Part shown: positions 1 to 64,000 of the stretch, piece by piece
Layout: each line of letters begins with the position of its first letter
How positions within the stretch are numbered: position 1 is the stretch's first letter
Origin: Rhodovulum marinum
GTDB lineage: Bacteria > Pseudomonadota > Alphaproteobacteria > Rhodobacterales > Rhodobacteraceae
DNA length: 64,000 nt
Assembly: GCF_004343075.1 (NCBI RefSeq)
Contig: NZ_SLXP01000001.1
Coordinates: 488,474-552,473, forward strand
Reading direction: 5' to 3'
The notes under the pieces: generated by a model
Told to the model about the DNA's origin: nothing
Database searches by the model: none
Seen by the model: the letters and a program-made list of their open reading frames with translations, nothing else
Translations under genes and position numbers: made by a program

Positions 1-276
1 AGGGGCGACACGGCGGTCGCCCTGGAAAGCCGACGAATGCAGATGGCGCTTTGCGCGGTCCTGCAGGACCAGTTGTCTGACCGTATTGCAGAGATGGAAG
101 AGGTCATGCACGGGGTCGACGCCGACTCCGCCACGGCCCTCGAGGACAACCTTGCGACGGCACGACGCCTGATGGAGGTCGTAACCGAACGCAATGCGGA
201 ATCCGCGGGAACGCGGACCGACTTCAAGACCGCCCGCGAGGCGGCGTTGGCCCGGGTCAGGGCCGCGGAGGGCTAA
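1..276 (+). CDS. C-terminal part of an unrecognised protein (truncated by window edge)
   Basis: The frame is open from the first base to a TAA at 274-276, giving at least 91 residues; the first in-frame ATG is at 37, but codons before it are also open, so the gene may begin outside the window. The visible part is rich in Ala, Glu, Asp and Arg with no membrane segment and looks helical (heptad-like runs around LEDNLATARRLMEVV). I do not recognise a family. It converges with hemC, with 20 bases between the stop codons. It could be a short complete protein starting at 37 or the tail of a longer one. Confidence 0.5.
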   Translation, partial: RGDTAVALESRRMQMALCAVLQDQLSDRIAEMEEVMHGVDADSATALEDNLATARRLMEVVTERNAESAGTRTDFKTAREAALARVRAAEG

Positions 277-296
277 CCCACCGCGGCCCGAAAAGA

Positions 297-1247
297 TCAG
301 TCGTCGAGCCAGTCGAAGAAGCCTTCGCCCGCTTGCTCGCGCAGCTTCTTTCCAAGGGCCCAGCCCATCTCGGCGGCGTCCTCGATGGGGGCGCGGTCCT
401 CGCCCTTGATGGATTCGGACCCGTCGGGCCGCAGGATCTCGCCGCGCAGCCAGATCTGGCCGCCCTCGTGCCGGGCCAGCCCGCCGATCGGGGTTTCGCA
501 CGACCCGTCCAGTGCCGCAAGGAAGGCACGTTCACAGGCCATTTGCTCACCCGTTGCCTTGTCGTGCAGGGCTTCCAGCATGTGGATGGCCTGGGAGTCG
601 TCCACCCGATGCTCGATCCCGATGGCACCCTGGGCGACGGCCGGCAGCATTTCCTCGGGCTCGATGGTCGATTGCGCGACCTCCTGCATGCCCAGGCGGT
701 TCAACCCGGCCATCGCCAGGAAGGTGGCCTCGGCCACGCCATCGTCGAGCTTTTTCAGCCGGGTCTGCACGTTACCGCGGAATTCCACCACCTTCAGGTC
801 CGGGCGATAGTTCAACAGCTGCGCGCGTCGGCGCAGGGACGAGGTGCCAACGACCGCCCCCTCCGCCAGGTCCTTGATCCCCTTGGCCTTGGGCGAAATG
901 AAGGCGTCGCGGAAATCCTCCCGCGGCAGGAAGGTGTCCAGCACCAGCCCCTCGGGCTGTTCGACGCCCATGTCCTTGGTGGAATGCACCGCGATGTCGA
1001 TGCGCCCCTCCAGCATGGCATCCTCGATTTCCTTGGTGAACAGGCCCTTGCCGCCGATCTCCTTCAAGGCGCGGTCCAGCACCCGGTCGGCGATCGTGTT
1101 GATCACCACGATCTCGAACGCCTCTTCGGGCAGATCGAACGCGGCCATCAGACGGGCACGGGTTTCATGGGCCTGCGCCAGCGCCAGCGGAGACCCGCGG
1201 GTGCCGATCTTGAGGGGTGAAGCGGGGGAGGGAAGTGTGATAGCCAT
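297..1247 (-). CDS. hemC: Hydroxymethylbilane synthase (porphobilinogen deaminase)
   Basis: Polymerises four porphobilinogen molecules into hydroxymethylbilane in the cytoplasm, an early step of heme and siroheme synthesis. The 316-residue length is normal for the family. The N-terminus has the typical IGTRGSPLALAQA motif, followed by KEIGGKGLFTKE, HSTKD and GTSSLRRRAQL (substrate and cofactor-binding arginines). The dipyrromethane-cofactor cysteine is in DGSCETPIGG. The start at 1247 (MAITLPS) was preferred over an upstream in-frame ATG at 1271 because it leaves the shorter N-terminus normal for the family. It is divergent from hemE, with about 100 bases between the two starts, so the two genes probably share a control region. 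Confidence 0.95.
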   Translation of the reverse strand: MAITLPSPASPLKIGTRGSPLALAQAHETRARLMAAFDLPEEAFEIVVINTIADRVLDRALKEIGGKGLFTKEIEDAMLEGRIDIAVHSTKDMGVEQPEGLVLDTFLPREDFRDAFISPKAKGIKDLAEGAVVGTSSLRRRAQLLNYRPDLKVVEFRGNVQTRLKKLDDGVAEATFLAMAGLNRLGMQEVAQSTIEPEEMLPAVAQGAIGIEHRVDDSQAIHMLEALHDKATGEQMACERAFLAALDGSCETPIGGLARHEGGQIWLRGEILRPDGSESIKGEDRAPIEDAAEMGWALGKKLREQAGEGFFDWLDD

Positions 1248-1351
1248 GCGCCAAACCTCTAATCGCGTCACGTCGTCCTGACAACTCGGCCCGTCTTGAC
1301 ATGCTGACGCAAGCAGGGGACGACAGGCCGCACCAATAAACGGGGAAGACG

Positions 1352-2383
1352 ATGGCGGAAACCAAAAAACTTCTGAGGTCGCTGGCGGGGGAAACGCAGG
1401 CGGTGCCGCCGGTCTGGCTGATGCGCCAGGCGGGCCGTTACCTGCCCGAATATCGGGCCACCCGGGCCGAGGCAGGGGATTTCCTGTCGCTGTGCTACAA
1501 TTCCGACCTGGCCGCCGAGGTGACGCTTCAACCGATCCGCCGTTACGGTTTCGACGCGGCGATCCTGTTCGCCGATATCCTGCTGCTGCCGCAGGCGCTG
1601 GGGGCCGAACTGTGGTTCGTTACCGGCGAGGGGCCGCGGCTTTCGACCATCACCGGCCCCGAGGGGCTTGCCCCGCTCAAGGGCAAGGACGACATCCACG
1701 ACCACATGGCGCCGGTTTATGAAACCGTGCGGATCCTGTCGCGCGAACTTCCCTCCGAGACCACGTTGATCGGCTTTGCCGGCGCGCCCTGGACCGTCGC
1801 CACCTACATGATTGCCGGGCGCGGCACCCCCGACCAGGGCCCGGCACATGCGCTCAAGGCGGCGGATCGGGCGACGTTCGAGGCGCTGATCGACCTCTTG
1901 ACGGAGTCCACCATCGAGTACCTGTCCAAACAGGTCGAGGCCGGCGCCGAGGTCGTGAAGATCTTCGACAGCTGGGCCGGGTCGCTGAAGGGCGACGATT
2001 TCGCCCGCTACGCCCTGGAGCCGACCAAGCGGATCATCGCGGAACTGAAATCACGCCATCCCGGCCTGCCCTGCATCGCCTTCCCGCGTGAGGCCGGCGA
2101 GCACTATATCGGTTTCGCCAAGGCGACCGGGGCCGATTGCGTCGCGCTGGACAACTCGGTCGACGCGGACTGGGCGGCGGCCAACGTGCAGGTCGACGGC
2201 TGTGTTCAGGGCAACATGGATCCGAAATTGATGGTCACCGGCGGTCAAGCCCTGATCGACGAGACCAAGCGGATCAAACAGGCCTTCTCGAAGGGACCGC
2301 ATATCTTCAACCTGGGCCATGGCATCACGCCCGATGCCGATCCCGACAACGTGAACATCATGCTCGAAGCATTGCGGGGCTGA
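1352..2383 (+). CDS. hemE: Uroporphyrinogen decarboxylase
   Basis: Removes four acetate carboxyl groups from uroporphyrinogen III to give coproporphyrinogen III. At 343 residues it is full length. The N-terminal family signature [16 protein letters not shown] is present at about residues 20-35, with [21 protein letters not shown] and the C-terminal HIFNLGHGI motif. The start ATG at 1352 follows a GGGGAAG stretch. It diverges from hemC. Together with hemF at 4.3 kb and hemN at 20.4 kb, the window encodes the coproporphyrinogen branch with both oxygen-dependent and oxygen-independent oxidation. Confidence 0.96.
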
Positions 2384-2393
2384 CGCCACCGAC

Positions 2394-2429
2394 ACCGCCG
2401 CGGCACCCTTTGCCGGTGTGCCCGGCGGT
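2394..2429 (+). terminator. Hairpin downstream of hemE
   Basis: A 12-base-pair stem with one bulged base (left arm ACCGCCG then GGCAC, right arm GTGCC then CGGCGGT) begins 11 bases after the hemE stop. No U tract follows, so it may be a Rho-dependent or 3'-stabilising structure and not a true intrinsic terminator. Confidence 0.35.
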
Positions 2430-2609
2430 CGCGGCGGGGTCAGAATGTAGCCCGCGCATGCACCCTGCACTCCAGCGCCCCAGCCGATTGACTGCGGTTT
2501 TCCTTGACGTAAGCGGCGCAGACGCCGAACCTGTTCCCACGGATGACATGATGCCGCGTAAAGAGCGCATCTCGTATCCGGTGCGGAAACAACAGAGAGG
2601 GGGTCCGCC

Positions 2610-3140
2610 ATGAGCATCAGCACTCATCTGAATAAAATGCCTTCAGTGGCCTTGATCGGCGTTGCCTTTATTTGCGGCGCCGTGGGGACGGCGACCACGG
2701 CAAAAGCGCAGGAGAGCATTTCCGTGCCCTCGGGCCTGTGCAGCTGGAACTGGAGCAGTCCGGCCTCGGACGGTCTTTTGGCGCGGCTGGCAGCCCGGGA
2801 CGACTTCAACCGGAACATGCGATATGTCACCGAGCAATGCCCCTCGGCCCTCTGCGGCATCAACTGGGCGAACCCCGGCGCGAAGGCCGTCATGGAGGAG
2901 TTGGGCGGGAAGCCCTACTTTGCGCGCCTTGTCAATTCTCTCGGTCAGGCCTGCCCTGAAGTGGCAGCGCTGCTGACTGAGGGCGCCACGGCAACGGTTC
3001 CGGGCGGGGGGGGAGTACCCGACGTCCCGCAGCCGAACGCACGGAACGAAAGGCCGCCGCAGCCGGAACCGGAACCGGAACCCGAGCCTGAGCCGGAGCC
3101 TGAGCCCGAACCGACCGACCCCGAGCTTCAGCCCAGCTAG
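2610..3140 (+). CDS. Secreted two-repeat Cys protein with Pro-Glu tail, function unknown
   Basis: Predicted periplasmic protein of 176 residues. Residues 1-34 look like a signal peptide (hydrophobic VALIGVAFICGAVGTA, cleavage after AKA). The mature part holds two similar units of about 40 residues: LCSWNWSSPA...QCPSA and LCGINWANPGA...ACPEV. Each has a Cys at the start, a Trp followed by a Pro, and a second Cys before a Pro, which suggests a disulfide per unit. A Gly-rich linker is followed by eight Pro-Glu dipeptides using mixed codons. I do not recognise a named family. A Shine-Dalgarno-like AGAGAGGGGG precedes the ATG, and a strong terminator follows, so it is probably monocistronic. Confidence 0.8.
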   Translation: MSISTHLNKMPSVALIGVAFICGAVGTATTAKAQESISVPSGLCSWNWSSPASDGLLARLAARDDFNRNMRYVTEQCPSALCGINWANPGAKAVMEELGGKPYFARLVNSLGQACPEVAALLTEGATATVPGGGGVPDVPQPNARNERPPQPEPEPEPEPEPEPEPEPTDPELQPS

Positions 3141-3227
3141 GACTAAAGCGATTGGCAATTTCGGCCGGACCATGAGCGGCCGGTCTGCTGTTTAAGAGGT
3201 GTTCGCCAAAACGATGACGTGAACAGA

Positions 3228-3252
3228 GGGGCCGCCCACGCGGCCCCTTTTT
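3228..3252 (+). terminator. Rho-independent terminator
   Basis: Perfect 8-bp stem GGGGCCGC / GCGGCCCC with a 4-base loop, followed by TTTTT. It lies 88 bases after the stop of the secreted repeat protein. Confidence 0.85.
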
Positions 3253-3572
3253 CGTTTCGATCCACAGCCCGCCACGCGGGGGACCGGCGCCGTCTCTGGT
3301 TGCAGTCCCTGCAAGGCCCAAAGCCGCCACGATACCTCCCCAAAAAAACCACCTATTTACGGCATTGCGATATCCGACCCCCGCACGGGTCTGACATTGC
3401 AAGGCCAAGGGCATCTCGATCAACGCGTTGACGAGACCCGCGCCGCCGAGAGGCAGCGCGGGACAGGGCGGAGTCCGTCTCGGATTCCGCCGGGATGCCC
3501 TTTTGCCGGTTTCACACCGGACGCCAGCGACGTCTCCGCCCCGGGCAACCGCAAGGAGAAAAGGGCACGATC
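3253..3572. other. Intergenic region before the LapG-like protease
   Basis: The whole gene-free stretch is 3141-3572; beyond the terminator at 3228-3252 I see no conserved gene. Short open frames here have no ribosome binding site and are not supported. A purine-rich AAGGAGAA at 3553-3560 is the ribosome binding site of the downstream gene. No clear promoter hexamers could be fixed. Confidence 0.4.
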
Positions 3573-4232
3573 ATGCAACACGAAAATCTGGCAGGCAGGC
3601 GGCGCCGAGGCCCCGCCGAAGAGGCACGGGGCCTGCGCCAAAGCCGTCGTACGAACGCCACCGGCGCAGTTCTGGCGTTGATGCTTGCCGCCCTGCCCGC
3701 GACCATGCACGCGGCGGAGCGCGGGGGCACCGCCCATCTCAGCAGCAAGTCCTTTGCGCCGGCGCCAAACGGCGCACAAGGGCTCTGCAGCCGCTACGCC
3801 TGGGCCTGTGCGCGCGGCCACTCGGCGGCACTCAACCCCGGCGAGGTGCGGCTGGCCGAGCAGATCAATCGGCGAATCAATGCCAGCGTCCGCCCGATCG
3901 AGGACATCAAGCAATACCAGCGCGAGGAATTCTGGACCTTGCCCACGGCGCGTGGCGGAGATTGCGAGGACATCGCGCTTTTGAAGAAAGCCGAACTGAT
4001 CCGCCAAGGCCTGCCCCCGAGCCGGCTTTTGTTGGCCACGGTGCTGGATCGCAAGCGTAACAACCACGCGGTTCTGGTGCTGCGGACGGACAAGGGCGAC
4101 TTCGTGCTCGACAACCTGACAGACCGAATGCTGCATTGGTCCCGGACGGGCTATTCCTTCCTCAAGGTCCAGGACCCGCGTGCCCCGCACCGCTGGACCG
4201 CGGTGCTGGCCGGCGGCATATTCAAGGGCTGA
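3573..4232 (+). CDS. Bacterial transglutaminase-like cysteine proteinase (BTLCP, LapG-like)
   Basis: A 219-residue predicted periplasmic cysteine protease. Residues 29-48 form a signal/anchor segment (GAVLALMLAALPATMHAA). The catalytic triad of the family is visible: Cys131 in GGDCEDIA, His165 in NNHAVLVL and Asp180 in FVLDNL. In Pseudomonas, LapG of this family cleaves the adhesin LapA under c-di-GMP control. Here no LapA-like adhesin and no LapD receptor lie next to it, so the substrate is unknown. The start at 3573 is set by AAGGAGAA 12 bases upstream; the frame is open further upstream but that part is Arg-rich and lacks a ribosome binding site. It converges with hemF. Confidence 0.85.
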   Translation: MQHENLAGRRRRGPAEEARGLRQSRRTNATGAVLALMLAALPATMHAAERGGTAHLSSKSFAPAPNGAQGLCSRYAWACARGHSAALNPGEVRLAEQINRRINASVRPIEDIKQYQREEFWTLPTARGGDCEDIALLKKAELIRQGLPPSRLLLATVLDRKRNNHAVLVLRTDKGDFVLDNLTDRMLHWSRTGYSFLKVQDPRAPHRWTAVLAGGIFKG

Positions 4233-4257
4233 GCGCAGCGCGCGACCCCGGTCCGGT

Positions 4258-5151
4258 TCAGGGCCAACTGGCCAGGGGCGGCATGCTCATCAGCACCGCA
4301 GCCGGGTCGTGCCCCGTCTCAAGCCCGAATTTCGTGCCCCGGTCGTAGAGCAGGTTGTATTCCGCATACAATCCCCGATGGACCAGTTGCGCGGCGCGAT
4401 CCTCGTCGGTCCAGGCCGTGTCGCGCCGCCGTTCCACCAACGGCACGAATGCGGGCAGGAACGCCCGTCCGACATCTTGGGTAAAGGCGAAATCGGCCTC
4501 CCAGTCACCGGTATTGTGATCGTCGAAGAAGATGCCGCCGACGCCCCGCGCCCGGCCCCGATGCGGGACAAAGAAATACTCGTCCGCCCAGGCCTTGAAG
4601 CGGGGGTAATGGCTTAGATCATGCCGGTCGCAATGCACTTTCAGCACGCCGTGGAACGCCTCGGTATCCGCATCGTAGGGACGGCAGGGGTTCAAATCGG
4701 TGCCCCCCCCGAACCACCAGCCATGCGGGGTCCAGAACATGCGCGTGTTCAGATGCACCGCCGGCGTATGCGGGTTCTGCATATGGGCCACAAGGCTGAT
4801 ACCACTGGCCCAAAAGCGCGGATCATCGGCCATGCCGGGCATGTCCTTGCGGGCCATCATCGCCGACTGGGCGCGCGGGTTCAGTTTACCGAACACGGTT
4901 GAAACATTGACGCCGACCTTCTCGAAGACACGCCCGCCGCGCATCACGCTCATCAGCCCGCCGCCGGCATCCGCCCCATCCTCGGATGTGCGCCGCGTCT
5001 CGCTTACTTCGAACCGGCCCGCCGGCGCGTCCCTGAAGGGGCCCGTCGCCTGGGCCTCCTCCAGCGCCTCGAAGGCGGCCACGATCTCGTCGCGCAGCGC
5101 CCGAAACCACGCCGCCGCGCGCATCTTCTGGTCGTCGAAAAGTTCTGTCAT
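4258..5151 (-). CDS. hemF: Oxygen-dependent coproporphyrinogen III oxidase
   Basis: Converts coproporphyrinogen III to protoporphyrinogen IX using molecular oxygen. The 297-residue protein carries the family core: GGGLMSVMRGGRVFEKVGVN, then HMQNPHTPAVHLNTRMF, then WWFGGGTDLNP with the conserved His and Asp residues, and GGIFFDDH near residue 200. This enzyme complements HemN at 20.4 kb, which does the same step without oxygen, an arrangement expected in an organism that moves between oxic and anoxic conditions. It converges with the LapG-like gene and is divergent from the downstream lipoprotein gene. Confidence 0.96.
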   Translation of the reverse strand: MTELFDDQKMRAAAWFRALRDEIVAAFEALEEAQATGPFRDAPAGRFEVSETRRTSEDGADAGGGLMSVMRGGRVFEKVGVNVSTVFGKLNPRAQSAMMARKDMPGMADDPRFWASGISLVAHMQNPHTPAVHLNTRMFWTPHGWWFGGGTDLNPCRPYDADTEAFHGVLKVHCDRHDLSHYPRFKAWADEYFFVPHRGRARGVGGIFFDDHNTGDWEADFAFTQDVGRAFLPAFVPLVERRRDTAWTDEDRAAQLVHRGLYAEYNLLYDRGTKFGLETGHDPAAVLMSMPPLASWP

Positions 5152-5272
5152 CGTCGCGTCTCCCCTGCTGCGGGTTGCCTAGCAGTTTTGCCCGCGCCGC
5201 GCTACCGCCCGGCGGCCTTGGGAATGCGTGTGGCCGGGCTTATGATCCGGGAAAGACGAAAGGAATCGCCCG

Positions 5273-5665
5273 ATGCGCGCGCTCGCCCTGCTTTGCCTCG
5301 TGACGCTGACCGCCTGCGCCACGCCACGCCAGGCCTGCGAGCGCAACGCGCTGTATGATCTGCAGATGATCGACTTGCTGATCCGCGAAACCGAACAGAC
5401 TATCGCCCGCGGCTATGCGCTGGAACGCGAACCGTACGGGCGCACCCGGCTGGAACTTTGCTACGCCAACAGCCTGGGCGACAACGAGGGGATCGGCGTG
5501 GTCTGGTGCAACCGTCCCGATATCGACTTCCGCGACCGCCCCGTCGCGGTGGACCTACGGGCGGAGCGCCAGAAACTGGCCGAACTACAGACAAAGCGGC
5601 GGGACGTCGCCCAACAGGCAGCCCGCGCCCTAGCGGGCTGCCGCGCCCGCTATCCCGACGCATAG
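5273..5665 (+). CDS. Small lipoprotein, function unknown
   Basis: A 130-residue protein with a short hydrophobic signal and a lipobox (LTAC, Cys15), so it is probably lipidated at Cys15 and attached to a membrane on the periplasmic side. The mature part is helical and charged and contains four further Cys residues (in QACERN, LELCYA, VVWCNR and AGCRAR), enough for two disulfides. A coiled-coil-like segment (LRAERQKLAELQTKRRDVAQQ) lies near the C-terminus. AAAGGAA lies upstream of the ATG. I do not recognise the family. Confidence 0.75.
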   Translation: MRALALLCLVTLTACATPRQACERNALYDLQMIDLLIRETEQTIARGYALEREPYGRTRLELCYANSLGDNEGIGVVWCNRPDIDFRDRPVAVDLRAERQKLAELQTKRRDVAQQAARALAGCRARYPDA

Positions 5666-5734
5666 CCGCCCCGGCGCGATGTCTCTTCTTCTTGGCGAAA
5701 TGACCGGCCTCTGCCCAGCCAGAACAGATCGGCG

Positions 5735-6544
5735 TCAGTGCGCCGGTGCGTTCACAGGGTCCAGAAGCGTACGCCCGCCATCCACCGTCACGATCTGCCC
5801 GGTGATGAACTGCGCCCCGTCCGAAGCGAGAAACTGCACCGCCTCTGCCAGTTCCGAGGGTTTGGCGATCCGGCCCAGCGGCGTGTGGTCGCGAATATCG
5901 TCGCGGTATTCGGCATGGTCCTTCAGCACGCCCTGAAGGCTTGCCGAAAGCACCGAACCGAACGCCACCGCGTTCACCCGGATCCGGTGCGGGGCCAGCG
6001 CCACCGCCATCGAGCGGGTCAACTGGTCTAGGGCGGCGCAACTGACCGAATATCCCAGCAACTCGGGATGGGTGCGCCGCGCGGCAATGGACGACAGGTT
6101 CACGATCGCCCCGGCCGAGCCCTCTTCCAGCCCGTCCTCCTCTGCCTGGCGAATCATCCGCCGGGCGACGATCTGCGACAGGCGCAGGCCGGTCATCACG
6201 TTCTGCTGCAGCAGTTGTTCGACCGCGTCCTGATCCGGGTCAAGCGGGTCCGAGGCGACCATCTGCCGGCTGGCGTTCACCAGGATGTCGATCCGGTCGA
6301 AGGCGTCGATCGTCGCCGACAACAGGTTCGCCACGGTCAGCCGCTCGCGCAGATCGCCCGCGAAATAGCGCATCGTGCCCTCGGCCTCGGTGTCCTTGCC
6401 GCATTCGTCGACAAGCCGTTCCTCGTCGATATCGGCCAGCATCACCTTGGCGCCACGGTCCACGAAATGCCGCGCGATGGCCAGACCAACGCCGTTGGCC
6501 GCCCCTGTCACGATGGCGGTCTTGCCTGAAATGGAAAACGACAT
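5735..6544 (-). CDS. SDR-family protein with altered catalytic site
   Basis: A 269-residue Rossmann-fold short-chain dehydrogenase/reductase homologue. The cofactor motif TGAANGVG (residues 13-20), the acidic residue of MLADID favouring NAD, the catalytic Ser in VNLSS (151-152) and Tyr165 are present. The Lys that normally follows Tyr by four positions is Cys169 (YSVSC, codon TGC), and the NNAG motif reads VNAS. The C-terminus is classical (GAQFITGQIVTVDGG). Because the Tyr-x3-Lys pair carries catalysis in this family, activity with ordinary substrates is doubtful; it may bind a nucleotide without reducing a substrate. It lies 40 bases from the RsmC-like gene on the same strand, possibly co-transcribed. 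Confidence 0.85.
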   Translation of the reverse strand: MSFSISGKTAIVTGAANGVGLAIARHFVDRGAKVMLADIDEERLVDECGKDTEAEGTMRYFAGDLRERLTVANLLSATIDAFDRIDILVNASRQMVASDPLDPDQDAVEQLLQQNVMTGLRLSQIVARRMIRQAEEDGLEEGSAGAIVNLSSIAARRTHPELLGYSVSCAALDQLTRSMAVALAPHRIRVNAVAFGSVLSASLQGVLKDHAEYRDDIRDHTPLGRIAKPSELAEAVQFLASDGAQFITGQIVTVDGGRTLLDPVNAPAH

Positions 6545-6584
6545 GCGGAAACTCTCCCGATTCGAGCGCCAAACCTAGGCGATT

Positions 6585-7595
6585 TCAACGCCCCCCGCGA
6601 CCCGGCCGGCGCGGCCGCGTCGCGTGCAGCACCTTGAAGCCCGCATCGCCGCCGATCTCGTGTACCTCGGCGAACAACGCGGCAAGGTCGCGTTCATAGG
6701 GCAGATGACGGTTGGCAACGACGAAGGCCTGGCCATGGGGCGCCAAAAGGCGCGCCGCTGCGGCCAGAAAGGCCCGGCCCAATGCCGGGTCGGCGGCGCG
6801 CGAGGTGTGAAAAGGCGGGTTGGCCAGCACGATGTCGAACGCGGCCCCGGCCTTGAACGCGGTGGCATCGACCCAGTGGAACCGCGCCCGCGGATCGGGG
6901 ACGTTGGCCTGCACACAGGTCAACGCGGCGTGATCGGCTTCGACCAGGTGCATCTCGGTGATTTCGGGATGGGCGGCCAGCGCCTCGCCCGCGAGATAGC
7001 CCCAGCCGGCCCCAAGATCGGCAACCCGCCCTTTCAGTTTCGCGGGCAACGCCGCCAGCAACAGGGCCGAGCCACGATCCACCCCGTCCGCCGAGAACAC
7101 GCCCGGCGCCGTCCGGTAGCGCCCTTCGATCAGCCGCCCTTCGCCCGGGCGCCAGTCGGAAAACGCCGCCGTGTCACCGGCCAGGACGAAGCTCTTGCCA
7201 TGCGCCTTGGCGAAGGGGGCAGTCACCTCGCCACCCATCGCCCGGCAAGCCTTCAGCAGACTGTCCACGCCGTCGGTCTTGGCCCCATCTATAATCACCG
7301 GGCCGCCCCCCGTACGGGCCAGCGCCTCGGCCACCCACGCCCGGGCCAGCGCCTTGGACCGCGGCACACAGATCACCGCCGCCGCGAAATCGCCTTCTGG
7401 TGCAATGGCCACCGCCCAACCGCGCGCGGCCCAGGCTGCGTGATCGGGGGCAAAGCCCTGAATGATCTGGACGCGGTCTTTCGGCAATGCCGAAAGGTCT
7501 GCCTCGGCGGACGGTCCGAAAACCGCGATCCGCCCAACCTCGGGCAAGGCCACGGCACCGCTTTCCAGCGCAAGGGTCAGGCGAGCGTCCGACAT
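6585..7595 (-). CDS. RsmC-like class I SAM-dependent methyltransferase
   Basis: A 336-residue protein with the two-domain layout of RsmC/RlmG-type rRNA guanine-N2 methyltransferases: a degenerate N-terminal domain, then a C-terminal catalytic domain. The SAM-binding motif VADLGAGWGYLAGEAL lies at about residues 190-205, and NPPFHT, the motif typical of N-methyltransferases that act on amino groups of bases, lies near residue 259. The likely substrate is a guanine of 16S rRNA, by family inference only. It ends 40 bases before the SDR-like gene and starts 16 bases before the end of clpS on the same strand side, so clpS, this gene and the SDR may form one transcription unit. Confidence 0.85.
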   Translation of the reverse strand: MSDARLTLALESGAVALPEVGRIAVFGPSAEADLSALPKDRVQIIQGFAPDHAAWAARGWAVAIAPEGDFAAAVICVPRSKALARAWVAEALARTGGGPVIIDGAKTDGVDSLLKACRAMGGEVTAPFAKAHGKSFVLAGDTAAFSDWRPGEGRLIEGRYRTAPGVFSADGVDRGSALLLAALPAKLKGRVADLGAGWGYLAGEALAAHPEITEMHLVEADHAALTCVQANVPDPRARFHWVDATAFKAGAAFDIVLANPPFHTSRAADPALGRAFLAAAARLLAPHGQAFVVANRHLPYERDLAALFAEVHEIGGDAGFKVLHATRPRRPGRGGR

Positions 7596-7611
7596 GGGCG
7601 GGCCGCGGCCC

Positions 7612-7932
7612 TTATTCCTTTTCCATGGTGCATTGCAGCGGGTGCTGGTGACGACGGGCGAAATCCATCACCTGCGCCACCTTGGTCTCGGCCACCTCGA
7701 AGCTGAACACCCCCACGACGGCCACCCCCTTCTTGTGGACGACCAGCATCAGTTCGAAGGCCTGGGCATGGCTCATCCCGAAGAACCGCTCGAGCACGTG
7801 CACGACGAACTCCATCGGCGTGTAGTCGTCGTTCAGCAGAAGAACCTTGTAAAGCGGCGGGCGCTGGGTCTTCGGCTTGGTCTTGGTGATGACCCCGGTT
7901 TCGCCCTCGGGGTCGTCACCCTTGTCGGCCAT
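7612..7932 (-). CDS. clpS: ATP-dependent Clp protease adaptor ClpS
   Basis: Delivers N-degron substrates to ClpAP. The 106-residue protein has the conserved core [21 protein letters not shown], with the NDD residues that bind the N-terminal amino group of the substrate, and the [11 protein letters not shown] and [10 protein letters not shown] segments typical of the family. The start at 7932 ([10 protein letters not shown]) was chosen because the family has a short, disordered N-terminus; the frame is open upstream but that extension overlaps the divergent HAD gene and looks non-coding. clpA is not in the window. Confidence 0.94.
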
Positions 7933-8056
7933 CAGTCGAGGGTCGGTGGTCACGGCTGCCCGTCTCCGGCGTTTCGGGTGGTGTTCGGCTTGAGCGTCTT
8001 TATATATGCGGCGCGGCCCGTCTGAAAAGGGCCGAGCATGGGAGGCATGGGCTCGC

Positions 8057-8758
8057 ATGGCAACGGCGATCACCACTATCGGTTTCGACGCGGACGATAC
8101 GCTTTGGCAGAACGAGCGTTTCTTTCGCATGACCCAAGAGCGATTCGCCCAGCTTCTGGCCGATTTTGCAGAACCCGACCACCTTATGGACCGCTTGCTT
8201 GCGGCCGAAATCCGCAACCTCGGTCACTATGGATTCGGCATCAAGGGCTTCGTCCTGTCGATGATCGAAACCGCCATCGAGGTGACCGAGGACCGTGTCC
8301 CGGCACGCGTGATCCGCGAATTGCTGGAAGCCGGGCAAGAGATGCTGCGCCACCCGATCGAGTTGATGCCCCATGCCCGCGACGCGGTCCAGGCGCTGGC
8401 CGACGAGTTCCGCATCCTGCTGATCACCAAGGGCGATCTGCTCGACCAGGAACGCAAACTGGCGCAATCGGGGCTGGGCGACCTGTTCGACGGGGTCGAG
8501 ATCGTCTCGGACAAGACCGCGCCGCGCTACGAGGCGATCTTTGCCCGCCACGGAGAGGGCGCGGGCCGGTCGGTAATGGTTGGCAACTCGTTGCGGTCCG
8601 ACGTGATCCCGGCCATCGAGGCCGGTGCCTGGGGCGTGTTCGTGCCCCATGACCTGACCTGGGAACTGGAACATGCCGAGCCCCCCCTGGGCCATGCACG
8701 GTTTGCCGAACTGCAACACCTCGGAGAATTGCCCGCGCTGATCAACACGCTTGGTTAG
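8057..8758 (+). CDS. HAD-superfamily hydrolase
   Basis: A 233-residue phosphatase-like protein. Motif I is FDADDTLW (nucleophile and general acid Asp), motif II is in LLITKGD, the conserved Lys is in [11 protein letters not shown], and motif IV is in [14 protein letters not shown]. The helical cap (residues about 20-100) places it in the YjjG/Gph-like branch, so a small phosphorylated metabolite or nucleotide is a likely substrate, but this cannot be fixed from sequence. GGGAGG lies upstream of the chosen ATG at 8057. The gene diverges from clpS. Confidence 0.85.
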
Positions 8759-8945
8759 GTTGAAATAGCAGGAATAGTGGGGCTCGCCTACGCCGACGCC
8801 ATATCTCGATCAACCTTTCCTTTACCCGTGGGTCTCCCCGAAATACGGGAGTTTTCCAGGCCTGACGCCTGTGCTACGGTTTTTCGTGCAGTGATCGCCC
8901 ACCACAAAAAACCGGGCGACGAGAGGCAGTGAAAAGGCAAGCGAC

Positions 8946-10406
8946 GTGCAACGTTTGGGGCAGTACGTCCGGCGCGTACTATTTCTATCCATGGTCGCAA
9001 TCGCCATGGCGGTATTCACCGATGGTGCGCGGGCCGCACCTCAGGCTGCCATGGTGATCGACGCCCGTACGGGCGAGGTTCTGCATGCGCGGAATGCCGA
9101 TACGCGTCTGCACCCGGCCTCGCTGACCAAGATGATGACGCTCTACATCGCCTTCGAGGCAATCGAGCATGGCGAGATCAGCCTCGACTCCTTGGTGACG
9201 ATCTCGAAAAAGGCTGCTTCGGAACCGCCGTCGAAACTGGGGCTTCGCCCGGGGCAAAAGATCAAGCTTCGGTACCTGATCCGCGGCGCGGCGGTGAAAT
9301 CGGCCAATGACGCCGCCACCGCCATCGGCGAGGCAATCGAAGGGTCCGAGGCCGCCTTTGCCCGGCGCATGAACCGCACCGCCAAGGCGCTTGGAATGTC
9401 GCGCACGACCTTCAGAAACGCCCATGGTCTGACCGAAGAGGGTCACCTGTCCACGGCGCGCGACATGACCACCCTGGGCCGGCATCTGTTCTACGACTAC
9501 CCGGAGTATTACAACCTGTTCTCACGGCAGACGACGGATGCGGGCATCCGCACCGTGTCGAACACCAACCGCCGGTTCCTGTCCAGCTATCGTGGGGCGG
9601 ACGGGATCAAGACGGGTTACACGCGCGCCGCCGGTTTCAACCTGGTGGCCTCGGCCGAACGCGGCGGCGAACGGATTATCGCCACAGTCTTCGGTGGCCG
9701 ATCCTCGGCAGCCCGAAACGCCCAGGTGGCGGAACTTCTGGACCTTGGCTTTCAGCGCGCACCCAGCCGTGTTGCCGTGCGCAAGCCGGCGAAACCCGTC
9801 TACGTGGCCGGGGCAGATGGGCCCGATGCCGCCGGCCGGACAAGCCGTGCTTCGATGGCCCTTACGGCATCGCCGCGGCCACCGCGCCGGCCCATCCCCG
9901 AACCGCCGGAGACGCTGCTTGCCGCGGTGGCCGAAAGCGTCGAAACCGCATTGGAGGCCGCACACGCGGAATTGGCGACTGGCGCCATGGCAGACGCCGC
10001 ACCGAAAGCAAATGTGCCCACCATTTCTCCACGGCCCCGCCCTGAGGGCCTGATGGTCGCTGCGGCAAGTACGGCCGTCGATCCCACCCCGCCGTCCATA
10101 CCGACAATGACGACCGCACCCGCCGATACCGGGCAGGAAGTCGTCACTCGGCTGTCATCTTCCGGTGGACGGCACTGGGGTATCAATGTCGGGCGCTATG
10201 GGTCACGCTACAAGGCCGAACGGGTCTTGCTGAAAACCGCCTTGCAGGAACTCGGCACGCTCGACTTGGCCTTGCGCAAGGTTGTGCAGAACCGGCGTGG
10301 ATTCGAGGCGAATTTCGTCGGCATGACCGAGGAAGAAGCGGCGCTGGCCTGCCGTCGGCTGCAATCCCATGGCACCGAATGCATCACGATCGGCCCCCGG
10401 TCGTGA
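8946..10406 (+). CDS. D-alanyl-D-alanine carboxypeptidase (S11) with C-terminal SPOR domain
   Basis: A 486-residue periplasmic penicillin-binding protein that trims the terminal D-Ala of peptidoglycan stem peptides. A signal peptide covers residues 1-30 (cleavage after ARA). The active-site motifs are SLTK (Ser59, Lys62), SAN (119-121) and KTG in DGIKTGYT. After the catalytic domain a Pro/Ala/Thr-rich linker of about 130 residues leads to a SPOR domain (HWGINVGRYGSRYKAERVL to the C-terminus), which in other proteins binds glycan strands lacking stem peptides at the division site. The layout suggests a septal role. The start is GTG at 8946; no other in-frame start would keep the signal peptide whole. 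Confidence 0.92.
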   Translation: MQRLGQYVRRVLFLSMVAIAMAVFTDGARAAPQAAMVIDARTGEVLHARNADTRLHPASLTKMMTLYIAFEAIEHGEISLDSLVTISKKAASEPPSKLGLRPGQKIKLRYLIRGAAVKSANDAATAIGEAIEGSEAAFARRMNRTAKALGMSRTTFRNAHGLTEEGHLSTARDMTTLGRHLFYDYPEYYNLFSRQTTDAGIRTVSNTNRRFLSSYRGADGIKTGYTRAAGFNLVASAERGGERIIATVFGGRSSAARNAQVAELLDLGFQRAPSRVAVRKPAKPVYVAGADGPDAAGRTSRASMALTASPRPPRRPIPEPPETLLAAVAESVETALEAAHAELATGAMADAAPKANVPTISPRPRPEGLMVAAASTAVDPTPPSIPTMTTAPADTGQEVVTRLSSSGGRHWGINVGRYGSRYKAERVLLKTALQELGTLDLALRKVVQNRRGFEANFVGMTEEEAALACRRLQSHGTECITIGPRS

Positions 10407-10481
10407 TCCCACACGCTCATCCCGCGTGGGTTGGTGAAACGATCCGCGGGGGCGGGGCCAACGCACGGCGAGCCTGACGGC

Positions 10482-10640
10482 TCAGGGTTTTGGCCGGTCG
10501 TCCCAGTCGTCCGTCAGTATACGCCGGGAATCGCCTTCGGGGTCGTCGAATTGGCGCGTCTTCAACGCCCAGAAGAAGGCGCCAAGCCCTAGCCCGCCGA
10601 GAAACAGCGCGATCGGGATGAGAAAGGCCAACACCTCCAT
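10482..10640 (-). CDS. ccoS: cbb3-type cytochrome oxidase assembly protein CcoS
   Basis: A 52-residue protein read directly from the minus strand: one N-terminal membrane helix (MEVLAFLIPIALFLGGLGLG) followed by the family features AFFWALKTRQFDDPEGDSRR and an acidic tail. CcoS is needed for cofactor insertion into cbb3 oxidase. It starts 5 bases after the ccoI stop, so it is the last gene of ccoG-ccoH-ccoI-ccoS. Confidence 0.93.
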   Translation of the reverse strand: MEVLAFLIPIALFLGGLGLGAFFWALKTRQFDDPEGDSRRILTDDWDDRPKP

Positions 10641-10645
10641 CGCCG

Positions 10646-12838
10646 TCACCTAAGCCGAAGGGCGTTCAGGGAAACCGTGATCGACGAGGCCGACATTGCC
10701 AGGGCGGCGGCCAGCGGCGTCGCGAACCCCAAAAGCGCGATTGGCACGGCGATCAGGTTGTAAAGCGCCGAGACCGCGAAATTCTCGTGGATACGGCGGG
10801 TCGCCTTTCGGGCCGTCGTCACCGCCTCGCCCAGGGGCGCAAGGTCCGATCCCAGAAGAACGATGTCCGAGGCAACACGCGCCGCGTCCAGCGCCGTGGC
10901 GGGCGAGACCGAGGCATGCGCCGCGGCAAGTGCGGCGGTGTCGTTCAGCCCGTCGCCCACCATGAGCACCTTGGCCCCCGCCTCACCCAGCGCCTGAACC
11001 AGAGCGGCCTTTTCCCCGGGCAGCGCCTCGGCGGTCCAGTCCTCGATTCCAAGCCGTGCCGCGAGGTCGGCGACCGGCGCCGGTGTGTCGCCCGACACCA
11101 GCCGCACGGCCAGCCCTTGCGCCCGCAGCCGTGCAACGGCCTCTTCGGCGCCGGGGCGCAGCCGATCGGCAAAGGTGAACGCCACGGGCCGCGCGTCGCC
11201 CACGCGCAGCCAGGCTGCGGTCTGATCTCCTGCTTCGGCCCCGACCCAGGCCGGGCGGCCGAACCGCACGATCTTGCCGCCCAGCACGCCCTCGACGCCG
11301 TGACCGGGCACTTCGCGAATGTCCGTGAGAGGAACGGGATGAACGCCGGCCTTGCGTGCCGCATCGGCCAGCGCACGCGCCAGCGGGTGCGCGGACCCCT
11401 CGGCGAGGGCAAGCGCGATTTCCAGATCGCGGCGGGCATGATCACCCAAGTTCGTGGGCTCGGGCGTGCCCAGCGTCAGCGTGCCGGTCTTGTCGAACAC
11501 CACTGTGTCGATCTCGGCAAGACGTTCCAGCGCCGTGCCGTCCTTGATCAACATGCCCCGCTTGAACAAGCGCCCCGAGGCGGCAGTGGTGACCGCGGGC
11601 ACCGCAAGGCCCAGGGCGCACGGGCAAGTGATGATCAGCACAGCAACCGCAATGTTGATCGCCAGCCGCATGTCTCCGCCCGAGATCCAGAGCCAGCCAA
11701 GGAACGCCGCCAGAGCCAGCAGATGAACACCCGGCGCGTAGATGCGTGCCGCCCGATCGGCCAACGAGGTGTAACGGTTCTTCGAGCTTTCTGCGACGGC
11801 CACCAGGTCGGCCATACGGTTAAGCGAGCTGTCCTCGCCCGCGGCCGTCACGGTGACGACAAGCGGCCCGGTCAGGTTCACCTCGCCCGCCGACAACGCC
11901 ATGCCCGGCCCGGCGAAGGCCGGCAGGCTTTCTCCGGTCAGAAGCGAGCGGTCGATTTCAGATTGTCCCTCTGCAACCACCCCGTCGACAGGTACCCGCG
12001 CGCCGGGCTTGACCCGCACCCGGTCGCCGGGCGCGATCTCTGCGATGGGCACGGTCTCCTCGGTGCCGTCTGCGCGCAGGCGCAGCGCACGCGGTACCTC
12101 GAGCGCGGCCAGTTCCTCGGCCGCCGAGCGTGCCACGGCACGGGTCCGATGGTCGAGGTAGCGGCCCGCAAGAAGGAAGAAGGTCAAGGAAAGCGCGGCG
12201 TCGAAATAGGCGTGGGGCCCGTGCTGGGCGGTTTCATACAGCGACATCCCCGCCGCCAGGATGATCGCCAGCGAGATCGGCACATCCATGTTCAGCCGTG
12301 CGTGCTTCAGCACAGACAGGGCATTGCGGAAAAAGGGCTGCGCGGCAAAGGCGATGGTCGGCAGCGCGATCATGGCCGAGATCCAGTGGAACATGTCGCG
12401 GGTGAAATCCGTGGCCCCCGACCATACCGCGACCGACAGCAGCATCACGTTCATCATCGCGAAGCCCGACACCGCGATTCGCATCAACAGGTCGCGCCCA
12501 GCCTTGTCGGTTGCGGTCGCCGCGATCACGCCCGCATCCAGTTCATGCGCTTCGTAGCCGATGCCTTCGAGCACGCGGACAAGGTCGTCGGCCATCACCT
12601 CCGGGTCGGCCTCGACGGCTACACGTTTCAAGGTCAGGTTCACCCGCGCCGCGCGCACGCCCGGCGTGGCATGCAGCGCGCGCTCCACCGCCGAGATGCA
12701 GCCCGCGCAATGGATCGTGGGCAAAGACAGGAACAACCGCGCTTCCCTGGGTGCGCTTGTCTCGGCCAAAGCCTCGGCCGAGGGAGCAACGGCACAGGCC
12801 GGGCAGGCTGACGGTCGGGCGGGAAACGCCGCGGTCAT
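10646..12838 (-). CDS. ccoI: Cu+-exporting P1B-type ATPase for cbb3 assembly (CcoI/FixI)
   Basis: A 730-residue copper-translocating ATPase that supplies copper for the CuB centre of cbb3 oxidase. It has a cysteine pair near the N-terminus (CPAC), a heavy-metal-associated domain with HCAGC, eight predicted membrane helices, the transmembrane metal site TCPCALGL, the phosphorylation motif DKTGTLT, the HP motif AHPLARAL and the hinge MVGDGLNDTAAL. It stands between ccoH (5 bases upstream) and ccoS, which identifies it as CcoI and not a detoxifying CopA. Confidence 0.95.
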   Translation of the reverse strand: MTAAFPARPSACPACAVAPSAEALAETSAPREARLFLSLPTIHCAGCISAVERALHATPGVRAARVNLTLKRVAVEADPEVMADDLVRVLEGIGYEAHELDAGVIAATATDKAGRDLLMRIAVSGFAMMNVMLLSVAVWSGATDFTRDMFHWISAMIALPTIAFAAQPFFRNALSVLKHARLNMDVPISLAIILAAGMSLYETAQHGPHAYFDAALSLTFFLLAGRYLDHRTRAVARSAAEELAALEVPRALRLRADGTEETVPIAEIAPGDRVRVKPGARVPVDGVVAEGQSEIDRSLLTGESLPAFAGPGMALSAGEVNLTGPLVVTVTAAGEDSSLNRMADLVAVAESSKNRYTSLADRAARIYAPGVHLLALAAFLGWLWISGGDMRLAINIAVAVLIITCPCALGLAVPAVTTAASGRLFKRGMLIKDGTALERLAEIDTVVFDKTGTLTLGTPEPTNLGDHARRDLEIALALAEGSAHPLARALADAARKAGVHPVPLTDIREVPGHGVEGVLGGKIVRFGRPAWVGAEAGDQTAAWLRVGDARPVAFTFADRLRPGAEEAVARLRAQGLAVRLVSGDTPAPVADLAARLGIEDWTAEALPGEKAALVQALGEAGAKVLMVGDGLNDTAALAAAHASVSPATALDAARVASDIVLLGSDLAPLGEAVTTARKATRRIHENFAVSALYNLIAVPIALLGFATPLAAALAMSASSITVSLNALRLR

Positions 12839-12843
12839 GGCCC

Positions 12844-13308
12844 CTACCCCCTTACAAAAAGTTCCAGCCGCTGACGAAAGCGCGTGCCATCCTCAGCGCG
12901 CGCCTCGAGACGGACGGTCCAGTAACCGGGGCCCAGATCGACCGGCGCCGTGAACTCGCCGTTGTAATACAGCAAGTCAGGCGTGCGGTCGTCGCGCCGG
13001 CTGGTCGCCCGGCCGATCGTCACCGCCATTTCGGACACCTTCACGGGTCGGCCATTCTCGTCGACAAAGCGCAGGACGAACAAGCCTGCCTCGGTGTCGT
13101 AGTCAGCCGCGACCGTCCAGCCCAAAGCCTCTTGCGCGTCGCGCATCGCGTCGAATTCCTGGCTGGCTACATAGGAATTGTCGACCTCCAGCCCCGGGAA
13201 GGTGTGCAGCGCCTGGAACGCCATCAAGAGGTTGACCCCGATCACCACGGCAAACGCGGACACCGTTATGATCAGCACCTTGCGCCCGGTCAGTTCCTTC
13301 GCACTCAT
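12844..13308 (-). CDS. ccoH: FixH/CcoH family assembly protein
   Basis: A 154-residue protein with one N-terminal membrane helix (VLIITVSAFAVVIGVNLLMAF) and a periplasmic domain, as in FixH/CcoH. The domain contains the usual EVDNSY, GWTV and LGPGYWTVRLEA segments. In Rhodobacter the protein stays with the assembled oxidase. Its ATG at 13308 overlaps the TGA of ccoG (ATGA), so translation is coupled. Confidence 0.92.
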   Translation of the reverse strand: MSAKELTGRKVLIITVSAFAVVIGVNLLMAFQALHTFPGLEVDNSYVASQEFDAMRDAQEALGWTVAADYDTEAGLFVLRFVDENGRPVKVSEMAVTIGRATSRRDDRTPDLLYYNGEFTAPVDLGPGYWTVRLEARAEDGTRFRQRLELFVRG

Positions 13309-14747
13309 CGCGCCGCCTTCCCGTTGAAGACCGTATCGTTGTAACTGCGCTCGTCGCCCTCGATGTCGTGCAGCCAAAGCCGCATTTCGCTGCTTTGGCT
13401 TTGCGCCGGCGCACTGTTCGGCGGGGCGATGACATAGACGCGTACCAGCTTGGTGGCGTCGGCGGGCACCTGCACCATGCCGTTCTGGCCCCCTTCGACC
13501 TCCAGCTGGAAGACGTCGTTGGGCGTCACCGAGATCTCGAACCAGCGGTCATTGGCATGCATGTTGCGCACGCGCACCTCGTAGGCGTTACGGATCGACC
13601 CGTCGGACAATGTAACGAAGATCGGGTTGCGCACGGGCGAAACTGTCATGTCGATCTCGGCACGCACGAACAGCGCCACGATCAGGCCCACCCCCACCGC
13701 CGTCCAGAGCGTGGTGTAAAGAACGGTGCGAATACGGAAGACATGTTTCCAGATCGACTTGGGTGCGGCGCCGGCGCGTTCACGCGCCTCGTCCGACAAC
13801 GCCATGTAATCGACAAGCCCGCGCGGCTTGCCGATCTTGTCCATCACCTCGTCGCAGGCGTCGATGCACAGGCCGCAGGTGATGCAGGCCAGTTGCTGGC
13901 CGTCGCGGATGTCGATCCCCATCGGGCAGACGTTCACGCAGGCGTTGCAGTCGATGCAGTCGCCCAGCAGCTCGGCCCCCTCGGCCTTGCGGTGCTTGCC
14001 GCGGGGTTCGCCCCGCCACTCGCGATAGCCGATGGTAATCGTATCCTCGTCCATCATCGCGGCCTGGATGCGCGGCCAGGGGCACATGTAGATGCAGACC
14101 TGTTCGCGCATGAAGCCGCCCAGGATCAGGGTGGTCAGCGTCAGCACGAGGATCGTGGAATAGGCGACCGGATGGGCCTGCAGCGTGATCAGGTTCCAAA
14201 ACAAGGTCGGCGCATCGGCGAAGTAGAACACCCAGGCGCCACCCGTCGCGATCGAGATCGCCAGCCACAGCGTCCATTTGGTCATCCGCAGCCGCACCTT
14301 GCGAAAATCCCACTTGGCGTTCCACAGCTTGACCCGCTTGTTGCGGTCGCCCTCGATCCAGCGTTCGGTCAGGATGAACAGGTCGGTCCAGACTGTTTGC
14401 GGGCAGAAATAGCCGCACCAGACCCGCCCCAACGCCGAGGTAAACAGGAACAGCCCCAGCCCCGCCATGATCAACAACCCCGCGACGAAATAGAATTCGT
14501 GCGGCCAGATCTCGATCCAGAAGAAGAAAAAGCGCCGATTCGCCAGGTCCAACAGAACCGCCTGGTCCGGCAGGTTCGGGCCACGGTCCCAGCGCACCCA
14601 TGGCAAGAGATAGTAGAGGCCCAGGCAAATCGCGAGAAGCCACCACTTAAGGCTGCGGAACTTGCCCGAAACGCGCCGCGGGAAGATCGGTTCGCGCGCG
14701 GAATAAAGACGGTCGGGATTCTGGTCTGTCGAGCTCAAGGGGCTCAC
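13305..14747 (-). CDS. ccoG: cbb3 oxidase accessory protein CcoG (FixG, RdxA-like ferredoxin)
   Basis: A 480-residue membrane iron-sulfur protein thought to reduce copper during cbb3 assembly. It has about five membrane helices, a conserved WCGYFCPQTVWTDLF segment, a second Cys pair in CIYMCPWPRIQAAM, and two 4Fe-4S ferredoxin motifs (CIDCNACVNVCPMGI and CITCGLCIDACDEV). The C-terminal 100 residues form an Ig-like domain (about VEGGQNGMVQVPAD). First gene of ccoGHIS. The 354-base gap upstream holds no gene. Confidence 0.95.
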   Translation of the reverse strand: MSPLSSTDQNPDRLYSAREPIFPRRVSGKFRSLKWWLLAICLGLYYLLPWVRWDRGPNLPDQAVLLDLANRRFFFFWIEIWPHEFYFVAGLLIMAGLGLFLFTSALGRVWCGYFCPQTVWTDLFILTERWIEGDRNKRVKLWNAKWDFRKVRLRMTKWTLWLAISIATGGAWVFYFADAPTLFWNLITLQAHPVAYSTILVLTLTTLILGGFMREQVCIYMCPWPRIQAAMMDEDTITIGYREWRGEPRGKHRKAEGAELLGDCIDCNACVNVCPMGIDIRDGQQLACITCGLCIDACDEVMDKIGKPRGLVDYMALSDEARERAGAAPKSIWKHVFRIRTVLYTTLWTAVGVGLIVALFVRAEIDMTVSPVRNPIFVTLSDGSIRNAYEVRVRNMHANDRWFEISVTPNDVFQLEVEGGQNGMVQVPADATKLVRVYVIAPPNSAPAQSQSSEMRLWLHDIEGDERSYNDTVFNGKAAR

Positions 14748-15018
14748 TCCGTTCGGGCTGAGGGCCGGGGCGGCCTGCCGCTTCGGTCGCGGCGCGACGC
14801 GGGCCCTTCACACTTTCTAGCTAAGCCTTGCGGCACTGGATTGGAAGCGCCGGGACGATCACATGTCGATTCGCACAAGGGACGGCAGTCGTCCTGACGA
14901 ATTGCGAATCGCCTGGCGCCGCCAAATAGAACTGGAAAAGTTCCAAGTTTGTGCATCGGCGCACAGGGTTGTCTCAGATGGCGCGCTGGACGGGTGAAGA
15001 GGCTTCGGCGAAGATAGA
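14748..15018. other. Gene-free spacer between ccoP and ccoG
   Basis: The full spacer is 14748-15101. It must hold the ccoG promoter, but I could not find a good FNR-type palindrome in it, unlike the ccoN upstream region. The ccoP-proximal end holds two strong hairpins listed separately. Confidence 0.4.
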
Positions 15019-15061
15019 CACCGGCCCCCGTGGAAACGCGCGAACAGGATGGGGGCCGGTG
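15019..15061. terminator. Long-loop 11-bp perfect hairpin downstream of ccoP
   Basis: Arms CACCGGCCCCC (15019-15029) and GGGGGCCGGTG (15051-15061) are perfect complements with a 21-base loop. It lies just beyond the shorter hairpin at 15069-15090 with respect to ccoP and shares the GGGGGCC core with it. Confidence 0.45.
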
Positions 15062-15068
15062 CCATCGA

Positions 15069-15090
15069 CCGGGGGCCTTGCGGCCCCCGG
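15069..15090 (-). terminator. Hairpin 3' of ccoP
   Basis: Perfect 9-bp stem CCGGGGGCC / GGCCCCCGG with a 4-base loop, 11 bases after the ccoP stop on the minus strand. It lacks a clear U tract on the minus strand, so its efficiency is uncertain. Confidence 0.5.
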
Positions 15091-15101
15091 AAGCCGTTTT
15101 A

Positions 15102-15983
15102 TCACTCGCCACCGCCACGCGTATGGACGTAGACCGCAACGGCCCGACGCTCGGCCTCGGTCAAACGCTCGATATGGGTGGGCATCACCCCGAACCGCGC
15201 GTTGTAGACCGTTTCGGTCAGCGTCTCGACGTCTCCGCCATACAGCCAGATCGCGTCCGTCAGGTTGGGCGCGCCCTGGTAGCGGTCGCCGGTGCCATCG
15301 TCCATGTGGCAGGCAGCACAGTTATCAAGAAACACCGTTTCGCCCGGGCTTGCCAATGCGGCATCATGTTCCTGCCCCGAGATTTTCCGAACATACTGGA
15401 CAACCTGGGAAATCTCCTCGTCGGTCAGCAACTCGTCCGCGCCGAAGGCGGGCATCTGCGACCAACGGGCGTCCATGTTGTCCTCGTTCCGAATGCCGTT
15501 GGTGACAGTGTAGTGGATGTCTTCCAGAGAACCGCCCCAAAGCCAGTCGTCGTCGGTCAGGTTCGGATAGCCCGAGGCCTGGACCCCCGCCGCGCCCGAG
15601 CCGTGGCACTGGGCGCACCAGGTCCGGAACACCGCGGCACCGCCCTGGACGGCGTAGTTGTAAAGATCCTCGTCGGAGCGGATCGTTTCCATATCCAGAT
15701 CGACGGTTTCCAGCTTGGCCACGATATCGGCGTTGGCCGCCTCGAAACGCTGGATGTCCTCCTGCACAGCGGCACGGGTCGAATACCCCAGAAGGCCGGG
15801 CGTGGCCCCGTCCTTGAGCGGAACCGACGGGTAGAGAACGGCATATATCAGCGCAACGGCGATGCAGCCGTAGAACGTCCAGAGCCACCAGCGCGGCAAC
15901 GGGTTGTTCAACTCCTCGATGCCATCCCAGCTATGACCGGTCGTGCCGACCTCGTCGGGTTTCCTGTTGTCGTTGGTGCTCAT
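15102..15983 (-). CDS. ccoP: cbb3 oxidase diheme subunit CcoP
   Basis: A 293-residue membrane-anchored diheme cytochrome c that feeds electrons to CcoO. A membrane helix (WWLWTFYGCIAVALIYAVLY) is followed by two c-type heme motifs, CAQCH and CAACH, with later Met residues as axial ligands (SQMPAFG and GVMPTHI). The start at 15983 (MSTNDNRK) is chosen because AAAGGAGG precedes it; it overlaps the ccoQ stop (ATGA). Last gene of ccoNOQP. Confidence 0.97.
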   Translation of the reverse strand: MSTNDNRKPDEVGTTGHSWDGIEELNNPLPRWWLWTFYGCIAVALIYAVLYPSVPLKDGATPGLLGYSTRAAVQEDIQRFEAANADIVAKLETVDLDMETIRSDEDLYNYAVQGGAAVFRTWCAQCHGSGAAGVQASGYPNLTDDDWLWGGSLEDIHYTVTNGIRNEDNMDARWSQMPAFGADELLTDEEISQVVQYVRKISGQEHDAALASPGETVFLDNCAACHMDDGTGDRYQGAPNLTDAIWLYGGDVETLTETVYNARFGVMPTHIERLTEAERRAVAVYVHTRGGGE

Positions 15984-16189
15984 GTCCGCGCCTCCTTTCG
16001 GCACGTGGCACCGTCATCTTCGGCGCCTGCGGGTTTGTCGTCATGCCGAAACGGGATGTTGGCACTGTCCCGATGCACCGACGTGCTGCCCGGGCGCAGC
16101 GCCCAGACAATCACGCCGACGAAGAACAGCGTCAGGAACAGCAACATCCAGCTGTCGGCAAATTCGCGCATGACGGAGTAGGTATCCAT
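15980..16189 (-). CDS. ccoQ: cbb3 oxidase subunit CcoQ
   Basis: A 69-residue single-span membrane protein (MLLFLTLFFVGVIVWALRPG) with a short polar C-terminal tail. CcoQ-type subunits stabilise the CcoP interaction. It lies between ccoO (13-base gap) and ccoP (4-base overlap), which confirms the assignment. Confidence 0.92.
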   Translation of the reverse strand: MDTYSVMREFADSWMLLFLTLFFVGVIVWALRPGSTSVHRDSANIPFRHDDKPAGAEDDGATCRKEART

Positions 16190-16202
16190 GTTTCTCCGTC
16201 CC

Positions 16203-16931
16203 TCAGCGGCTGGCGTGCGGCTCGAAGGTCGAGAAATCGACCAGCGTGCCCAGCATCTGCAGATAGGCGATCAACGCGTCCATCTCCGAGATGCCTTCGC
16301 TCCCGTCGAAATTGCGCACCTGCGCGCCGGGATAACGCTCCATCAGACCGTCCACGCCGTCCGCATAAGGATCGATCTGCGCGTTGAAGTCAGAGATCGC
16401 GTTCTCGATCATCTCGTCGGTGTAGGGCACGCCGACCATGCGGTGAACACGCATCTTCTCGGCGACATGCTCGGGATCGACCATGCGGTTTTCGAGGAAG
16501 GCGTATTTCGGCATCACGGACTCGGGAACCACAGATTGCGGGTTGCGCAGGTGCTGCACGTGCCAGTCGTCCGAATAGCGCCCGCCCAGGCGGGCGAGGT
16601 CGGGCCCCGTCCGCTTGGAGCCCCACTGGAACGGGTGATCGTACATCGATTCCGCCGCCAGGCTGTAATGCCCGTAACGCTCCACCTCGTCGCGCATCGG
16701 GCGCACCATCTGGCTGTGGCAGACGTAGCACCCTTCGCGCACGTAGATGTCGCGCCCCTCGAGTTCCATCGGCGAGTAGGGGCGCACGCCATCCACTTCT
16801 TCGATGGTGTTCTCGAGGTAGAACAGTGGTGCGATCTCGACCAGGCCGCCGACGGTAACCACCAGAAAGCTGAACACCAACAGCAGCGAGGCGTTCTTCT
16901 CAAGGATCTTGTGCTTTTCAAGAATAGCCAT
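16203..16931 (-). CDS. ccoO: cbb3 oxidase monoheme subunit CcoO
   Basis: A 242-residue membrane-anchored cytochrome c that passes electrons from CcoP to the CcoN active site. An N-terminal helix ([19 protein letters not shown]) is followed by the heme motif CYVCH in [13 protein letters not shown] and the usual [18 protein letters not shown] segment. It begins 11 bases after the ccoN stop. Confidence 0.97.
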
Positions 16932-16942
16932 GTCGCAGCCCC

Positions 16943-18541
16943 TTATTCAGCCGGAGCCGCGATCGGCGCGGCCTGCTTGGCCGGTGCCGATGTGGCGGTC
17001 TTCCAGATGTTGTAGCACATGATCAGCCCGCCGAGGACATAGAGCGCACCACCGGTGGCACGAACCACGTACATCGGGAACTTGGCGTCGACCGTGTCGG
17101 CGAAGGAGTTCACCAGGAAGCCCTGCGCGTCGACCTCGCGCCACATCAGGCCTTCCATGATGCCCGACACCCACATCGAGGCCGCGTAGAGAACGATGCC
17201 GATCGTCGCCAGCCAGAAGTGCCAGGACACCATCGCCAGGCTGTACAGCCGCTCCTTGTTCCACAGCCGCGGGGCCAGGAAGTAGAGCGCGCCGAAGGTG
17301 ATCATGCCGTTCCAGCCCAACGCGCCGGAATGCACGTGGCCGATCGTCCAGTCGGTATAGTGCGACAACGAGTTGACGGCCTTGATCGACATCATCGGGC
17401 CTTCGAAGGTCGACATCCCGTAAAAGCCGACGGCCACAACCATCATCCGGATGATCGGGTCGGTGCGCAGCTTGTCCCAGGCGCCCGACAGGGTCATCAG
17501 GCCGTTGATCATGCCGCCCCAGGAGGGCATCCACAGCATGATCGAGAACACCATGCCCAGCGTCGAGGCCCAGTCAGGCAGCGCGGTGTAGTGCAGGTGG
17601 TGCGGACCGGCCCAGATATACAGGAAGATCAGCGCCCAGAAGTGGATGATCGACAGCTTGTAGCTGTAGACCGGGCGTTCGGCCTGCTTGGGCACGAAAT
17701 AGTACATCATGCCGAGGAAACCCGCGGTCAGGAAGAAGCCCACCGCGTTATGCCCATACCACCACTGGGTCATGGCATCCTGCACGCCGGCGAAGACCTG
17801 CACCGATTTCGAGCCGAACAGCGACACCGGGATCGACAGGTTGTTCACGATATGGAGCATCGCGACGGTCACGATGAAGGACAGGTAGAACCAGTTCGCC
17901 ACGTAGATATGCGGCTCTTTCCGGCGGAAGATCGTGCCCATGAAGATCATCAGGTAGACCACCCAGATGATCGTCAGCCACCAGTCAACGTACCACTCGG
18001 GTTCGGCGTATTCCTTGGACTGCGTCGCGCCCAGCACATAGCCGGTCGCCGCCAGCACGATGAACAGCTGATAGCCCCAGAACACGAACCAGGCGGCATT
18101 GCCCCCCCAAAGACGCGCCGCCGAGGTGCGCTGGACCACGTAGAACGATGTCGCGATCAAGGCGTTGCCGCCGAAGGCGAAAATCACCGCCGAGGTATGC
18201 AGCGGCCGCAACCGGCCGAAATTCAGATAACCCTGCGCCCAGTCGAAATTGAGCCAGGGAAACGCCAGCTGGCTGGCGATGAAGGTGCCGGCGGCAAAAC
18301 CGACCACCCCCCAGAAACAGGTCGCGATGACGCCCGCGCGGACGACATCGTCCATATAGCCGGTCTCCGGCGCCGGTTTCGGATCACCGGTGCGCCGGAC
18401 CGTCATCAGGAACATCGCCGCCGCGACAAGCATCACGATGACTGCATGCACCTGGTAGGGGAAGTCGCGCGCATAACTGGCGGCGATCGCGGCGCACACC
18501 GCGACCACGCCGTAAAGCGCGATCTTAACGTAGTCCCACAT
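16943..18541 (-). CDS. ccoN: cbb3 oxidase catalytic subunit CcoN
   Basis: The 532-residue heme-copper oxidase core that reduces oxygen to water with high affinity and pumps protons. Twelve membrane helices are expected. Conserved His ligands are seen in [28 protein letters not shown] (CuB His with the cross-linked Tyr region), [15 protein letters not shown] (two CuB His) and [14 protein letters not shown] (heme b/b3 His). The start MWDYVKIAL at 18541 was preferred over an upstream in-frame ATG at 18631 because the latter would run through the promoter region and its FNR box. An FNR-type site is centred about 97 bases upstream. Confidence 0.97.
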
Positions 18542-18630
18542 TGGAAGTCCCTTCGTCTCTTCCGGCCGATTCCCGTCGACCGACTCCCTCACGATACCGT
18601 GACGTATCCCGTCGTATGCAAAGATATGCA

Positions 18631-18644
18631 TTGATCCATGTCAA
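18631..18644. promoter_or_regulatory. FnrL/FNR-type box upstream of ccoN
   Basis: TTGATCCATGTCAA matches the TTGAT-N4-(A/G)TCAA site read by FNR-class regulators. On the minus strand a -10-like ATACGT lies about 33 bases from its centre, the spacing of a class II (centre -41.5) activated promoter for ccoN. Confidence 0.8.
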
Positions 18645-18672
18645 GGCATCTTTGAAGAGTTCCAAAATCTCA

Positions 18673-18686
18673 TTGATCCTAGTCAA
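18673..18686. promoter_or_regulatory. FnrL/FNR-type box upstream of the universal stress gene
   Basis: TTGATCCTAGTCAA is a second near-perfect site, 42 bases from the first centre to centre. A -10-like TACACT at 18710-18715 has its centre 33 bases downstream, fitting a class II promoter driving the usp gene with a start near 18721. Confidence 0.8.
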
Positions 18687-18754
18687 AGCCCGGCCGGCGG
18701 CCCCGGTCCTACACTCGGGCGTAACGTCACGTTCGACGCGAAGGAGCAGTACAG

Positions 18755-19594
18755 GTGGCCTACAAGACCATTCTCACGATCATCACGGACACCGATATTT
18801 CCGACTCGGCGCTGGAACCGGCCATCACACTGGCCACGCGCGAGGACGCCCATCTCGACATTCTCTGCCTTGGCGTCGACCGCACCCAGACCGGATATTA
18901 CTACGCCGGCACCAACGCCTTCATCCAGCAGGAGACCCTGCACAAGGCGCAAGAGGACGCCACCGCGATCGAGACCGCGGTCAAGGCACGGCTGGACCGC
19001 GAGGGCATCGCCTGGGCCAGCGAGGCAGCTGTCGCGCAGATCGCGGGGCTTAGCCACCTGGTGGCGCAACGCGCGCGTTTTTCGGACCTGGTCGTGATGC
19101 CGCGGCCCTACGGCGAGCGGCGCGGGATCGAGGACGAGGCGGCCACCGAAGCCGTGCTGTTCGACGGTCACGCGCCGCTGTTGATCGTGCCCGAGGGGGC
19201 CGACACCGCCGTCATCGGCCAGAAGATCGTCGTCGCCTGGAACCAGAGCCACGAGGCCATGGCCGCGATCAAGCAGGCCTTGCCGCTGATGCAGCACGCC
19301 GAACTGGTCAACATCGCCATCGTCGATCCGCCCAAGCACGGCTCGGACCGGTCCGACCCCGGCGGCGCGCTGTCGCAGATGCTGTCGCGCCACGGGGTTA
19401 AGTCGGAAATCTCCGTTCTGGCCAAGACCATGCCTCGGATCTCGGACGTGCTTCAGCGCCACGCCCAAGACATCGAAGCCGACATGATGATCATGGGTGC
19501 CTACGGGCATTCCCGCTTCCGCGAGGCGATCCTCGGCGGGGCGACGCGCGACATGCTTGAAAAGACCGAGGTGCCGATCCTGATGGCCCACTGA
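18755..19594 (+). CDS. Tandem universal stress protein (UspA family)
   Basis: A 279-residue protein made of two Usp domains; the second carries the ATP-binding pattern G-x2-G-x9-G-(S/T/A) in MGAYGHSRFREAILGGAT. Proteins of this type are often induced by low oxygen and next to fnr/cbb3 loci. The start is GTG at 18755 with AAGGAG 9 bases upstream. It is divergent from ccoN and convergent with fnrL, and has its own FNR-type box, so it is probably an FnrL target. Biochemical role unknown. Confidence 0.92.
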   Translation: MAYKTILTIITDTDISDSALEPAITLATREDAHLDILCLGVDRTQTGYYYAGTNAFIQQETLHKAQEDATAIETAVKARLDREGIAWASEAAVAQIAGLSHLVAQRARFSDLVVMPRPYGERRGIEDEAATEAVLFDGHAPLLIVPEGADTAVIGQKIVVAWNQSHEAMAAIKQALPLMQHAELVNIAIVDPPKHGSDRSDPGGALSQMLSRHGVKSEISVLAKTMPRISDVLQRHAQDIEADMMIMGAYGHSRFREAILGGATRDMLEKTEVPILMAH

Positions 19595-19603
19595 CCCACT
19601 GCG

Positions 19604-19623
19604 GCGGGGCCGAAAGGCCCCGC
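19604..19623. terminator. Hairpin between usp and fnrL
   Basis: Perfect 8-bp stem GCGGGGCC / GGCCCCGC with a GAAA tetraloop in the short convergent gap; it can serve both strands. Confidence 0.6.
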
Positions 19624-19641
19624 GCACACCATGCCCAAACC

Positions 19642-20388
19642 CTAGGCCGGCATCCCGCCGTCGTTGTCGTCACCTGTCTCGCTCAGCAACCGATCGAAAT
19701 CGGGAACCGTTACATGGCGCTTGCCTTCCAGAACGATCACCCCGTCGCGCTTCAGCGCCGACATCTGGCGGCTGACGGTTTCCAGCGTCAGACCCAGGTA
19801 ATCGGCCATCGCCTCGCGGGTGAGCGGCAGGTCGAACACGATCCGCCCCTGCATCGGCGCGAATTTAAGCGACGCGTCGCGGCGAGCGATGATCGCAAGA
19901 AGGCTTGCGATCTTCTCGCGCGCGGTCTTGCGCCCCAGAAGCAACATCCATTCCCGCGCCGCGTCCAGTTCGTCGAGGGTCATTTCCAGAAGGCGCTGCC
20001 CGATATGGGGCGTGCGCATCATCATCTCTTCGAACGGCTTCTTGCGAAAGCAGCACATCGTCAGCGAGGTCGTCGCCGTCACGTCATAGGCCGCCGTTTC
20101 ACGGCCCGGGCGGCCGACGAAATCGGACGGCAGCAACAACCCCACCATTTGGGTGCGACCGTCCTCCATCGTCTGGCTGAGCGTGGCGATTCCCTCGACG
20201 ACCGAGGCCACGAAATCCATCCGGTCACCGGACCAGATCACCGTCTGCCCGGCCTCGTAGGTCCGGTAGTACTTGATCGCCTCGAGTCGCGACAATTCGT
20301 CGGATTCGCAGCGGGCACAGACCGCACGATGCCGTATCGGGCAATCCGCGCAATCCGTCTGTGTGAGAGACTGGTCGGTAACGGCCAT
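19642..20388 (-). CDS. fnrL: Oxygen-responsive Crp/Fnr regulator FnrL
   Basis: A 248-residue regulator that in Rhodobacter activates cbb3 oxidase, heme and photosynthesis genes when oxygen is low. The N-terminal cluster ligands are in DCADCPIRHRAVCARC (Cys13, 16, 24, 27) with further Cys112/113 in TMCCF, enough for a 4Fe-4S cluster. A cNMP-like fold is followed by a winged helix with the recognition sequence ETVSRQMSALKRDG; the E-x2-S-R pattern reads TTGAT half-sites, matching the boxes found here. The start at 20388 (MAVTDQS) was chosen because the upstream in-frame ATG at 20415 lies within the FNR box. Confidence 0.95.
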   Translation of the reverse strand: MAVTDQSLTQTDCADCPIRHRAVCARCESDELSRLEAIKYYRTYEAGQTVIWSGDRMDFVASVVEGIATLSQTMEDGRTQMVGLLLPSDFVGRPGRETAAYDVTATTSLTMCCFRKKPFEEMMMRTPHIGQRLLEMTLDELDAAREWMLLLGRKTAREKIASLLAIIARRDASLKFAPMQGRIVFDLPLTREAMADYLGLTLETVSRQMSALKRDGVIVLEGKRHVTVPDFDRLLSETGDDNDGGMPA

Positions 20389-20401
20389 TCCGTTTCCAAT
20401 T

Positions 20402-20415
20402 TTGACTTCGATCAA
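20402..20415. promoter_or_regulatory. FNR-type box between fnrL and hemN
   Basis: TTGACTTCGATCAA (TTGATCGAAGTCAA on the minus strand) is centred 20 bases from the fnrL start and 19-43 bases from the two possible hemN starts. It overlaps the hemN Shine-Dalgarno AAGGAG (20414-20419). Position suggests autoregulation of fnrL and control of hemN. Confidence 0.75.
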
Positions 20416-20426
20416 GGAGCAAACCC

Positions 20427-21806
20427 TTGGGTGAAAATAACGCTAGTGCAATGAGCACCGAATCGCAACTCACCCGTCTCGGTCTGTTCGACGCCAAGGT
20501 TCCGCGGTACACAAGCTACCCGACGGCACCGCACTTCAACGCGTCGGTGGACGATGGAGACTTCGCCGGCTGGATCGACCAGATCGAGCCCGGTTCGCAG
20601 ATATCCCTGTATATCCACGTCCCGTTCTGCCGGCGTCTGTGCTGGTTCTGCGCCTGCCGGACGCAGGGCACACGCTCGGATTCGCCAGTTCGGGCCTATC
20701 TCGACACGCTGAAGACCGAGGTCGCGATGCTGGGACGGCGGCTGCCCTCGGGCGTGACGCTGTCGCGGCTGCACTGGGGCGGCGGCACACCGACGCTTCT
20801 GGCGCCGGACATGATGAAGGAACTGACCGAAACGATCTTCGAGGCGGCTCCCCTTCACGAAACCGGCGAGTTCTCGGTCGAGATCGACCCCAACGAGATC
20901 GACGAGGCCCGGCTTGACGTCCTCGCCGCGGCGGGCATGAACCGCGCCTCGATCGGCATTCAGGATTTCGACCCGCAGATCCAGTCGGTGATCGGCCGAA
21001 TCCAAAGTTACGACGTGACCCGCGACGCGGTCGACATGATCCGCTCGCGCGGGATCAACAGCCTGAACGCCGATATCCTGTACGGCCTGCCGCACCAATC
21101 GAACGAGCGGATCGCCGAATCGGTGCAAAAGCTGATGTCGCTCTCGCCCGACCGGGTCGCGCTTTACGGTTATGCCCACGTCCCGTGGATGGCCCGGCGC
21201 CAGTCGATGATCCCGGCCGAGGCGCTGCCGACGCCCGAGGCCCGGCTGAAGCTTTACGAAACCGCGAAGGAACTGTTCCTGTGGGATGGTTACCGCGAAA
21301 TCGGAATCGACCACTTCGCCCGGCCTGACGATGGGCTGGCCCGCGCGCTGGATGCCGGCACGCTGCGCCGGAACTTCCAGGGCTATACCGACGACACCGC
21401 GCCGGCGCTGATCGGGCTTGGCGCCTCGTCGATCTCGAAGTTCCCGCAAGGTTACGCACAGAACCTGTCCGGCACCTCGGACTATACCGCGCGCATCCGC
21501 GACGGGCGGTTCGCGACCGGTCGCGGGCATGTCTTTACCCCCGAAGACAACATGCGTTCGCGCATGATCGAGCAACTTATGTGCGAATTCCGGATTTCGA
21601 CGGCCGAGATCACCGAGACTTTCGGGATCTCGAAAGGCGAACTGAACCGGATGTTCCAGGACGTGGCCGACCATTTTGCCGGCTTCGTAGAACTGACCAA
21701 TGACGGGCTCGTCATCCCCGAGCACGGCAAGCCACTCACGCGGATGATCGCGCGCGACTTCGACGCTTACGACTTGTCGAAAGCCGGGCACAGTTCCGCA
21801 ATCTGA
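20427..21806 (+). CDS. hemN: Oxygen-independent coproporphyrinogen III dehydrogenase
   Basis: Radical-SAM enzyme that decarboxylates two propionates of coproporphyrinogen III without oxygen. The protein has PRYTSYPTAPHF at the N-terminus and the cluster motif C-x3-C-x2-C in FCRRLCWFCAC, then GGGTPTLL and the C-terminal HemN domain with FTPEDNMRSRMIEQLM. Two starts are possible: TTG at 20427, which has AAGGAG seven bases upstream (459 residues), or ATG at 20451 (451 residues), which has no ribosome binding site. Family N-termini do not settle it. It diverges from fnrL, as in Rhodobacter (where the gene is called hemZ). Confidence 0.95.
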   Translation: MGENNASAMSTESQLTRLGLFDAKVPRYTSYPTAPHFNASVDDGDFAGWIDQIEPGSQISLYIHVPFCRRLCWFCACRTQGTRSDSPVRAYLDTLKTEVAMLGRRLPSGVTLSRLHWGGGTPTLLAPDMMKELTETIFEAAPLHETGEFSVEIDPNEIDEARLDVLAAAGMNRASIGIQDFDPQIQSVIGRIQSYDVTRDAVDMIRSRGINSLNADILYGLPHQSNERIAESVQKLMSLSPDRVALYGYAHVPWMARRQSMIPAEALPTPEARLKLYETAKELFLWDGYREIGIDHFARPDDGLARALDAGTLRRNFQGYTDDTAPALIGLGASSISKFPQGYAQNLSGTSDYTARIRDGRFATGRGHVFTPEDNMRSRMIEQLMCEFRISTAEITETFGISKGELNRMFQDVADHFAGFVELTNDGLVIPEHGKPLTRMIARDFDAYDLSKAGHSSAI

Positions 21807-21867
21807 TCACCTCGGCCGGGCCGCCCGGGCGGCTCGGCTGCGATGACAGGGACATTTCCGCCCCATA

Positions 21868-21900
21868 GTCCGCCCGCCCCCTCCCCAGGGGCGGGCGGAC
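21868..21900. terminator. Bidirectional terminator between hemN and yejF
   Basis: Perfect 13-bp stem GTCCGCCCGCCCC / GGGGCGGGCGGAC with a 7-base loop in the convergent gap; short T stretches flank it only weakly. Confidence 0.65.
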
Positions 21901-21924
21901 TCGTTTCGAAGAACCGGATCGGGC

Positions 21925-23550
21925 CTAAAGGCGTGCTGCACCACCCGCCGCAACCGGGGTGCCCGGCGTCCCGAACGCCGCCCGCATCAAGGTGCGCGTA
22001 TAGTCGGTTCGCGGTGCGTCGAAGATGTCCTGAACCTCGCCGGCCTCGACGATATCGCCCTGCTTCATCACCACCACCTTGTGGGAAAGAGCCCGCACCA
22101 CACGCAGGTCATGGCTTATGAACAGATAGGCCAGGTCGTATTTCCGCTGCAGGTCGCGCAAAAGGTCCACGATCTGCACCTGCACCGTCATGTCCAGCGC
22201 CGAAGTCGGCTCATCCAGCACCAGAAGGCGCGGTCGCAGGATCATCGCCCGCGCGATGGCAATGCGCTGGCGCTGTCCACCCGAGAACTCGTGCGGATAG
22301 CGGTGCATCATCGCCGGGTCCAGACCGACCTCGGACAGCATCCGCGCCACTTCTTCGCGCTTGGAATGGCCGGGCTCCACCCCGTGCACACCCAGCCCCT
22401 CGGCCACGATCTGCTCGACCGTCATCCGTGGGCTGAGGCTGCCGTAAGGGTCCTGGAACACGATCTGCATGTCGCGCCGCAGGGGCCGCATCTGGCGCGA
22501 TTTCAAACCGTCGATGTCGCGGCCCTGAAAAACGATCCTTCCCTCGGACGAGATCAGCCGCATGATCGCCAGCGCCAGCGTCGTCTTGCCCGACCCCGAC
22601 TCGCCCACGATGCCCAGCGTTTCACCAGCCCGAACCGAAATATCGGCCGCATTCACCGCCTTGATGTGACCGACCGTCCGCCGCATGAAACCACGTTGGA
22701 TCGGAAACCAGACCCTAAGCGCATCGGTGCGGACGATTTCGGGGGCGTCGGACTTCACCGGATCGGGGCCGCCCACCGCCGCCGCGGCCAGCAATTTCTG
22801 CGTATAGGGGTGCTGCGGGGCGCGGAATATCTCCTCCGTCCGACCCGTCTCGACGATCTCGCCATCCTTCATCACGCAGACCCGGTCGGCGATGCGGCGC
22901 ACCACGCCCAGGTCGTGGGTGATGAACAATAGGCTCATATCCTCGTCGCGCTTGAGCTCGGCCAACAGATCGAGGATCTGCGCCTCGATGGTGACATCCA
23001 GCGCCGTGGTGGGTTCGTCCGCGATCAAAAGGTCGGGGCCATTGGCCAGTGCCATCGCGATCATCACGCGCTGACGCTGCCCGCCGGACAGCTGGTGCGG
23101 ATAGTCCTTGAGGCGGCTTTCGGGGTCGCGGATGCCGACCCGGTCCAGCAACTCTAGGATGCGCCGGCGCGCCGGCTCCCCGGTCAGCCCCTGGTGCAGC
23201 GCGAGGCTTTCGGAAAGCTGTTTTTCCAGCGTGTGCAGAGGGTTGAGCGACGTCATCGGCTCCTGGAAGATGAAGCTGATATCGTTCCCCCGCACCCCGC
23301 GCAGGCGCGCCTCGGAGGCGCCGACCATTTCCTCGCCCTTGTAGGTGATCGAACCCGCAACCGAGGCAGACGGCGGCAGCAGCGCCACGGTCGACAAGGC
23401 CGTCACCGACTTGCCAGATCCCGACTCGCCCACCAGCGCCACGGTTTCGCCGCGCCCGATCTCGAAGCTGACGCGACGGACCGCGGGAATCTCGCGCCCG
23501 TCCTGGGCAAAGCTGATGGACAGGTTCTCGACCTTAAGGACCGCGTTCAT
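21925..23550 (-). CDS. yejF: Peptide ABC transporter, double ATP-binding protein (YejF)
   Basis: A 541-residue fusion of two ABC ATPase domains. Each has a Walker A (GESGSGKS and GESGSGKT), an ABC signature (LSGGQRQRV and FSGGQRQRI), and a Walker B ending DEPT. Each domain is followed by an oligopeptide-binding C-terminal segment. It powers import through YejB/YejE. Start [10 protein letters not shown] at 23550 overlaps the yejE stop (ATGA), so translation is coupled. In enterobacteria the Yej system takes up peptides such as microcin C; the substrate here is not known. Confidence 0.93.
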
Positions 23551-24656
23551 CGGAAGGTCTTTCTCGGGTCGAAGGCATCGCGCACACCCTCGAAGATGAA
23601 CACCAAGAGCGACAGCATGATCGCGAAGGTGAAGAACGCGGTAAAGGCCAGCCAGGGCGCCTGAAGGTTCTGTTTCGCCTGCAGCGTCAGTTCGCCCAGC
23701 GACGGCGCCGAGGACGGCAGCCCGAAACCTAGGAAGTCGAGCGAGGCCAGCGTTCCGATCGTGCCGGTGATGATAAAGGGCAGCATGGTAAGCGTGGCCA
23801 CCATGGCGTTCGGCAGCATGTGGCGGAACATGATGGTCCAATTGGAAACGCCCAGCGCGCGGGCCGCGCGGACATACTCGAAATTGCGGGCACGCAGGAA
23901 CTCCGCGCGCACCACACCCACCAGCGCGGGCCAGCCGAACAGCGCGGTGAGGAATACCAGCAACCAGAAACTGCGCCCCAGCACCGCGAACAGGATGATG
24001 ATGATGTAAAGCTGCGGGGTGGAGGTCCAGATCTCGATCACCCGCTGAAAGATCAGGTCGGTGATCCCGCCAAAGAACCCCTGCACCGCGCCCGCGACGA
24101 TGCCGATCACCGATGCGATGCCCGTTACGATCAGGGTAAAGAAGATCGACAAGCGGAACCCGTAGATCACGCGCGCCAGCACGTCGCGCGCGGTGTCGTC
24201 GGTCCCCAATAGATGATGCGCGTCCGGCGCCGAGGGCGCGGTGCCCGCGATGTCCGATATCGTCTTGTAGCTGTAGGGAATCAGCGGCCAGATCACGGTG
24301 CCCTTGTCGATCTGGCGTCCGTCGATCAGGCTGTCCTGGGCATCCTCGATCAGCTCTTCGGGATAATCCCAGCAGTCGATCAGCCCGCCGGTGACGATCA
24401 GGCATTCCACCTCGATATCGCGATAGACGGCCTCGGTCCGCAGATCGCCGCCAAAGGCGGTCTCGGGGTAGAAGCGGTAGATCGGGAAAAAGCTTTCGCC
24501 CTGGTAGCGAACATAGATTGGCTTGTCGTTGGCGATGACCTCGGCGAACAGCGACAGGCCGAAAAGGATCGAGAAGATGATCAACGACCAGTATGCGCGG
24601 CGGTTGCGCTTGAAGTTGCGCCAGCGGCGTTGATTCAGCGGAGAAAGCATCAACAT
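23547..24656 (-). CDS. yejE: Peptide ABC transporter permease YejE
   Basis: A 369-residue inner-membrane permease. The N-terminus QRRWRNFKRNRRAYWSL and the long periplasmic loop between the first and second helices (about residues 45-140) are typical of YejE. The EAA loop lies in the FGWPALVGVVRAEFLRARNFEYVRAARALG region. It is coupled to yejF by a 4-base overlap and lies 3 bases after yejB. Confidence 0.94.
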   Translation of the reverse strand: MLMLSPLNQRRWRNFKRNRRAYWSLIIFSILFGLSLFAEVIANDKPIYVRYQGESFFPIYRFYPETAFGGDLRTEAVYRDIEVECLIVTGGLIDCWDYPEELIEDAQDSLIDGRQIDKGTVIWPLIPYSYKTISDIAGTAPSAPDAHHLLGTDDTARDVLARVIYGFRLSIFFTLIVTGIASVIGIVAGAVQGFFGGITDLIFQRVIEIWTSTPQLYIIIILFAVLGRSFWLLVFLTALFGWPALVGVVRAEFLRARNFEYVRAARALGVSNWTIMFRHMLPNAMVATLTMLPFIITGTIGTLASLDFLGFGLPSSAPSLGELTLQAKQNLQAPWLAFTAFFTFAIMLSLLVFIFEGVRDAFDPRKTFR

Positions 24657-24659
24657 CGC

Positions 24660-25742
24660 TTACGTCTCCCGGCTCTCGAAGTCGATCCGCGGGTCGACCA
24701 GCACGTAGGTCAGGTCCGACAGCAGCCCCACCAGCAGGCCGATCAGCCCGAAAACGTAAAGCGTGGCGAAGATCACCGGATAGTCCCGCGCCACCGCCGC
24801 CTCGAAGCCCAGCCGCCCCAACCCGTCCAGCGAGAAGATCGTCTCGATGATGATCGATGCGCCGAAGAAGACGCCGATAAACATCCCCGGGAACCCCGCG
24901 ATCACGATCAGCATCGCATTGCGGAAGACATGGCCATAGAGCACCCGGGACTCGCTCAGCCCCTTGGCCTTGGCGGTGATGACGTATTGCTTCTTGATCT
25001 CGTCGAGGAAGGAATTCTTGGTCAGCAGCGTCAGCGTGGCGAAGCTGGAGATCGTGGTGGCCAGCACCGGCAGGGTGATGTGCCAGAAGTAGTCGCCCAC
25101 CTTGCCCATCAGGCTGAGTTCGTCCCAGTTGTCCGACGTCAGTCCCCGCAGCGGGAACCACTGGAAATAGGACCCTCCCGCGAAGACCACCAGCAGAAGC
25201 ACCGCGAACAGGAAGCCCGGGATCGCATAGGCGATGATGATCGCCCCCGAGGTCCAGGTATCGAACGGCGAGCCGTCCTTCACCGCCTTGCGAATCCCCA
25301 GAGGGATCGACACGAGATAGGCGATCAGCGTCGACCACAGGCCCAGCGTGATCGAGACCGGCATCTTCTCCAGCACCAGGTCGATCACCGAGACCGAGCG
25401 GAAATAGCTGTCGCCGAAATCGAACCGCAGATAGTTCCACATCATCGTCAGGAACCGTTCCAGCGGCGGCTTGTCGAAGCCGAATTCCCGCTCCAGTTCC
25501 GCGATGAATTCGGGCGGCAAACCGCGCGCACCGACATAGCGCTCGTCGCCGCCCTGCATCCCTCCGCCCACGTCGCCGCCGCCCGCTATGCCCTGAAAGA
25601 CATCGCCCTGGCCCTCCATCTGGGCGATGATCTGCTCGATCGGGCCGCCGGGCACGAATTGCGTCAGGGTGAAGTTGATGACCATGATCCCGATCAGCGT
25701 CGGGACGATCAGCAACAATCGCCTCAGGATATAGGCGCCCAT
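24660..25742 (-). CDS. yejB: Peptide ABC transporter permease YejB
   Basis: A 360-residue permease with an N-terminal [20 protein letters not shown] helix characteristic of DppB/YejB proteins and an insertion of about 60 residues that carries a Gly-rich stretch ([15 protein letters not shown]). The EAA-like loop is [18 protein letters not shown]. The start at 25742 was chosen because the N-terminal helix starts there; an in-frame ATG at 25838 would overlap yejA. Confidence 0.94.
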
Positions 25743-25758
25743 GGGCTGCTCTGCCTCG

Positions 25759-27663
25759 TTATCTGATGGCCCCGGCGGCGCGGAGCTTCTGGGCCTTCTC
25801 GGCGTTATACCACCAGAAGTCGAGATTGCCCAAGGCATAGGGCGGCAGGGGATCGGGATGCTCGTACATGTCGTAATAAGCGACGGTGTGGGTGTTCTTG
25901 TACCATTGCGGCACCCAGAAGCGTTCGGCGCGCAGCACCCGGTCCAGCGCCTTGACCGCGGTGGTCAGTTCGGCATCGGACTGGGCGGCAAGCACGTTCT
26001 CGATCAGCCGGTCCACAGCCTCGCTTTTCAAGCCCATGCTGTTGAACACCGAACTGTCGGCGGTTTCCGACCCGAAATACTGCCGCAGGCCCGAGCCGGG
26101 GATATAGTCCATCGGGAACTGTGCGGTGATCACGTCGAAATCGTAAGAACGCTCGCGGTTGGTGGCCTGGGCGTTGTCCACGCGCGTGTGCACCGCATCG
26201 ACCCCAAGCCGCCGCAGGTTCTCGACATAAGGGTTGATCACCCGGTCGAAGGTCTGGCTGTCATTCAGGAACTCGACGCGCAGGGTCTGGCCGTCCTTCC
26301 GGCGCATCCCGTCCTCGCCCACGATCCAGCCCGCCTCGTCCAGCAGCGCCGAGGCCGCGCGCAGGTTGCCCCGGTCGAGCTGGCGGTTGCCTGAGGTCGG
26401 TGCCATAACCGCGGGTTCGGTCAGGATCGTTCCGGGCAAAAGTCCGTCCGCCACCAGCGGTTCCAGCAGCGCGCGTTCGCCCTCGGCCGGCATCCCCTCC
26501 GCGGCCAGATAGCTGTTTTCCCAGAACGAGTTGATCCGCGCGTAAATCCCGTAGAACAGCGTCTCGTTCGACCATTCGAAGTTGAACATCAGCCCGATCG
26601 CCTCGCGCACCCTGGGATCCTGGAACTGCGGGCGGCGCAGGTTGAAGGCAAAGCTCTGCCCGGTCGCGAGATTGCCGTCGGGCAGTTCCACCTTCTTGAT
26701 CCAGCCGTTCTGCACCGCCGGAAAGTCGTAGCCGGTGGCCCAGCTCTTGGACGAGGCCTCGTTGCGGAAGGTGTAGGTGCCGCCCTTGAACCCCTCGAAG
26801 GCGGCGTTGTAGTCGGCGTAGTATTCGATCCGGATACGGTCGAAATTGTTCCGCCCCACGTTGATCGGCAGGCTCGCCCCCCAATAGTACGGGTCGCGCT
26901 CGTAGACGATGGTCTGGCCGACATCGAGTTCCTTGAGCACGTAGGGTCCCGAGCCCAACAGCGGTTCGAGGCTCGATTCCTCGAAATCGCGGCCGGTGGA
27001 CTCGTAATGTGCCTTCGAGAACACCGGCAACCCGCCGACAAGTTGCGGCAGGTCGCGCTTGGGCGCGTCGGCCTTGAAGGTGAACTTCACCCTTCCGTCC
27101 TCCAGCACCTCGGCGCTTTCGACCTGGCGCGAAAGCTGGACGCGAAAGCTTGGCAGGCCCTTGTCGCGGAAAAGCTCGAAGGAAAAGACCACATCCTCGG
27201 CCGTCACCGGGCTGCCGTCCGAGAACCGTGCCTCGGGCCGCAGCGTGAAGACCGCCCAGGACCGGTCCTCGGGATATTCGACGCTTTCCGCCAGCAACCC
27301 ATAGGCCGATCCGGCCTCGTCGGCGGTACCGGTCAGAAGCGACTCGAAGAACCCGTTCGACAGCGCACCCGACCGCCCCTTGGTCGTGTAGGGATGCATC
27401 GAGTCGAATGACCCGAAGGCCCAGATCGAGATTTCGCCGCCCTTTGGTGCGTCCGGGTTCACATAGTCGAGATGCAAGAAATCGGCCGGGTATTTCAATT
27501 CGCCGAAGGTCGAGATTCCGTGCGCGACGGTCACCTTCTGCTCGGCCATCGCCTGAAGCGCCCCAAGCGCGATCACCAGGGCCGCCGCCCAGGCGGTCAG
27601 CCAGAGGCGCAGCGGCAGCACACGTACAAGGACAACGGCACGGGCCGGGCGGGGCTGGGACAT
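25759..27663 (-). CDS. yejA: Peptide ABC transporter substrate-binding protein YejA
   Basis: A 634-residue periplasmic binding protein of solute-binding family 5. A signal peptide covers about residues 1-41 (cleavage after AMA). Family motifs include [19 protein letters not shown] and [24 protein letters not shown]. The start at 27663 is set by AGGGAG nine bases upstream; an ATG ten codons earlier is less likely. First gene of yejA-yejB-yejE-yejF, all within 16 bases of each other. Confidence 0.94.
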
Positions 27664-27776
27664 CTCGGAGAACTCCCTGTTTGACACGTCCATCTAGCGC
27701 GGCGTCCCGGCAAAGCTAAGGTCCGGCTTGGCGCAAGTTCAAGTTGAGATTACGTGAAGCCGACGAGAGGTGCGCC

Positions 27777-28376
27777 TCAGAACCCCTTGCGCGCCTTCAG
27801 CGCGGCGCTGATGGTCCCGTCGTCCAGATAGTCAAGCTCGCCCCCGATCGGCACACCCTGCGCCAGCGAGGTCAACGTGACCCCGGTGCCCTCCAGCTCT
27901 TCGGCGATGTAATGGGCGGTGGTCTGACCGTCCACGGTCGCATTCAATGCCAGGATAACCTCGGAAATCCCCTCGGCCCGGACGCGCGCGACCAGATCGG
28001 GGATACGCAGTTCCTCGGGCCCCACAGAATCCAGCGCCGACAGCGTGCCGCCAAGAATGTGATAGCGCCCCTTGAACGCCCCGCCCCGCTCCATCGCCCA
28101 GAGGTCGGCCACGTCCTCGACAACACACAGTTCACCAGTGGCGCGCTTGCCGTCGGCGCAGATCTCGCAGATTTCGGCGGTCGTGATGTTCCCGCAGCGG
28201 GCGCATTCGTGAACCGTTTCGCCCACGCGGCGCAGCGCCTCGGCCAGCGGGATCAGCAGCACCGCGCGTTTCTTGACAAGATGCAGAACCGCACGGCGGG
28301 CCGACCGGGGCCCGAGCCCCGGCAGCCGCGCCATCATCTCGATCAGCGTCTCGATCTCGCGCGGGCGGTCGCCCAT
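27777..28376 (-). CDS. recR: Recombination mediator protein RecR
   Basis: A 199-residue DNA repair protein that helps RecFOR load RecA at gaps. It has the helix-hairpin-helix [12 protein letters not shown], a zinc finger C-x2-C...C-x2-C in [16 protein letters not shown], and a Toprim domain starting [14 protein letters not shown]. It follows ybaB by 3 bases at the end of dnaX-ybaB-recR, the normal bacterial order. Confidence 0.97.
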
Positions 28377-28379
28377 GTG

Positions 28380-28724
28380 TCAGACCGGAAGGTCCATCCC
28401 GGCGGGCAGACCCATTTCCTCGGTCAGCTTGCGGGTTTCTTCCTTGGTCTTCTCCATCGCCTTTTCCTGGGCGTCCTTGATCGCGGCCAGGATCAGGTCC
28501 TCGACCACCTCTTTTTCCTCGGCGTTGAAGATCGACGGGTCGATGTCCAGCGCGGTCAGCGTACCCTTGGCGGTCGCCGTGGCCTTGACCAGACCCGCGC
28601 CGCTTTCGCCGGTGACCAGCGTGGTCGCCAGCGTTTCCTGCAGGGCGGCCATCTTGCCCTGCATTTCCTGAGCCGCCTTCATCATCTTGGCCATGTCGCC
28701 AAGACCACCCAAACCCTTGAACAT
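28380..28724 (-). CDS. YbaB/EbfC family nucleoid-associated protein
   Basis: A 114-residue DNA-binding protein, usually a dimer shaped like tweezers. The N-terminal LGGLGDMAKMMKAAQEMQGKM helix and the central GLVKATATAKGTLTALDIDPSIF strand region are typical. Its start at 28724 lies 17 bases after the dnaX stop with AAAGGAG upstream; it lies in the dnaX-recR operon. Confidence 0.95.
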   Translation of the reverse strand: MFKGLGGLGDMAKMMKAAQEMQGKMAALQETLATTLVTGESGAGLVKATATAKGTLTALDIDPSIFNAEEKEVVEDLILAAIKDAQEKAMEKTKEETRKLTEEMGLPAGMDLPV

Positions 28725-28741
28725 TCGCGTGTCTCCTTTGT

Positions 28742-30499
28742 TCAGTCGTCCTCGAAGGGATCCCACTCGTCCTCGACCTCGGGAAGCGCCTCCAGCGCAG
28801 CATCCTCGGCCGGGGTTTCCGGGGCCCTTATGTCGATGATCTCCGCCCCTGGGAAGGCGGCAAAAACGGCCCGGACCAGCGGATGTTCCCGCGCCGCGGC
28901 TTTCAGGCTGTCCTCTTCGGCCGCGCGGGTCTCGGCCAGCGTCGGCCCCCCGCCCGACCCCACGACCGATACCCCCCAGCGCGCGCCTGTCCAGGCCTGA
29001 AGCCGCTGGCCCAGCCGCGCGGCGAGGTCGGGGGGCGCATCCGGGGTGGGTTCGAACTCGATCCGGCCTGGTGCATAGCTGACAAGACGCAAGCAGGTTT
29101 CCACCTCGAACAGCAGCTTCATGTCGCGCTGGGCCCGGATCAGGTCCACCACCTGCGCGAACTCGGCATAGCTCGCCAGTGCCGTCTCGGGTGCCCGGGC
29201 AAGCGCCGTGGCCGCGCCGCCACCCGAGGGCGCGCCACGCGGCGCAGGCGCAATGCTGGCCCCGGCACCCGGCGCGCGCCCCGGCCCAGTGCCGCCCGGC
29301 GCGGGTCCGCCCGTCGGCTTCGGGCCCGTGGGCGGCGCCTCGTGCAACCGTTTCACCAGGTCTTCGGGCGCTGGCAGGGTCGAGACGTGGGTCAGCCTGA
29401 TCACCGCCATCTCGGCCGCCATCATCGCGTTCGGTGCCATCGACACCTCTTCCAGCGCCTTGAGCAGCATCTGCCACATTCGCGTCAGCACCCGCATGTG
29501 CAGCCTCTCGGCCATGTCGCGGCCGCGGGCGCGCTCGTCGGGGCCCACGGTCGGGTCGTCGGCGGCCTCGGGGGTGATCTTGATGACGCTCAGCCAGTGG
29601 GTGATCTCGGCCAGGTCTCGCAAGACCGCCATCGGGTCGGCCCCGTCCGCATATTGCCCGGCCAGTTCGCCCAGCGCCCCGGCGGTGTCGCCCGACACGA
29701 TCAGGTCGAACAGGTCCAGCACCCGTCCCCGGTCGGCGAGCCCCAGCATGGCGCGAACCGCGTCGGCCGTGGTCTCGCCCGCGCCATGGGAAATCGCCTG
29801 ATCCAGAAGGCTCATGGCGTCGCGTACCGACCCCTCGGCGGCGCGGGTGATCAGGCCCAGCGCCTCGTCGGTGATCGGCGCGTTTTCCAGCCCGGCGATC
29901 TTCTTCAGGTGCGCGATCATCACCTCGGGCTCGATCCGGCGCAGATCGAACCGCTGGCAGCGCGACAGGACCGTGACCGGCACCTTGCGGATTTCCGTGG
30001 TGGCGAAGATGAACTTCACATGCGCGGGGGGCTCTTCCAGCGTCTTCAACAACGCGTTGAACGCGCTGGTCGACAGCATGTGAACCTCGTCGATGATGTA
30101 GATCTTGTAACGCGCGGACGCCGCGCGATAAGCGACGCTGTCGATGATCTCGCGGATGTCGTTCACGCCGGTGCGGCTGGCGGCGTCCATTTCCATCACG
30201 TCGACGTGCCGGCCCTCGGCGATGGCCACGCAATGCTCGCACAAACCGCAGGGATCGGTTGTCGGGCCGCCCTGCCCGTCCGGCCCGATGCAGTTCATCC
30301 CCTTGGCGATGATCCGCGCGGTGGTCGTCTTGCCGGTACCGCGAATGCCCGTCATGACGAAGGCCTGCGCGATCCGGTCGGCCGCGAAGGCATTCTTCAA
30401 CGTTCGCACCATCGCGTCCTGGCCGATCAGGTCGGCAAAGGTCGCGGGGCGGTACTTGCGGGCGAGCACCTGGTAGGCGGTGCCTTGGGTCTCGGCCAT
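28742..30499 (-). CDS. dnaX: DNA polymerase III subunits gamma/tau
   Basis: A 585-residue clamp-loader ATPase. Walker A is GIRGTGKTTTARI, a zinc-binding cluster includes CGLCEHC, Walker B is IYIIDEVHML and the sensor region has VLSRCQRFDLRR. A Pro/Gly/Ala-rich linker (about residues 375-440) precedes the tau C-terminal domain, which would bind the polymerase alpha subunit. First gene of dnaX-ybaB-recR. Confidence 0.97.
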   Translation of the reverse strand: MAETQGTAYQVLARKYRPATFADLIGQDAMVRTLKNAFAADRIAQAFVMTGIRGTGKTTTARIIAKGMNCIGPDGQGGPTTDPCGLCEHCVAIAEGRHVDVMEMDAASRTGVNDIREIIDSVAYRAASARYKIYIIDEVHMLSTSAFNALLKTLEEPPAHVKFIFATTEIRKVPVTVLSRCQRFDLRRIEPEVMIAHLKKIAGLENAPITDEALGLITRAAEGSVRDAMSLLDQAISHGAGETTADAVRAMLGLADRGRVLDLFDLIVSGDTAGALGELAGQYADGADPMAVLRDLAEITHWLSVIKITPEAADDPTVGPDERARGRDMAERLHMRVLTRMWQMLLKALEEVSMAPNAMMAAEMAVIRLTHVSTLPAPEDLVKRLHEAPPTGPKPTGGPAPGGTGPGRAPGAGASIAPAPRGAPSGGGAATALARAPETALASYAEFAQVVDLIRAQRDMKLLFEVETCLRLVSYAPGRIEFEPTPDAPPDLAARLGQRLQAWTGARWGVSVVGSGGGPTLAETRAAEEDSLKAAAREHPLVRAVFAAFPGAEIIDIRAPETPAEDAALEALPEVEDEWDPFEDD

Positions 30500-30702
30500 T
30501 TGTCCTCTTGGATTCGCGGGCGCGCCTCAAGGTAGGCGTTGACCGCCACGGCGTCTAGCCGATGCCGCCGCCCCTTGCCTGAGGCAAACCATCCGCGCCA
30601 TGCACGCAGGCTGTTCGGCCGCCCCAAACCGCGGGCCCGGGCGCCCGCAGGTTACGCGAAAGCGGCGCATATGAAACGAACGATCCGGCCTGCGGGGAAG
30701 GT

Positions 30703-30796
30703 GAGAGGTTGGACAGCGACCCGAACGGGACTCGTTACGGCTGCTTCCTTCCGGACCTGACCGGGTTGGCGAGGCGCTCGCCCGCGCCAACCTCTC
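30703..30796 (-). ncRNA. ffs: Signal recognition particle RNA, small 4.5S type
   Basis: On the minus strand the region 30739-30762 contains the universally conserved SRP core GGTCAGGTCCGGAAGGAAGC followed by AGCC, which forms the asymmetric loop and GGAA tetraloop bound by Ffh. The flanks GAGAGGTTGG (5' end) and CCAACCTCTC (3' end) are perfect complements, closing a hairpin of about 94 nucleotides, the size of the bacterial short form. Ends are approximate. It lies between dnaX and a nucleotidase gene. Confidence 0.93.
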
Positions 30797-30862
30797 GACG
30801 TGATACATAAGGCCCGCAGCATGGATTCGCAAGGATCGCAACCGCGGCGGGCAGACCGCAGT

Positions 30863-32848
30863 CTACAGCCTTATGCGGAACCGGATGAACCCGTCCGGCC
30901 CGTCACCGGCGGGCTCGATATCCAGCGCGGTCATCTGGTCGACATATTCGATGGCTCGCGGCCCGCTATCGAACAGCACGGTCGTTCCGGGCATCGGCGC
31001 AAAGCGCCAGTTGTTGTCGGCGGTGGGGTCGATGGTCCCCTGCTCGGCGATGTATCGCACGATCACGTCGCGGTTGGTGTCGGGGGCCTGCAGGATGATC
31101 GTGTCACCCGTAGCGCCGGGAAACTCTCCGCCACCGCCCGCGCGGTAATTGTTCGTCGCGATCACGAATTCCATGTCGTCGGCCACCGGCTTGCCCCTCC
31201 AGGCCAGTTCCACGATCCGGGTCGCCGATGGATCGAGAAGCTTGCCCTTGGGGTCGAACCGCGACGGCTGGGACAGGTCGATGCGGTAGGTCACACCGTC
31301 GATCACATCGAAATTGTAGCTCGGGAAGTCGGGATTCAGCAGAACCTGATCACGGCCACCCGGCACGATCCGGTTGAACATACCCGCCGAACGTTCAAGC
31401 CAACCTTTCAACTCGGCGCCGGTGACGCGTACCGCGCGCACCGTGTTCGGGTACAGGTACAGGTCGGCCACATGCTTGATCGCGATGTCGCCGGCCGGCA
31501 CGTCGGTGTAATATTCCGGCCCCGATCGGCCACCCGCCTTGAACGGGGCAGCCGCCGAAAGCAGCGGCAGACCCTCGTAGGGGGTACCCTTAAGCATCTC
31601 GGCGACATACCAAAGCTGCGCGTTCGCAACGATCTGAACCGAAGGATCATCGGCCACCAGCGCGAAATAGCTGTACAGCGGGGCCGAGGTCCGGCCCACC
31701 GCGCGGCGGATATAGGACAACGTTTCCTTGTGTTCCTTCTCCACCGAATCCAGCACGTAACGCTCGCTTTCGACCAACGGTGTCACCGTGCGGTCCTCGT
31801 TCCGGCGCGAAATCGGGCGCAGTTCGCTTTCGTGGCGCGCGATCCGCCAGCGCGCGCCATCATATTCCAGCAAAAGGTCGATCACCCCCAGGTGAGACCC
31901 CCAGAACCCGCCCATCACCGCCGGCTTGCCGTGTATCGTTCCCTTTTTGGCATCCACGCCCGCAATCCCCGCAAAGGCGGGGCCCGGGAAGGACAAATGC
32001 TGATGGCCGGTCATCACGACGTCGATCCCGTCGACAGCGGCAAGCGGGATGCTGGCGTTTTCCTGGCCATCGACATGGGCGATCTCGCCGATCCCGGAAT
32101 GGTTAAGTGCCACGATGATATCCGCGCCTTCGTCCTTCATCACCGGCACCCAGGCGCGCGCCGTCTCGACGATGTCGCGGGCCGCGACCTTGCCCTCCAG
32201 GTGGCGACGGTCCCAGGTCATGACCTGCGGCGGCACGAAACCGATCACCCCCACCCGGATCGGATGGGCCAAGCCCGCGCCGTCGGTCAGCATCCGTTCG
32301 AGGATCACGTAGGGCGTCACAAGCGGCGTGTCCTCGGTCGGCTCGGCCCCAAGGCGGCAGACGATATTGGCCGAAATCACGGGGAAATCGGCCCCCGCGA
32401 TGGAATTCAGAACGAAATCGAGCCCATAGTTGAATTCGTGATTTCCCAGTGTCGAGGCGTCGAACCCAACCGCGTTCATCGCCTGGATGATCGGGTGCAT
32501 GTCCCCGACATTCATACCGCGCTCATAGGCGATATAGTCGCCCATCGGATTGCCCTGAAGAAAATCGCCGTTGTCGAACAACAGTGAATTCGTCGCCTCG
32601 GCGCGGATTTCCCCTATATGCGCGGCCGTGCGGGCAAGCCCAACGGTGTCCACCGGCCGGTCGGAATAATAGTCGTAGGGATAGATGTGAACGTGCAGAT
32701 CGGTCGTTTCCATCAGGCGCAAATGCGCCTGGTTCGCGGCCGCCCGGGTAGAAAAGTGATGCAGCGCGATCAACGTCGCCCCCGCAGAAGTGCCGGCCAG
32801 GATGGCGCGGCGGTTGAGGTCGCATTTCGGCGGGTGGATCATCCGCAC
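30863..32848 (-). CDS. 2',3'-cyclic-nucleotide 2'-phosphodiesterase / 3'-nucleotidase (CpdB-like)
   Basis: A 661-residue periplasmic metallophosphoesterase that salvages nucleosides and phosphate. A twin-arginine-like leader (NRRAILAGTSAGATLIAL, residues 12-29) suggests Tat export. The catalytic domain has the metal motifs TTDLHVHIY, FDNGDFLQGNP, GNHEFNYG, ALNHSG and MTGHQHLSFPG; the C-terminal 5'-nucleotidase domain has the substrate motif ATNNYRAGGGGEFPG. Start at 32848, though a GTG/ATG a few codons away cannot be excluded. It diverges from nudC. Confidence 0.93.
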   Translation of the reverse strand: MRMIHPPKCDLNRRAILAGTSAGATLIALHHFSTRAAANQAHLRLMETTDLHVHIYPYDYYSDRPVDTVGLARTAAHIGEIRAEATNSLLFDNGDFLQGNPMGDYIAYERGMNVGDMHPIIQAMNAVGFDASTLGNHEFNYGLDFVLNSIAGADFPVISANIVCRLGAEPTEDTPLVTPYVILERMLTDGAGLAHPIRVGVIGFVPPQVMTWDRRHLEGKVAARDIVETARAWVPVMKDEGADIIVALNHSGIGEIAHVDGQENASIPLAAVDGIDVVMTGHQHLSFPGPAFAGIAGVDAKKGTIHGKPAVMGGFWGSHLGVIDLLLEYDGARWRIARHESELRPISRRNEDRTVTPLVESERYVLDSVEKEHKETLSYIRRAVGRTSAPLYSYFALVADDPSVQIVANAQLWYVAEMLKGTPYEGLPLLSAAAPFKAGGRSGPEYYTDVPAGDIAIKHVADLYLYPNTVRAVRVTGAELKGWLERSAGMFNRIVPGGRDQVLLNPDFPSYNFDVIDGVTYRIDLSQPSRFDPKGKLLDPSATRIVELAWRGKPVADDMEFVIATNNYRAGGGGEFPGATGDTIILQAPDTNRDVIVRYIAEQGTIDPTADNNWRFAPMPGTTVLFDSGPRAIEYVDQMTALDIEPAGDGPDGFIRFRIRL

Positions 32849-33030
32849 GTTCCCGGGTCTCGCCCGAAGCTGGACCGTGGAACCGTGACCGGACTACCAC
32901 CTTTACGGGTATCCTACGGTAACCGCTGAAAGGTTAGAACGCGAGAGCGAATTCGCGCTTAAGGCGAGTTTCCTTTCCTTGTTCGCTTGCCCGTGGCATG
33001 GCAGGCACGGTCGGAACGGGGAGATTGTGC

Positions 33031-33990
33031 ATGCGGCTGGCGGAACGGGTGACTTTCGGCGGTACTGGCGGGCTTGACCGGGCCGCGCATCTGCGCGGCG
33101 ACGCGTCGCGGCTGGCGGGGCTGGCCGCCCGGGACGGCACGCGCATTCTGCCCGTGTGGCGCGGCAAACCACTGGTCTGCCCCGAAGGCCTGGGATGGGT
33201 CGCACCGGGACATGCCATTCTGGCCGGACGCAACGAAAACGCGGTGTTCCTGGGATTTTCGGATGGAGCGGCGCATTTCGCGGTCGATCTGTCGGACTGG
33301 GATCCAGACGCGCTGCCCGACACGCTTGGCGCATTCGCCGACCCCTCTGAACAACACCACCCCGCACTGCCCAACACCCACATCTTTGCCGAACTGCGCC
33401 GCGAAATGACACGGCTTACCCCGCTCGAGGCAGAACTCGCGGCCACCGCAAAGGCCCTCCTCGGCTGGCACGCCACCCACCGCTTCTGCGCCCGGTGCGG
33501 GAATGAAAGCGACATCGCCCAGGCCGGCTGGCAGCGCAACTGCCCCGCCTGCGGACGCCACCACTTTCCGCGCACCGACCCGGTGGTCATCATGCTGATC
33601 ACGCATGGAAACTCGGTGCTTCTGGGCCGATCGCCCGGCTGGCCCGAGGGCATGTTCTCCTTGCTCGCGGGGTTCGTGGAGCCCGGCGAAACCATCGAAG
33701 CCGCAGTCCGCCGCGAGGTCGCCGAGGAAGCCGGGATCGCGGTCGGCCCGGTCGAATACCTGGCCAGCCAGCCCTGGCCCTTTCCCGCTTCGCTGATGAT
33801 CGGTTGCCGCGGTGTGGCGACCAGTTGCGATATCACGCTCGACCCCACCGAACTGGAAGCCGCACGCTGGACCTCGCGCGACGACCTTCTGGCCGCCTTC
33901 GCCGGCGAGCGTTCCGACCTTTTGCCGGGGCGTCGCGGGGCCATCGCGCATTTCCTTCTCAGATTGTGGCTTGCGGACCGGCTCGATTGA
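33031..33990 (+). CDS. nudC: NAD+ diphosphatase (NADH pyrophosphatase)
   Basis: A 319-residue Nudix hydrolase that splits NAD(H) into NMN(H) and AMP and can remove NAD caps from RNA. The zinc ribbon is CARCG...CPACG, the Nudix box is GFVEPGETIEAAVRREVAEE followed by AGI, and the NAD-specific SQPWPFPxS motif follows (ASQPWPFPAS). The start at 33031 has GGGGAG seven bases upstream; an ATG eleven codons earlier lacks one. Confidence 0.95.
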   Translation: MRLAERVTFGGTGGLDRAAHLRGDASRLAGLAARDGTRILPVWRGKPLVCPEGLGWVAPGHAILAGRNENAVFLGFSDGAAHFAVDLSDWDPDALPDTLGAFADPSEQHHPALPNTHIFAELRREMTRLTPLEAELAATAKALLGWHATHRFCARCGNESDIAQAGWQRNCPACGRHHFPRTDPVVIMLITHGNSVLLGRSPGWPEGMFSLLAGFVEPGETIEAAVRREVAEEAGIAVGPVEYLASQPWPFPASLMIGCRGVATSCDITLDPTELEAARWTSRDDLLAAFAGERSDLLPGRRGAIAHFLLRLWLADRLD

Positions 33991-34029
33991 CGCAAGATCG
34001 GACGAGGAAGGCAGAGTGATCCCGGTGCA

Positions 34030-34503
34030 ATGAAATTCTCGGCACGCGAAGATATCGACCTTGCCATCGAAGACGTCTTCGAGGTCCTTTCGGATTTCGA
34101 CCGGATGGAGCGCGCGGCGCTGCGCCGCGGTGCCGAGATATCCCGCATCGACACGCTGGCCGCACCGGGGCCCGGCATGATCTGGGCCGCCGAGTTCACC
34201 TTTCGCGGCAAACGCCGCGCCCTTCGGACCGAACTGACGGGATTTCTGCCGCCCGAGAACATCGTCGTGGAATCGACTGTCAGCGGCCTGACCGGAATCA
34301 GCACAGTCGACCTGGTACGGCTTTCGCCGCGCCGGACGCGCATGGCCGTCGCGATTGACCTGCGGCCGCAAACGATCCCGGCGCGCATGTTCCTGCAAAC
34401 CCTGCGCCTGGCCAAGACAAGGATGTCCCAGCGTTTCAAGTCGGGACTGACCCGCTTTGCCCGAGATCTCGAATCCGGGACGTACACCCCCCCGAACACC
34501 TAG
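34030..34503 (+). CDS. SRPBCC-fold protein of unknown ligand
   Basis: A 157-residue protein with the START/SRPBCC pattern: an N-terminal strand MKFSAREDIDLAIEDVFEVLSD, an FDRMERAAL helix and a long C-terminal helix (RMSQRFKSGLTRFARDLE). Such proteins form a hydrophobic cavity that binds small hydrophobic ligands. It lies 39 bases after nudC on the same strand and may be co-transcribed. No catalytic residues can be assigned. Confidence 0.75.
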   Translation: MKFSAREDIDLAIEDVFEVLSDFDRMERAALRRGAEISRIDTLAAPGPGMIWAAEFTFRGKRRALRTELTGFLPPENIVVESTVSGLTGISTVDLVRLSPRRTRMAVAIDLRPQTIPARMFLQTLRLAKTRMSQRFKSGLTRFARDLESGTYTPPNT

Positions 34504-34524
34504 ATCACCGGACGAAACGCCGTT

Positions 34525-35358
34525 CTAGTGCCGCTTGCGGTCCGCCGGATAAACGCCGAGGATCTCCATGTGCGAGGTGAAATAATCCAGTTCCTCAAGC
34601 GCGCGTTTGACATGCGGATCGTCGGGGTGGCCTTCGATATCGGCATAGAACTGCGTCGCGGTAAACGAGCCGTCGACCATGTAGCTTTCCAGCTTGGTCA
34701 TGTTCACCCCGTTCGTCGCAAATCCCCCCATCGCCTTGTACAGCGCCGCCGGGATGTTGCGGACCTGGAACACGAAGGTCGTCATCATCCCCAACTCGCC
34801 CCGGCGCGTCCAGTCGGGTTGGCTGGCCATCAAAAGGAAACGGGTCGTATTCTTGTCGTGATCCTCGATATGGCGGGCCAGCACGTCCAGGCCGTAAATC
34901 TCGGCGGCAAGATCACCGGCCAGAGCCGCAAGGCTTCGATCGCCCAGTTCGGCCACATGCTGGGCCGATCCGGCGGTATCGGCCCCTGTCACCCGGTGGA
35001 TGCCATGGATCCGCAGGAACTCGCGGCACTGACCCAAAAGCACCGTGTGGCTCATCGCATGCGTGACCTCGTCAAGCCGCGTGCCCGGCACCCCCAGCAG
35101 GTTGATATGCACCCGCACGAAGGCCTCGTTGACGATGTGCAGCCCGGAATGCGGCAAAAGCTGGTGAATGTCGGCCACACGCCCATAGGTCGAATTCTCG
35201 ACCGGCAGCATAGCCAACGCCGCGTCTCCGGTTCTGACCGCCTCGATCACGTCCTCGAAGGTGCGGCAGGGCAGCGCCTCCATCTCGGGGCGGGCGTCGC
35301 GGCACGCCTGGTGCGAATAGGCGCCCGGCTCTCCCTGGAAGGCGATGCGTTGGGTCAT
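34525..35358 (-). CDS. pheA: Prephenate dehydratase
   Basis: A 277-residue enzyme that converts prephenate to phenylpyruvate in phenylalanine synthesis. The catalytic domain has AFQGEPGAYSHQA, MLPVENSTYGRV and the NTTRFLLM motif with the catalytic Thr-Arg-Phe. A C-terminal ACT domain (TTFVFQVRNIPAALYKAMGG) carries the regulatory Phe site; its motif reads LESYMVDG where enterobacterial enzymes have ESRP. No chorismate mutase domain is fused. Confidence 0.95.
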   Translation of the reverse strand: MTQRIAFQGEPGAYSHQACRDARPEMEALPCRTFEDVIEAVRTGDAALAMLPVENSTYGRVADIHQLLPHSGLHIVNEAFVRVHINLLGVPGTRLDEVTHAMSHTVLLGQCREFLRIHGIHRVTGADTAGSAQHVAELGDRSLAALAGDLAAEIYGLDVLARHIEDHDKNTTRFLLMASQPDWTRRGELGMMTTFVFQVRNIPAALYKAMGGFATNGVNMTKLESYMVDGSFTATQFYADIEGHPDDPHVKRALEELDYFTSHMEILGVYPADRKRH

Positions 35359-35467
35359 GAGGGCGGCCGCTCCTTGTCCGGACTAGCTGGTCATCCGGGG
35401 GTAATAAACCTTGCAATGAACAAGTTGAAGCGCATAGGAAAGAGCCGGGAACATATGGGAACGCGGG

Positions 35468-35974
35468 ATGTCGGCCATCTTGGGCTTTTTCAAATTCGTC
35501 GCGGCGATCTGCATCGCCCTGGCGATTTTCTTCGTCATGAACCTGGCCGGCGGCGGCCTGTTTACCAATCGCGGTCTCGACGAGCCTGCCTATGTGGTGC
35601 TGGAGAATGAGGATGACCAATCCGCCGAACCCGCCGAAGAATTGAGCTTCGCAGAGTTGCTGGCCGCCGCCGACCCGACAGCGGGCGAACGTGTTTTCAA
35701 GGAATGCCGTGCCTGCCACCGGGTAGAAGAGGGTGTGAACATGGTCGGGCCATCGCTTTACAACGTGGTCGGCCGCCCGGTCGGCTCGGTCGACTCGTTC
35801 AGCTATTCCGACGCCTTCGCCGGGCTGGATGGCGAATGGACGCCCGAACGGATCGACGCTTTCATCACCAATCCCAGGGAGTTTGCGCCCGGCACGGCGA
35901 TGACCTATGCGGGCCTTGATGATGCAGAGGACCGCGCAGCCGTCATCGCCTATCTTCAATCCATCGGGATGTAA
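35468..35974 (+). CDS. Membrane-anchored class I cytochrome c
   Basis: A 168-residue cytochrome with an uncleaved N-terminal anchor (FFKFVAAICIALAIFFVMNLA), an acidic linker (about residues 44-62) and a cyt c2-like domain. The heme motif is CRACH, VGPSLYNVVGRPVGS is the usual loop and the Met ligand is in GTAMTYAG. The layout matches anchored cytochromes c (cyt cy/CycM) that carry electrons from the bc1 complex to terminal oxidases, including cbb3. It diverges from pheA. Confidence 0.9.
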   Translation: MSAILGFFKFVAAICIALAIFFVMNLAGGGLFTNRGLDEPAYVVLENEDDQSAEPAEELSFAELLAAADPTAGERVFKECRACHRVEEGVNMVGPSLYNVVGRPVGSVDSFSYSDAFAGLDGEWTPERIDAFITNPREFAPGTAMTYAGLDDAEDRAAVIAYLQSIGM

Positions 35975-36047
35975 GCCCCGGGTGGTGTCTTTCATGTGCG
36001 GTGCGGCCGAATGAAGACGCGCCGGCTGGACGGCCATAAACCGGATC

Positions 36048-37301
36048 GTGCTGCCCGCCGGGTTGCCCGCGGTTGACTTGCATGGCCCGCTACGCGCAAT
36101 TTCTTGTCAGCGGGCAGTCTTTCAGGCGAGTGTCGATTTGGCGTTTTTGACCCAGGACAGGCTGCGCACCTATCCCCGCATCATCGTCCTTGGCTACGTC
36201 ATTTCCGCGGTGCTGACCATTGGCTACTGGTTCGCACAACCGCTGTCAGGGGTCGCCAACCCCGGAGGCGATTTCATCGCTTTCCACGCCGCAGGCAGGA
36301 TGGCTGCCGATGGCCTAGCTGCCAACGCCTATGATCCGCAGCAGTTGCAAGAGGTCTATTCGACCATCCTGCCCGGCATGGAGGATGTCCTTGGCTGGTA
36401 TTATCCGCCGGTGTTCTTTCTGCCGCTCGAACCCTTGGCGCATCTGCCCTATTTCGGCGCCTTGACGGTCTGGATCGCTGTAATGGCGGGTCTGTTCGCC
36501 CTTGCCGTGCGGCCGCTGATCCATCACCGGGACGAGGCTTGGGCGATCGCAGCCTCCGCCCCGGTTTTCTACAACCTGTTCGACGGGCAGAACGGTTTTC
36601 TGACTGCGGCACTGATGATCTGGGCCTACCGCACGCTTTTTGCCCGACCGGCAATCGCTGGCCTTGCCCTCGGTTGCCTGTGCTACAAGCCGCACCTTGC
36701 GATCCTGTTCCCGGTGCTATTGCTGGCGTTGGGCGAATGGCGGGCCTTTGCGGCGGCGACCTTGACGGTCGCCGCGCTTGTCGGCCTGTCCTTGCTGGCC
36801 TATGGGCCTGCGCCCTGGGAGGCGTTTTTCGTCGAGAACCTTCAACGTTTGGCCCAGTTTCACGGCACCGCAGGCACGTTCCAGATGGCGCGCATCGCCT
36901 CGCCGAACGCCTTATTGCTTGGGTTTGGCAGCGGCCCCGAACTGGCCCGCCTTGTACAGCTTGCCTTCATGGCAGGCGTTGCCATTGCCATCGTGGCCAT
37001 GGTTCGGGCAGGGGCGCCAAGACCGATGGTGTTTGCATTCACCGTATCGGCCGCCATCCCAGCCGCGCCACACAACTTTCTTTACGACTGGACAATCCTG
37101 GTCCTGCCGATGCTGATTCTCTGGCGCGAGATCGAACGCACCGGGCTCTTGCCCTTCGAAAGGGCCACCATGCTGACCGTGTTCATCGCCGCCCTGCCTC
37201 TGGGGGCTCTGCCAGTGGATTTTGTCATCGCCCCCGGCGTCCTGCCCTTGCTGGCACTCATGGCCGTTCTGGCGCGGCGCGCACTTGGCGGGCGCCCCTG
37301 A
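36048..37301 (+). CDS. Polytopic membrane protein of the GT87 (DUF2029) mannosyltransferase-like family
   Basis: A 417-residue protein with about nine to ten membrane helices. Features seen in GT87-like polyprenyl-phosphate-sugar transferases include the early periplasmic acidic segment GGDFIAFHAAGRMAADG, WYYPPVFFLPLEPLAHLPYF after the second helix, and QNGFLTAALM with GLALGCLCYKPHLAILFP. The start (GTG at 36048) is uncertain: the first 30 residues are poorly hydrophobic, and TTG codons at 36138 and 36147 are alternatives. The sugar acceptor is unknown. Confidence 0.7.
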   Translation: MLPAGLPAVDLHGPLRAISCQRAVFQASVDLAFLTQDRLRTYPRIIVLGYVISAVLTIGYWFAQPLSGVANPGGDFIAFHAAGRMAADGLAANAYDPQQLQEVYSTILPGMEDVLGWYYPPVFFLPLEPLAHLPYFGALTVWIAVMAGLFALAVRPLIHHRDEAWAIAASAPVFYNLFDGQNGFLTAALMIWAYRTLFARPAIAGLALGCLCYKPHLAILFPVLLLALGEWRAFAAATLTVAALVGLSLLAYGPAPWEAFFVENLQRLAQFHGTAGTFQMARIASPNALLLGFGSGPELARLVQLAFMAGVAIAIVAMVRAGAPRPMVFAFTVSAAIPAAPHNFLYDWTILVLPMLILWREIERTGLLPFERATMLTVFIAALPLGALPVDFVIAPGVLPLLALMAVLARRALGGRP

Positions 37302-37322
37302 CGGGGTGCCGCGCCACACGGG

Positions 37323-38081
37323 TTAGCGGCCCGTTTCGTCCTCATCGTCGTCCTCGTCATCACTGTCGGGCAGGTTGAAGAAGCTGTCCGCGTCGGGCAC
37401 CGGGTCTTCCTTGTCGTCGTCGTCACTGCCCGACAGGGTGAATGTCTCGAGCCCCGAGATCGCCGTAGGCATGCGCGGCTCTGGGTCCATCCCCAGCGAC
37501 TGCTCGGTCGACACCAGCTTGCGCCGCTCGTCATCCGTCATCAGCACGCCCTCGGCGGCCTTCTTCTTCGCGGCCTTCTGCACGGCGGCATCCAGTTCGG
37601 TCTGCTTGCACAGGCCAAGCGCCACCGGGTCGATCGGCTGGATGTTCGAAATGTTCCAATGCGTCCGCTCGCGGATCGACTGGATCGTCGGCTTGGTCGT
37701 ACCGACCAGCTTGGAGATCTGGCCATCCGACAGTTCCGGGTGGAACTTGACCAGCCACAGGATCGCGGCCGGGCGGTCCTGCCGTTTGGACAACGGCGTA
37801 TAGCGCGGGCCGCGGCGCTTTTCTTCGCCCACGGCGGCGGGGTTGAACTTCAACTTCAGACGATACAGCGGATCGGCCTCGCCCTTCTCGATCTCGACCG
37901 GATCAAGCTGGTTGTTCGCGACCGGATCGAAGCCCTTGACCCCCGCGGCAACGTCGCCATCGGCGATGCCCTGCACCTCGAGTTCGTGCATGCCGCAAAA
38001 ATCGGCGATCTGCTTGAATGTCAGCGTGGTGTTGTCTACCAGCCAGACAGCGGTCGCCTTTGCCATGATCGGCTTGTTCAT
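37323..38081 (-). CDS. trcR: Cell-cycle transcriptional regulator TrcR (DUF1013)
   Basis: A 252-residue protein of the alphaproteobacterial DUF1013 family. The conserved N-terminus is MAKATAVWLVDNTTLTFKQIADFCGMHELEVQGIADGD; a second helix-turn-helix-like unit is RPAAILWLVKFHPELSDGQISKLVGTTKPTIQSIRERTHWN. The last 45 residues are strongly acidic (runs of Asp and Glu) and probably disordered. It is monocistronic and diverges from the RNase T2 gene. Confidence 0.85.
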   Translation of the reverse strand: MNKPIMAKATAVWLVDNTTLTFKQIADFCGMHELEVQGIADGDVAAGVKGFDPVANNQLDPVEIEKGEADPLYRLKLKFNPAAVGEEKRRGPRYTPLSKRQDRPAAILWLVKFHPELSDGQISKLVGTTKPTIQSIRERTHWNISNIQPIDPVALGLCKQTELDAAVQKAAKKKAAEGVLMTDDERRKLVSTEQSLGMDPEPRMPTAISGLETFTLSGSDDDDKEDPVPDADSFFNLPDSDDEDDDEDETGR

Positions 38082-38213
38082 GGGTTCAACTCCTCTCGAA
38101 CAAACAACAGGCTCCCCAGCCGGGAAAACGGCTGCGCCGGGGTGGCGCGGATCCTCGTTTTCGGGGAGGTTGAGCGTGTATATAGTCGGCCACGCGCCAG
38201 GAGAAAAGAGAAA

Positions 38214-38843
38214 ATGCGCTGGCTTGTCCTGCTGATTCTGACCGCAACCTTCACCCGCGCCGAGGGTGAGGCCGCCGGCGTGTTCGACTATTACGTGTTG
38301 TCGCTCAGCTGGTCACCGACCTGGTGCGCCCTTGAAGGAGACCGCCGCGGCAGCCCGCAATGCGCGGACGACAGCGGCCATGGCTGGGTCTTGCACGGGC
38401 TCTGGCCGCAATACGAACGCGGCTGGCCAAGCTATTGCGCCACAGAGGAACGCAACCCCTCGCGCGCGGAAACCGGCGAGATGGCCGATATCATGGGCAG
38501 TTCCGGCGCCGCATGGCACCAGTGGAACAAGCATGGTCGCTGCTCGGGATTGTCGGCCGAGGAGTATTACACCCTGTCACGGCGCGCCTACCAGGCGGTG
38601 AACCGGCCCGAGGTGTTTCGCCAGTTGCCCGACGATGTCCGCCTGCCCGCGGCCGTCGTCGAAGAGGCGTTCCTGCAGGCGAACCCGGACTGGCGGCCCG
38701 ACATGGTGACCGTCACCTGCAAGGCCGGGCGCATCCAGGAGGTGCGGCTGTGCCTGACACGCGAACTGAAACCGCGGCTCTGCGGCGCCGACGTCGTGAA
38801 CGACTGCGAACAGCGGGATGCGCTGATGGAAGCCATGCGCTGA
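38214..38843 (+). CDS. Ribonuclease T2 family protein
   Basis: A 209-residue secreted ribonuclease that cuts RNA through a 2',3'-cyclic phosphate. A signal peptide covers about residues 1-22. The two catalytic His motifs are present: HGLWPQY (CAS I) and WHQWNKHGRCS (CAS II), plus the family LSLSWSPTWC. Eight Cys can form disulfides. The start at 38214 was fixed by the signal peptide and the AAAAGAGAAA upstream; the frame is open far upstream but that part is antisense to trcR. Confidence 0.92.
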   Translation: MRWLVLLILTATFTRAEGEAAGVFDYYVLSLSWSPTWCALEGDRRGSPQCADDSGHGWVLHGLWPQYERGWPSYCATEERNPSRAETGEMADIMGSSGAAWHQWNKHGRCSGLSAEEYYTLSRRAYQAVNRPEVFRQLPDDVRLPAAVVEEAFLQANPDWRPDMVTVTCKAGRIQEVRLCLTRELKPRLCGADVVNDCEQRDALMEAMR

Positions 38844-38931
38844 CCCAACGATCCGCCGTGACCGAACCACCGGGAAAACCCCGGCAGGATCGTTGATCAA
38901 GGCGTCAGTCCCGCCATCCCAAGAATTCGTC

Positions 38932-38956
38932 GGCCCCGCCCGAAATGGGCGGGGCC
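38932..38956. terminator. Bidirectional terminator after the RNase T2 gene
   Basis: Perfect 10-bp stem GGCCCCGCCC / GGGCGGGGCC with a 5-base loop in the convergent gap with the VPLPA-CTERM gene. Confidence 0.7.
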
Positions 38957-39046
38957 TTCCGCCTACCCCGCGGACCGTCGGGCGATTTCCCCCAAAATAC
39001 GCCCTTGGTCCTGTCCGGGTGGCGGCGTTTTGCGCAGCCGCAGCCG

Positions 39047-39697
39047 TCAGGCCCCGCCGCGGCGCCGCGCAGATCCCAGCATCGCAAGGCCGGCCAGCAT
39101 CAGCACAGCCGAGGCCGGCAAGGGTACTGGCGCGACGCTCACAAGGTTCTGGCTCGGAACCGGGCCTGCCTCTGAGCGCAGAAAACTCAGCCGATAACCA
39201 CCAGCACTTGCATCGAGATTCAGAAATTCCGCGGCCATCGTCTCGACGCTGTCGGGCGTCCGGTCGCGCAGCGAGAACATGCCCGACGAAAGGCTGATAT
39301 CCGCGCTATCGTAGACCAGTTCCCAGATCGCAACCTGGAACGCCGCCGAACTGACCGCGTCGGTCACGTCGGCGTAATGCTGGGTGAACAGCCGGTCAAG
39401 ATTGTCGACAATCTGCGGGCCGAACAGATCCGGCGCGGACGCGTAAGGCGTGGGCGTCTGGATCAGACGGTGCGCGATGTCCACGCACCATGCCAGCAGT
39501 TGCTGCCCCGTGCCGGCGACGTCGAAGGTGAATTCGCCCGCGCTTGCGGCCATATCCGTTCCGTCAAATCGGAAATAGGTGCCTGCCGCGCCTTTTTCCT
39601 GCCCGACATAGTCAAGCTGCATGGTCGTGGCCGAAGCCGCCGAAAGCGAGCCGACAAGGGCCAAGCCGGCCAACCCCAAAATACGCATCTTCGCCAC
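39047..39697 (-). CDS. VPLPA-CTERM sorting-signal protein
   Basis: A 216-residue exported protein. A signal peptide covers about residues 1-23. The C-terminal 27 residues are a VPLPA-CTERM tripartite signal: VPLPA, a hydrophobic helix (SAVLMLAGLAMLG) and a basic end (SARRRGGA). Such signals direct anchoring by an exosortase variant in Rhodobacteraceae. The 160-residue middle has no recognised domain; WELVYDSADISLSSG matches a pattern seen in PEP-CTERM proteins. No exosortase gene lies in the window. Confidence 0.87.
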   Translation of the reverse strand: MAKMRILGLAGLALVGSLSAASATTMQLDYVGQEKGAAGTYFRFDGTDMAASAGEFTFDVAGTGQQLLAWCVDIAHRLIQTPTPYASAPDLFGPQIVDNLDRLFTQHYADVTDAVSSAAFQVAIWELVYDSADISLSSGMFSLRDRTPDSVETMAAEFLNLDASAGGYRLSFLRSEAGPVPSQNLVSVAPVPLPASAVLMLAGLAMLGSARRRGGA

Positions 39698-39814
39698 CCG
39701 AAATACCGTTCAAAAACCCGGCCGCAACGCGCAACCGTCCAGATCAAGGTAATTCTGTGGCGGAAACATGGCCAGCCCGATGCGGGAAACAAAGCGTTTC
39801 GCAGGGCCGGCCGA

Positions 39815-40804
39815 TCAGGCCACTTTCAGCACGATCTTTCCAACGTGGGCGCTCGATTCCATCCGCGCGTGCGCAGCGGCGGCGTCCTCCAGCGGGAACT
39901 CGCTGTCCATCACCGGGCGGACGCGGCCCGCGGCGATCAGCGGCCAGACCTTCTGCCGCAAATCTTCGGCGATCCGGGCCTTTGCAAGGTCCGATTGCGG
40001 GCGCAGGGTGGATCCGGTGATCGTCAGTCGCCGCATCATCACCTGGGCGAAATTCAACTCGACCTTGGGGCCTTTCAAAAACGCGATCTGCACCAGCCGC
40101 CCCTCGTCGGCCAGCGCCTTGACGTTCTTCGGCAGGTAATCGCCCCCGACCATGTCCAGGATCAGGTTCGCACCGCCCTCGCCGCGCAAAACCTCGACGA
40201 AATCCTCTTCGCGATAGTTGATCGCACGTTCGGCGCCCAACGCCGCGCAGGCGGCGCATTTCTCGGGGCTCCCGGCGGTTGCGAATACCCGCGCCCCGAA
40301 CACAGCGGCAAGTTGTATGGCGGTGGTACCGATACCGGAGGACCCACCGTGGACAAGGAAGCGTTCGCCCGAAACCAGCCCCCCGCGCATGAACGCGTTC
40401 GACCAGACGGTGAAAAACGTCTCGGGCAGACAGGCGGCCTCTTTCAGGCTCAGGCCTTCGGGGACGGGCAGCGCGTGCGCCGCGGGCGTCACCACGTAAT
40501 CGGCATAGCCACCCCCGGGCAGCAGCGCACAGACCTGATCCCCCACCGCGATGCCCGACACGTCTGGACCGATCGCCACCACCTCGCCCGCACCTTCCAG
40601 ACCGGGCAGGTCCGACGCCCAGGACGGCGGCGCGTAAAGCCCGGCACGCTGGAGCGCATCTGGCCGATTCACACCCGCATAGGCCAGCCGGATCAGGATC
40701 TCGCCCGCGCCGGGCTGGGGCACCGGGCGCTCGGTGGTGCGCAAGACGTCGGGCCCGCCGGCCTCGGTGATTTCGACGGCGCGCATCGTGGCGGGAAGGG
40801 TCAT
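39815..40804 (-). CDS. NADPH:quinone oxidoreductase-like MDR-family protein
   Basis: A 329-residue medium-chain reductase of the PIG3/QOR branch. The GroES-like part has AYAGVNRPDALQRAGLYAPP and GLEGAGEVVAIG; the Rossmann part has VHGGSSGIGTTAIQLAA (NADPH binding) and ILDMVGGDYL. No zinc-ligand Cys is in place, as in quinone reductases. The start at 40804 lies 2 bases after the coq9 stop. The pairing with coq9 is common in alphaproteobacteria, suggesting a quinone-related role. Confidence 0.9.
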   Translation of the reverse strand: MTLPATMRAVEITEAGGPDVLRTTERPVPQPGAGEILIRLAYAGVNRPDALQRAGLYAPPSWASDLPGLEGAGEVVAIGPDVSGIAVGDQVCALLPGGGYADYVVTPAAHALPVPEGLSLKEAACLPETFFTVWSNAFMRGGLVSGERFLVHGGSSGIGTTAIQLAAVFGARVFATAGSPEKCAACAALGAERAINYREEDFVEVLRGEGGANLILDMVGGDYLPKNVKALADEGRLVQIAFLKGPKVELNFAQVMMRRLTITGSTLRPQSDLAKARIAEDLRQKVWPLIAAGRVRPVMDSEFPLEDAAAAHARMESSAHVGKIVLKVA

Positions 40805-40806
40805 GG

Positions 40807-41514
40807 TCACTCCGTCCGCGGGGTCAGCGAACCCGGCATGCGGAACCGCGGGCGGGCATGCGGCGGCTTGATCTGGCTGGCGATCAGGTTCGGCCCGAAG
40901 AGAAGCGGCTTCAGCAGCCAGCTTTTGCCGACCTGCGCCTTTGCCTTCTCGAACTGCATGACGTTCTCGATCCGGCGGTCGAGGAATTCCCAGGTAGCCT
41001 GGTCGCCCGGCGTCTCGTCGCCCAGCCAATACAGGACGGTTGCGCCATAGACCGCCGCAAGCGAGGCCCGCTTGGTGTACCAGTTCACATCATCCGAGGA
41101 ATCGCCCAGCGCCGTCCAGATCCGGTCGGCCGTGCCCCAGACCAGCCGCGAACCATCGGCGGCGTATTGCGGCAGCGCAAACAGCGTCGCGCCGCGGCGG
41201 ACCACTTCCTTGTCGTCCACCGCCTCGATCCGGTAACGGACCGCCAGGGCCACCTTGTCGCGAATCCGCATTTCGGACAGATCGACCGCATGCAACCGCC
41301 GCACCATCTCGTCATCGCCACGTCTGTGATAGGCGGCGGCCAGGTCGACCGCCCCGCGCGGACAGGCAGCGCGGGCCATCTGCGGTTCGACGCCCGAATC
41401 GGCGATCGCTGCCCGGAAGGCGGCCTCGCTCCACCCGTCAAAGGGCACATGCATCATGGCCGCATCCAGCAGCTGTTCGGTGATCTGGTCCATCCCGGTC
41501 GGCGTGTCGGTCAT
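40807..41514 (-). CDS. coq9: COQ9 family ubiquinone biosynthesis protein
   Basis: A 235-residue protein of the COQ9 family, which presents ubiquinone intermediates to COQ7 in mitochondria. The N-terminal helix-turn-helix TetR-like part (ITEQLLDAAMMHVPFDGWSEAAF) and the C-terminal lipid-binding helix region (YTKRASLAAVYGATVLYWL, then RRIENVMQFEKAK) are visible. It lies in an operon with the quinone reductase-like gene and diverges from rpsU. Confidence 0.92.
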   Translation of the reverse strand: MTDTPTGMDQITEQLLDAAMMHVPFDGWSEAAFRAAIADSGVEPQMARAACPRGAVDLAAAYHRRGDDEMVRRLHAVDLSEMRIRDKVALAVRYRIEAVDDKEVVRRGATLFALPQYAADGSRLVWGTADRIWTALGDSSDDVNWYTKRASLAAVYGATVLYWLGDETPGDQATWEFLDRRIENVMQFEKAKAQVGKSWLLKPLLFGPNLIASQIKPPHARPRFRMPGSLTPRTE

Positions 41515-41625
41515 ATGGGGCCCTCCTGGTGTCGGCTCGGTCTATAGACAAGTTAGCGAGGCTTTGCTATACGGCCACTTCCTGCTGAAAATGGCAACTC
41601 TAACAGGAAAGGTGGTGACAACCAC

Positions 41626-41832
41626 ATGCAGGTGAGCGTTCGCGACAACAATGTCGACCAGGCGCTTCGAGCGCTGAAGAAGAAACTTCAGCGTGAGGGC
41701 GTGTTCCGCGAAATGAAGCTGAAGCAGCATTTCGAGAAACCGTCCGAGAAGAAGGCGCGCGAGAAGGCCGAGGCCATTCGCCGCGCCCGGAAGCTGGCGC
41801 GCAAGAAAGCACAGCGCGAAGGGCTTCTGTAA
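41626..41832 (+). CDS. rpsU: 30S ribosomal protein S21
   Basis: A 68-residue ribosomal protein with the typical N-terminus [20 protein letters not shown] and a strongly basic C-terminal helix ([15 protein letters not shown]). AGGAAAGG lies upstream. A strong terminator follows, so it is probably monocistronic. Confidence 0.97.
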
Positions 41833-41874
41833 GCCCGTCGACATGCGAACGGGGGCTTCGGCCCCGGTGCGACG

Positions 41875-41908
41875 ACCCCCGCGGCTTTGCCCGGGGGTTT
41901 GTTGTTTG
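41875..41908 (+). terminator. Rho-independent terminator of rpsU
   Basis: Stem ACCCCCG / CGGGGGT (41875-41898 with the loop) followed by TTGTTGTTT. A smaller hairpin GGGGGCTTCGGCCCC sits just upstream at 41851-41865. Confidence 0.8.
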
Positions 41909-42007
41909 TGGGGCGGCGTAATCCGCCCGGCGCAGCCCATCGCCGGATTGCCGATCCCCGTCCCGCGGGCTAATCTGGTTTCAGCGGTGGACCGCACCGC
42001 GACACGT

Positions 42008-42027
42008 CAAGACAAGACAAGACAAGA
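42008..42027 (+). repeat. Four tandem CAAGA units next to a ribosome binding site
   Basis: CAAGA is repeated four times without change and runs directly into the AAAGGAG ribosome binding site of the downstream membrane gene. Confidence 0.8.
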
Positions 42028-42040
42028 AAGGAGTCGGGCG

Positions 42041-42346
42041 GTGTTCCTGCTGCTGACCATCTATTTCGGCCTGTCCCTGACCCTGCTGCTTGGCGCGGCC
42101 GGCCTTGAACGCCGCGACATCGTTGCCCGCAGGCTGGGAGTGAACGGGCGCGCGATGCTGCTGGCGCTGGCGGTTTCGGCCGTGGCTGCGCTGGGCGTCA
42201 CGGTGGCCACCGCCTTCGCCTGGGGCTGGGTGAACATGCTGCACGTGCTGGGCGGCATGATCGTCTACCACGGCATCATGGGCATATTCCTCGTGCATGG
42301 GCTGCAAGAGGTCTCGGCCCGCGTGGCGCGCCAGAACATGGCATGA
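42041..42346 (+). CDS. Small membrane protein, function unknown
   Basis: A 101-residue protein starting at GTG (42041), with AAAGGAG eight bases upstream; the frame upstream is open but lacks a ribosome binding site. Three predicted membrane helices: LLLTIYFGLSLTLLLGAAGL, LLALAVSAVAALGVTVATAF and LHVLGGMIVYHGIMGIFLV. No family is recognised. A CAAGA repeat next to the ribosome binding site may affect translation. Confidence 0.65.
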   Translation: MFLLLTIYFGLSLTLLLGAAGLERRDIVARRLGVNGRAMLLALAVSAVAALGVTVATAFAWGWVNMLHVLGGMIVYHGIMGIFLVHGLQEVSARVARQNMA

Positions 42347-42406
42347 CACGCGTCTCGTACGGCTCTCCGCATGGTGAACCGGCCAAGGCGCTGCGGGAAC
42401 GGACGC

Positions 42407-43057
42407 TCAGCTCCTTTCGGCCTGCCCATATCCTGCGGTGAATTGCGCCACCGCCTCTGCCAGCTGCGCCTCGTCCAGCACGGGCGGATCGCCCAGAAGC
42501 AACGCGCCGTGGTACTGGCGGGCCAGCGCCTCGACCTCGATGGCCAGCCACATCGCCTTGTCCAGGGTTGCCTCGGCCGCGATCATCCCGTGATGGGCCA
42601 TCAGGCAGGCCTTGCGTCCCTCCATCGCCTTCAGAACGCGATCCGACAGCGCCTGCGTGCCGAAGGTTTCATAGGGCGCGCAGCGGATGTTCTCGCCGCC
42701 CGCCGCGGCGACCATATAATGCACCGCCGGAATCTCCATGTGCATGATCGCAAGCGTCGTGCAGAACGGCGCATGGGCATGCACCACCGCCCCCAGATCG
42801 GCCCGGGCCCGCAGAATGTCCCGGTGAAAGCGCCATTCGGAGGAAGGCTTGCGGCCTCCGTGGGGCGTACCGTCCATCGCGAGGAACACGATATCCTCGG
42901 GCGTCATCTCCTCGTAGGGGATTGAGCTGGGCGTGATCAGAAGCCCGTCGCCATGGCGCACGCTGATATTGCCCGAACTGCCCTGGTTCAGCCCCACGGC
43001 GTTCATCTTCAGGCAGGCGGCCACGATCGCCGCGCGCTTGTCTTGCTCTTCGCCCAT
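42407..43057 (-). CDS. Class II aldolase/adducin family protein
   Basis: A 216-residue zinc-dependent aldolase-like protein. The N-terminus LKMNAVGLNQGSSGNISVRHGDGLLITPS contains the phosphate-binding GNIS loop; the zinc His pair is in VVHAHAPFCTT and the third His in CLMAHHGMIA; the catalytic acid region is PSSEWRFH (Glu). It resembles L-fuculose-phosphate aldolase. It follows the Lrp-type regulator by 24 bases on the same strand. The sugar substrate is not known. Confidence 0.87.
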   Translation of the reverse strand: MGEEQDKRAAIVAACLKMNAVGLNQGSSGNISVRHGDGLLITPSSIPYEEMTPEDIVFLAMDGTPHGGRKPSSEWRFHRDILRARADLGAVVHAHAPFCTTLAIMHMEIPAVHYMVAAAGGENIRCAPYETFGTQALSDRVLKAMEGRKACLMAHHGMIAAEATLDKAMWLAIEVEALARQYHGALLLGDPPVLDEAQLAEAVAQFTAGYGQAERS

Positions 43058-43081
43058 ACCGGCCTCCGTTCTTTGTGCCTG

Positions 43082-43540
43082 CTATACCGGCAGGGCGGTG
43101 GTCTTGAACACCGTTCTCAGCGCAAACGAGGATTGCATCCGCGTCACGCCGGGCAGCCGGGTCAGGTATTGCCGGTGGATGCGGGCGAAATCCTCGCTGT
43201 CCTCGGCCACGACCTTGAGCAGGTAATCGGCGGTCCCCGCCATAAGGTGGCATTCCAGAACGTCCGGCACCCGTGCCACGGCCTTTTCAAAGGCCTCCAG
43301 TACCTCGTCGGCCTGCCCCGATAGCGTGATTTCGACAAAGACGGTGGTGGGCCGGGCCATCTTTCGCGGATCGAGCAGGGCCACGTAGTCACGGATGACC
43401 CCCGCGCGTTCCAATCGCGCCACGCGGCGGTGACAGGCCGAGGGCGAGAGGTTCACCCGCTCGCTGAGTTCGGCATTGGAAATGCGCCCCTGTTTCTGCA
43501 GCACGCGCAACAGGCGCCGGTCCGTGTCGTCAAGGTCCAT
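43082..43540 (-). CDS. Lrp/AsnC family transcriptional regulator
   Basis: A 152-residue regulator with an N-terminal helix-turn-helix ([38 protein letters not shown]) and an effector-binding RAM domain ([15 protein letters not shown]). The start at 43540 was fixed by the typical MDLDDTD beginning. It diverges from alanine dehydrogenase, the usual layout of an AldR-type activator with ald, so alanine is a likely effector. Confidence 0.93.
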
Positions 43541-43677
43541 CAAGTCGCCGATTCCTTCGAAGTCCGGCCCAATCCTTGCACATTCCTGTCGGAAAGACAC
43601 GGGCACGAGGGGGCGGAATTCAATGCAATCCCCCACGATCCGCGGCATCCTGTCGCCATTCAGGGAGGGAGAGAGAC

Positions 43678-44796
43678 ATGCGTATTGGCTGCCCCAAGGA
43701 GATCAAGCCGCAGGAATACCGGGTGGGGCTGACGCCCAATGCCGTCCGCGAGGCGGTGGCCCATGGCCACGAGGTGCTGGTGGAGGCGGGCGCCGGGCTG
43801 GGGGCGGGCTTCGCCGATGACGATTACACGGCGGCAGGCGCGGTTCTGGTGGACAGTGCCGAAGAGGTGTTCGAGCGGGCCGAGATGATCGTGAAGGTCA
43901 AGGAACCGCAAGCGGCCGAACGCAAGCGCCTGCGCGAGGGGCAGGTGCTGTTCACCTATCTGCACCTTGCCCCCGACCCCGAGCAGACCCGCGACCTTCT
44001 GGACAGCGGCGTGACCGCGATTGCCTATGAAACCGTGACCGATGCGGCTGGCGGCTTGCCGCTTCTGGCGCCGATGTCCGAGGTGGCCGGGCGCCTGGCC
44101 GCGCAGATGGGGGCCTGGGCGCTGCAAAAGGCCAATGGCGGGCGCGGCACGCTGATGGGCGGTGTGCCGGGCGTGGGCCCGGCCGAGGTGGTGGTGATCG
44201 GCGGCGGCGTGGTCGGCACGCACGCGGCCCGGATCGCCGCGGGGATGGGGGCCGAGGTGACGGTCCTGGACCGGTCGCTGCCGCGGCTGCGTTATCTCGA
44301 CGACGTGTTCGGCACCACGTTCCGCACGCGCTATTCCTCGGCGGGCGCGCTGTCCGAGGTGCTGGGCCATGCCGACATGGTGGTGGGGGCGGTGTTGATC
44401 CCCGGCGCCGAAACACCCAAGCTGGTGCGCCGGAACGACCTGTCCGGCATGAAACCCGGCGCGGTGCTGGTGGACGTCGCCATCGACCAGGGCGGCTGTT
44501 TCGAGACTTCGAAGCCCACCACCCATGACGCCCCGACCTACGACGTGGACGGGATCGTGCATTACTGCGTGGCGAACATGCCCGGCGCGGTGCCGCGGAC
44601 CTCGACCATCGCGCTGGGCAACGCGACGATGCCCTTCCTGCTGGCGCTGGCGAACAAGGGCTGGCGGCAGGCCTGCGAGGACGACCCGCACCTTCTGGCG
44701 GGGCTGAACACCCATGCGGGTCACCTGACCTACTATGCCGTGGGGCGCGCGCAGGGGATCGACGTTCTGTCGCCGCATCTCGCGCTCAGGGAATAG
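43678..44796 (+). CDS. ald: Alanine dehydrogenase
   Basis: A 372-residue NAD-dependent enzyme that interconverts alanine and pyruvate plus ammonia. Features: [20 protein letters not shown] at the start, the catalytic Lys in IVKVKEPQ, the catalytic His in YLHLAPDP, the NAD-binding [18 protein letters not shown] and [31 protein letters not shown] precedes the ATG at 43678. It diverges from the Lrp regulator that probably controls it. Confidence 0.97.
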
Positions 44797-44817
44797 GGCG
44801 CCCGGCAACGGGCGCCC
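44796..44817. terminator. Terminator between ald and mscL
   Basis: Perfect 9-bp stem GGGCGCCCG / CGGGCGCCC with a GCAA loop, starting at the last base of the ald stop codon and followed by CCCTTT; it can also serve mscL on the other strand. Confidence 0.6.
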
Positions 44818-44830
44818 CCTTTCCTGCGGA

Positions 44831-45229
44831 TCAGCCGCGCGCCTGGAGCGCGTCGCGGATCTCCATCAGCAGTTCCTCTTGCGAGGGGCCAGCGGGCGCC
44901 TCGGCGGGCTTTTCCTGCTCTCTCATGGCCATGTCCTTGACCTTGTTGACCATCTTGACCAACAGGAAGACCACCCACGCGATGATCAGGAAATTGATCA
45001 GCGCGGTGATGAAGTTGCCATAGGCGAAGACACCGGCATTCTCGCCCTCGCCGATACGAATGCCCATCCCCGAGAAATCCACACCACCCAGGAACAACCC
45101 GATGATCGGGTTGATCAGGTCGTCGACCAGCGAGGTGACGATGGCCGTGAAGGCGGCGCCGATGATGATGCCGACGGCCATGTCCATGACATTGCCGCGG
45201 GCAATGAAGTCGCGAAATTCTTTCAGCAT
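44831..45229 (-). CDS. mscL: Large-conductance mechanosensitive channel
   Basis: A 132-residue channel that opens under membrane tension to protect from osmotic shock. The N-terminal [20 protein letters not shown] and the first helix [21 protein letters not shown] line the pore; the second helix is [20 protein letters not shown]. The C-terminal bundle ends [11 protein letters not shown]. Convergent with ald. Confidence 0.97.
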
Positions 45230-45377
45230 GCTTTCTCCAATTGAAATTCGTGTTTCCGGTCCCTGTTCCGCCGGGAAAACGACGGTAACCCCACCCTAGC
45301 GCGGCGCCGGCGAGCGGTGTTGCATTTTCTTGGCCCAGCCCCCAGAAGGACGGCGATTTCCTGCGGACAGGGACGGC

Positions 45378-46079
45378 ATGACCATGGATATTGTTCACCC
45401 GGTTACAAAACGCTGGCCGCCGCGCACGCCGGGCGCGATCCAGCTTTATTCCTTCCCCACGCCGAACGGGGTAAAGGTGTCGATCATGCTGGAAGAAACC
45501 GGCCTGCCCTATGACGCACACCGGGTCTCGATCCTGGAAGATGACCAGTTCGACGAAGGCTTCCTTGCGCTGAACCCCAACAACAAGATTCCCGCGATCA
45601 TCGACCCCGACGGGCCGGGCGGCGAACCGATGCCGCTTTTCGAAAGCGGGGCAATCCTGATCTACCTGGCCGAGAAGACCGGCCAGCTCCTGCCAGCCGC
45701 GCCGCGCGTCCGCTACGAGGTGCTGCAGTGGCTGATGTTCCAGATGGGCGGCGTGGGGCCGATGTTCGGGCAAATGGGGTTCTTCGTCAAATTCAAGGGC
45801 TCGGAGATCGAGGATCCGCGCCCGCGCGAACGTTATGTCGGCGAGTCCGTGCGGTTGATGCGGGTGCTGGACCAGCGGCTGGACGGGCGCGACTGGGTCT
45901 GTGGCGAGTACTCCATCGCCGACATCGCCATCGCACCCTGGCTGCGAACCGTTCTTGTGGGCTACGAGGCGCGCGAGATCGTCGGCTGGGACGAATTCCG
46001 CAACCTGCCCGCCTATCTCGACCGGTTCCTGGCACGCGATGCCGTGCAGCGGGGCCTGGCGCAACCGCCGCGAGAGTGA
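45378..46079 (+). CDS. Glutathione S-transferase family protein (YghU-like)
   Basis: A 233-residue GST. The N-terminal thioredoxin-like domain has IQLYSFPTPNGVKVSIMLEE (the YghU/Ure2p pattern with Asn in the active-site loop), NPNNKIPAIID and the conserved ES in LFESGAILIYLAE. The C-terminal helical domain has the SIADIAIAPW motif. Such proteins act on disulfides or organic peroxides. The start is ATG at 45378 or two codons later. Confidence 0.92.
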   Translation: MTMDIVHPVTKRWPPRTPGAIQLYSFPTPNGVKVSIMLEETGLPYDAHRVSILEDDQFDEGFLALNPNNKIPAIIDPDGPGGEPMPLFESGAILIYLAEKTGQLLPAAPRVRYEVLQWLMFQMGGVGPMFGQMGFFVKFKGSEIEDPRPRERYVGESVRLMRVLDQRLDGRDWVCGEYSIADIAIAPWLRTVLVGYEAREIVGWDEFRNLPAYLDRFLARDAVQRGLAQPPRE

Positions 46080-46189
46080 TGGAAGGCGGACGGCACTCCC
46101 TACGTCCTCGCCAAGGCTTCTGGGGGCGAAGGCCGTGAGCTGCCGTCGCGAATGAACGGCTTTTTAAGAAACGCCATGCGATAGGAACC

Positions 46190-46654
46190 ATGCCAGCAGA
46201 CCGGACGAGAGGCACGGCATTGGAACTGTCCTTCATCCTGTACCGAAGCACCGCGCGGCGAGGTTTCGACGACAAGACCATCATCGGGATCCTCGCCGAA
46301 AGCGTGCGAAACAACCCGAAGGAGGGGCTGACCGGCTTTCTGCACATGGAGCGTGGCTGCTTTCTGCAATATCTCGAAGGCCCGCGCGGACCGCTGACAC
46401 GCAAAGTCGCCCGGATTCAGAAGGACCGCCGCCACAAGGATTTCTTGCTCCTTGCAGAAGGCACGCTGGACACACGGTTTTTTCCCGACTGGGACATGGG
46501 CCAAATTCCCGAGGAAAACCTTCCGACCGACGGTATTTTGGCCGAAAGGTCGTGGTTGGAGCCCCAACCCGATATCGATCCCCTGCCCCTGATCCAAGCC
46601 TTTGCTGCCCATGCCGGCCAACAGCACGACTTAGAAATCCAACGCGTCGAGTAA
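46190..46654 (+). CDS. BLUF-domain blue-light photoreceptor
   Basis: A 154-residue single-domain BLUF protein that would bind FAD and sense blue light. The photocycle residues are in place: Tyr18 in FILYRS, Asn42 in NNPKEGLTG, Gln60 in FLQYLEG, and Trp101/Met103 in DWDMG, matching AppA and other BLUF proteins. About 40 residues follow the domain, too short for a known output domain, so it must act by binding a partner protein. No partner is obvious next to it. Confidence 0.92.
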   Translation: MPADRTRGTALELSFILYRSTARRGFDDKTIIGILAESVRNNPKEGLTGFLHMERGCFLQYLEGPRGPLTRKVARIQKDRRHKDFLLLAEGTLDTRFFPDWDMGQIPEENLPTDGILAERSWLEPQPDIDPLPLIQAFAAHAGQQHDLEIQRVE

Positions 46655-46724
46655 CGCGGCCGCGTGTGCCGCACGCCACCGGCAACGCGGATCCGGTTTC
46701 GCCGCGTCGCCCGCGCGCCGGGCC

Positions 46725-47174
46725 TCAGCCCGGCAATGCCCCGGTCAGCACATAGCGCAGGATCTGGACGACCTGCTCGGGCCGCTCGGCCACGGCCAAC
46801 GCGGCGGCGTCGACTTCTTTCAGCGCGTGAGCATGCTCGGGGCCGTGCAGGACGATCAGCGACTTGCCCAACGCCGCGGCATAGCCCGCGTCGAAGGCCG
46901 CGTTCCACTGTTTGTATTTCTCGCCAAAGCGCACCACCACGATGTCTGCGTCCGCAATCCCCTTGCGGGTGCGGATCGCGTTGACCATCGCCCCCTTGTG
47001 ATCGTGCCAGAACTTGTTGTCCTCGGCCCCCAGGATCGCCACGCCGCAATCGTCGCTGGCGGCATGATCCGTAACCGGGCTGTCGAAGGCCACATCCAGC
47101 CCCTTTGCTCCCTCGATGATCTGCTCGCGCCAATCGGTGTGGATCTCACCAGACAGGTAAACCTTCAGCGTCAT
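46725..47174 (-). CDS. ytoQ: YtoQ family protein
   Basis: A 149-residue protein of the YtoQ family, with a nucleoside 2-deoxyribosyltransferase-like fold (VYLSGEIHTDWREQI, GAEDNKFWHDHKGAMVNAIRT, ADIVVVRFGEKYKQWNAAFDAGYAAALGK). The function in bacteria is not settled. It lies 10 bases after the phosphoribosyltransferase gene and is probably co-transcribed with pheT. Confidence 0.88.
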   Translation of the reverse strand: MTLKVYLSGEIHTDWREQIIEGAKGLDVAFDSPVTDHAASDDCGVAILGAEDNKFWHDHKGAMVNAIRTRKGIADADIVVVRFGEKYKQWNAAFDAGYAAALGKSLIVLHGPEHAHALKEVDAAALAVAERPEQVVQILRYVLTGALPG

Positions 47175-47184
47175 CCTTCCCTCC

Positions 47185-47838
47185 CTATCGCTTGTCCTCG
47201 GAATCCCAGGCGGCGCGCAGCAGGCGCATCACCTCGTCATCCTCGACCTGATCGAATTGCTTGTAATGAGCGCCCACAGCCCGGAAGTCGCGCGGCGCCT
47301 CGAGAAAGACCAGCCGGTCGGTCATGCCCCGCATCTGCCAGATCGCCTCCTGCGGGCCGACCGGAACGGCAAGCCAGACCTCAAGCGGCCCGCGTTTCCT
47401 CAGCGCCTGCAGCACGGCGCGCACGGTAGCCCCCGTGGCGATACCGTCATCGACGACGATGGCTGTGCGGCCGGCGATCTTCTGGGGCTGGCGGTCGCCC
47501 AGATAGGCCGTGCGCCGCGCCTCGATCTCGGTCAGCTTTTGCTCCACCTGGGCCGTAAAATCGGCATGGGTCAGACCGGTCTGGCGCAACAGATCTTCGT
47601 TGAACACGACTTCCCGCGCCTGGCCGTCGACCACGGCCCCGGCCGCCAGTTCGGGATTGCCGGGCATGCCGATCTTGCGCACGAAGGCCAGGTCCAGCGG
47701 CGCGCCCAGCGCCTGTGCCACGGGAATCGCCACCGGCACACCGCCGCGCGGCAGCGCCAGGACCACCGGATTTTCGGGGTCTGCGGCGGCGACCTTCTCG
47801 GCCAGCCTGCGTCCGGCCTCCTCGCGGTTATCGAACAT
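47185..47838 (-). CDS. Phosphoribosyltransferase family protein
   Basis: A 217-residue type I PRTase. The PRPP-binding motif is AIVVDDGIATGATV. The N-terminal LALPRGGVPVAIPVAQALGAPLD and VVFNEDLLRQTG are typical of the uncharacterised PRTase group often found beside hydrolases. The base substrate is unknown. It starts 25 bases after the pheT stop. Confidence 0.88.
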   Translation of the reverse strand: MFDNREEAGRRLAEKVAAADPENPVVLALPRGGVPVAIPVAQALGAPLDLAFVRKIGMPGNPELAAGAVVDGQAREVVFNEDLLRQTGLTHADFTAQVEQKLTEIEARRTAYLGDRQPQKIAGRTAIVVDDGIATGATVRAVLQALRKRGPLEVWLAVPVGPQEAIWQMRGMTDRLVFLEAPRDFRAVGAHYKQFDQVEDDEVMRLLRAAWDSEDKR

Positions 47839-47862
47839 CGCGCGTTCCCCCCTGGACGGGCA

Positions 47863-50262
47863 CTAGCCCCTGAGCGTGCCGCCCGTCGCCTTTTGGACCT
47901 TCTCGACGATCTTCTTGCCGACCGCCTCGATTTCCTCGTCGGTCAGCGTGCGGTCCATCGGCTGCATGCGCACCGTGATGGCCAGCGATTTCTTGCCCTC
48001 GCCCAGGCTGCCGCCGACGAATTCGTCGAAAACGCGCACCTCTTCAATCAACGCCTTGTCGGCCCCGGCAGCGGCGTTGACCACGTTCAGCGCAGGTGTG
48101 TCGGCATCCAGTACGAAGGCGAAATCGCGTTCCACCGCCTGCAAGTCGGACACCCCCAGCGCATCGCGGGTCGCCCCCTTCTTGCGCGGCATCGGTGCCT
48201 CTTCCAGCCAGACGGTAAAGGCCATGGCAGGGCCCTTCACATCCATCTCGCGCAGAACCTTGGGGTGCAGCTCTCCGAACACGGCCAACACCTTTTTCGG
48301 ACCGAGGCAGATCATGCCATGCCGGCCCGGGTGCCAGTGATCGGCCGCGCCGCGCAGGATCTGCGCCTTGGCCGGGGCCCCGATGGCCGCCAGCACCGCC
48401 TCGCAATCGGCCTTGGCGTCGTAGACATCGACCGGACGGCGCGATCCGAAGGGATCGCGCGGCGCGGTGTGCCCGACCAGAAGGCCCGAGACCAGCAGGT
48501 GCTGTTCGCCCGGCTCGGCCCCGTGAAAGGCAGGCCCCACCTCGAACAGCGCCAGATCGGCAAAGCCGCGGGCCTGGTTGCGCGCGGCGGCCTGCAACAG
48601 ACCCGGAAGCAGCGCGGGCCGCATGTGGCTCATCTCGCTGGAAATCGGATTCTCCAGCGCGGTCGCGTCATCGCCGCCCCCGAACAGCGCCGCCGAACCC
48701 TGGTCAATGAAGGAATAGGTGACGCATTCGTTGTAACCCAGGGCCGCGCAGGTGCGCCGGGCCGCGGCCTCGCGTTTCTGCATCGGCGTCAGGATGCCGG
48801 TAGGCACGCCGACATGCGACCGGGGCAGGCGCTTGCCTTCCAGTTTCGTCAGCGAGGCGACGCGGGCGACCTCCTCGACAAGGTCCGCCTCGCCCTGAAC
48901 GTCGGGGCGCCAGGAGGGCACGTGGGCCGTGTCGCCCTCCAGCCGGAAGCCCAGCGCGGTCAGCGTCGCGCGCTGCTCCTCCGCCGGAATATCCATGCCC
49001 ACCAGCCGCGCCACGCGGTCGGTATCGAGGCGGAAGGCGCGGTCCATTTCAAGCGGCGCGCCATCGGCCGCCACCTCGGACGGCTCGCCCCCGCACAGGT
49101 CCAGGATCATCCGCGTCGCGGCTTCCAGCCCCGGCAGGGTATAGGCCGGGTCGACGCCGCGTTCGAAACGGTAGCGCGCGTCGGAATTGATCTTCAGCGC
49201 GCGGCCCGTGGTGGCGATGGTGATCGGGTCCCAAAAGGCGCTTTCCAGGAAGACGTTCACCGTGCCCTCGGTCACGCCGGTATGCTCGCCGCCCATGATG
49301 CCGGCGATGCTTTCGGGGCCGGACTCGTCGGAGATCACCATCATGCCTTGGGCGAAGTTGTATTCCTTTTCATCCAGCGCCAGCAGGGTTTCATTCCCCT
49401 CGGCCGGGTGGATGCGCAGGCCCCCTTTGACCACATCCGCATCGAAGACGTGCAGCGGGCGGTTCTGGTCATAGGTGAAGAAGTTGGTGATATCGACCAG
49501 CGCCGAGATCGGGCGCAGGCCGATCGCCCTCAGCCGGTCCTGAAGCCATTGCGGGCTGGGGCCGTTCTTCACCCCGCGGATCAGGCGGCCGGTGAAATGG
49601 GGCGCGCCCTTGTCCTTGAGCGCCGGGTCGATGGTCACGCCGATGGGGCACGGGAAGGCGCCGGGCACGGGGTCCACCGCCTGCGGTTTCAGCCTGCCGA
49701 CGCCGCGCGCGGCCAGGTCGCGCGCGATGCCGCGCACGCCCAGCGCGTCGGGGCGGTTGGGCGTGATCGCGATCTCGATGACGGGATCGACCTTGGCCGG
49801 GTCGTTCTCGGCCAGCCAGTCGGTGAATTTCTGCCCGACCTCGCCGCTCGGCAACTCGATGATGCCGTCGTGCTCGTCCGAAAGTTCCATCTCGCGTTCG
49901 GAACACATCATGCCATGGCTTTCGATCCCGCGGATCTTGCCGACCTGGATGATCGTGTCGATGCCGGGGATATAGGTGCCGGGATGCGCCACCACGACGG
50001 TGATCCCCTCGCGCGCATTGGGGGCGCCGCAGATGATCTGCTGTTCGCCCAGCGCGGTCGCCACCTGGCAGACGCGCAGGCGGTCGGCATCGGGGTGCTT
50101 CTCGGCCTTGAGGACGCGGCCGATGGTGAATTCCTCAAGCTTCTTCGCGGGGTTCTCGACGCCCTCGACCTCCAGCCCCAGGTCGGTCAGCGCGTAGAGG
50201 ATGTCGTCGAGGGACGCCTCGGTGTCGAGGTGGTCCTTCAGCCAGGAGAGGGTGAATTTCAT
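47863..50262 (-). CDS. pheT: Phenylalanyl-tRNA synthetase beta subunit
   Basis: A 799-residue subunit. The N-terminal MKFTLSWLKDHLDTEAS leads to a tRNA-binding OB domain (about 40-150), then B3/B4 editing domain, B5 domain, catalytic-like core and the C-terminal FDX-ACB anticodon-binding domain (RDFAFVLDAD to the end). It works as (alpha-beta)2 with PheS. It is separated from pheS by about 1.2 kb holding small membrane genes and repeats, unlike the usual adjacent order. Confidence 0.97.
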   Translation of the reverse strand: MKFTLSWLKDHLDTEASLDDILYALTDLGLEVEGVENPAKKLEEFTIGRVLKAEKHPDADRLRVCQVATALGEQQIICGAPNAREGITVVVAHPGTYIPGIDTIIQVGKIRGIESHGMMCSEREMELSDEHDGIIELPSGEVGQKFTDWLAENDPAKVDPVIEIAITPNRPDALGVRGIARDLAARGVGRLKPQAVDPVPGAFPCPIGVTIDPALKDKGAPHFTGRLIRGVKNGPSPQWLQDRLRAIGLRPISALVDITNFFTYDQNRPLHVFDADVVKGGLRIHPAEGNETLLALDEKEYNFAQGMMVISDESGPESIAGIMGGEHTGVTEGTVNVFLESAFWDPITIATTGRALKINSDARYRFERGVDPAYTLPGLEAATRMILDLCGGEPSEVAADGAPLEMDRAFRLDTDRVARLVGMDIPAEEQRATLTALGFRLEGDTAHVPSWRPDVQGEADLVEEVARVASLTKLEGKRLPRSHVGVPTGILTPMQKREAAARRTCAALGYNECVTYSFIDQGSAALFGGGDDATALENPISSEMSHMRPALLPGLLQAAARNQARGFADLALFEVGPAFHGAEPGEQHLLVSGLLVGHTAPRDPFGSRRPVDVYDAKADCEAVLAAIGAPAKAQILRGAADHWHPGRHGMICLGPKKVLAVFGELHPKVLREMDVKGPAMAFTVWLEEAPMPRKKGATRDALGVSDLQAVERDFAFVLDADTPALNVVNAAAGADKALIEEVRVFDEFVGGSLGEGKKSLAITVRMQPMDRTLTDEEIEAVGKKIVEKVQKATGGTLRG

Positions 50263-50330
50263 CTGCGTCACGCCTTTGGGTCGCGGGTCGGGCCTGTCTC
50301 TAGCCCAAAGGGGGGCGCGGGGAAAGGGGC

Positions 50331-50624
50331 CTACTCCTGTTCCGCGCGCGCCGCCAGCGTGTCGACCCGGCCCATCCGCCACAGCCGTATCTCGCGCGCG
50401 AGGCGGATCGAGGGCTTGAGGAAGAAGAACCCCGAGCCGATGACGAACAGCCAGATCGCGGGGGTTTCGAGGGATTGCCAGAAGAACAGCACCGAGCCGA
50501 CGAGAAAGCACAGCGCGGCGGCGAAATCGACGGCGGTATGGGCGATCTCGTAGGCGGCATAGACGCGCCGGGTCTCGGCGTTGCGTTCGCGGTTCTGGTG
50601 CTGGAAAAGCTGCATCCTGGGCAT
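50331..50624 (-). CDS. YrhK-like membrane protein
   Basis: A 97-residue protein with two membrane helices (VDFAAALCFLVGSVLFFWQ and PAIWLFVIGSGFFFLKPSIRL) and the YrhK-domain pattern of a Tyr-containing N-terminus (YAAYEIAHTAVDF), GSVLFF and a closing RPSIRL-like segment. YrhK proteins have no known role. It lies 68 bases upstream of pheT on the same strand, inside the segment that separates pheS from pheT. Confidence 0.75.
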   Translation of the reverse strand: MPRMQLFQHQNRERNAETRRVYAAYEIAHTAVDFAAALCFLVGSVLFFWQSLETPAIWLFVIGSGFFFLKPSIRLAREIRLWRMGRVDTLAARAEQE

Positions 50625-50696
50625 CCCCTCTGGCCGGTGTGCTGGGCCAACGTATCAGGCGGGGATCGGTTCACCATGGGCCGGGCGTTGTGAAAA

Positions 50697-50720
50697 CGTA
50701 GGGTGGGTGCCAACCCACCA
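50697..50720 (-). repeat. Palindromic intergenic repeat, copy A (inverted)
   Basis: On the minus strand it reads TGGTGGGT, variable TGGC, then ACCCACCCTACG. It is oriented opposite to copies B and C. Confidence 0.85.
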
Positions 50721-50738
50721 TTGCGGGTTCTTGCGGGG

Positions 50739-50761
50739 TGGTGGGTTTCACCCACCCTACG
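50739..50761 (+). repeat. Palindromic intergenic repeat, copy B
   Basis: TGGTGGGT, variable TTC, then ACCCACCCTACG; the arms TGGTGGGT/ACCCACC pair as a short hairpin. Confidence 0.85.
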
Positions 50762-50790
50762 GGTGCTGCCTGTGAGCGCGTTCGGCCAAG

Positions 50791-50813
50791 TGGTGGGTTA
50801 TACCCACCCTACG
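50791..50813 (+). repeat. Palindromic intergenic repeat, copy C
   Basis: TGGTGGGT, variable TAT, then ACCCACCCTACG. It ends 4 bases before the stop codon of the membrane gene on the minus strand. Confidence 0.85.
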
Positions 50814-50817
50814 CTTG

Positions 50818-51195
50818 CTAGCCGCTTGCCGCGCTATGCCCAACAAAGATATCATTCCACTTTTTTATTTCAGGATAATCGGCGGAAAGCGCAAAACTTG
50901 ACGCCATTAGAAAAACAATCAAAACCAAGGCGGATAACCCCGCGTGAAATGCACTCTCTTTCTTTATAAGATTCTTCATTAGGTCTTTCTGCATGGCCTC
51001 GGCGCTATCCAGCTTCGCTTCAAGCGCGCTTCCGTCAGGAAGTGCTTTAAAGCTTGATTGACCTATATGACTTACTCCATCCACGCGTGACAGCAGAACT
51101 CCAGACAATGCCCCTATAGCGCAGTAGGCTAACAAGTTCGATAGCGAGTTAACGTCCCCGAGTGTCGGCACCTGCATCAAAAGCGCAGTAAGCAC
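50818..51195 (-). pseudogene. Downstream half of a split four-helix membrane protein gene
   Basis: As an independent gene it would start at GTG 51195 and give 125 residues with two further helices (LLAYCAIGALSGVLLSRV and GLSALVLIVFLMASSFAL) and a coiled-coil-like cytoplasmic part (SALEAKLDSAEAMQKDLMKNL). It has no ribosome binding site, and the frame stays open for 16 codons upstream of GTG through a full hydrophobic helix (NAVLLAFVVFVLTALLMQV) that no start codon can include. That frame begins at a nine-A tract shared with the upstream half, so the two were probably one gene of about 215 residues, now broken or joined by slippage. Base composition is low in GC. Family not recognised. Confidence 0.65.
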
Positions 51196-51232
51196 GAAGA
51201 CTACGAAGGCAAGAAGTACTGCATTTTTAGCC

Positions 51233-51466
51233 TCAGTTTTTTTTTAAAATTCCAAGCAAAATTGTATGCTGCCCAGTAGAGAGCATTGTGCGCCTTATAT
51301 ATTTATTTTCCAGCCCCAACATCAGGGAATATAACTCCAGTCTCTGCCTGAGGCTGGAATACTCTGCGCGCTCTTGGCATCTGACGAAAAGGCGAGTGTA
51401 TATCGCAATTCCGAAGCCGCAGATCACGAGACCAAAAAGCGCCGACGATACAAGAACTACATTCAC
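51233..51466 (-). pseudogene. Upstream half of a split four-helix membrane protein gene
   Basis: A 77-residue frame starting at GTG 51466, which overlaps the pheS stop codon (GTGA), so it would be translated by coupling to pheS. One membrane helix (VVLVSSALFGLVICGFGIAIYT) is followed by a charged cytoplasmic segment (FVRCQERAEYSSLRQRLELY). It ends ILKKN-stop on a run of nine A (51237-51245), just where the downstream half takes over in the +1 frame. GC content in sampled 60-base lines is 37-47 percent, well below the neighbours. Confidence 0.65.
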
Positions 51467-52536
51467 CCACTCAACCCCCCATGCAGGGTCGGCCTGTCCA
51501 GCGCGCTGAAGCCGTAGTGCCTCAGCCAGCGCAGGTCTGAATCGAAGAATGCCCGCAGGTCGGGGATGCCGTATTTCAGCATGGCCAGGCGGTCGATGCC
51601 CATGCCGAAGGCGAAGCCCTGCCATTCTTCGGGGTCGATGCCGCCGGCGGCCAGCACCTTGGGGTGGACCATGCCGGAGCCGAGGATCTCCATCCAGTCG
51701 TCGCCCTCGCCGATCTTGAGCGTGCCGCCGGTCCAGGAACAGCGGATGTCGACCTCGGCGGAGGGTTCGGTGAAGGGGAAGTGCGAGGCGCGGAAGCGGA
51801 GTTCGACGCCGTCGACCTCGAAGAAGGCGCGACAGAATTCCTCGAGCACCCATTTCAGGTTGGCCATGGAAATGTCGCGGTCGATGGCCAGCCCCTCGAC
51901 CTGGTGGAACATCGGCGTGTGGGTCTGGTCGTAGTCGCAACGATAGACCCGGCCCGGCGCGATCACCCGGATCGGCGCGCCCTGGGCCTGCATCGCGCGG
52001 ATCTGCACGGGCGAGGTGTGGGTGCGCAGCACATGCGGCGGGCGGTCGTCGCCGTCCGCGCGCGCCATGAAGAAGGTGTCGTGTTCCTGCCGGGCGGGGT
52101 GTTCGGGCGGGATGTTCAGCGCGTCGAAATTGAACCAGTCGCTTTCGATCTGCGGCCCCTCGGCCACGGCAAAGCCCATGTCGGCGAAGATGGCGGTGAT
52201 CTCTTCGGTGACCTGGGACACGGGGTGGATCGTGCCGCGGGGGCGCGGGCGTCCGGGCAGCGTGACGTCGAGCCATTCGGCACGCAGACGTTCGTTCAGC
52301 GCGGCATCGGCAAGGGCGGCCTTGCGGGCGGACAGCGCGGAATTGATCTCGTCTTTCAGCGCGTTCAGCCTGGGGCCCATGACCTGCCGTTCCTCGGGGG
52401 TCATCTTGCCCAGCTCGCGCATTTTCAGGCTGATCTCGCCCTTCTTGCCGACCGCGGTGACGCGCAATTCTTCCAACGCTGCCTCGTCGGCGGCAGCTGC
52501 GATCGCGTCGAGATATTTCTGCCTCAGATCGTCCAT
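51463..52536 (-). CDS. pheS: Phenylalanyl-tRNA synthetase alpha subunit
   Basis: A 357-residue class II synthetase catalytic subunit. The N-terminal coiled coil ([20 protein letters not shown]) is followed by the three class II motifs: motif 1 near [19 protein letters not shown], motif 2 in [19 protein letters not shown] and motif 3 in [19 protein letters not shown]. The start at 52536 is the typical MDDL. Its stop is overlapped by the small membrane gene that follows. Confidence 0.97.
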
Positions 52537-52822
52537 CCCGGGGGCCCCTTCGCTGGCATTCGGCGGCGTCGATAGCACAGGGGCCCGCGATTGCAAATGC
52601 GGGCGCAGGCGATGCGGCCCCTGCCGGTCAAGGCGGCAGAGGTCCGCGCGGCTGCCGAAAAACCGGGCGGCGGCGTGTTGCATCGCGCGGGCTGGCGGGC
52701 ACGGCGTTGACCAGGGCGCGCAAGGCCGCAGGATGAGGGGGCAAGTGGCGGATTGCGGGCGGCCTCGGCCCGTGGGGACGACCGGCCCCGCCTCCGCCCC
52801 TTGCACGAAAGGAGCGCTGGCC

Positions 52823-53443
52823 ATGACCGAAGACGAGGCCTATCGCTGGCTGATCGCCGGCGCCGCGCCGGGGGCCGATCCGTTCGATGCGCATGTGCTG
52901 GCCTCGATCCTGGCGCTGGCCATAGGAGAGGGCGGTACCGCTGGAAGGGTTTGTGCCCATTCCGGGCTGGATCGCGGGGCACTGGATCGGCTGGCCGAGG
53001 GGATGTTCCCGGCCTGTCGCGAAGGGCTGGCGGCGATGGCCGACCAAGACCTTCCCACAGCCGAGATCGAACAGGATTCGGTGCGCAATCTGCTGGAAGA
53101 TCACGCCAGCGGTCCAAGCCTGCTTGGCCGGCCGCTTGCCGCGATGGTGGCGCGCCGCGCGATGGAACCCGACCACCTGTGGCAGGACCTTGGCCTGCGG
53201 AACCGGAACGAGTTGTCGGCTCTGCTGGATCGCCATTTCGCGCCACTGGCCCGGCAGAACACCGCCAACATGAAGTGGAAACGGTTCTTCTACCGCAAGA
53301 TTTGCGAGGAAGAAGGCTTCGTTCTCTGCGCAGCGCCCTCCTGCAGCGCCTGCGGCGATTTCGAGATGTGTTTCGGCGAGGAAACCGGCGAAGCCCGGCT
53401 GGCACGGGTGCGCAACGGGCTTACCGCCGCCGGCCCCGCTTGA
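52823..53443 (+). CDS. nifQ: NifQ family molybdenum donor for FeMo-cofactor synthesis
   Basis: A 206-residue protein whose C-terminus carries the diagnostic C-x4-C-x2-C-x5-C motif (Cys169, 174, 177, 183) and upstream [17 protein letters not shown] with family-typical residues. In Klebsiella and Azotobacter, NifQ carries a Mo-Fe-S cluster that supplies molybdenum to the FeMo-co scaffold. The start ATG at 52823 has AAAGGAG eight bases upstream. No nitrogenase structural gene is in the window. Its 3' end overlaps the Hint gene by 154 bases on the other strand. Confidence 0.9.
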
Positions 53444-54432
53444 TCGACGGGAACCATCTGACCCAGTCCCTGCGCCCGCCGCCAGGCCGACGGCCCCATG
53501 ATCGGGCGCGCCGGGTCCAGCGGCCCCGCTGCCAATTGCGGGCACAATGCCTCGAGCCAAGCGCGCGTTGCGGGGGTCATGCGTTTCCACGCCTCTGAAC
53601 CCGGGTTCAGGCTTTCCGCAAGGGCGCCCTCGGCGAAAAGGATCTCGTGACGCGCAAACAGAAGGTGAAAATACGTAACCACCCCACCCGCTTGGACCGT
53701 AACGCCGGGCAGCCCGACAAAGGCCTTGGCCGCCACCAGCACCTCGCGCCCGCCGCAGAGCGTCAGAACCCGGTGTTGCGGCGACAGGCACAGCCTGTGC
53801 CGGTTCCCAAGCGCCCCGGGTGCGAAGACCACCGGAGCAGCCGCTCCCTCGGCCCGTACCCGCCGGCACCCGACCCACAGCAGCGGTTGCATCCCGTGAT
53901 CGGCGGTCAGGACCGGGTCGCCGGGCCGCAAAGCCTCGATCCGCGATTCACCACCCCCGGTCAGGATGCGCGTGCCTTCGGCAAAGCACACATACAGATC
54001 GGAATAGGCGATTGCGGGCTGGTTCGAGTCGATCGAGACGACCTCGTAGGTAACGCCCGGCATGATTTCGGCATCAGAAACCGCGGCCTCGATGTGATTG
54101 CCGATCTTGACGCCATAAACCGTGATCTCGTCGGCGGGGTCGGTCGATCCGGCCGGGCGCACGATATAGGCGTAATCGACCTTGATCGCCGTGCCGGCCG
54201 GAAACGTCGCGCCGTTGACGGCAACCGGGGCGGCAAGGGTCTGGCCCGACGCGTCGCCGTCGGCGAAAAACGTGTCGTCGTCGGTGATCTCGGCTGCCAC
54301 CGGGACGGACCCGGCGCCGATCGAGAAGGTCGAGTTTCCGACCGCACCGCCATTCGCATCCTGTGTGTCAGAGAAGACGTCGGGGCCGATCGAGGTGATG
54401 TCGCTCTTTTCCCAAAGGTAGATCGTCGGCAT
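53290..54432 (-). CDS. Hint-domain protein
   Basis: A 380-residue protein. The first 150 residues are beta-rich and acidic with no signal peptide visible (MPTIYLWEKSDITSIGPDVF). The Hint domain starts at CFAEGTRILTGGGESRIEALRPGD and includes LSPQHRVLTL (block with catalytic His) and HEILFAEGALAESLNPG. Hint domains of this kind in Rhodobacteraceae occur in large surface proteins and may be self-cleaving. The last 52 residues are antisense to nifQ and look unstructured ([14 protein letters not shown]), so the natural C-terminus may be earlier. Confidence 0.85.
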   Translation of the reverse strand: MPTIYLWEKSDITSIGPDVFSDTQDANGGAVGNSTFSIGAGSVPVAAEITDDDTFFADGDASGQTLAAPVAVNGATFPAGTAIKVDYAYIVRPAGSTDPADEITVYGVKIGNHIEAAVSDAEIMPGVTYEVVSIDSNQPAIAYSDLYVCFAEGTRILTGGGESRIEALRPGDPVLTADHGMQPLLWVGCRRVRAEGAAAPVVFAPGALGNRHRLCLSPQHRVLTLCGGREVLVAAKAFVGLPGVTVQAGGVVTYFHLLFARHEILFAEGALAESLNPGSEAWKRMTPATRAWLEALCPQLAAGPLDPARPIMGPSAWRRAQGLGQMVPVDQAGPAAVSPLRTRASRASPVSSPKHISKSPQALQEGAAQRTKPSSSQILR

Positions 54433-54554
54433 CGCGAACGGCCCCAGTCCCACACGCACCCCGGCCGGCGCGGCGTGTCAGGCCAGAATCGTGCATTGCC
54501 CTTTAAAACAGGCTTAACGACCTGCGTTGCCAGAACTTGCACGTCGCCACAGAA

Positions 54555-54584
54555 AACCCCCGCTCGGCAAAGCCGGCGGGGGTT
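54555..54584 (-). terminator. Rho-independent terminator of rpmI-rplT
   Basis: Stem AACCCCCGC / GCGGGGGTT with an inner CGGC / GCCG extension, 23 bases after the rplT stop on the minus strand and followed there by TTTTCTG. Confidence 0.75.
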
Positions 54585-54606
54585 CGCAAATCGACATCGC
54601 CTTGGC

Positions 54607-54969
54607 TCAGGCCAGCGCAGCCTTGGCCTTTTCGACGATCGCGCCGAACGCCTCGGGTTCGTTCACGGCCAGATCGGCCAGGACCTTGCGGTCCACCTCG
54701 ATCCCGGCGTTGGACAGACCGTTGATGAAGCGCGAATAGGTCAGCGCCTCGTCATGGGCCCGGACGGCCGCGTTGATCCGCTGGATCCACAGCGCGCGGA
54801 AGTTACGCTTGCGCTGCTTGCGGTCGCGCGTCGCGTACTGGTTGGCTTTGTCGACGGCCTGGGTCGCGGTGCGGAACGCGTTCTTGCGGCGGCCATAATA
54901 ACCCTTCGCGGCCTTGATGACCTTCTTGTGACGGGCGTGGGTGGTCGTGCCACCTTTGACTCGGGACAT
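54607..54969 (-). CDS. rplT: 50S ribosomal protein L20
   Basis: A 120-residue protein with [33 protein letters not shown] and [17 protein letters not shown], the typical 23S rRNA-binding segments. It follows rpmI by 13 bases and forms an operon with it. Confidence 0.98.
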
Positions 54970-54982
54970 GGTTCAGGCCTCC

Positions 54983-55183
54983 TTAGCGGTCGTAGGGCAT
55001 GTAGGACTTGGCGAGCTTTTCGTCCGGAGCCGAAAGCGTCGTGGTCCCGCGCGCGTTGCGGATGAATTTCTTGTGCCGCTTGATCATGCCGTGCCGCTTG
55101 CCGGCCTGGGCGGACAGAACCCTGCCCGTCCCGGTCACCTTGAAGCGCTTCTTGGCGCTCGACTTGGTCTTCATCTTGGGCAT
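54983..55183 (-). CDS. rpmI: 50S ribosomal protein L35
   Basis: A 66-residue protein with [20 protein letters not shown] and the basic [16 protein letters not shown] segment. The start at 55183 is preceded by AAAAGGAG. The usual upstream gene infC is not present in front of it here. Confidence 0.97.
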
Positions 55184-55512
55184 TTCCGTCTCCTTTTCGG
55201 GCGGTTTCTGCGCGACTCGGCATGCCTCTGGGGCCGGCCACGCGGGTAGAGGGTGTGCGTATAGGGGCCTCGGGCGCGGCTGGCAAGGGGAAAGGCCCAC
55301 GTCTCGCGCGCCATGGTCTAGACGACCGCCAAAAGGTGCCGCATATTTCGCGCACCCCTTTTCTGATAAAAATAATCGGGTTAGGTGATGAAGTCACAGA
55401 CCGCCCTGCCGCGCCGGTGTTCTGTGGCGTCACCACCGACACGTCCGGCGAGACCAGATCGCCGGGTGCCCGTTCCTACCCCGCGCGCCCCCCTTGTCCA
55501 AAGGACTGGCCC
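55184..55512. other. Gene-free region upstream of rpmI
   Basis: A 329-base divergent spacer. It holds the rpmI ribosome binding site and must hold its promoter. An AT-rich patch at 55361-55379 (CTGATAAAAATAATCGGG) stands out against the GC-rich surroundings and could be a promoter. No infC fragment, RNA gene or autoregulatory L20 leader could be recognised by eye. Confidence 0.4.
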
Positions 55513-55851
55513 ATGTTCGGAAAATTCGTCCTCGGCCTTTGCATCGGCGGAACCGCGCGTCATTGCCGGACCGCGTTCAACACGCCACCCCCGTTGCACA
55601 CCACGCCTTGCCCGAACATCGAGACCGAACGACGGCAGGACCGCATGATGAAACAGGCCACGCGCCCGGATTCCGGACAGACGGACATGATCGCCAAGGG
55701 CGCGCCACGATGGACCAGCGAACGCGCCGCCTTCGATTCCATGCTGTCGCGCGACAAGCCCCGCCACATCGTCGTCGTGGCCGATGGCATGTTACAGCAA
55801 ACCTCCGGACGGACGCTCCTGCGCGGGCGTGATGCCGACGATTACCATTGA
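55513..55851 (+). CDS. Small protein upstream of the NifX-like gene, function unknown
   Basis: A 112-residue frame starting at ATG 55513 with AAAGGA seven bases upstream, ending 16 bases before the NifX-like gene. The N-terminus FVLGLCIGGTARHC could be a weak membrane or signal segment; the rest is polar, ending KPRHIVVVADGMLQQTSGRTL. I do not recognise a family and the coding status is moderate; the good ribosome binding site and short spacing to the next gene support it. Confidence 0.55.
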   Translation: MFGKFVLGLCIGGTARHCRTAFNTPPPLHTTPCPNIETERRQDRMMKQATRPDSGQTDMIAKGAPRWTSERAAFDSMLSRDKPRHIVVVADGMLQQTSGRTLLRGRDADDYH

Positions 55852-55867
55852 CCCAGGGACCCCAACC

Positions 55868-56245
55868 ATGCGCATTGCCGTTGCCAGCCAGAATTTTCGC
55901 ACCGTGACCCCCCATGTGGGCAAGACCCGGCGCTTCCTTGTCTACGAGGCGCAACCCGGCCAACCCGCCCGCGAAATCGACCGGATCGACCTGCCCAAGG
56001 GCATGGCGCTGCACGATTTCCACGGCGAGGGGGATCACCCGCTGTACCACATGGAAGCGATCATCGCGGCGAGTGTCGGTGCCGGATTTTCCCGTCGCAT
56101 GGCCGCCCGGGGGATCGTGGCGGTCGCGACCGCGGAAACCGATCCGGCCCTAGCCGCGCGCGCCTTCGTCGACGGCTGCCTGGCCCCCGCTGCGCCGCAC
56201 GATCACGATCATGACCACGATGACGCCGGGTGCTGCGACCATTAG
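55868..56245 (+). CDS. NifX/NafY-family (dinitrogenase iron-molybdenum cofactor biosynthesis) protein
   Basis: A 125-residue protein of the NifB/NifX/NafY family, which in nitrogen fixation carries FeMo-co or its NifB-co precursor; many members lie outside nif clusters with unknown ligands. The fold is seen in MRIAVASQNFRTVTPHVGKTRRFLVYEA and PLYHMEAIIAASVGAGFSRRMAARGIVAVATAE. The C-terminal 17 residues are a His/Asp chain with two Cys (DHDHDHDDAGCCDH), a probable metal-binding tail. The start at 55868 (MRIAVAS) is the family-typical beginning. Confidence 0.87.
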   Translation: MRIAVASQNFRTVTPHVGKTRRFLVYEAQPGQPAREIDRIDLPKGMALHDFHGEGDHPLYHMEAIIAASVGAGFSRRMAARGIVAVATAETDPALAARAFVDGCLAPAAPHDHDHDHDDAGCCDH

Positions 56246-56261
56246 GATCGGTGTCCGACAT

Positions 56262-56292
56262 CCCCGGGGGGCCGGCACCGCCCCCCCCGGGG
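56262..56292. terminator. Strong G/C hairpin in the convergent gap
   Basis: Stem CCCCGGGGGG / CCCCCCGGGG (10 bp) with an 11-base loop between the NifX-like gene and the small membrane gene on the other strand. No clear T tract. Confidence 0.5.
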
Positions 56293-56295
56293 GCG

Positions 56296-56520
56296 CTAGT
56301 TTACGTAGCGATTGATGACCCTGGAAAACACCTTCGGGACGTCCTCGACCGTGTAGCCCGCGGGATTTCGCGACACGGCGGTGGCGATCAACCCGCCCGA
56401 GATCAGCACCATGATCGCCGCCGCCCGTGGCGCATGGCCATGGGTAAAGGCCGACAATAGCGCCGGTACGGCAAGTATTCCCACGACCACGCCGATGACG
56501 AGAAACAGGTCGGCCTGCAT
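56296..56520 (-). CDS. Small membrane protein, function unknown
   Basis: A 74-residue protein with two membrane helices (LFLVIGVVVGILAVPALLSAF and AAIMVLISGGLIATAV) and a short polar C-terminus. It lies 32 bases after the pyk stop on the same strand and may be in its operon. No family recognised. Confidence 0.65.
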   Translation of the reverse strand: MQADLFLVIGVVVGILAVPALLSAFTHGHAPRAAAIMVLISGGLIATAVSRNPAGYTVEDVPKVFSRVINRYVN

Positions 56521-56552
56521 CGACGGCCTCCGGTTGGATTGGTTTCAGGCCA

Positions 56553-57998
56553 TTATTCGGGCTCGACGTTGAAAATCAATCTTTCCTCGCAGGGCGCCAC
56601 GCGCAGGATGTTGGTCGAACCGGGGATGTTGAACGGCAGGCCCGCGATCACGATGATCCGGTCCTCGCCATCGCCATAGCCGCCCTCGCGCGCGGCCCGC
56701 GCCGCGCTGACAACGGCCATCTTGAACCGCTCGACCTTGTCATTGAAGAAACAGTTGATGCCCCAGGACAGGCACAGCCGCCGCCCCGTCGCGGCATAGG
56801 GCGTCAACGCCAGGATCGGCACGCGCGGCCGTTCGCGCGCGGTCTTGAGCGCGGTCGTGCCCGACTCGGTGAAGCAGCAGATCGCCTTGATCTCGGCGGT
56901 TTCGGCGATCTCGCGCGCGGCGGCGACGATACCGTCTGCCACCGTGGAGCGATGCGCCTGGCGGCTGGCCTCGATGATGTCGCGGTAGACCGGATCGCTC
57001 TCGACCTCGATGGCGACGTTGTCCATCGTGGTGACGGCCTCGATCGGGTATTGTCCGGCCGCCGATTCCGCCGACAGCATCACCGCATCGGCGCCCTCGT
57101 AGATTGCGGTGGCGACGTCGGACACCTCGGCCCGGGTCGGCACGGGGCTTTCGATCATGCTCTCCAGCATTTGGGTGGCCACGATCACCGGCTTGGCCGC
57201 CGCCCGGCAGGCGCGGACCAGGCGTTTTTGGATCGGCGGCACATTCTGAACCGGGATTTCCACGCCCAGGTCACCGCGCGCGACCATGATCCCGTCCGAA
57301 ACGGCAAGGATCTCGTCAAAGCATTTCACCGCCGCGGGTTTCTCGATCTTGGACAGGATCGCGGCGCGGTCGCCGACGATGCCACGCGCCTCGGTCACGT
57401 CCTCGGGGCGCTGCACGAAACTCAGCGCCACCCAGTCGATGCCGAGATCCAGCACGAAATCGAGATCGCGCCTGTCCTTGTCCGACAGCGCCGCCACCGG
57501 CAGCACGACGTCGGGCACGTTCACGCCCTTCCGGTTCGAAATCGTGCCTCCGACGACCACTTCGCAGTTCGCGAAATCGGGGCCGCATTCCTTGACCTTC
57601 AACCGGATCTTGCCGTCGTTGACCAGAAGGGTCGAGCCGGGTTCCAGCGCGGCAAAGATTTCCTTGTGGGGCAGTTGCACGCGATGCGCCTCGCCCGGTG
57701 CCGGGTCGAGGTCGAGACGGAAATCCTGGCCATCCTCAAGTTCGGCCGCGCCATTGGCGAAAACCCCGCAGCGCAGCTTGGGGCCCTGCAGGTCGGCAAG
57801 GATCGCGATCGGCCGGCCGGTATCGTTCTCGATCTGGCGAATGATCGCATGCCGGCGGGCGATCTCGTCGTGGCTGCCATGGCTCATGTTCAGGCGAAAG
57901 ACGTCGGCCCCCGCCTCGAACAGCTTGCGGATCATGTCGTAATCGTCGGACGCGGGGCCGAGGGTGGCCACTATCTTGAGGTTGCGAAGGCGTCTCAT
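56553..57998 (-). CDS. pyk: Pyruvate kinase
   Basis: A 481-residue enzyme that makes pyruvate and ATP from phosphoenolpyruvate. Features: KIVATLGPASDDYDMIRKLF at the start, RLNMSHGSHDE, ADLQGPKLR, SKIEKPAAVKCFDEIL (catalytic Lys and metal ligand Glu), MVARGDLGVEIP and MLSAESAAGQYPIEAV. The C-terminal regulatory domain is present. The start at 57998 is family-typical (MRRLRNLKIVATLG). Confidence 0.97.
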   Translation of the reverse strand: MRRLRNLKIVATLGPASDDYDMIRKLFEAGADVFRLNMSHGSHDEIARRHAIIRQIENDTGRPIAILADLQGPKLRCGVFANGAAELEDGQDFRLDLDPAPGEAHRVQLPHKEIFAALEPGSTLLVNDGKIRLKVKECGPDFANCEVVVGGTISNRKGVNVPDVVLPVAALSDKDRRDLDFVLDLGIDWVALSFVQRPEDVTEARGIVGDRAAILSKIEKPAAVKCFDEILAVSDGIMVARGDLGVEIPVQNVPPIQKRLVRACRAAAKPVIVATQMLESMIESPVPTRAEVSDVATAIYEGADAVMLSAESAAGQYPIEAVTTMDNVAIEVESDPVYRDIIEASRQAHRSTVADGIVAAAREIAETAEIKAICCFTESGTTALKTARERPRVPILALTPYAATGRRLCLSWGINCFFNDKVERFKMAVVSAARAAREGGYGDGEDRIIVIAGLPFNIPGSTNILRVAPCEERLIFNVEPE

Positions 57999-58119
57999 CC
58001 TGCCTCATCTGTTGTCTGGCGCGGCTTGCCCGAATGGCGCCGGCCGCTCCTCTTTAGGACGAAACCCGGCGAGGTGACAACTGGCGCTTGGGTCGCGTCT
58101 GTCCTATAGGGATGTTACC

Positions 58120-58878
58120 GTGAAAGATGACACCCAGATGACCTATCGGCCGTTCGAGACGATCGAGGCGGGGCGCACGTCCCGCTGGCTCGTCACCTGC
58201 GATCACGCCACCAACCTCGTGCCCGTCTCGGTGAACGGCGGGGATCTCGGCATCGCCCCCGAGGACATGGCCCGCCACATCGCGTGGGATCCCGGCGCGG
58301 CGGGCGTCGCGCAGCGGCTGGCCCAGGTGCTGAACGCGCCGTTGACCATGACGCGCTTCTCGCGGCTGGTGATCGACCCGAACCGCGGCGCGGACGACCC
58401 GACACTGGTGATGCGGCTGTATGACGGGACGGTGATCCCGGCCAATCGCGGCATTGACGATGCCGAGATCGAACGCCGATTGGATGCCTTCTGGCGGCCC
58501 TATGACGCGGAACTGGCGCGGCTTGTGACGCGGCGGCCGGACACCGTGTTCGTGTCGGTCCACAGCTTCACGCCCCGGCTGAACGGCCGCGGCGACCGGC
58601 CCTGGCAGATCGGCATCCTGCATGCCGCCGACGACCGGCTGGCGCGGCCGCTGATCGACCGGCTTCGGCGCGAACCCGACCTGTGCGTGGGCGAGAACGA
58701 GCCCTATGGCGGCCACCTGCCCGGTGACGCTGTCGACCGCCACGCCATCGCGCATGGCGTGCCCAACGTGCTGATCGAGCTACGCAACGACGTGATCGCG
58801 ACCAAAGAGGACCAGGACGCCTGGGCCGACCGGCTGGCACCGATCCTGGAGGAGGCGCTGGCCGAAACCGGCCTGTAG
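58120..58878 (+). CDS. N-formylglutamate amidohydrolase family protein
   Basis: A 252-residue hydrolase of the N-formylglutamate amidohydrolase (HutG) family. The zinc-binding region includes LVTCDHATNLVP, then SVHSFTPRLNG and NEPYGGHLPGDAVDRHAI. The start is GTG at 58120, with AGGGA seven bases upstream; ATG at 58138 is an alternative. No histidine-utilisation genes are next to it, so the exact substrate may differ. Confidence 0.88.
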   Translation: MKDDTQMTYRPFETIEAGRTSRWLVTCDHATNLVPVSVNGGDLGIAPEDMARHIAWDPGAAGVAQRLAQVLNAPLTMTRFSRLVIDPNRGADDPTLVMRLYDGTVIPANRGIDDAEIERRLDAFWRPYDAELARLVTRRPDTVFVSVHSFTPRLNGRGDRPWQIGILHAADDRLARPLIDRLRREPDLCVGENEPYGGHLPGDAVDRHAIAHGVPNVLIELRNDVIATKEDQDAWADRLAPILEEALAETGL

Positions 58879-58893
58879 ATGGGAGGGGAAAAC

Positions 58894-59211
58894 ATGGATG
58901 ACGCGACCCGCACCGAGATCGAGGCAGCGGCCTTCCGCAGGCTGCGCCAGCACCTGATGGACGACCGGCCGGACGTTCAGAACATCGACCTGATGAACCT
59001 GGCCGGGTTCTGCCGCAACTGCCTGTCGCGCTGGATGCAGGAAGCTGCCGCCGAGCACGGCATCGAGATGTCGAAAGAGGCCGCGCGCGAGGCGTTCTAC
59101 GGAATGCCCTATGACGACTGGAAGGCCGCGCACCAGACCGAGGCCAGCCCCGAGAAGCAGGCCGCCTTCGACACGGCCTTCGCCGAGAACGTGGGCCAGC
59201 ACAAGGGGTAA
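58894..59211 (+). CDS. DUF1244 family protein
   Basis: A 105-residue helical protein with the family core RRLRQHLMDDRPDVQNIDLMNLAGFCRNCLSRWM and EAREAFYGMPYDDWKA. The C-x2-C pair in FCRNC suggests metal binding or a redox site. The start at 58894 has GGGAGGGG upstream. It lies 15 bases after the amidohydrolase gene, likely co-transcribed. No function is known to me. Confidence 0.88.
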   Translation: MDDATRTEIEAAAFRRLRQHLMDDRPDVQNIDLMNLAGFCRNCLSRWMQEAAAEHGIEMSKEAAREAFYGMPYDDWKAAHQTEASPEKQAAFDTAFAENVGQHKG

Positions 59212-59349
59212 CGGGGCGCGCCGGAATGCCCTCTCGCTCCGGCGCGGAATGAGAGTAGAGTGCGGCGCGACTCGACCACGCCACGCGGCCCGTCAGCGGC
59301 CGCCCGCCAGCAGGGCGAGTCCGTTCGCCCATTACCCGGTGAAAGCGCC

Positions 59350-60996
59350 ATGACGCCCGCCCAAACGCCTTTGGTCCAGTTCACGCCGAAGATCCTGACC
59401 GTTCTTGCCGAAGGCTACGGCTTGCGCGCCTTCCGTGCCGACATCGTGGCGGGGCTGACCGTGGCCGTGGTCGCCCTGCCGCTGTCGCTGGCCATCGCCA
59501 TCGCCTCGGGCGTGCCGCCCGACCGCGGGCTGATCACAGCCATTATCGGCGGGTTCCTCGTTTCGCTTCTCGGCGGCAGCCGCTACCAGATCGGCGGCCC
59601 GGCCGGCGCCTTCATCGTGCTGGTCATGGCCACCGTTCAACGCCACGGGCTGGACGGGCTGATGCTGGCCACCTTCCTGTCGGGGGTGATGCTGCTCGCC
59701 CTGGGGGCGCTGCGGCTGGGCGGGTTCGTGAAATATATCCCCTACCCGGTGACCGTGGGCTTTACCGCCGGGATCGGCGCGATCATCCTGGCCAGCCAGA
59801 TGCGCCCCTTCCTGGGGCTGACACTCGACGGGGCGGAACCGGGGCCGTTCCTGGAAAAACTGCCCGTGCTGTGGGCCGCGCTGCCCACCCTAAGCCCGCT
59901 GAACCTGGCCCTGGGGATCGGCACCTTCGGCCTGATCCTCGCACAGCGCCGCTATGCGCCACGCTTCCCGGGCATGCTGGCCGCGATCGCGCTGGCGGGG
60001 TTCACCGTGTGGCTGTTGGGCCTCGACGTGCCGACCATCGGGTCGGCCTATGGCGGCATCGCACAGGGGTTGCCCGCGCCTGCCCTTCCGGATTTCTCGC
60101 TGGAGAAGGTACAGGCCGTGCTGCCGGACGCGCTGGCCTTCACGCTTTTGGGCGCCATCGAGTCGCTCTTGTCGGCGGTGGTGGCGGACTCGATGACCGG
60201 GCGGCGGCATCGCTCGAACGCGGAACTGATCGGGCAAGGCATCGCCAACATGGGCGCGGCGTGCTTTGGCGGGTTCTGCGTGACCGGGACAATCGCGCGG
60301 ACCGCGACCAACGTGCGGGCCGGGGCGCACGGCCCGGCTGCTGGGATGATCCACGCGCTGGCGCTGCTGGCCATCGTGCTGCTGCTGGCCCCCCTCGCCA
60401 GCGCGATCCCGTTGGCAGCGCTGGCCGGCGTGCTGGTCTCGGTCGCGCTGCACATGATCGACATCAAGGCCATCGTGACACTGGCCCGCACCGCGCGGGC
60501 CGAGGCAGTGGTTCTGATCGCGACGCTGGTTACAACCGTTCTGCGCGACCTGACCGAGGCGATCATCCTGGGCCTGGCACTGGGCGCCCTGGTCTTCCTG
60601 CATCGCATGGCGCAGATGAGCGGGGTCGACGCGATGCTGGACGAGGCCGACACCGCCCCCCGCCCCGAAGACCGCGGCGAGACGCGCCAGACCGTCGTGC
60701 TGCGGCTGACGGGGGCGTATTTCTTCGGCTCGGCCCCGGTGATCGAAAGCGTGCTGGACAGGATCGTGGCACGCCCCCGGCACCTGATCCTCGATCTCGC
60801 AGACGTGCCGTTGCTGGACATGACGGGCGCGCACAGCCTGACCGGGTTCATCCGCAAGGCGCTGGGGCTGGGCATGGCGGTCACGCTGGCCGCGCCGCGC
60901 CCGCAGCACCTGCAAATGCTGCGCGCCGCGGGCCTGCCGTCCGAAACGGCCACGGCGCCGGACACGGCGCAGGCGCGAGAGATGGGACCGGTCTAA
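59350..60996 (+). CDS. SulP-family anion transporter with STAS domain
   Basis: A 548-residue transporter. About eleven to twelve helices are followed by a cytoplasmic STAS domain (TVVLRLTGAYFFGSAPVIESV, then LILDLADVPLLDMTGAHSL with the typical Asp-Met-Thr-Gly loop). The SulP signature is near AGLTVAVVALPLSLAIAIASGVPPDRGL, and GGPAGAFIVLV follows. The substrate could be sulfate, bicarbonate or another anion. The start at 59350 was chosen because the family begins just before the first helix. Confidence 0.92.
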   Translation: MTPAQTPLVQFTPKILTVLAEGYGLRAFRADIVAGLTVAVVALPLSLAIAIASGVPPDRGLITAIIGGFLVSLLGGSRYQIGGPAGAFIVLVMATVQRHGLDGLMLATFLSGVMLLALGALRLGGFVKYIPYPVTVGFTAGIGAIILASQMRPFLGLTLDGAEPGPFLEKLPVLWAALPTLSPLNLALGIGTFGLILAQRRYAPRFPGMLAAIALAGFTVWLLGLDVPTIGSAYGGIAQGLPAPALPDFSLEKVQAVLPDALAFTLLGAIESLLSAVVADSMTGRRHRSNAELIGQGIANMGAACFGGFCVTGTIARTATNVRAGAHGPAAGMIHALALLAIVLLLAPLASAIPLAALAGVLVSVALHMIDIKAIVTLARTARAEAVVLIATLVTTVLRDLTEAIILGLALGALVFLHRMAQMSGVDAMLDEADTAPRPEDRGETRQTVVLRLTGAYFFGSAPVIESVLDRIVARPRHLILDLADVPLLDMTGAHSLTGFIRKALGLGMAVTLAAPRPQHLQMLRAAGLPSETATAPDTAQAREMGPV

Positions 60997-61064
60997 GCGC
61001 GCGATTTCGTCAGGCAGCGGATGCGCCGGAAAAACAATCGCCGCGCGCCTTGACCGGACCCGGG

Positions 61065-61925
61065 CTAGATCGCCGCCTTGCGGCTTTCGTCGATATAGAT
61101 TTCCCGCAACCGCCGCGCCACGGCGCCCGGCGTGCCGTCGCCCAGCGAAACGCCGTCGATGGCAACCACCGGCGTCACGAAAGTCGAGGCCGAGGTGACA
61201 AAAGCCTCGTCTGCGGCCTTGGCTTCTTCGATGGTGAAGGGCCGTTCCTCGATTTCCATCTGGGACTCGCGCGCGAATTTAAGCACCGCCGCCCGCGTGA
61301 TCCCGTGCAGGATCTCGGTGCCCAGGTGGCGGGTGATGATCTTGTTGCCTTTCACGATATAGGCGTTGTTCGAGGTCCCCTCGGTCACCACGCCATCCTC
61401 GACCATCCACGCGTCATCGGCACCGGCCTTCTTGGCCATCATCTTGCCCATGGACGGGTAAAGCAACTGCACCGTCTTGATGTCGCGCCGGCCCCAGCGG
61501 ATGTCGTCGATCGAGATCACGCGAATACCCGTCCGCGCCGCGGCGCTGTCGATCAGGCCCTTGGACTGGGTGAACAGCACCAGCGTCGAGGGCGTCTTGT
61601 CAGGGTCGGGAAAGACGAAGTCGCGATCGGCCGCGGCACCCCGGGTGATCTGCAGATAGACCATCCCTTCCGTGACGCCGTTGCGTTCCACCAGTTCGCG
61701 ATGGATCGCCAGCAACTCGTCCATCGTGACCGGCGACGCCATGTCCAGCTCCCTGAGCGACCGCTCCAGCCGTGCGGCATGGCCGTGGAAATCCAGCAGC
61801 TTGCCATCCAGAACGCTGGTCACCTCATAGACCCCGTCGGCGAACAGGAAGCCGCGGTCGAAAACCGAAACCCGGGCCTCTTCCTCGGGGACATAGGCGC
61901 CGTTGACATAGACGGTGCGGCTCAT
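61065..61925 (-). CDS. dat: D-amino-acid transaminase
   Basis: A 286-residue PLP-dependent class IV aminotransferase. The catalytic Lys150 is in RRDIKTVQLLYPSM; FDRGFLFADGVYEV, the arginine-rich YLQITRGAAADRDF and EGTSNNAYIVKG are typical of D-alanine transaminase. It makes D-glutamate or D-alanine reversibly. It follows the dgcA gene in the same direction by 26 bases. Confidence 0.92.
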   Translation of the reverse strand: MSRTVYVNGAYVPEEEARVSVFDRGFLFADGVYEVTSVLDGKLLDFHGHAARLERSLRELDMASPVTMDELLAIHRELVERNGVTEGMVYLQITRGAAADRDFVFPDPDKTPSTLVLFTQSKGLIDSAAARTGIRVISIDDIRWGRRDIKTVQLLYPSMGKMMAKKAGADDAWMVEDGVVTEGTSNNAYIVKGNKIITRHLGTEILHGITRAAVLKFARESQMEIEERPFTIEEAKAADEAFVTSASTFVTPVVAIDGVSLGDGTPGAVARRLREIYIDESRKAAI

Positions 61926-61951
61926 CGCGATGGTCCTTTCCTTCTCGGGCG

Positions 61952-62917
61952 CTAGCCCCAGAGCAGGGCCGCGGGCGGGTGCACGCCAGCCGCGTCATAG
62001 CGCAGCGGGTTGGGGCGGTCTTCGGCCAGAAGCAGCGGCGCGTCAAGATCCGTGACCGCCGCGCCCTGCGCGACCAGCACCGCGGGCGCCATGGCCAGAC
62101 TCGATCCCACCATGCAGCCCACCATGATGCCGAACCCCTGGGCTTTCGCCGCCTTTTTCAACGCCAGCGCTTCGGTCAGCCCGCCGGTCTTGTCCAGCTT
62201 TATGTTGACCATGTCATACTTGCCCTTGAGCGCGGGCAGCGAGGCGCGGTCGTGACAGGATTCGTCCGCGCAGACCGGCAGGGGGCGTTCGATCTCGGCC
62301 AGCATGTCGTCGGCATCGGCCGGCAGCGGCTGTTCGACCAGGTCCACCCCGAGACGGACCAGGTGGGGGGCAAGCTCGGCATAAATCTCGGCGGTCCAGC
62401 CCTCGTTTGCATCGACGATCAACCGGGATTTCGGCGCCCCCTCGCGCACTGCCTCCAGCCGCGGCATGTCGTCGGGCGTCCCCAGCTTGATCTTGAGCAG
62501 CGGGCGATGGGCGTGTTTCGCCGCCGCCGCGCGCATGTTCTCGGGCGTGTCCAGCGACAGCGTGTATGCGGTGACCACGGGCTTGGGCTTGGGCAAACCG
62601 GCCAATTGCCAAACCCGCCTGTCCGCCCGCTTGGCCGCAAGATCCCACAGCGCGCAATCGACGGCGTTGCGCGCTGCCCCCGCGGGCAAAAGCGCCTGCA
62701 GGTCCGCGCGGGATACCTTGTCCGGCAAGCCCTCGATCTGGGCGGTGACGCTCTCGACCGTTTCGCCGTAGCGGGCGTAGGGCACGCATTCGCCCCAGCA
62801 GGCCGCGCCGTTGGCCATGAGTCGCACGGTCAGCACCCGCGCCTCGGTGCGCGAGCCGCGGGAAATGGTGAATGCCTCTTTCAGGCGAAAACTTTCGGGG
62901 GTGACGGTGATTTCCAT
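61952..62917 (-). CDS. dgcA: Enolase-superfamily racemase/epimerase (DgcA-like; dipeptide epimerase family)
   Basis: A 321-residue enolase-superfamily enzyme. The acid/base Lys pair is in LLKIKLGTP and NIKLDKTGG; metal ligands are in VDANEGW, VEQPLP and ADESCHD. By family it could be an L-Ala-D/L-Glu epimerase of cell-wall recycling. Next to dgcN it fits the DgcA type, which racemises N-acetyl-D-glutamate in the D-glutamate catabolic pathway described in marine proteobacteria. Which of the two roles applies cannot be told from sequence alone. Confidence 0.88.
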   Translation of the reverse strand: MEITVTPESFRLKEAFTISRGSRTEARVLTVRLMANGAACWGECVPYARYGETVESVTAQIEGLPDKVSRADLQALLPAGAARNAVDCALWDLAAKRADRRVWQLAGLPKPKPVVTAYTLSLDTPENMRAAAAKHAHRPLLKIKLGTPDDMPRLEAVREGAPKSRLIVDANEGWTAEIYAELAPHLVRLGVDLVEQPLPADADDMLAEIERPLPVCADESCHDRASLPALKGKYDMVNIKLDKTGGLTEALALKKAAKAQGFGIMVGCMVGSSLAMAPAVLVAQGAAVTDLDAPLLLAEDRPNPLRYDAAGVHPPAALLWG

Positions 62918-62926
62918 GACGCCAGA

Positions 62927-63928
62927 CTAGACCGCCGCCAGCGCATCCACCAGACGTCCCGCGCCCTGCCGGAACGGGTCGACCGTCGGCAGCCCCATCC
63001 GTGCCTCGATCTCGGCAAGACAGGCCATCGCCGCGTCCTCGTCCATCGCCGCGGTGTTCACTGAAACGCCGACCACCTGAACATCCGGGTTCGCCACGCG
63101 GGCGACCGTCAGCGACAGGTCGCGCAGCGCCTCCAGCGAAGGCAGCGCGTAGTCGGGCAGACCCCGCATGTGCGGCCGCGTCGGTTCGTGGGACAGGATC
63201 AGCGCATCCGGTTGCCCGCCATGAATCAGCGCCAGGGTCACGCCGGAATAGGAAACGTGGAACAGGCTGCCCTGCCCCTCGATCAGGTCCCAGTGGTCGG
63301 GGTCGTTGTCGGGCGTCAGCCATTCGACCGCGCCGGCCATGAAATCGGCGACCACCGCGTCCAGCGGCACGCCGTCGCCGGTGATCAGGATCCCGGTCTG
63401 CCCGGTGGGGCGGAACGTGGCCTTCATGCCACGCGCCTGCATCTCGCGATCCATCGCAAGCGCGGTATACATCTTGCCGACCGAACAATCGGTCCCCACG
63501 GCGAGACAGCGCTTGCCGGTCCGCCGCTTGCCGTTGGCGATGGGATACTTCACCTCGGGGACGCGCACATCGTGCAGGGCCCGGCCCGTCGCTTCGGCCA
63601 CCGCCACCAGGTCGGGTTCGTCGCGCAAGAGGTTGTGCAAACCGCTGGCCAGGTCGAACCCCTCTTCCAGCGCGTTCACCAGCACCTTTTTCCACGCCGG
63701 GCTGATGACACCGCCACGGTTGGCCACCCCGATCACCAGGGTTTTCGCCCCCGCCGCCCTCGCCTCTTCCAATGTCATGTCGGGCAGACGCAGATCCGCC
63801 TTGCAGCCCTCCATGCGGAACTGGCCCAGCGCATTCTCGGGGCGCCAGTCCTTGATGCCTTGGGCCACCTTCGCGGCCAGCGGGTCGGGCGCATCGCCCA
63901 GGAACAGCAGATAGGGGGTTTCGATCAT
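62927..63928 (-). CDS. dgcN: DgcN family protein (DUF1611), D-glutamate N-acetyltransferase
   Basis: A 333-residue protein of the DUF1611 family. A P-loop-like VGTDCSVGKMYTALAMDREM is followed by FRPTGQTGILITGDGVPLDAVVADF and IEGQGSLFHVSYSGVTLALIHG. In the described D-glutamate pathway DgcN acetylates D-glutamate before DgcA acts. It starts the dgcN-dgcA-dat operon (9 bases to dgcA). The family was formerly annotated as NAD-dependent epimerase-like, so older databases may differ. Confidence 0.85.
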   Translation of the reverse strand: MIETPYLLFLGDAPDPLAAKVAQGIKDWRPENALGQFRMEGCKADLRLPDMTLEEARAAGAKTLVIGVANRGGVISPAWKKVLVNALEEGFDLASGLHNLLRDEPDLVAVAEATGRALHDVRVPEVKYPIANGKRRTGKRCLAVGTDCSVGKMYTALAMDREMQARGMKATFRPTGQTGILITGDGVPLDAVVADFMAGAVEWLTPDNDPDHWDLIEGQGSLFHVSYSGVTLALIHGGQPDALILSHEPTRPHMRGLPDYALPSLEALRDLSLTVARVANPDVQVVGVSVNTAAMDEDAAMACLAEIEARMGLPTVDPFRQGAGRLVDALAAV

Positions 63929-64000
63929 CGCGGCGCATCCTCGATTTGTTGAGCCAGAGCCTAGCGTCGGGCCTGGGGATGTCCTGCCGATCTTGGCGGA

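Follow-up and report, generated by a model that had tools for sequence, protein, structure and literature searches.

Loss of frame at a nine-A tract in a membrane protein gene of Rhodovulum marinum, and turnover of unrelated genes between pheS and pheT in the Rhodobacteraceae

Slippage on runs of A has been described in bacterial genes. In Thermus dnaX it is reported to take place on a run of nine A, and a large proportion of bacterial genomes show selection against A/T runs once these reach nine (PMC1088944). In Citrobacter rodentium the tssM1 gene is reported to regain its frame at a run of 11 A (A11), at a level of about 20–25% (PMC4256274). Transcript data from E. coli and Buchnera indicate that insertions, mostly of single bases, dominate in A/T runs; deletions in such runs are described as rare in E. 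coli and as increasing with run length in Buchnera (PMC5574713). Ribosomes can also slide on A runs in vitro, although little product is reported at A9 or A10 (PMC4363877).

A separate body of work concerns the neighbourhood of the genes encoding the two subunits of phenylalanyl-tRNA synthetase. In Pseudomonas aeruginosa, the pheS/pheT neighbourhood known as cDHS1 has been tied to nine known immune systems (PMC10250203). A search of the titles and abstracts of the open-licence literature found no description of a slot between pheS and pheT in Rhodobacteraceae, which is not proof that none exists.

The locus described here lies in a 64 kb stretch of Rhodovulum marinum DNA, the whole of which is called the window below. 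A sequence-only reading of it had placed one frame at GTG 51466, overlapping the pheS stop as GTGA and ending on a run of nine A, and a second frame in +1 behind a TAA abutting the same run, with GTG 51195 as first start codon and without a ribosome-binding site. These coordinates were confirmed (Table 1), the second frame extending for 141 codons. The TAA (51246–51244) overlaps the A run, with the +1 frame opening right behind it, and no Shine–Dalgarno-like sequence was seen ahead of GTG 51195 or of the start codons that follow it in order (TTG 51180, ATG 51177 and GTG 51171). The upstream half contains helix 1 and the first part of a conserved LLGxLKKxEAK motif, terminating as LLGILKKN-stop. 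Reading through the junction yields a protein of 215 residues with four hydrophobic segments (4–22, 82–100, 107–125 and 175–193), in agreement with the fused four-helix protein of about 215 residues that had been proposed. The open +1 frame is not a product of chance, since only 4 of 20,000 mononucleotide shuffles keep it open. The GC content of the upstream half is 45% and that of the downstream ORF 48%, compared with 67% at the end of pheS.

Table 1. Coordinates of the features at the pheS–pheT locus, in window positions
Feature	Position	Strand	Remarks
Open frame with pheS	51463..52824	-	Actual start internal to frame
GTGA overlap of gene start codon and pheS stop codon	51463..51466	-	
Upstream half	51233..51466	-	77 codons; GTG start on pheS stop; TGA end
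A9 tract	51237..51245	-	Conserved Leu-Lys-Lys codons; point of frame loss
Downstream half	50818..51243	-	+1 frame; 141 codons plus stop; helices 2–4
YrhK-like gene, between broken gene and pheT	50331..50624	-	97 aa; tblastn E 7e-39
pheT	47863..50262	-	Start MKFTLSWLKDHL; 1,200 nt past pheS stop

The start of pheS within its open frame is probably near a specific internal residue stretch. The YrhK-like gene was found by tblastn with YrhK-group slot proteins as queries, the family name being that of Pfam PF14145. The A9 tract is the sole A/T run of at least eight in the window and one of four sites with at least nine A in the 3.95 Mb draft genome; of the other three, that on C3 looks intergenic and those on C5 and C15 both look like assembly artefacts. 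Long mixed homopolymer patches are present on contigs C5 (~20832) and C15 (first 100 bases), by N's and by the contig end, respectively.

Some other elements of the window may be recorded here. Directly past the upstream stop, at 51222 on the minus strand, GAGG is followed by an ATG in the -1 frame; this possible seven-codon minicistron is probably a chance occurrence. The interval separating the YrhK-like gene from the broken gene contains, at 50698–50812, three GTAGGGTGGGT units in both orientations, accompanied by shorter GGTGGGT/ACCCACC copies, which we take to resemble REP-type repeats; exact copies of the GTAGGGTGGGT unit were present at 4 of the 123 other slot loci as well (L033, L038, L039 and L081). 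On the far side of pheS, a minus-strand frame (53290–54459) carries the sequence CFAEGTRILT, presumably typical of Hint-domain proteins.

That the two frames belong to one gene, as had been claimed, is strongly supported by homologues that are intact across the junction. The upstream half reached, at a weak E of 0.057, a genome from another genus of the same family (G023), in which the interval from pheS to pheT holds a single 204-codon frame whose GTG start overlies the pheS stop and which reads LLGTLKKVETKAA across the site equivalent to the window's break. At E ≤ 0.1, a first profile made from the window and G023 proteins gave matches in 13 genomes out of 394 from the family, counting the window's own; the three weakest matches (G073, G097 and G268) were set aside and ten kept. 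A second profile, comprising nine homologues and leaving out the window's copy, matches both halves: the upstream one at profile positions 20–94 (E 6.3e-5) and the downstream one at positions 91–202 (E 4.0e-13). The halves are thus colinear and adjacent on the profile, in different frames. BLASTP of the read-through protein against the nine homologues gave E-values from 9e-15 to 5e-6, relative only to this ten-sequence set. Later additions (Mameliella alba, Rubellimicrobium roseum, Ruegeria atlantica, G731, G735 and G942) brought the family to 16 distinct members, the first three of these coming from six loci of which the other three were sequence repeats of G046, G288 and G375. Along with the three matches set aside earlier, weak matches in G159, G190 and G542 were excluded from the family. 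G542 was the one genome besides the window's to match among 289 from the class, and was rejected as a family member as its frame seems to encode some other membrane protein.

Searches for further relatives returned little. The downstream half as single query found itself and one weak match only in 295 family genomes; the downstream half by itself, used as a pattern to scan the named genome contigs, brought up no relative, a plasmid search gave no match and none was found in viral contigs with profile A4. The gene is absent from all 15 other species of the window's genus examined and is therefore regarded as accessory.

Thirteen of the 16 members have a single open frame that runs through the junction to a full-length end, so that the comparison with homologues suggested in the sequence-only reading did turn up an unbroken protein. 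All 13 read through LLGxLKKxEAK, which is the most conserved part of the family and the site of the window's tract. The longest A tract at this motif is A9, found in the window only, followed by A8 in Ruegeria atlantica and A7 in G023, G288 and Mameliella alba, the other 11 members having A5 or less. The four A7/A8 members are all intact, and none of the 15 members with A8 or less is split at the motif. Besides the window's, two copies are broken. In Rubellimicrobium roseum (L026, ~4200–4400) the frame stops close to a G6 run, past the third helix, with the C-terminal homology resuming in another frame, a break that could be due to assembly error. In G731 (L192, from the pheS end at 1423 to ~1,930), a one-contig genome whose copy has the window's protein as best match among 13 family queries, the frame ends early and the last conserved part is missing. 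All 16 members start between -3 and +34 nt from the pheS stop, with pheT found downstream in 11; in G167, G375, G053, G731 and G735 pheT was not located, either because the stretch was too short or because the motif was missed. Decay of the window's downstream half, considered on account of an Asp and a Pro lost near helix 3, was rejected when intact homologues proved to share these losses: the Asp is also missing in the intact Ruegeria homologue and the Pro in the intact G735 homologue.

The position that the gene occupies is the more interesting find. Using the C-terminal 73 residues of the window's pheS, the gene was located in 161 of 169 genera, and 116 of these 161 entered the slot survey (100, plus nine that include the window's genus, plus seven added as gene carriers). 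A distance of 60 nt or less from pheS to pheT was found in only four of the 116. Where pheT is in the stretch (87 genera), spacers have a median of 624 nt, and 69 of the 87 measure at least 250 nt; the two subunit genes of an essential tRNA synthetase are thus non-adjacent in nearly all the surveyed Rhodobacteraceae genera in which both ends are seen. Sixteen genomes from other families of the class were also searched, of which six yielded a locus: pheT overlaps pheS by 4 nt in five of them and was not found in the sixth.

In Rhodobacteraceae the pheS–pheT junction is a turnover slot of unrelated, often AT-rich genes, whose starts commonly lie over the pheS stop. An open frame of at least 60 codons starting -25 to +4 of the pheS stop is present in 38 of the 116 genera, and at exactly -3 in 22 of them; 27 of the 38 frames have a GC content lower than that of the pheS end by 5 points or more, and some GC-rich frames in the count are probably due to chance. 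Among 58 slot frames scanned with Pfam (139 loci gave 67, and nine of the window's gene family were left out), DUF2513 was found in ten, YrhK in eight and ASCH in seven, to which BLAST groups add the window's gene family and one-helix proteins. The mean GC content relative to pheS is -0.04 for YrhK and -0.03 for ASCH, and -0.13 to -0.14 for the window's gene family, DUF2513 and the one-helix proteins. Within the window's genus, a -3 frame occurs in 5 of 16 species and the occupants come from at least three unrelated groups (the window's gene family, one-helix proteins, and DUF2513 or DUF2513-like proteins), two of the 16 loci ending within 300 nt of pheS. The presence of unrelated occupants within one genus implies that the slot turns over.

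How genes enter the slot may be judged from its edge. Comparison of the last 60 nt of pheS with the spacer gave no more repetition than comparison of a control stretch (mean longest exact match 8.38 vs 8.34 over 90 loci), which speaks against site-specific insertion at the pheS end. Recombination in the flanks is then the likeliest route by which slot genes would be brought in. Once there, slot genes are not as a rule broken: when the 139 loci were searched by tblastn with the slot families, a gene split over two frames was seen in the window only, and copies in L035, L127 and L156 look truncated, that in L035 at a contig end.

What the intact protein might do is suggested by a limited resemblance. 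Pfam gave no family at cut-off for the read-through or for either half and only two weak, unrelated matches for the homologues, and NCBIfam gave no meaningful match for five family proteins. Two structure models, with mean pLDDT of 68.6 and 70.7, both consist of long helices in four main blocks, the latter comprising helices 2–49, 64–98, 108–131 and 148–196 with a short last one. Foldseek found no match in the PDB for the first model at E ≤ 0.001. For the second, VIA-align returned long-helix proteins only, with Z up to 9.4, in the range of a common arrangement for helical models, and no inference was drawn from such fold matches, NINJ1 (Z 8.0) included. The PycTM models of PADLOC matched the window read-through, G046 and G023 weakly, and L024 more weakly still (E 0.38). 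The best E-values are 9.9e-5 (G023) and 4.1e-4 (window read-through), over ~58 of 154–165 positions of models that have no curated cut-off, and each PycTM model matches two of nine members at E ≤ 0.1. For L028, L027, L191, L012 and L011 PADLOC returned nothing at E 1 or below, and for L025 a weak match to an unrelated model only. The membrane family is uncatalogued and has weak similarity to PycTM, an effector of Pycsar. The resemblance weakly suggests that the intact protein would probably be an accessory membrane effector, possibly with a part in defence and distantly akin to PycTM; we treat it as a lead, not as membership.

A second, different family of small membrane proteins in the slot (L081:226-735 and L074) also has a PycTM/2TM-like stretch (PADLOC E 0.002). 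Its two copies match each other at E 4e-68, that in L074 lying ~627–1112 nt past pheS. Should some slot genes prove to be defence or toxin-like, as the PycTM hint would have it, the slot would be a compact place to seek new ones and a setting in which to test why such genes gather in an essential operon.

Turning to the break itself, an everyday event, we favour the view that a single accessory gene, coupled to pheS and encoding a membrane protein of some 215 residues for which four helices are predicted, has been put out of frame by replication slippage from A8 to A9, and we consider this likely. The start codon overlapping the pheS stop would probably provide the translational coupling. Codons for the Leu-Lys-Lys-x-Glu-Ala-Lys motif are often A-rich, and the two Lys codons after the Leu would allow an A-rich tract to form. 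A7 and A8 occur in intact relatives, and from an ancestor with A8 one slip suffices. No close relative of the window's copy was found among the genomes searched, so that we infer the A8 ancestor, and with it the direction of the change, which is most likely recent. The normal product would now be a 77-residue one-helix fragment, with the full-length protein at most a minor product of transcripts with an altered A count, although a trickle of it is plausible. No premature stop interrupts the downstream half, a state compatible with a recent break and also with residual use. Simple loss of an accessory gene is probably all that the frame break represents.

Other readings were weighed against A8 to A9 slippage. 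A bolder one makes the junction a dedicated single-gene cargo slot, in which unrelated, mostly AT-rich genes are swapped and, by starts placed on the pheS stop, translated under the drive of pheS, and makes the present occupant one of an orphan Pycsar-like effector family switched off repeatedly at homopolymers, reversibly so at A9; we regard this combination as doubtful.

It is unlikely that the ninth A is an assembly or sequencing error and that the organism really carries A8 and an intact gene. Long A runs are error-prone in any read type, and the genome is a draft in 38 contigs with homopolymer artefacts (the C5 patch near N's and the C15 contig end). The tract, however, lies well inside its contig of 628 kb, and 27 of 30 other window runs of at least six fall inside open frames of at least 120 codons, a control that is weak in that GC-rich DNA yields long open frames by chance and only one other A/T run reaches 7. 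Examples are the run of seven C at 18102 in a 565-codon frame and that of eight C at 4703 in a 306-codon frame.

The near absence of A≥9 from the genome, the A7–A9 tracts at the motif in 5 of 16 members and the breakage of the gene in three of 16 could also be read as signs of a contingency locus, at which the A tract flips a costly membrane effector ON and OFF reversibly by replication slippage. With A5 or less in 11 of the 16 members, we find this distinctly improbable; the comparison used one genome per species.

Programmed transcriptional slippage at A9, giving short and full-length protein in a set ratio, we judge very improbable. It has precedents in the nine A of Thermus dnaX, nine being where many bacterial genomes begin to show selection against A/T runs (PMC1088944), and in the A11 of C. 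rodentium tssM1 (PMC4256274), and the window has nine A at its frame junction and an intact +1 frame. However, the split frame is conserved in none of the 15 other members and two of these are broken elsewhere than at the tract, which makes a programmed device unlikely. The window's frame would be restored by the loss of one A or the gain of two, whereas slippage on bacterial A/T runs is reported to be mainly single-base insertion (PMC5574713); the product of ribosome sliding at A9 or A10 in vitro is reported to be small (PMC4363877), and RNA folding shows nothing out of the ordinary at the tract (z -0.46). Between the causes proposed in the sequence-only reading, then, the recent frameshift (or sequencing error) is favoured; polymerase slippage is not supported as a programmed device. 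A programmed -1 ribosomal frameshift was rejected: although the sequence contains the heptamer A_AAA_AAC, the -1 frame runs into a stop ~12 codons on and the protein continues in +1, not -1. Finally, two separate genes are hardly credible, since each of the 13 unbroken members carries one frame through the junction, no ribosome-binding site precedes the downstream start codons, the first of which would split a helix, and separate genes with their own ribosome-binding sites were seen in none of the 16 members.

Set beside known systems, the broken gene has features in common with tssM1 of C. rodentium and with mxiE, spa13 and spa33 of Shigella, frameshifted genes described as rescued by transcriptional slippage on poly-A or poly-T: an A run ahead of a premature stop, an intact downstream frame and homologues that are intact elsewhere (PMC4256274). 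It differs from tssM1, with its A11, in having A9 and in needing one A fewer or two more. With PycTM and CBASS 2TM effectors (PDLC02363/02364/02365 and PDLC00668) members of the family align weakly over ~58 residues, comprising the helix with the Lys/Glu motif and a two-helix hairpin, and the register of the alignment is kept between the window read-through and G046 on PDLC02363 and between the read-through and G023 on PDLC02365. The match covers under half of the model, and the window's family has an extra N-terminal helix. Unlike in Pycsar, the neighbours of the window's gene are pheS and the YrhK-like gene, then pheT, and no pyrimidine cyclase gene was found beside it in the window. As to location, the slot may be set beside cDHS1 of P. 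aeruginosa, a PheS/PheT neighbourhood associated with immune systems and described as also carrying ihfA, a MerR gene and a proline tRNA (PMC10250203). Unlike cDHS1, the Rhodobacteraceae slot, whose defence function is only putative, holds single genes between pheS and pheT that often overlap the pheS stop.
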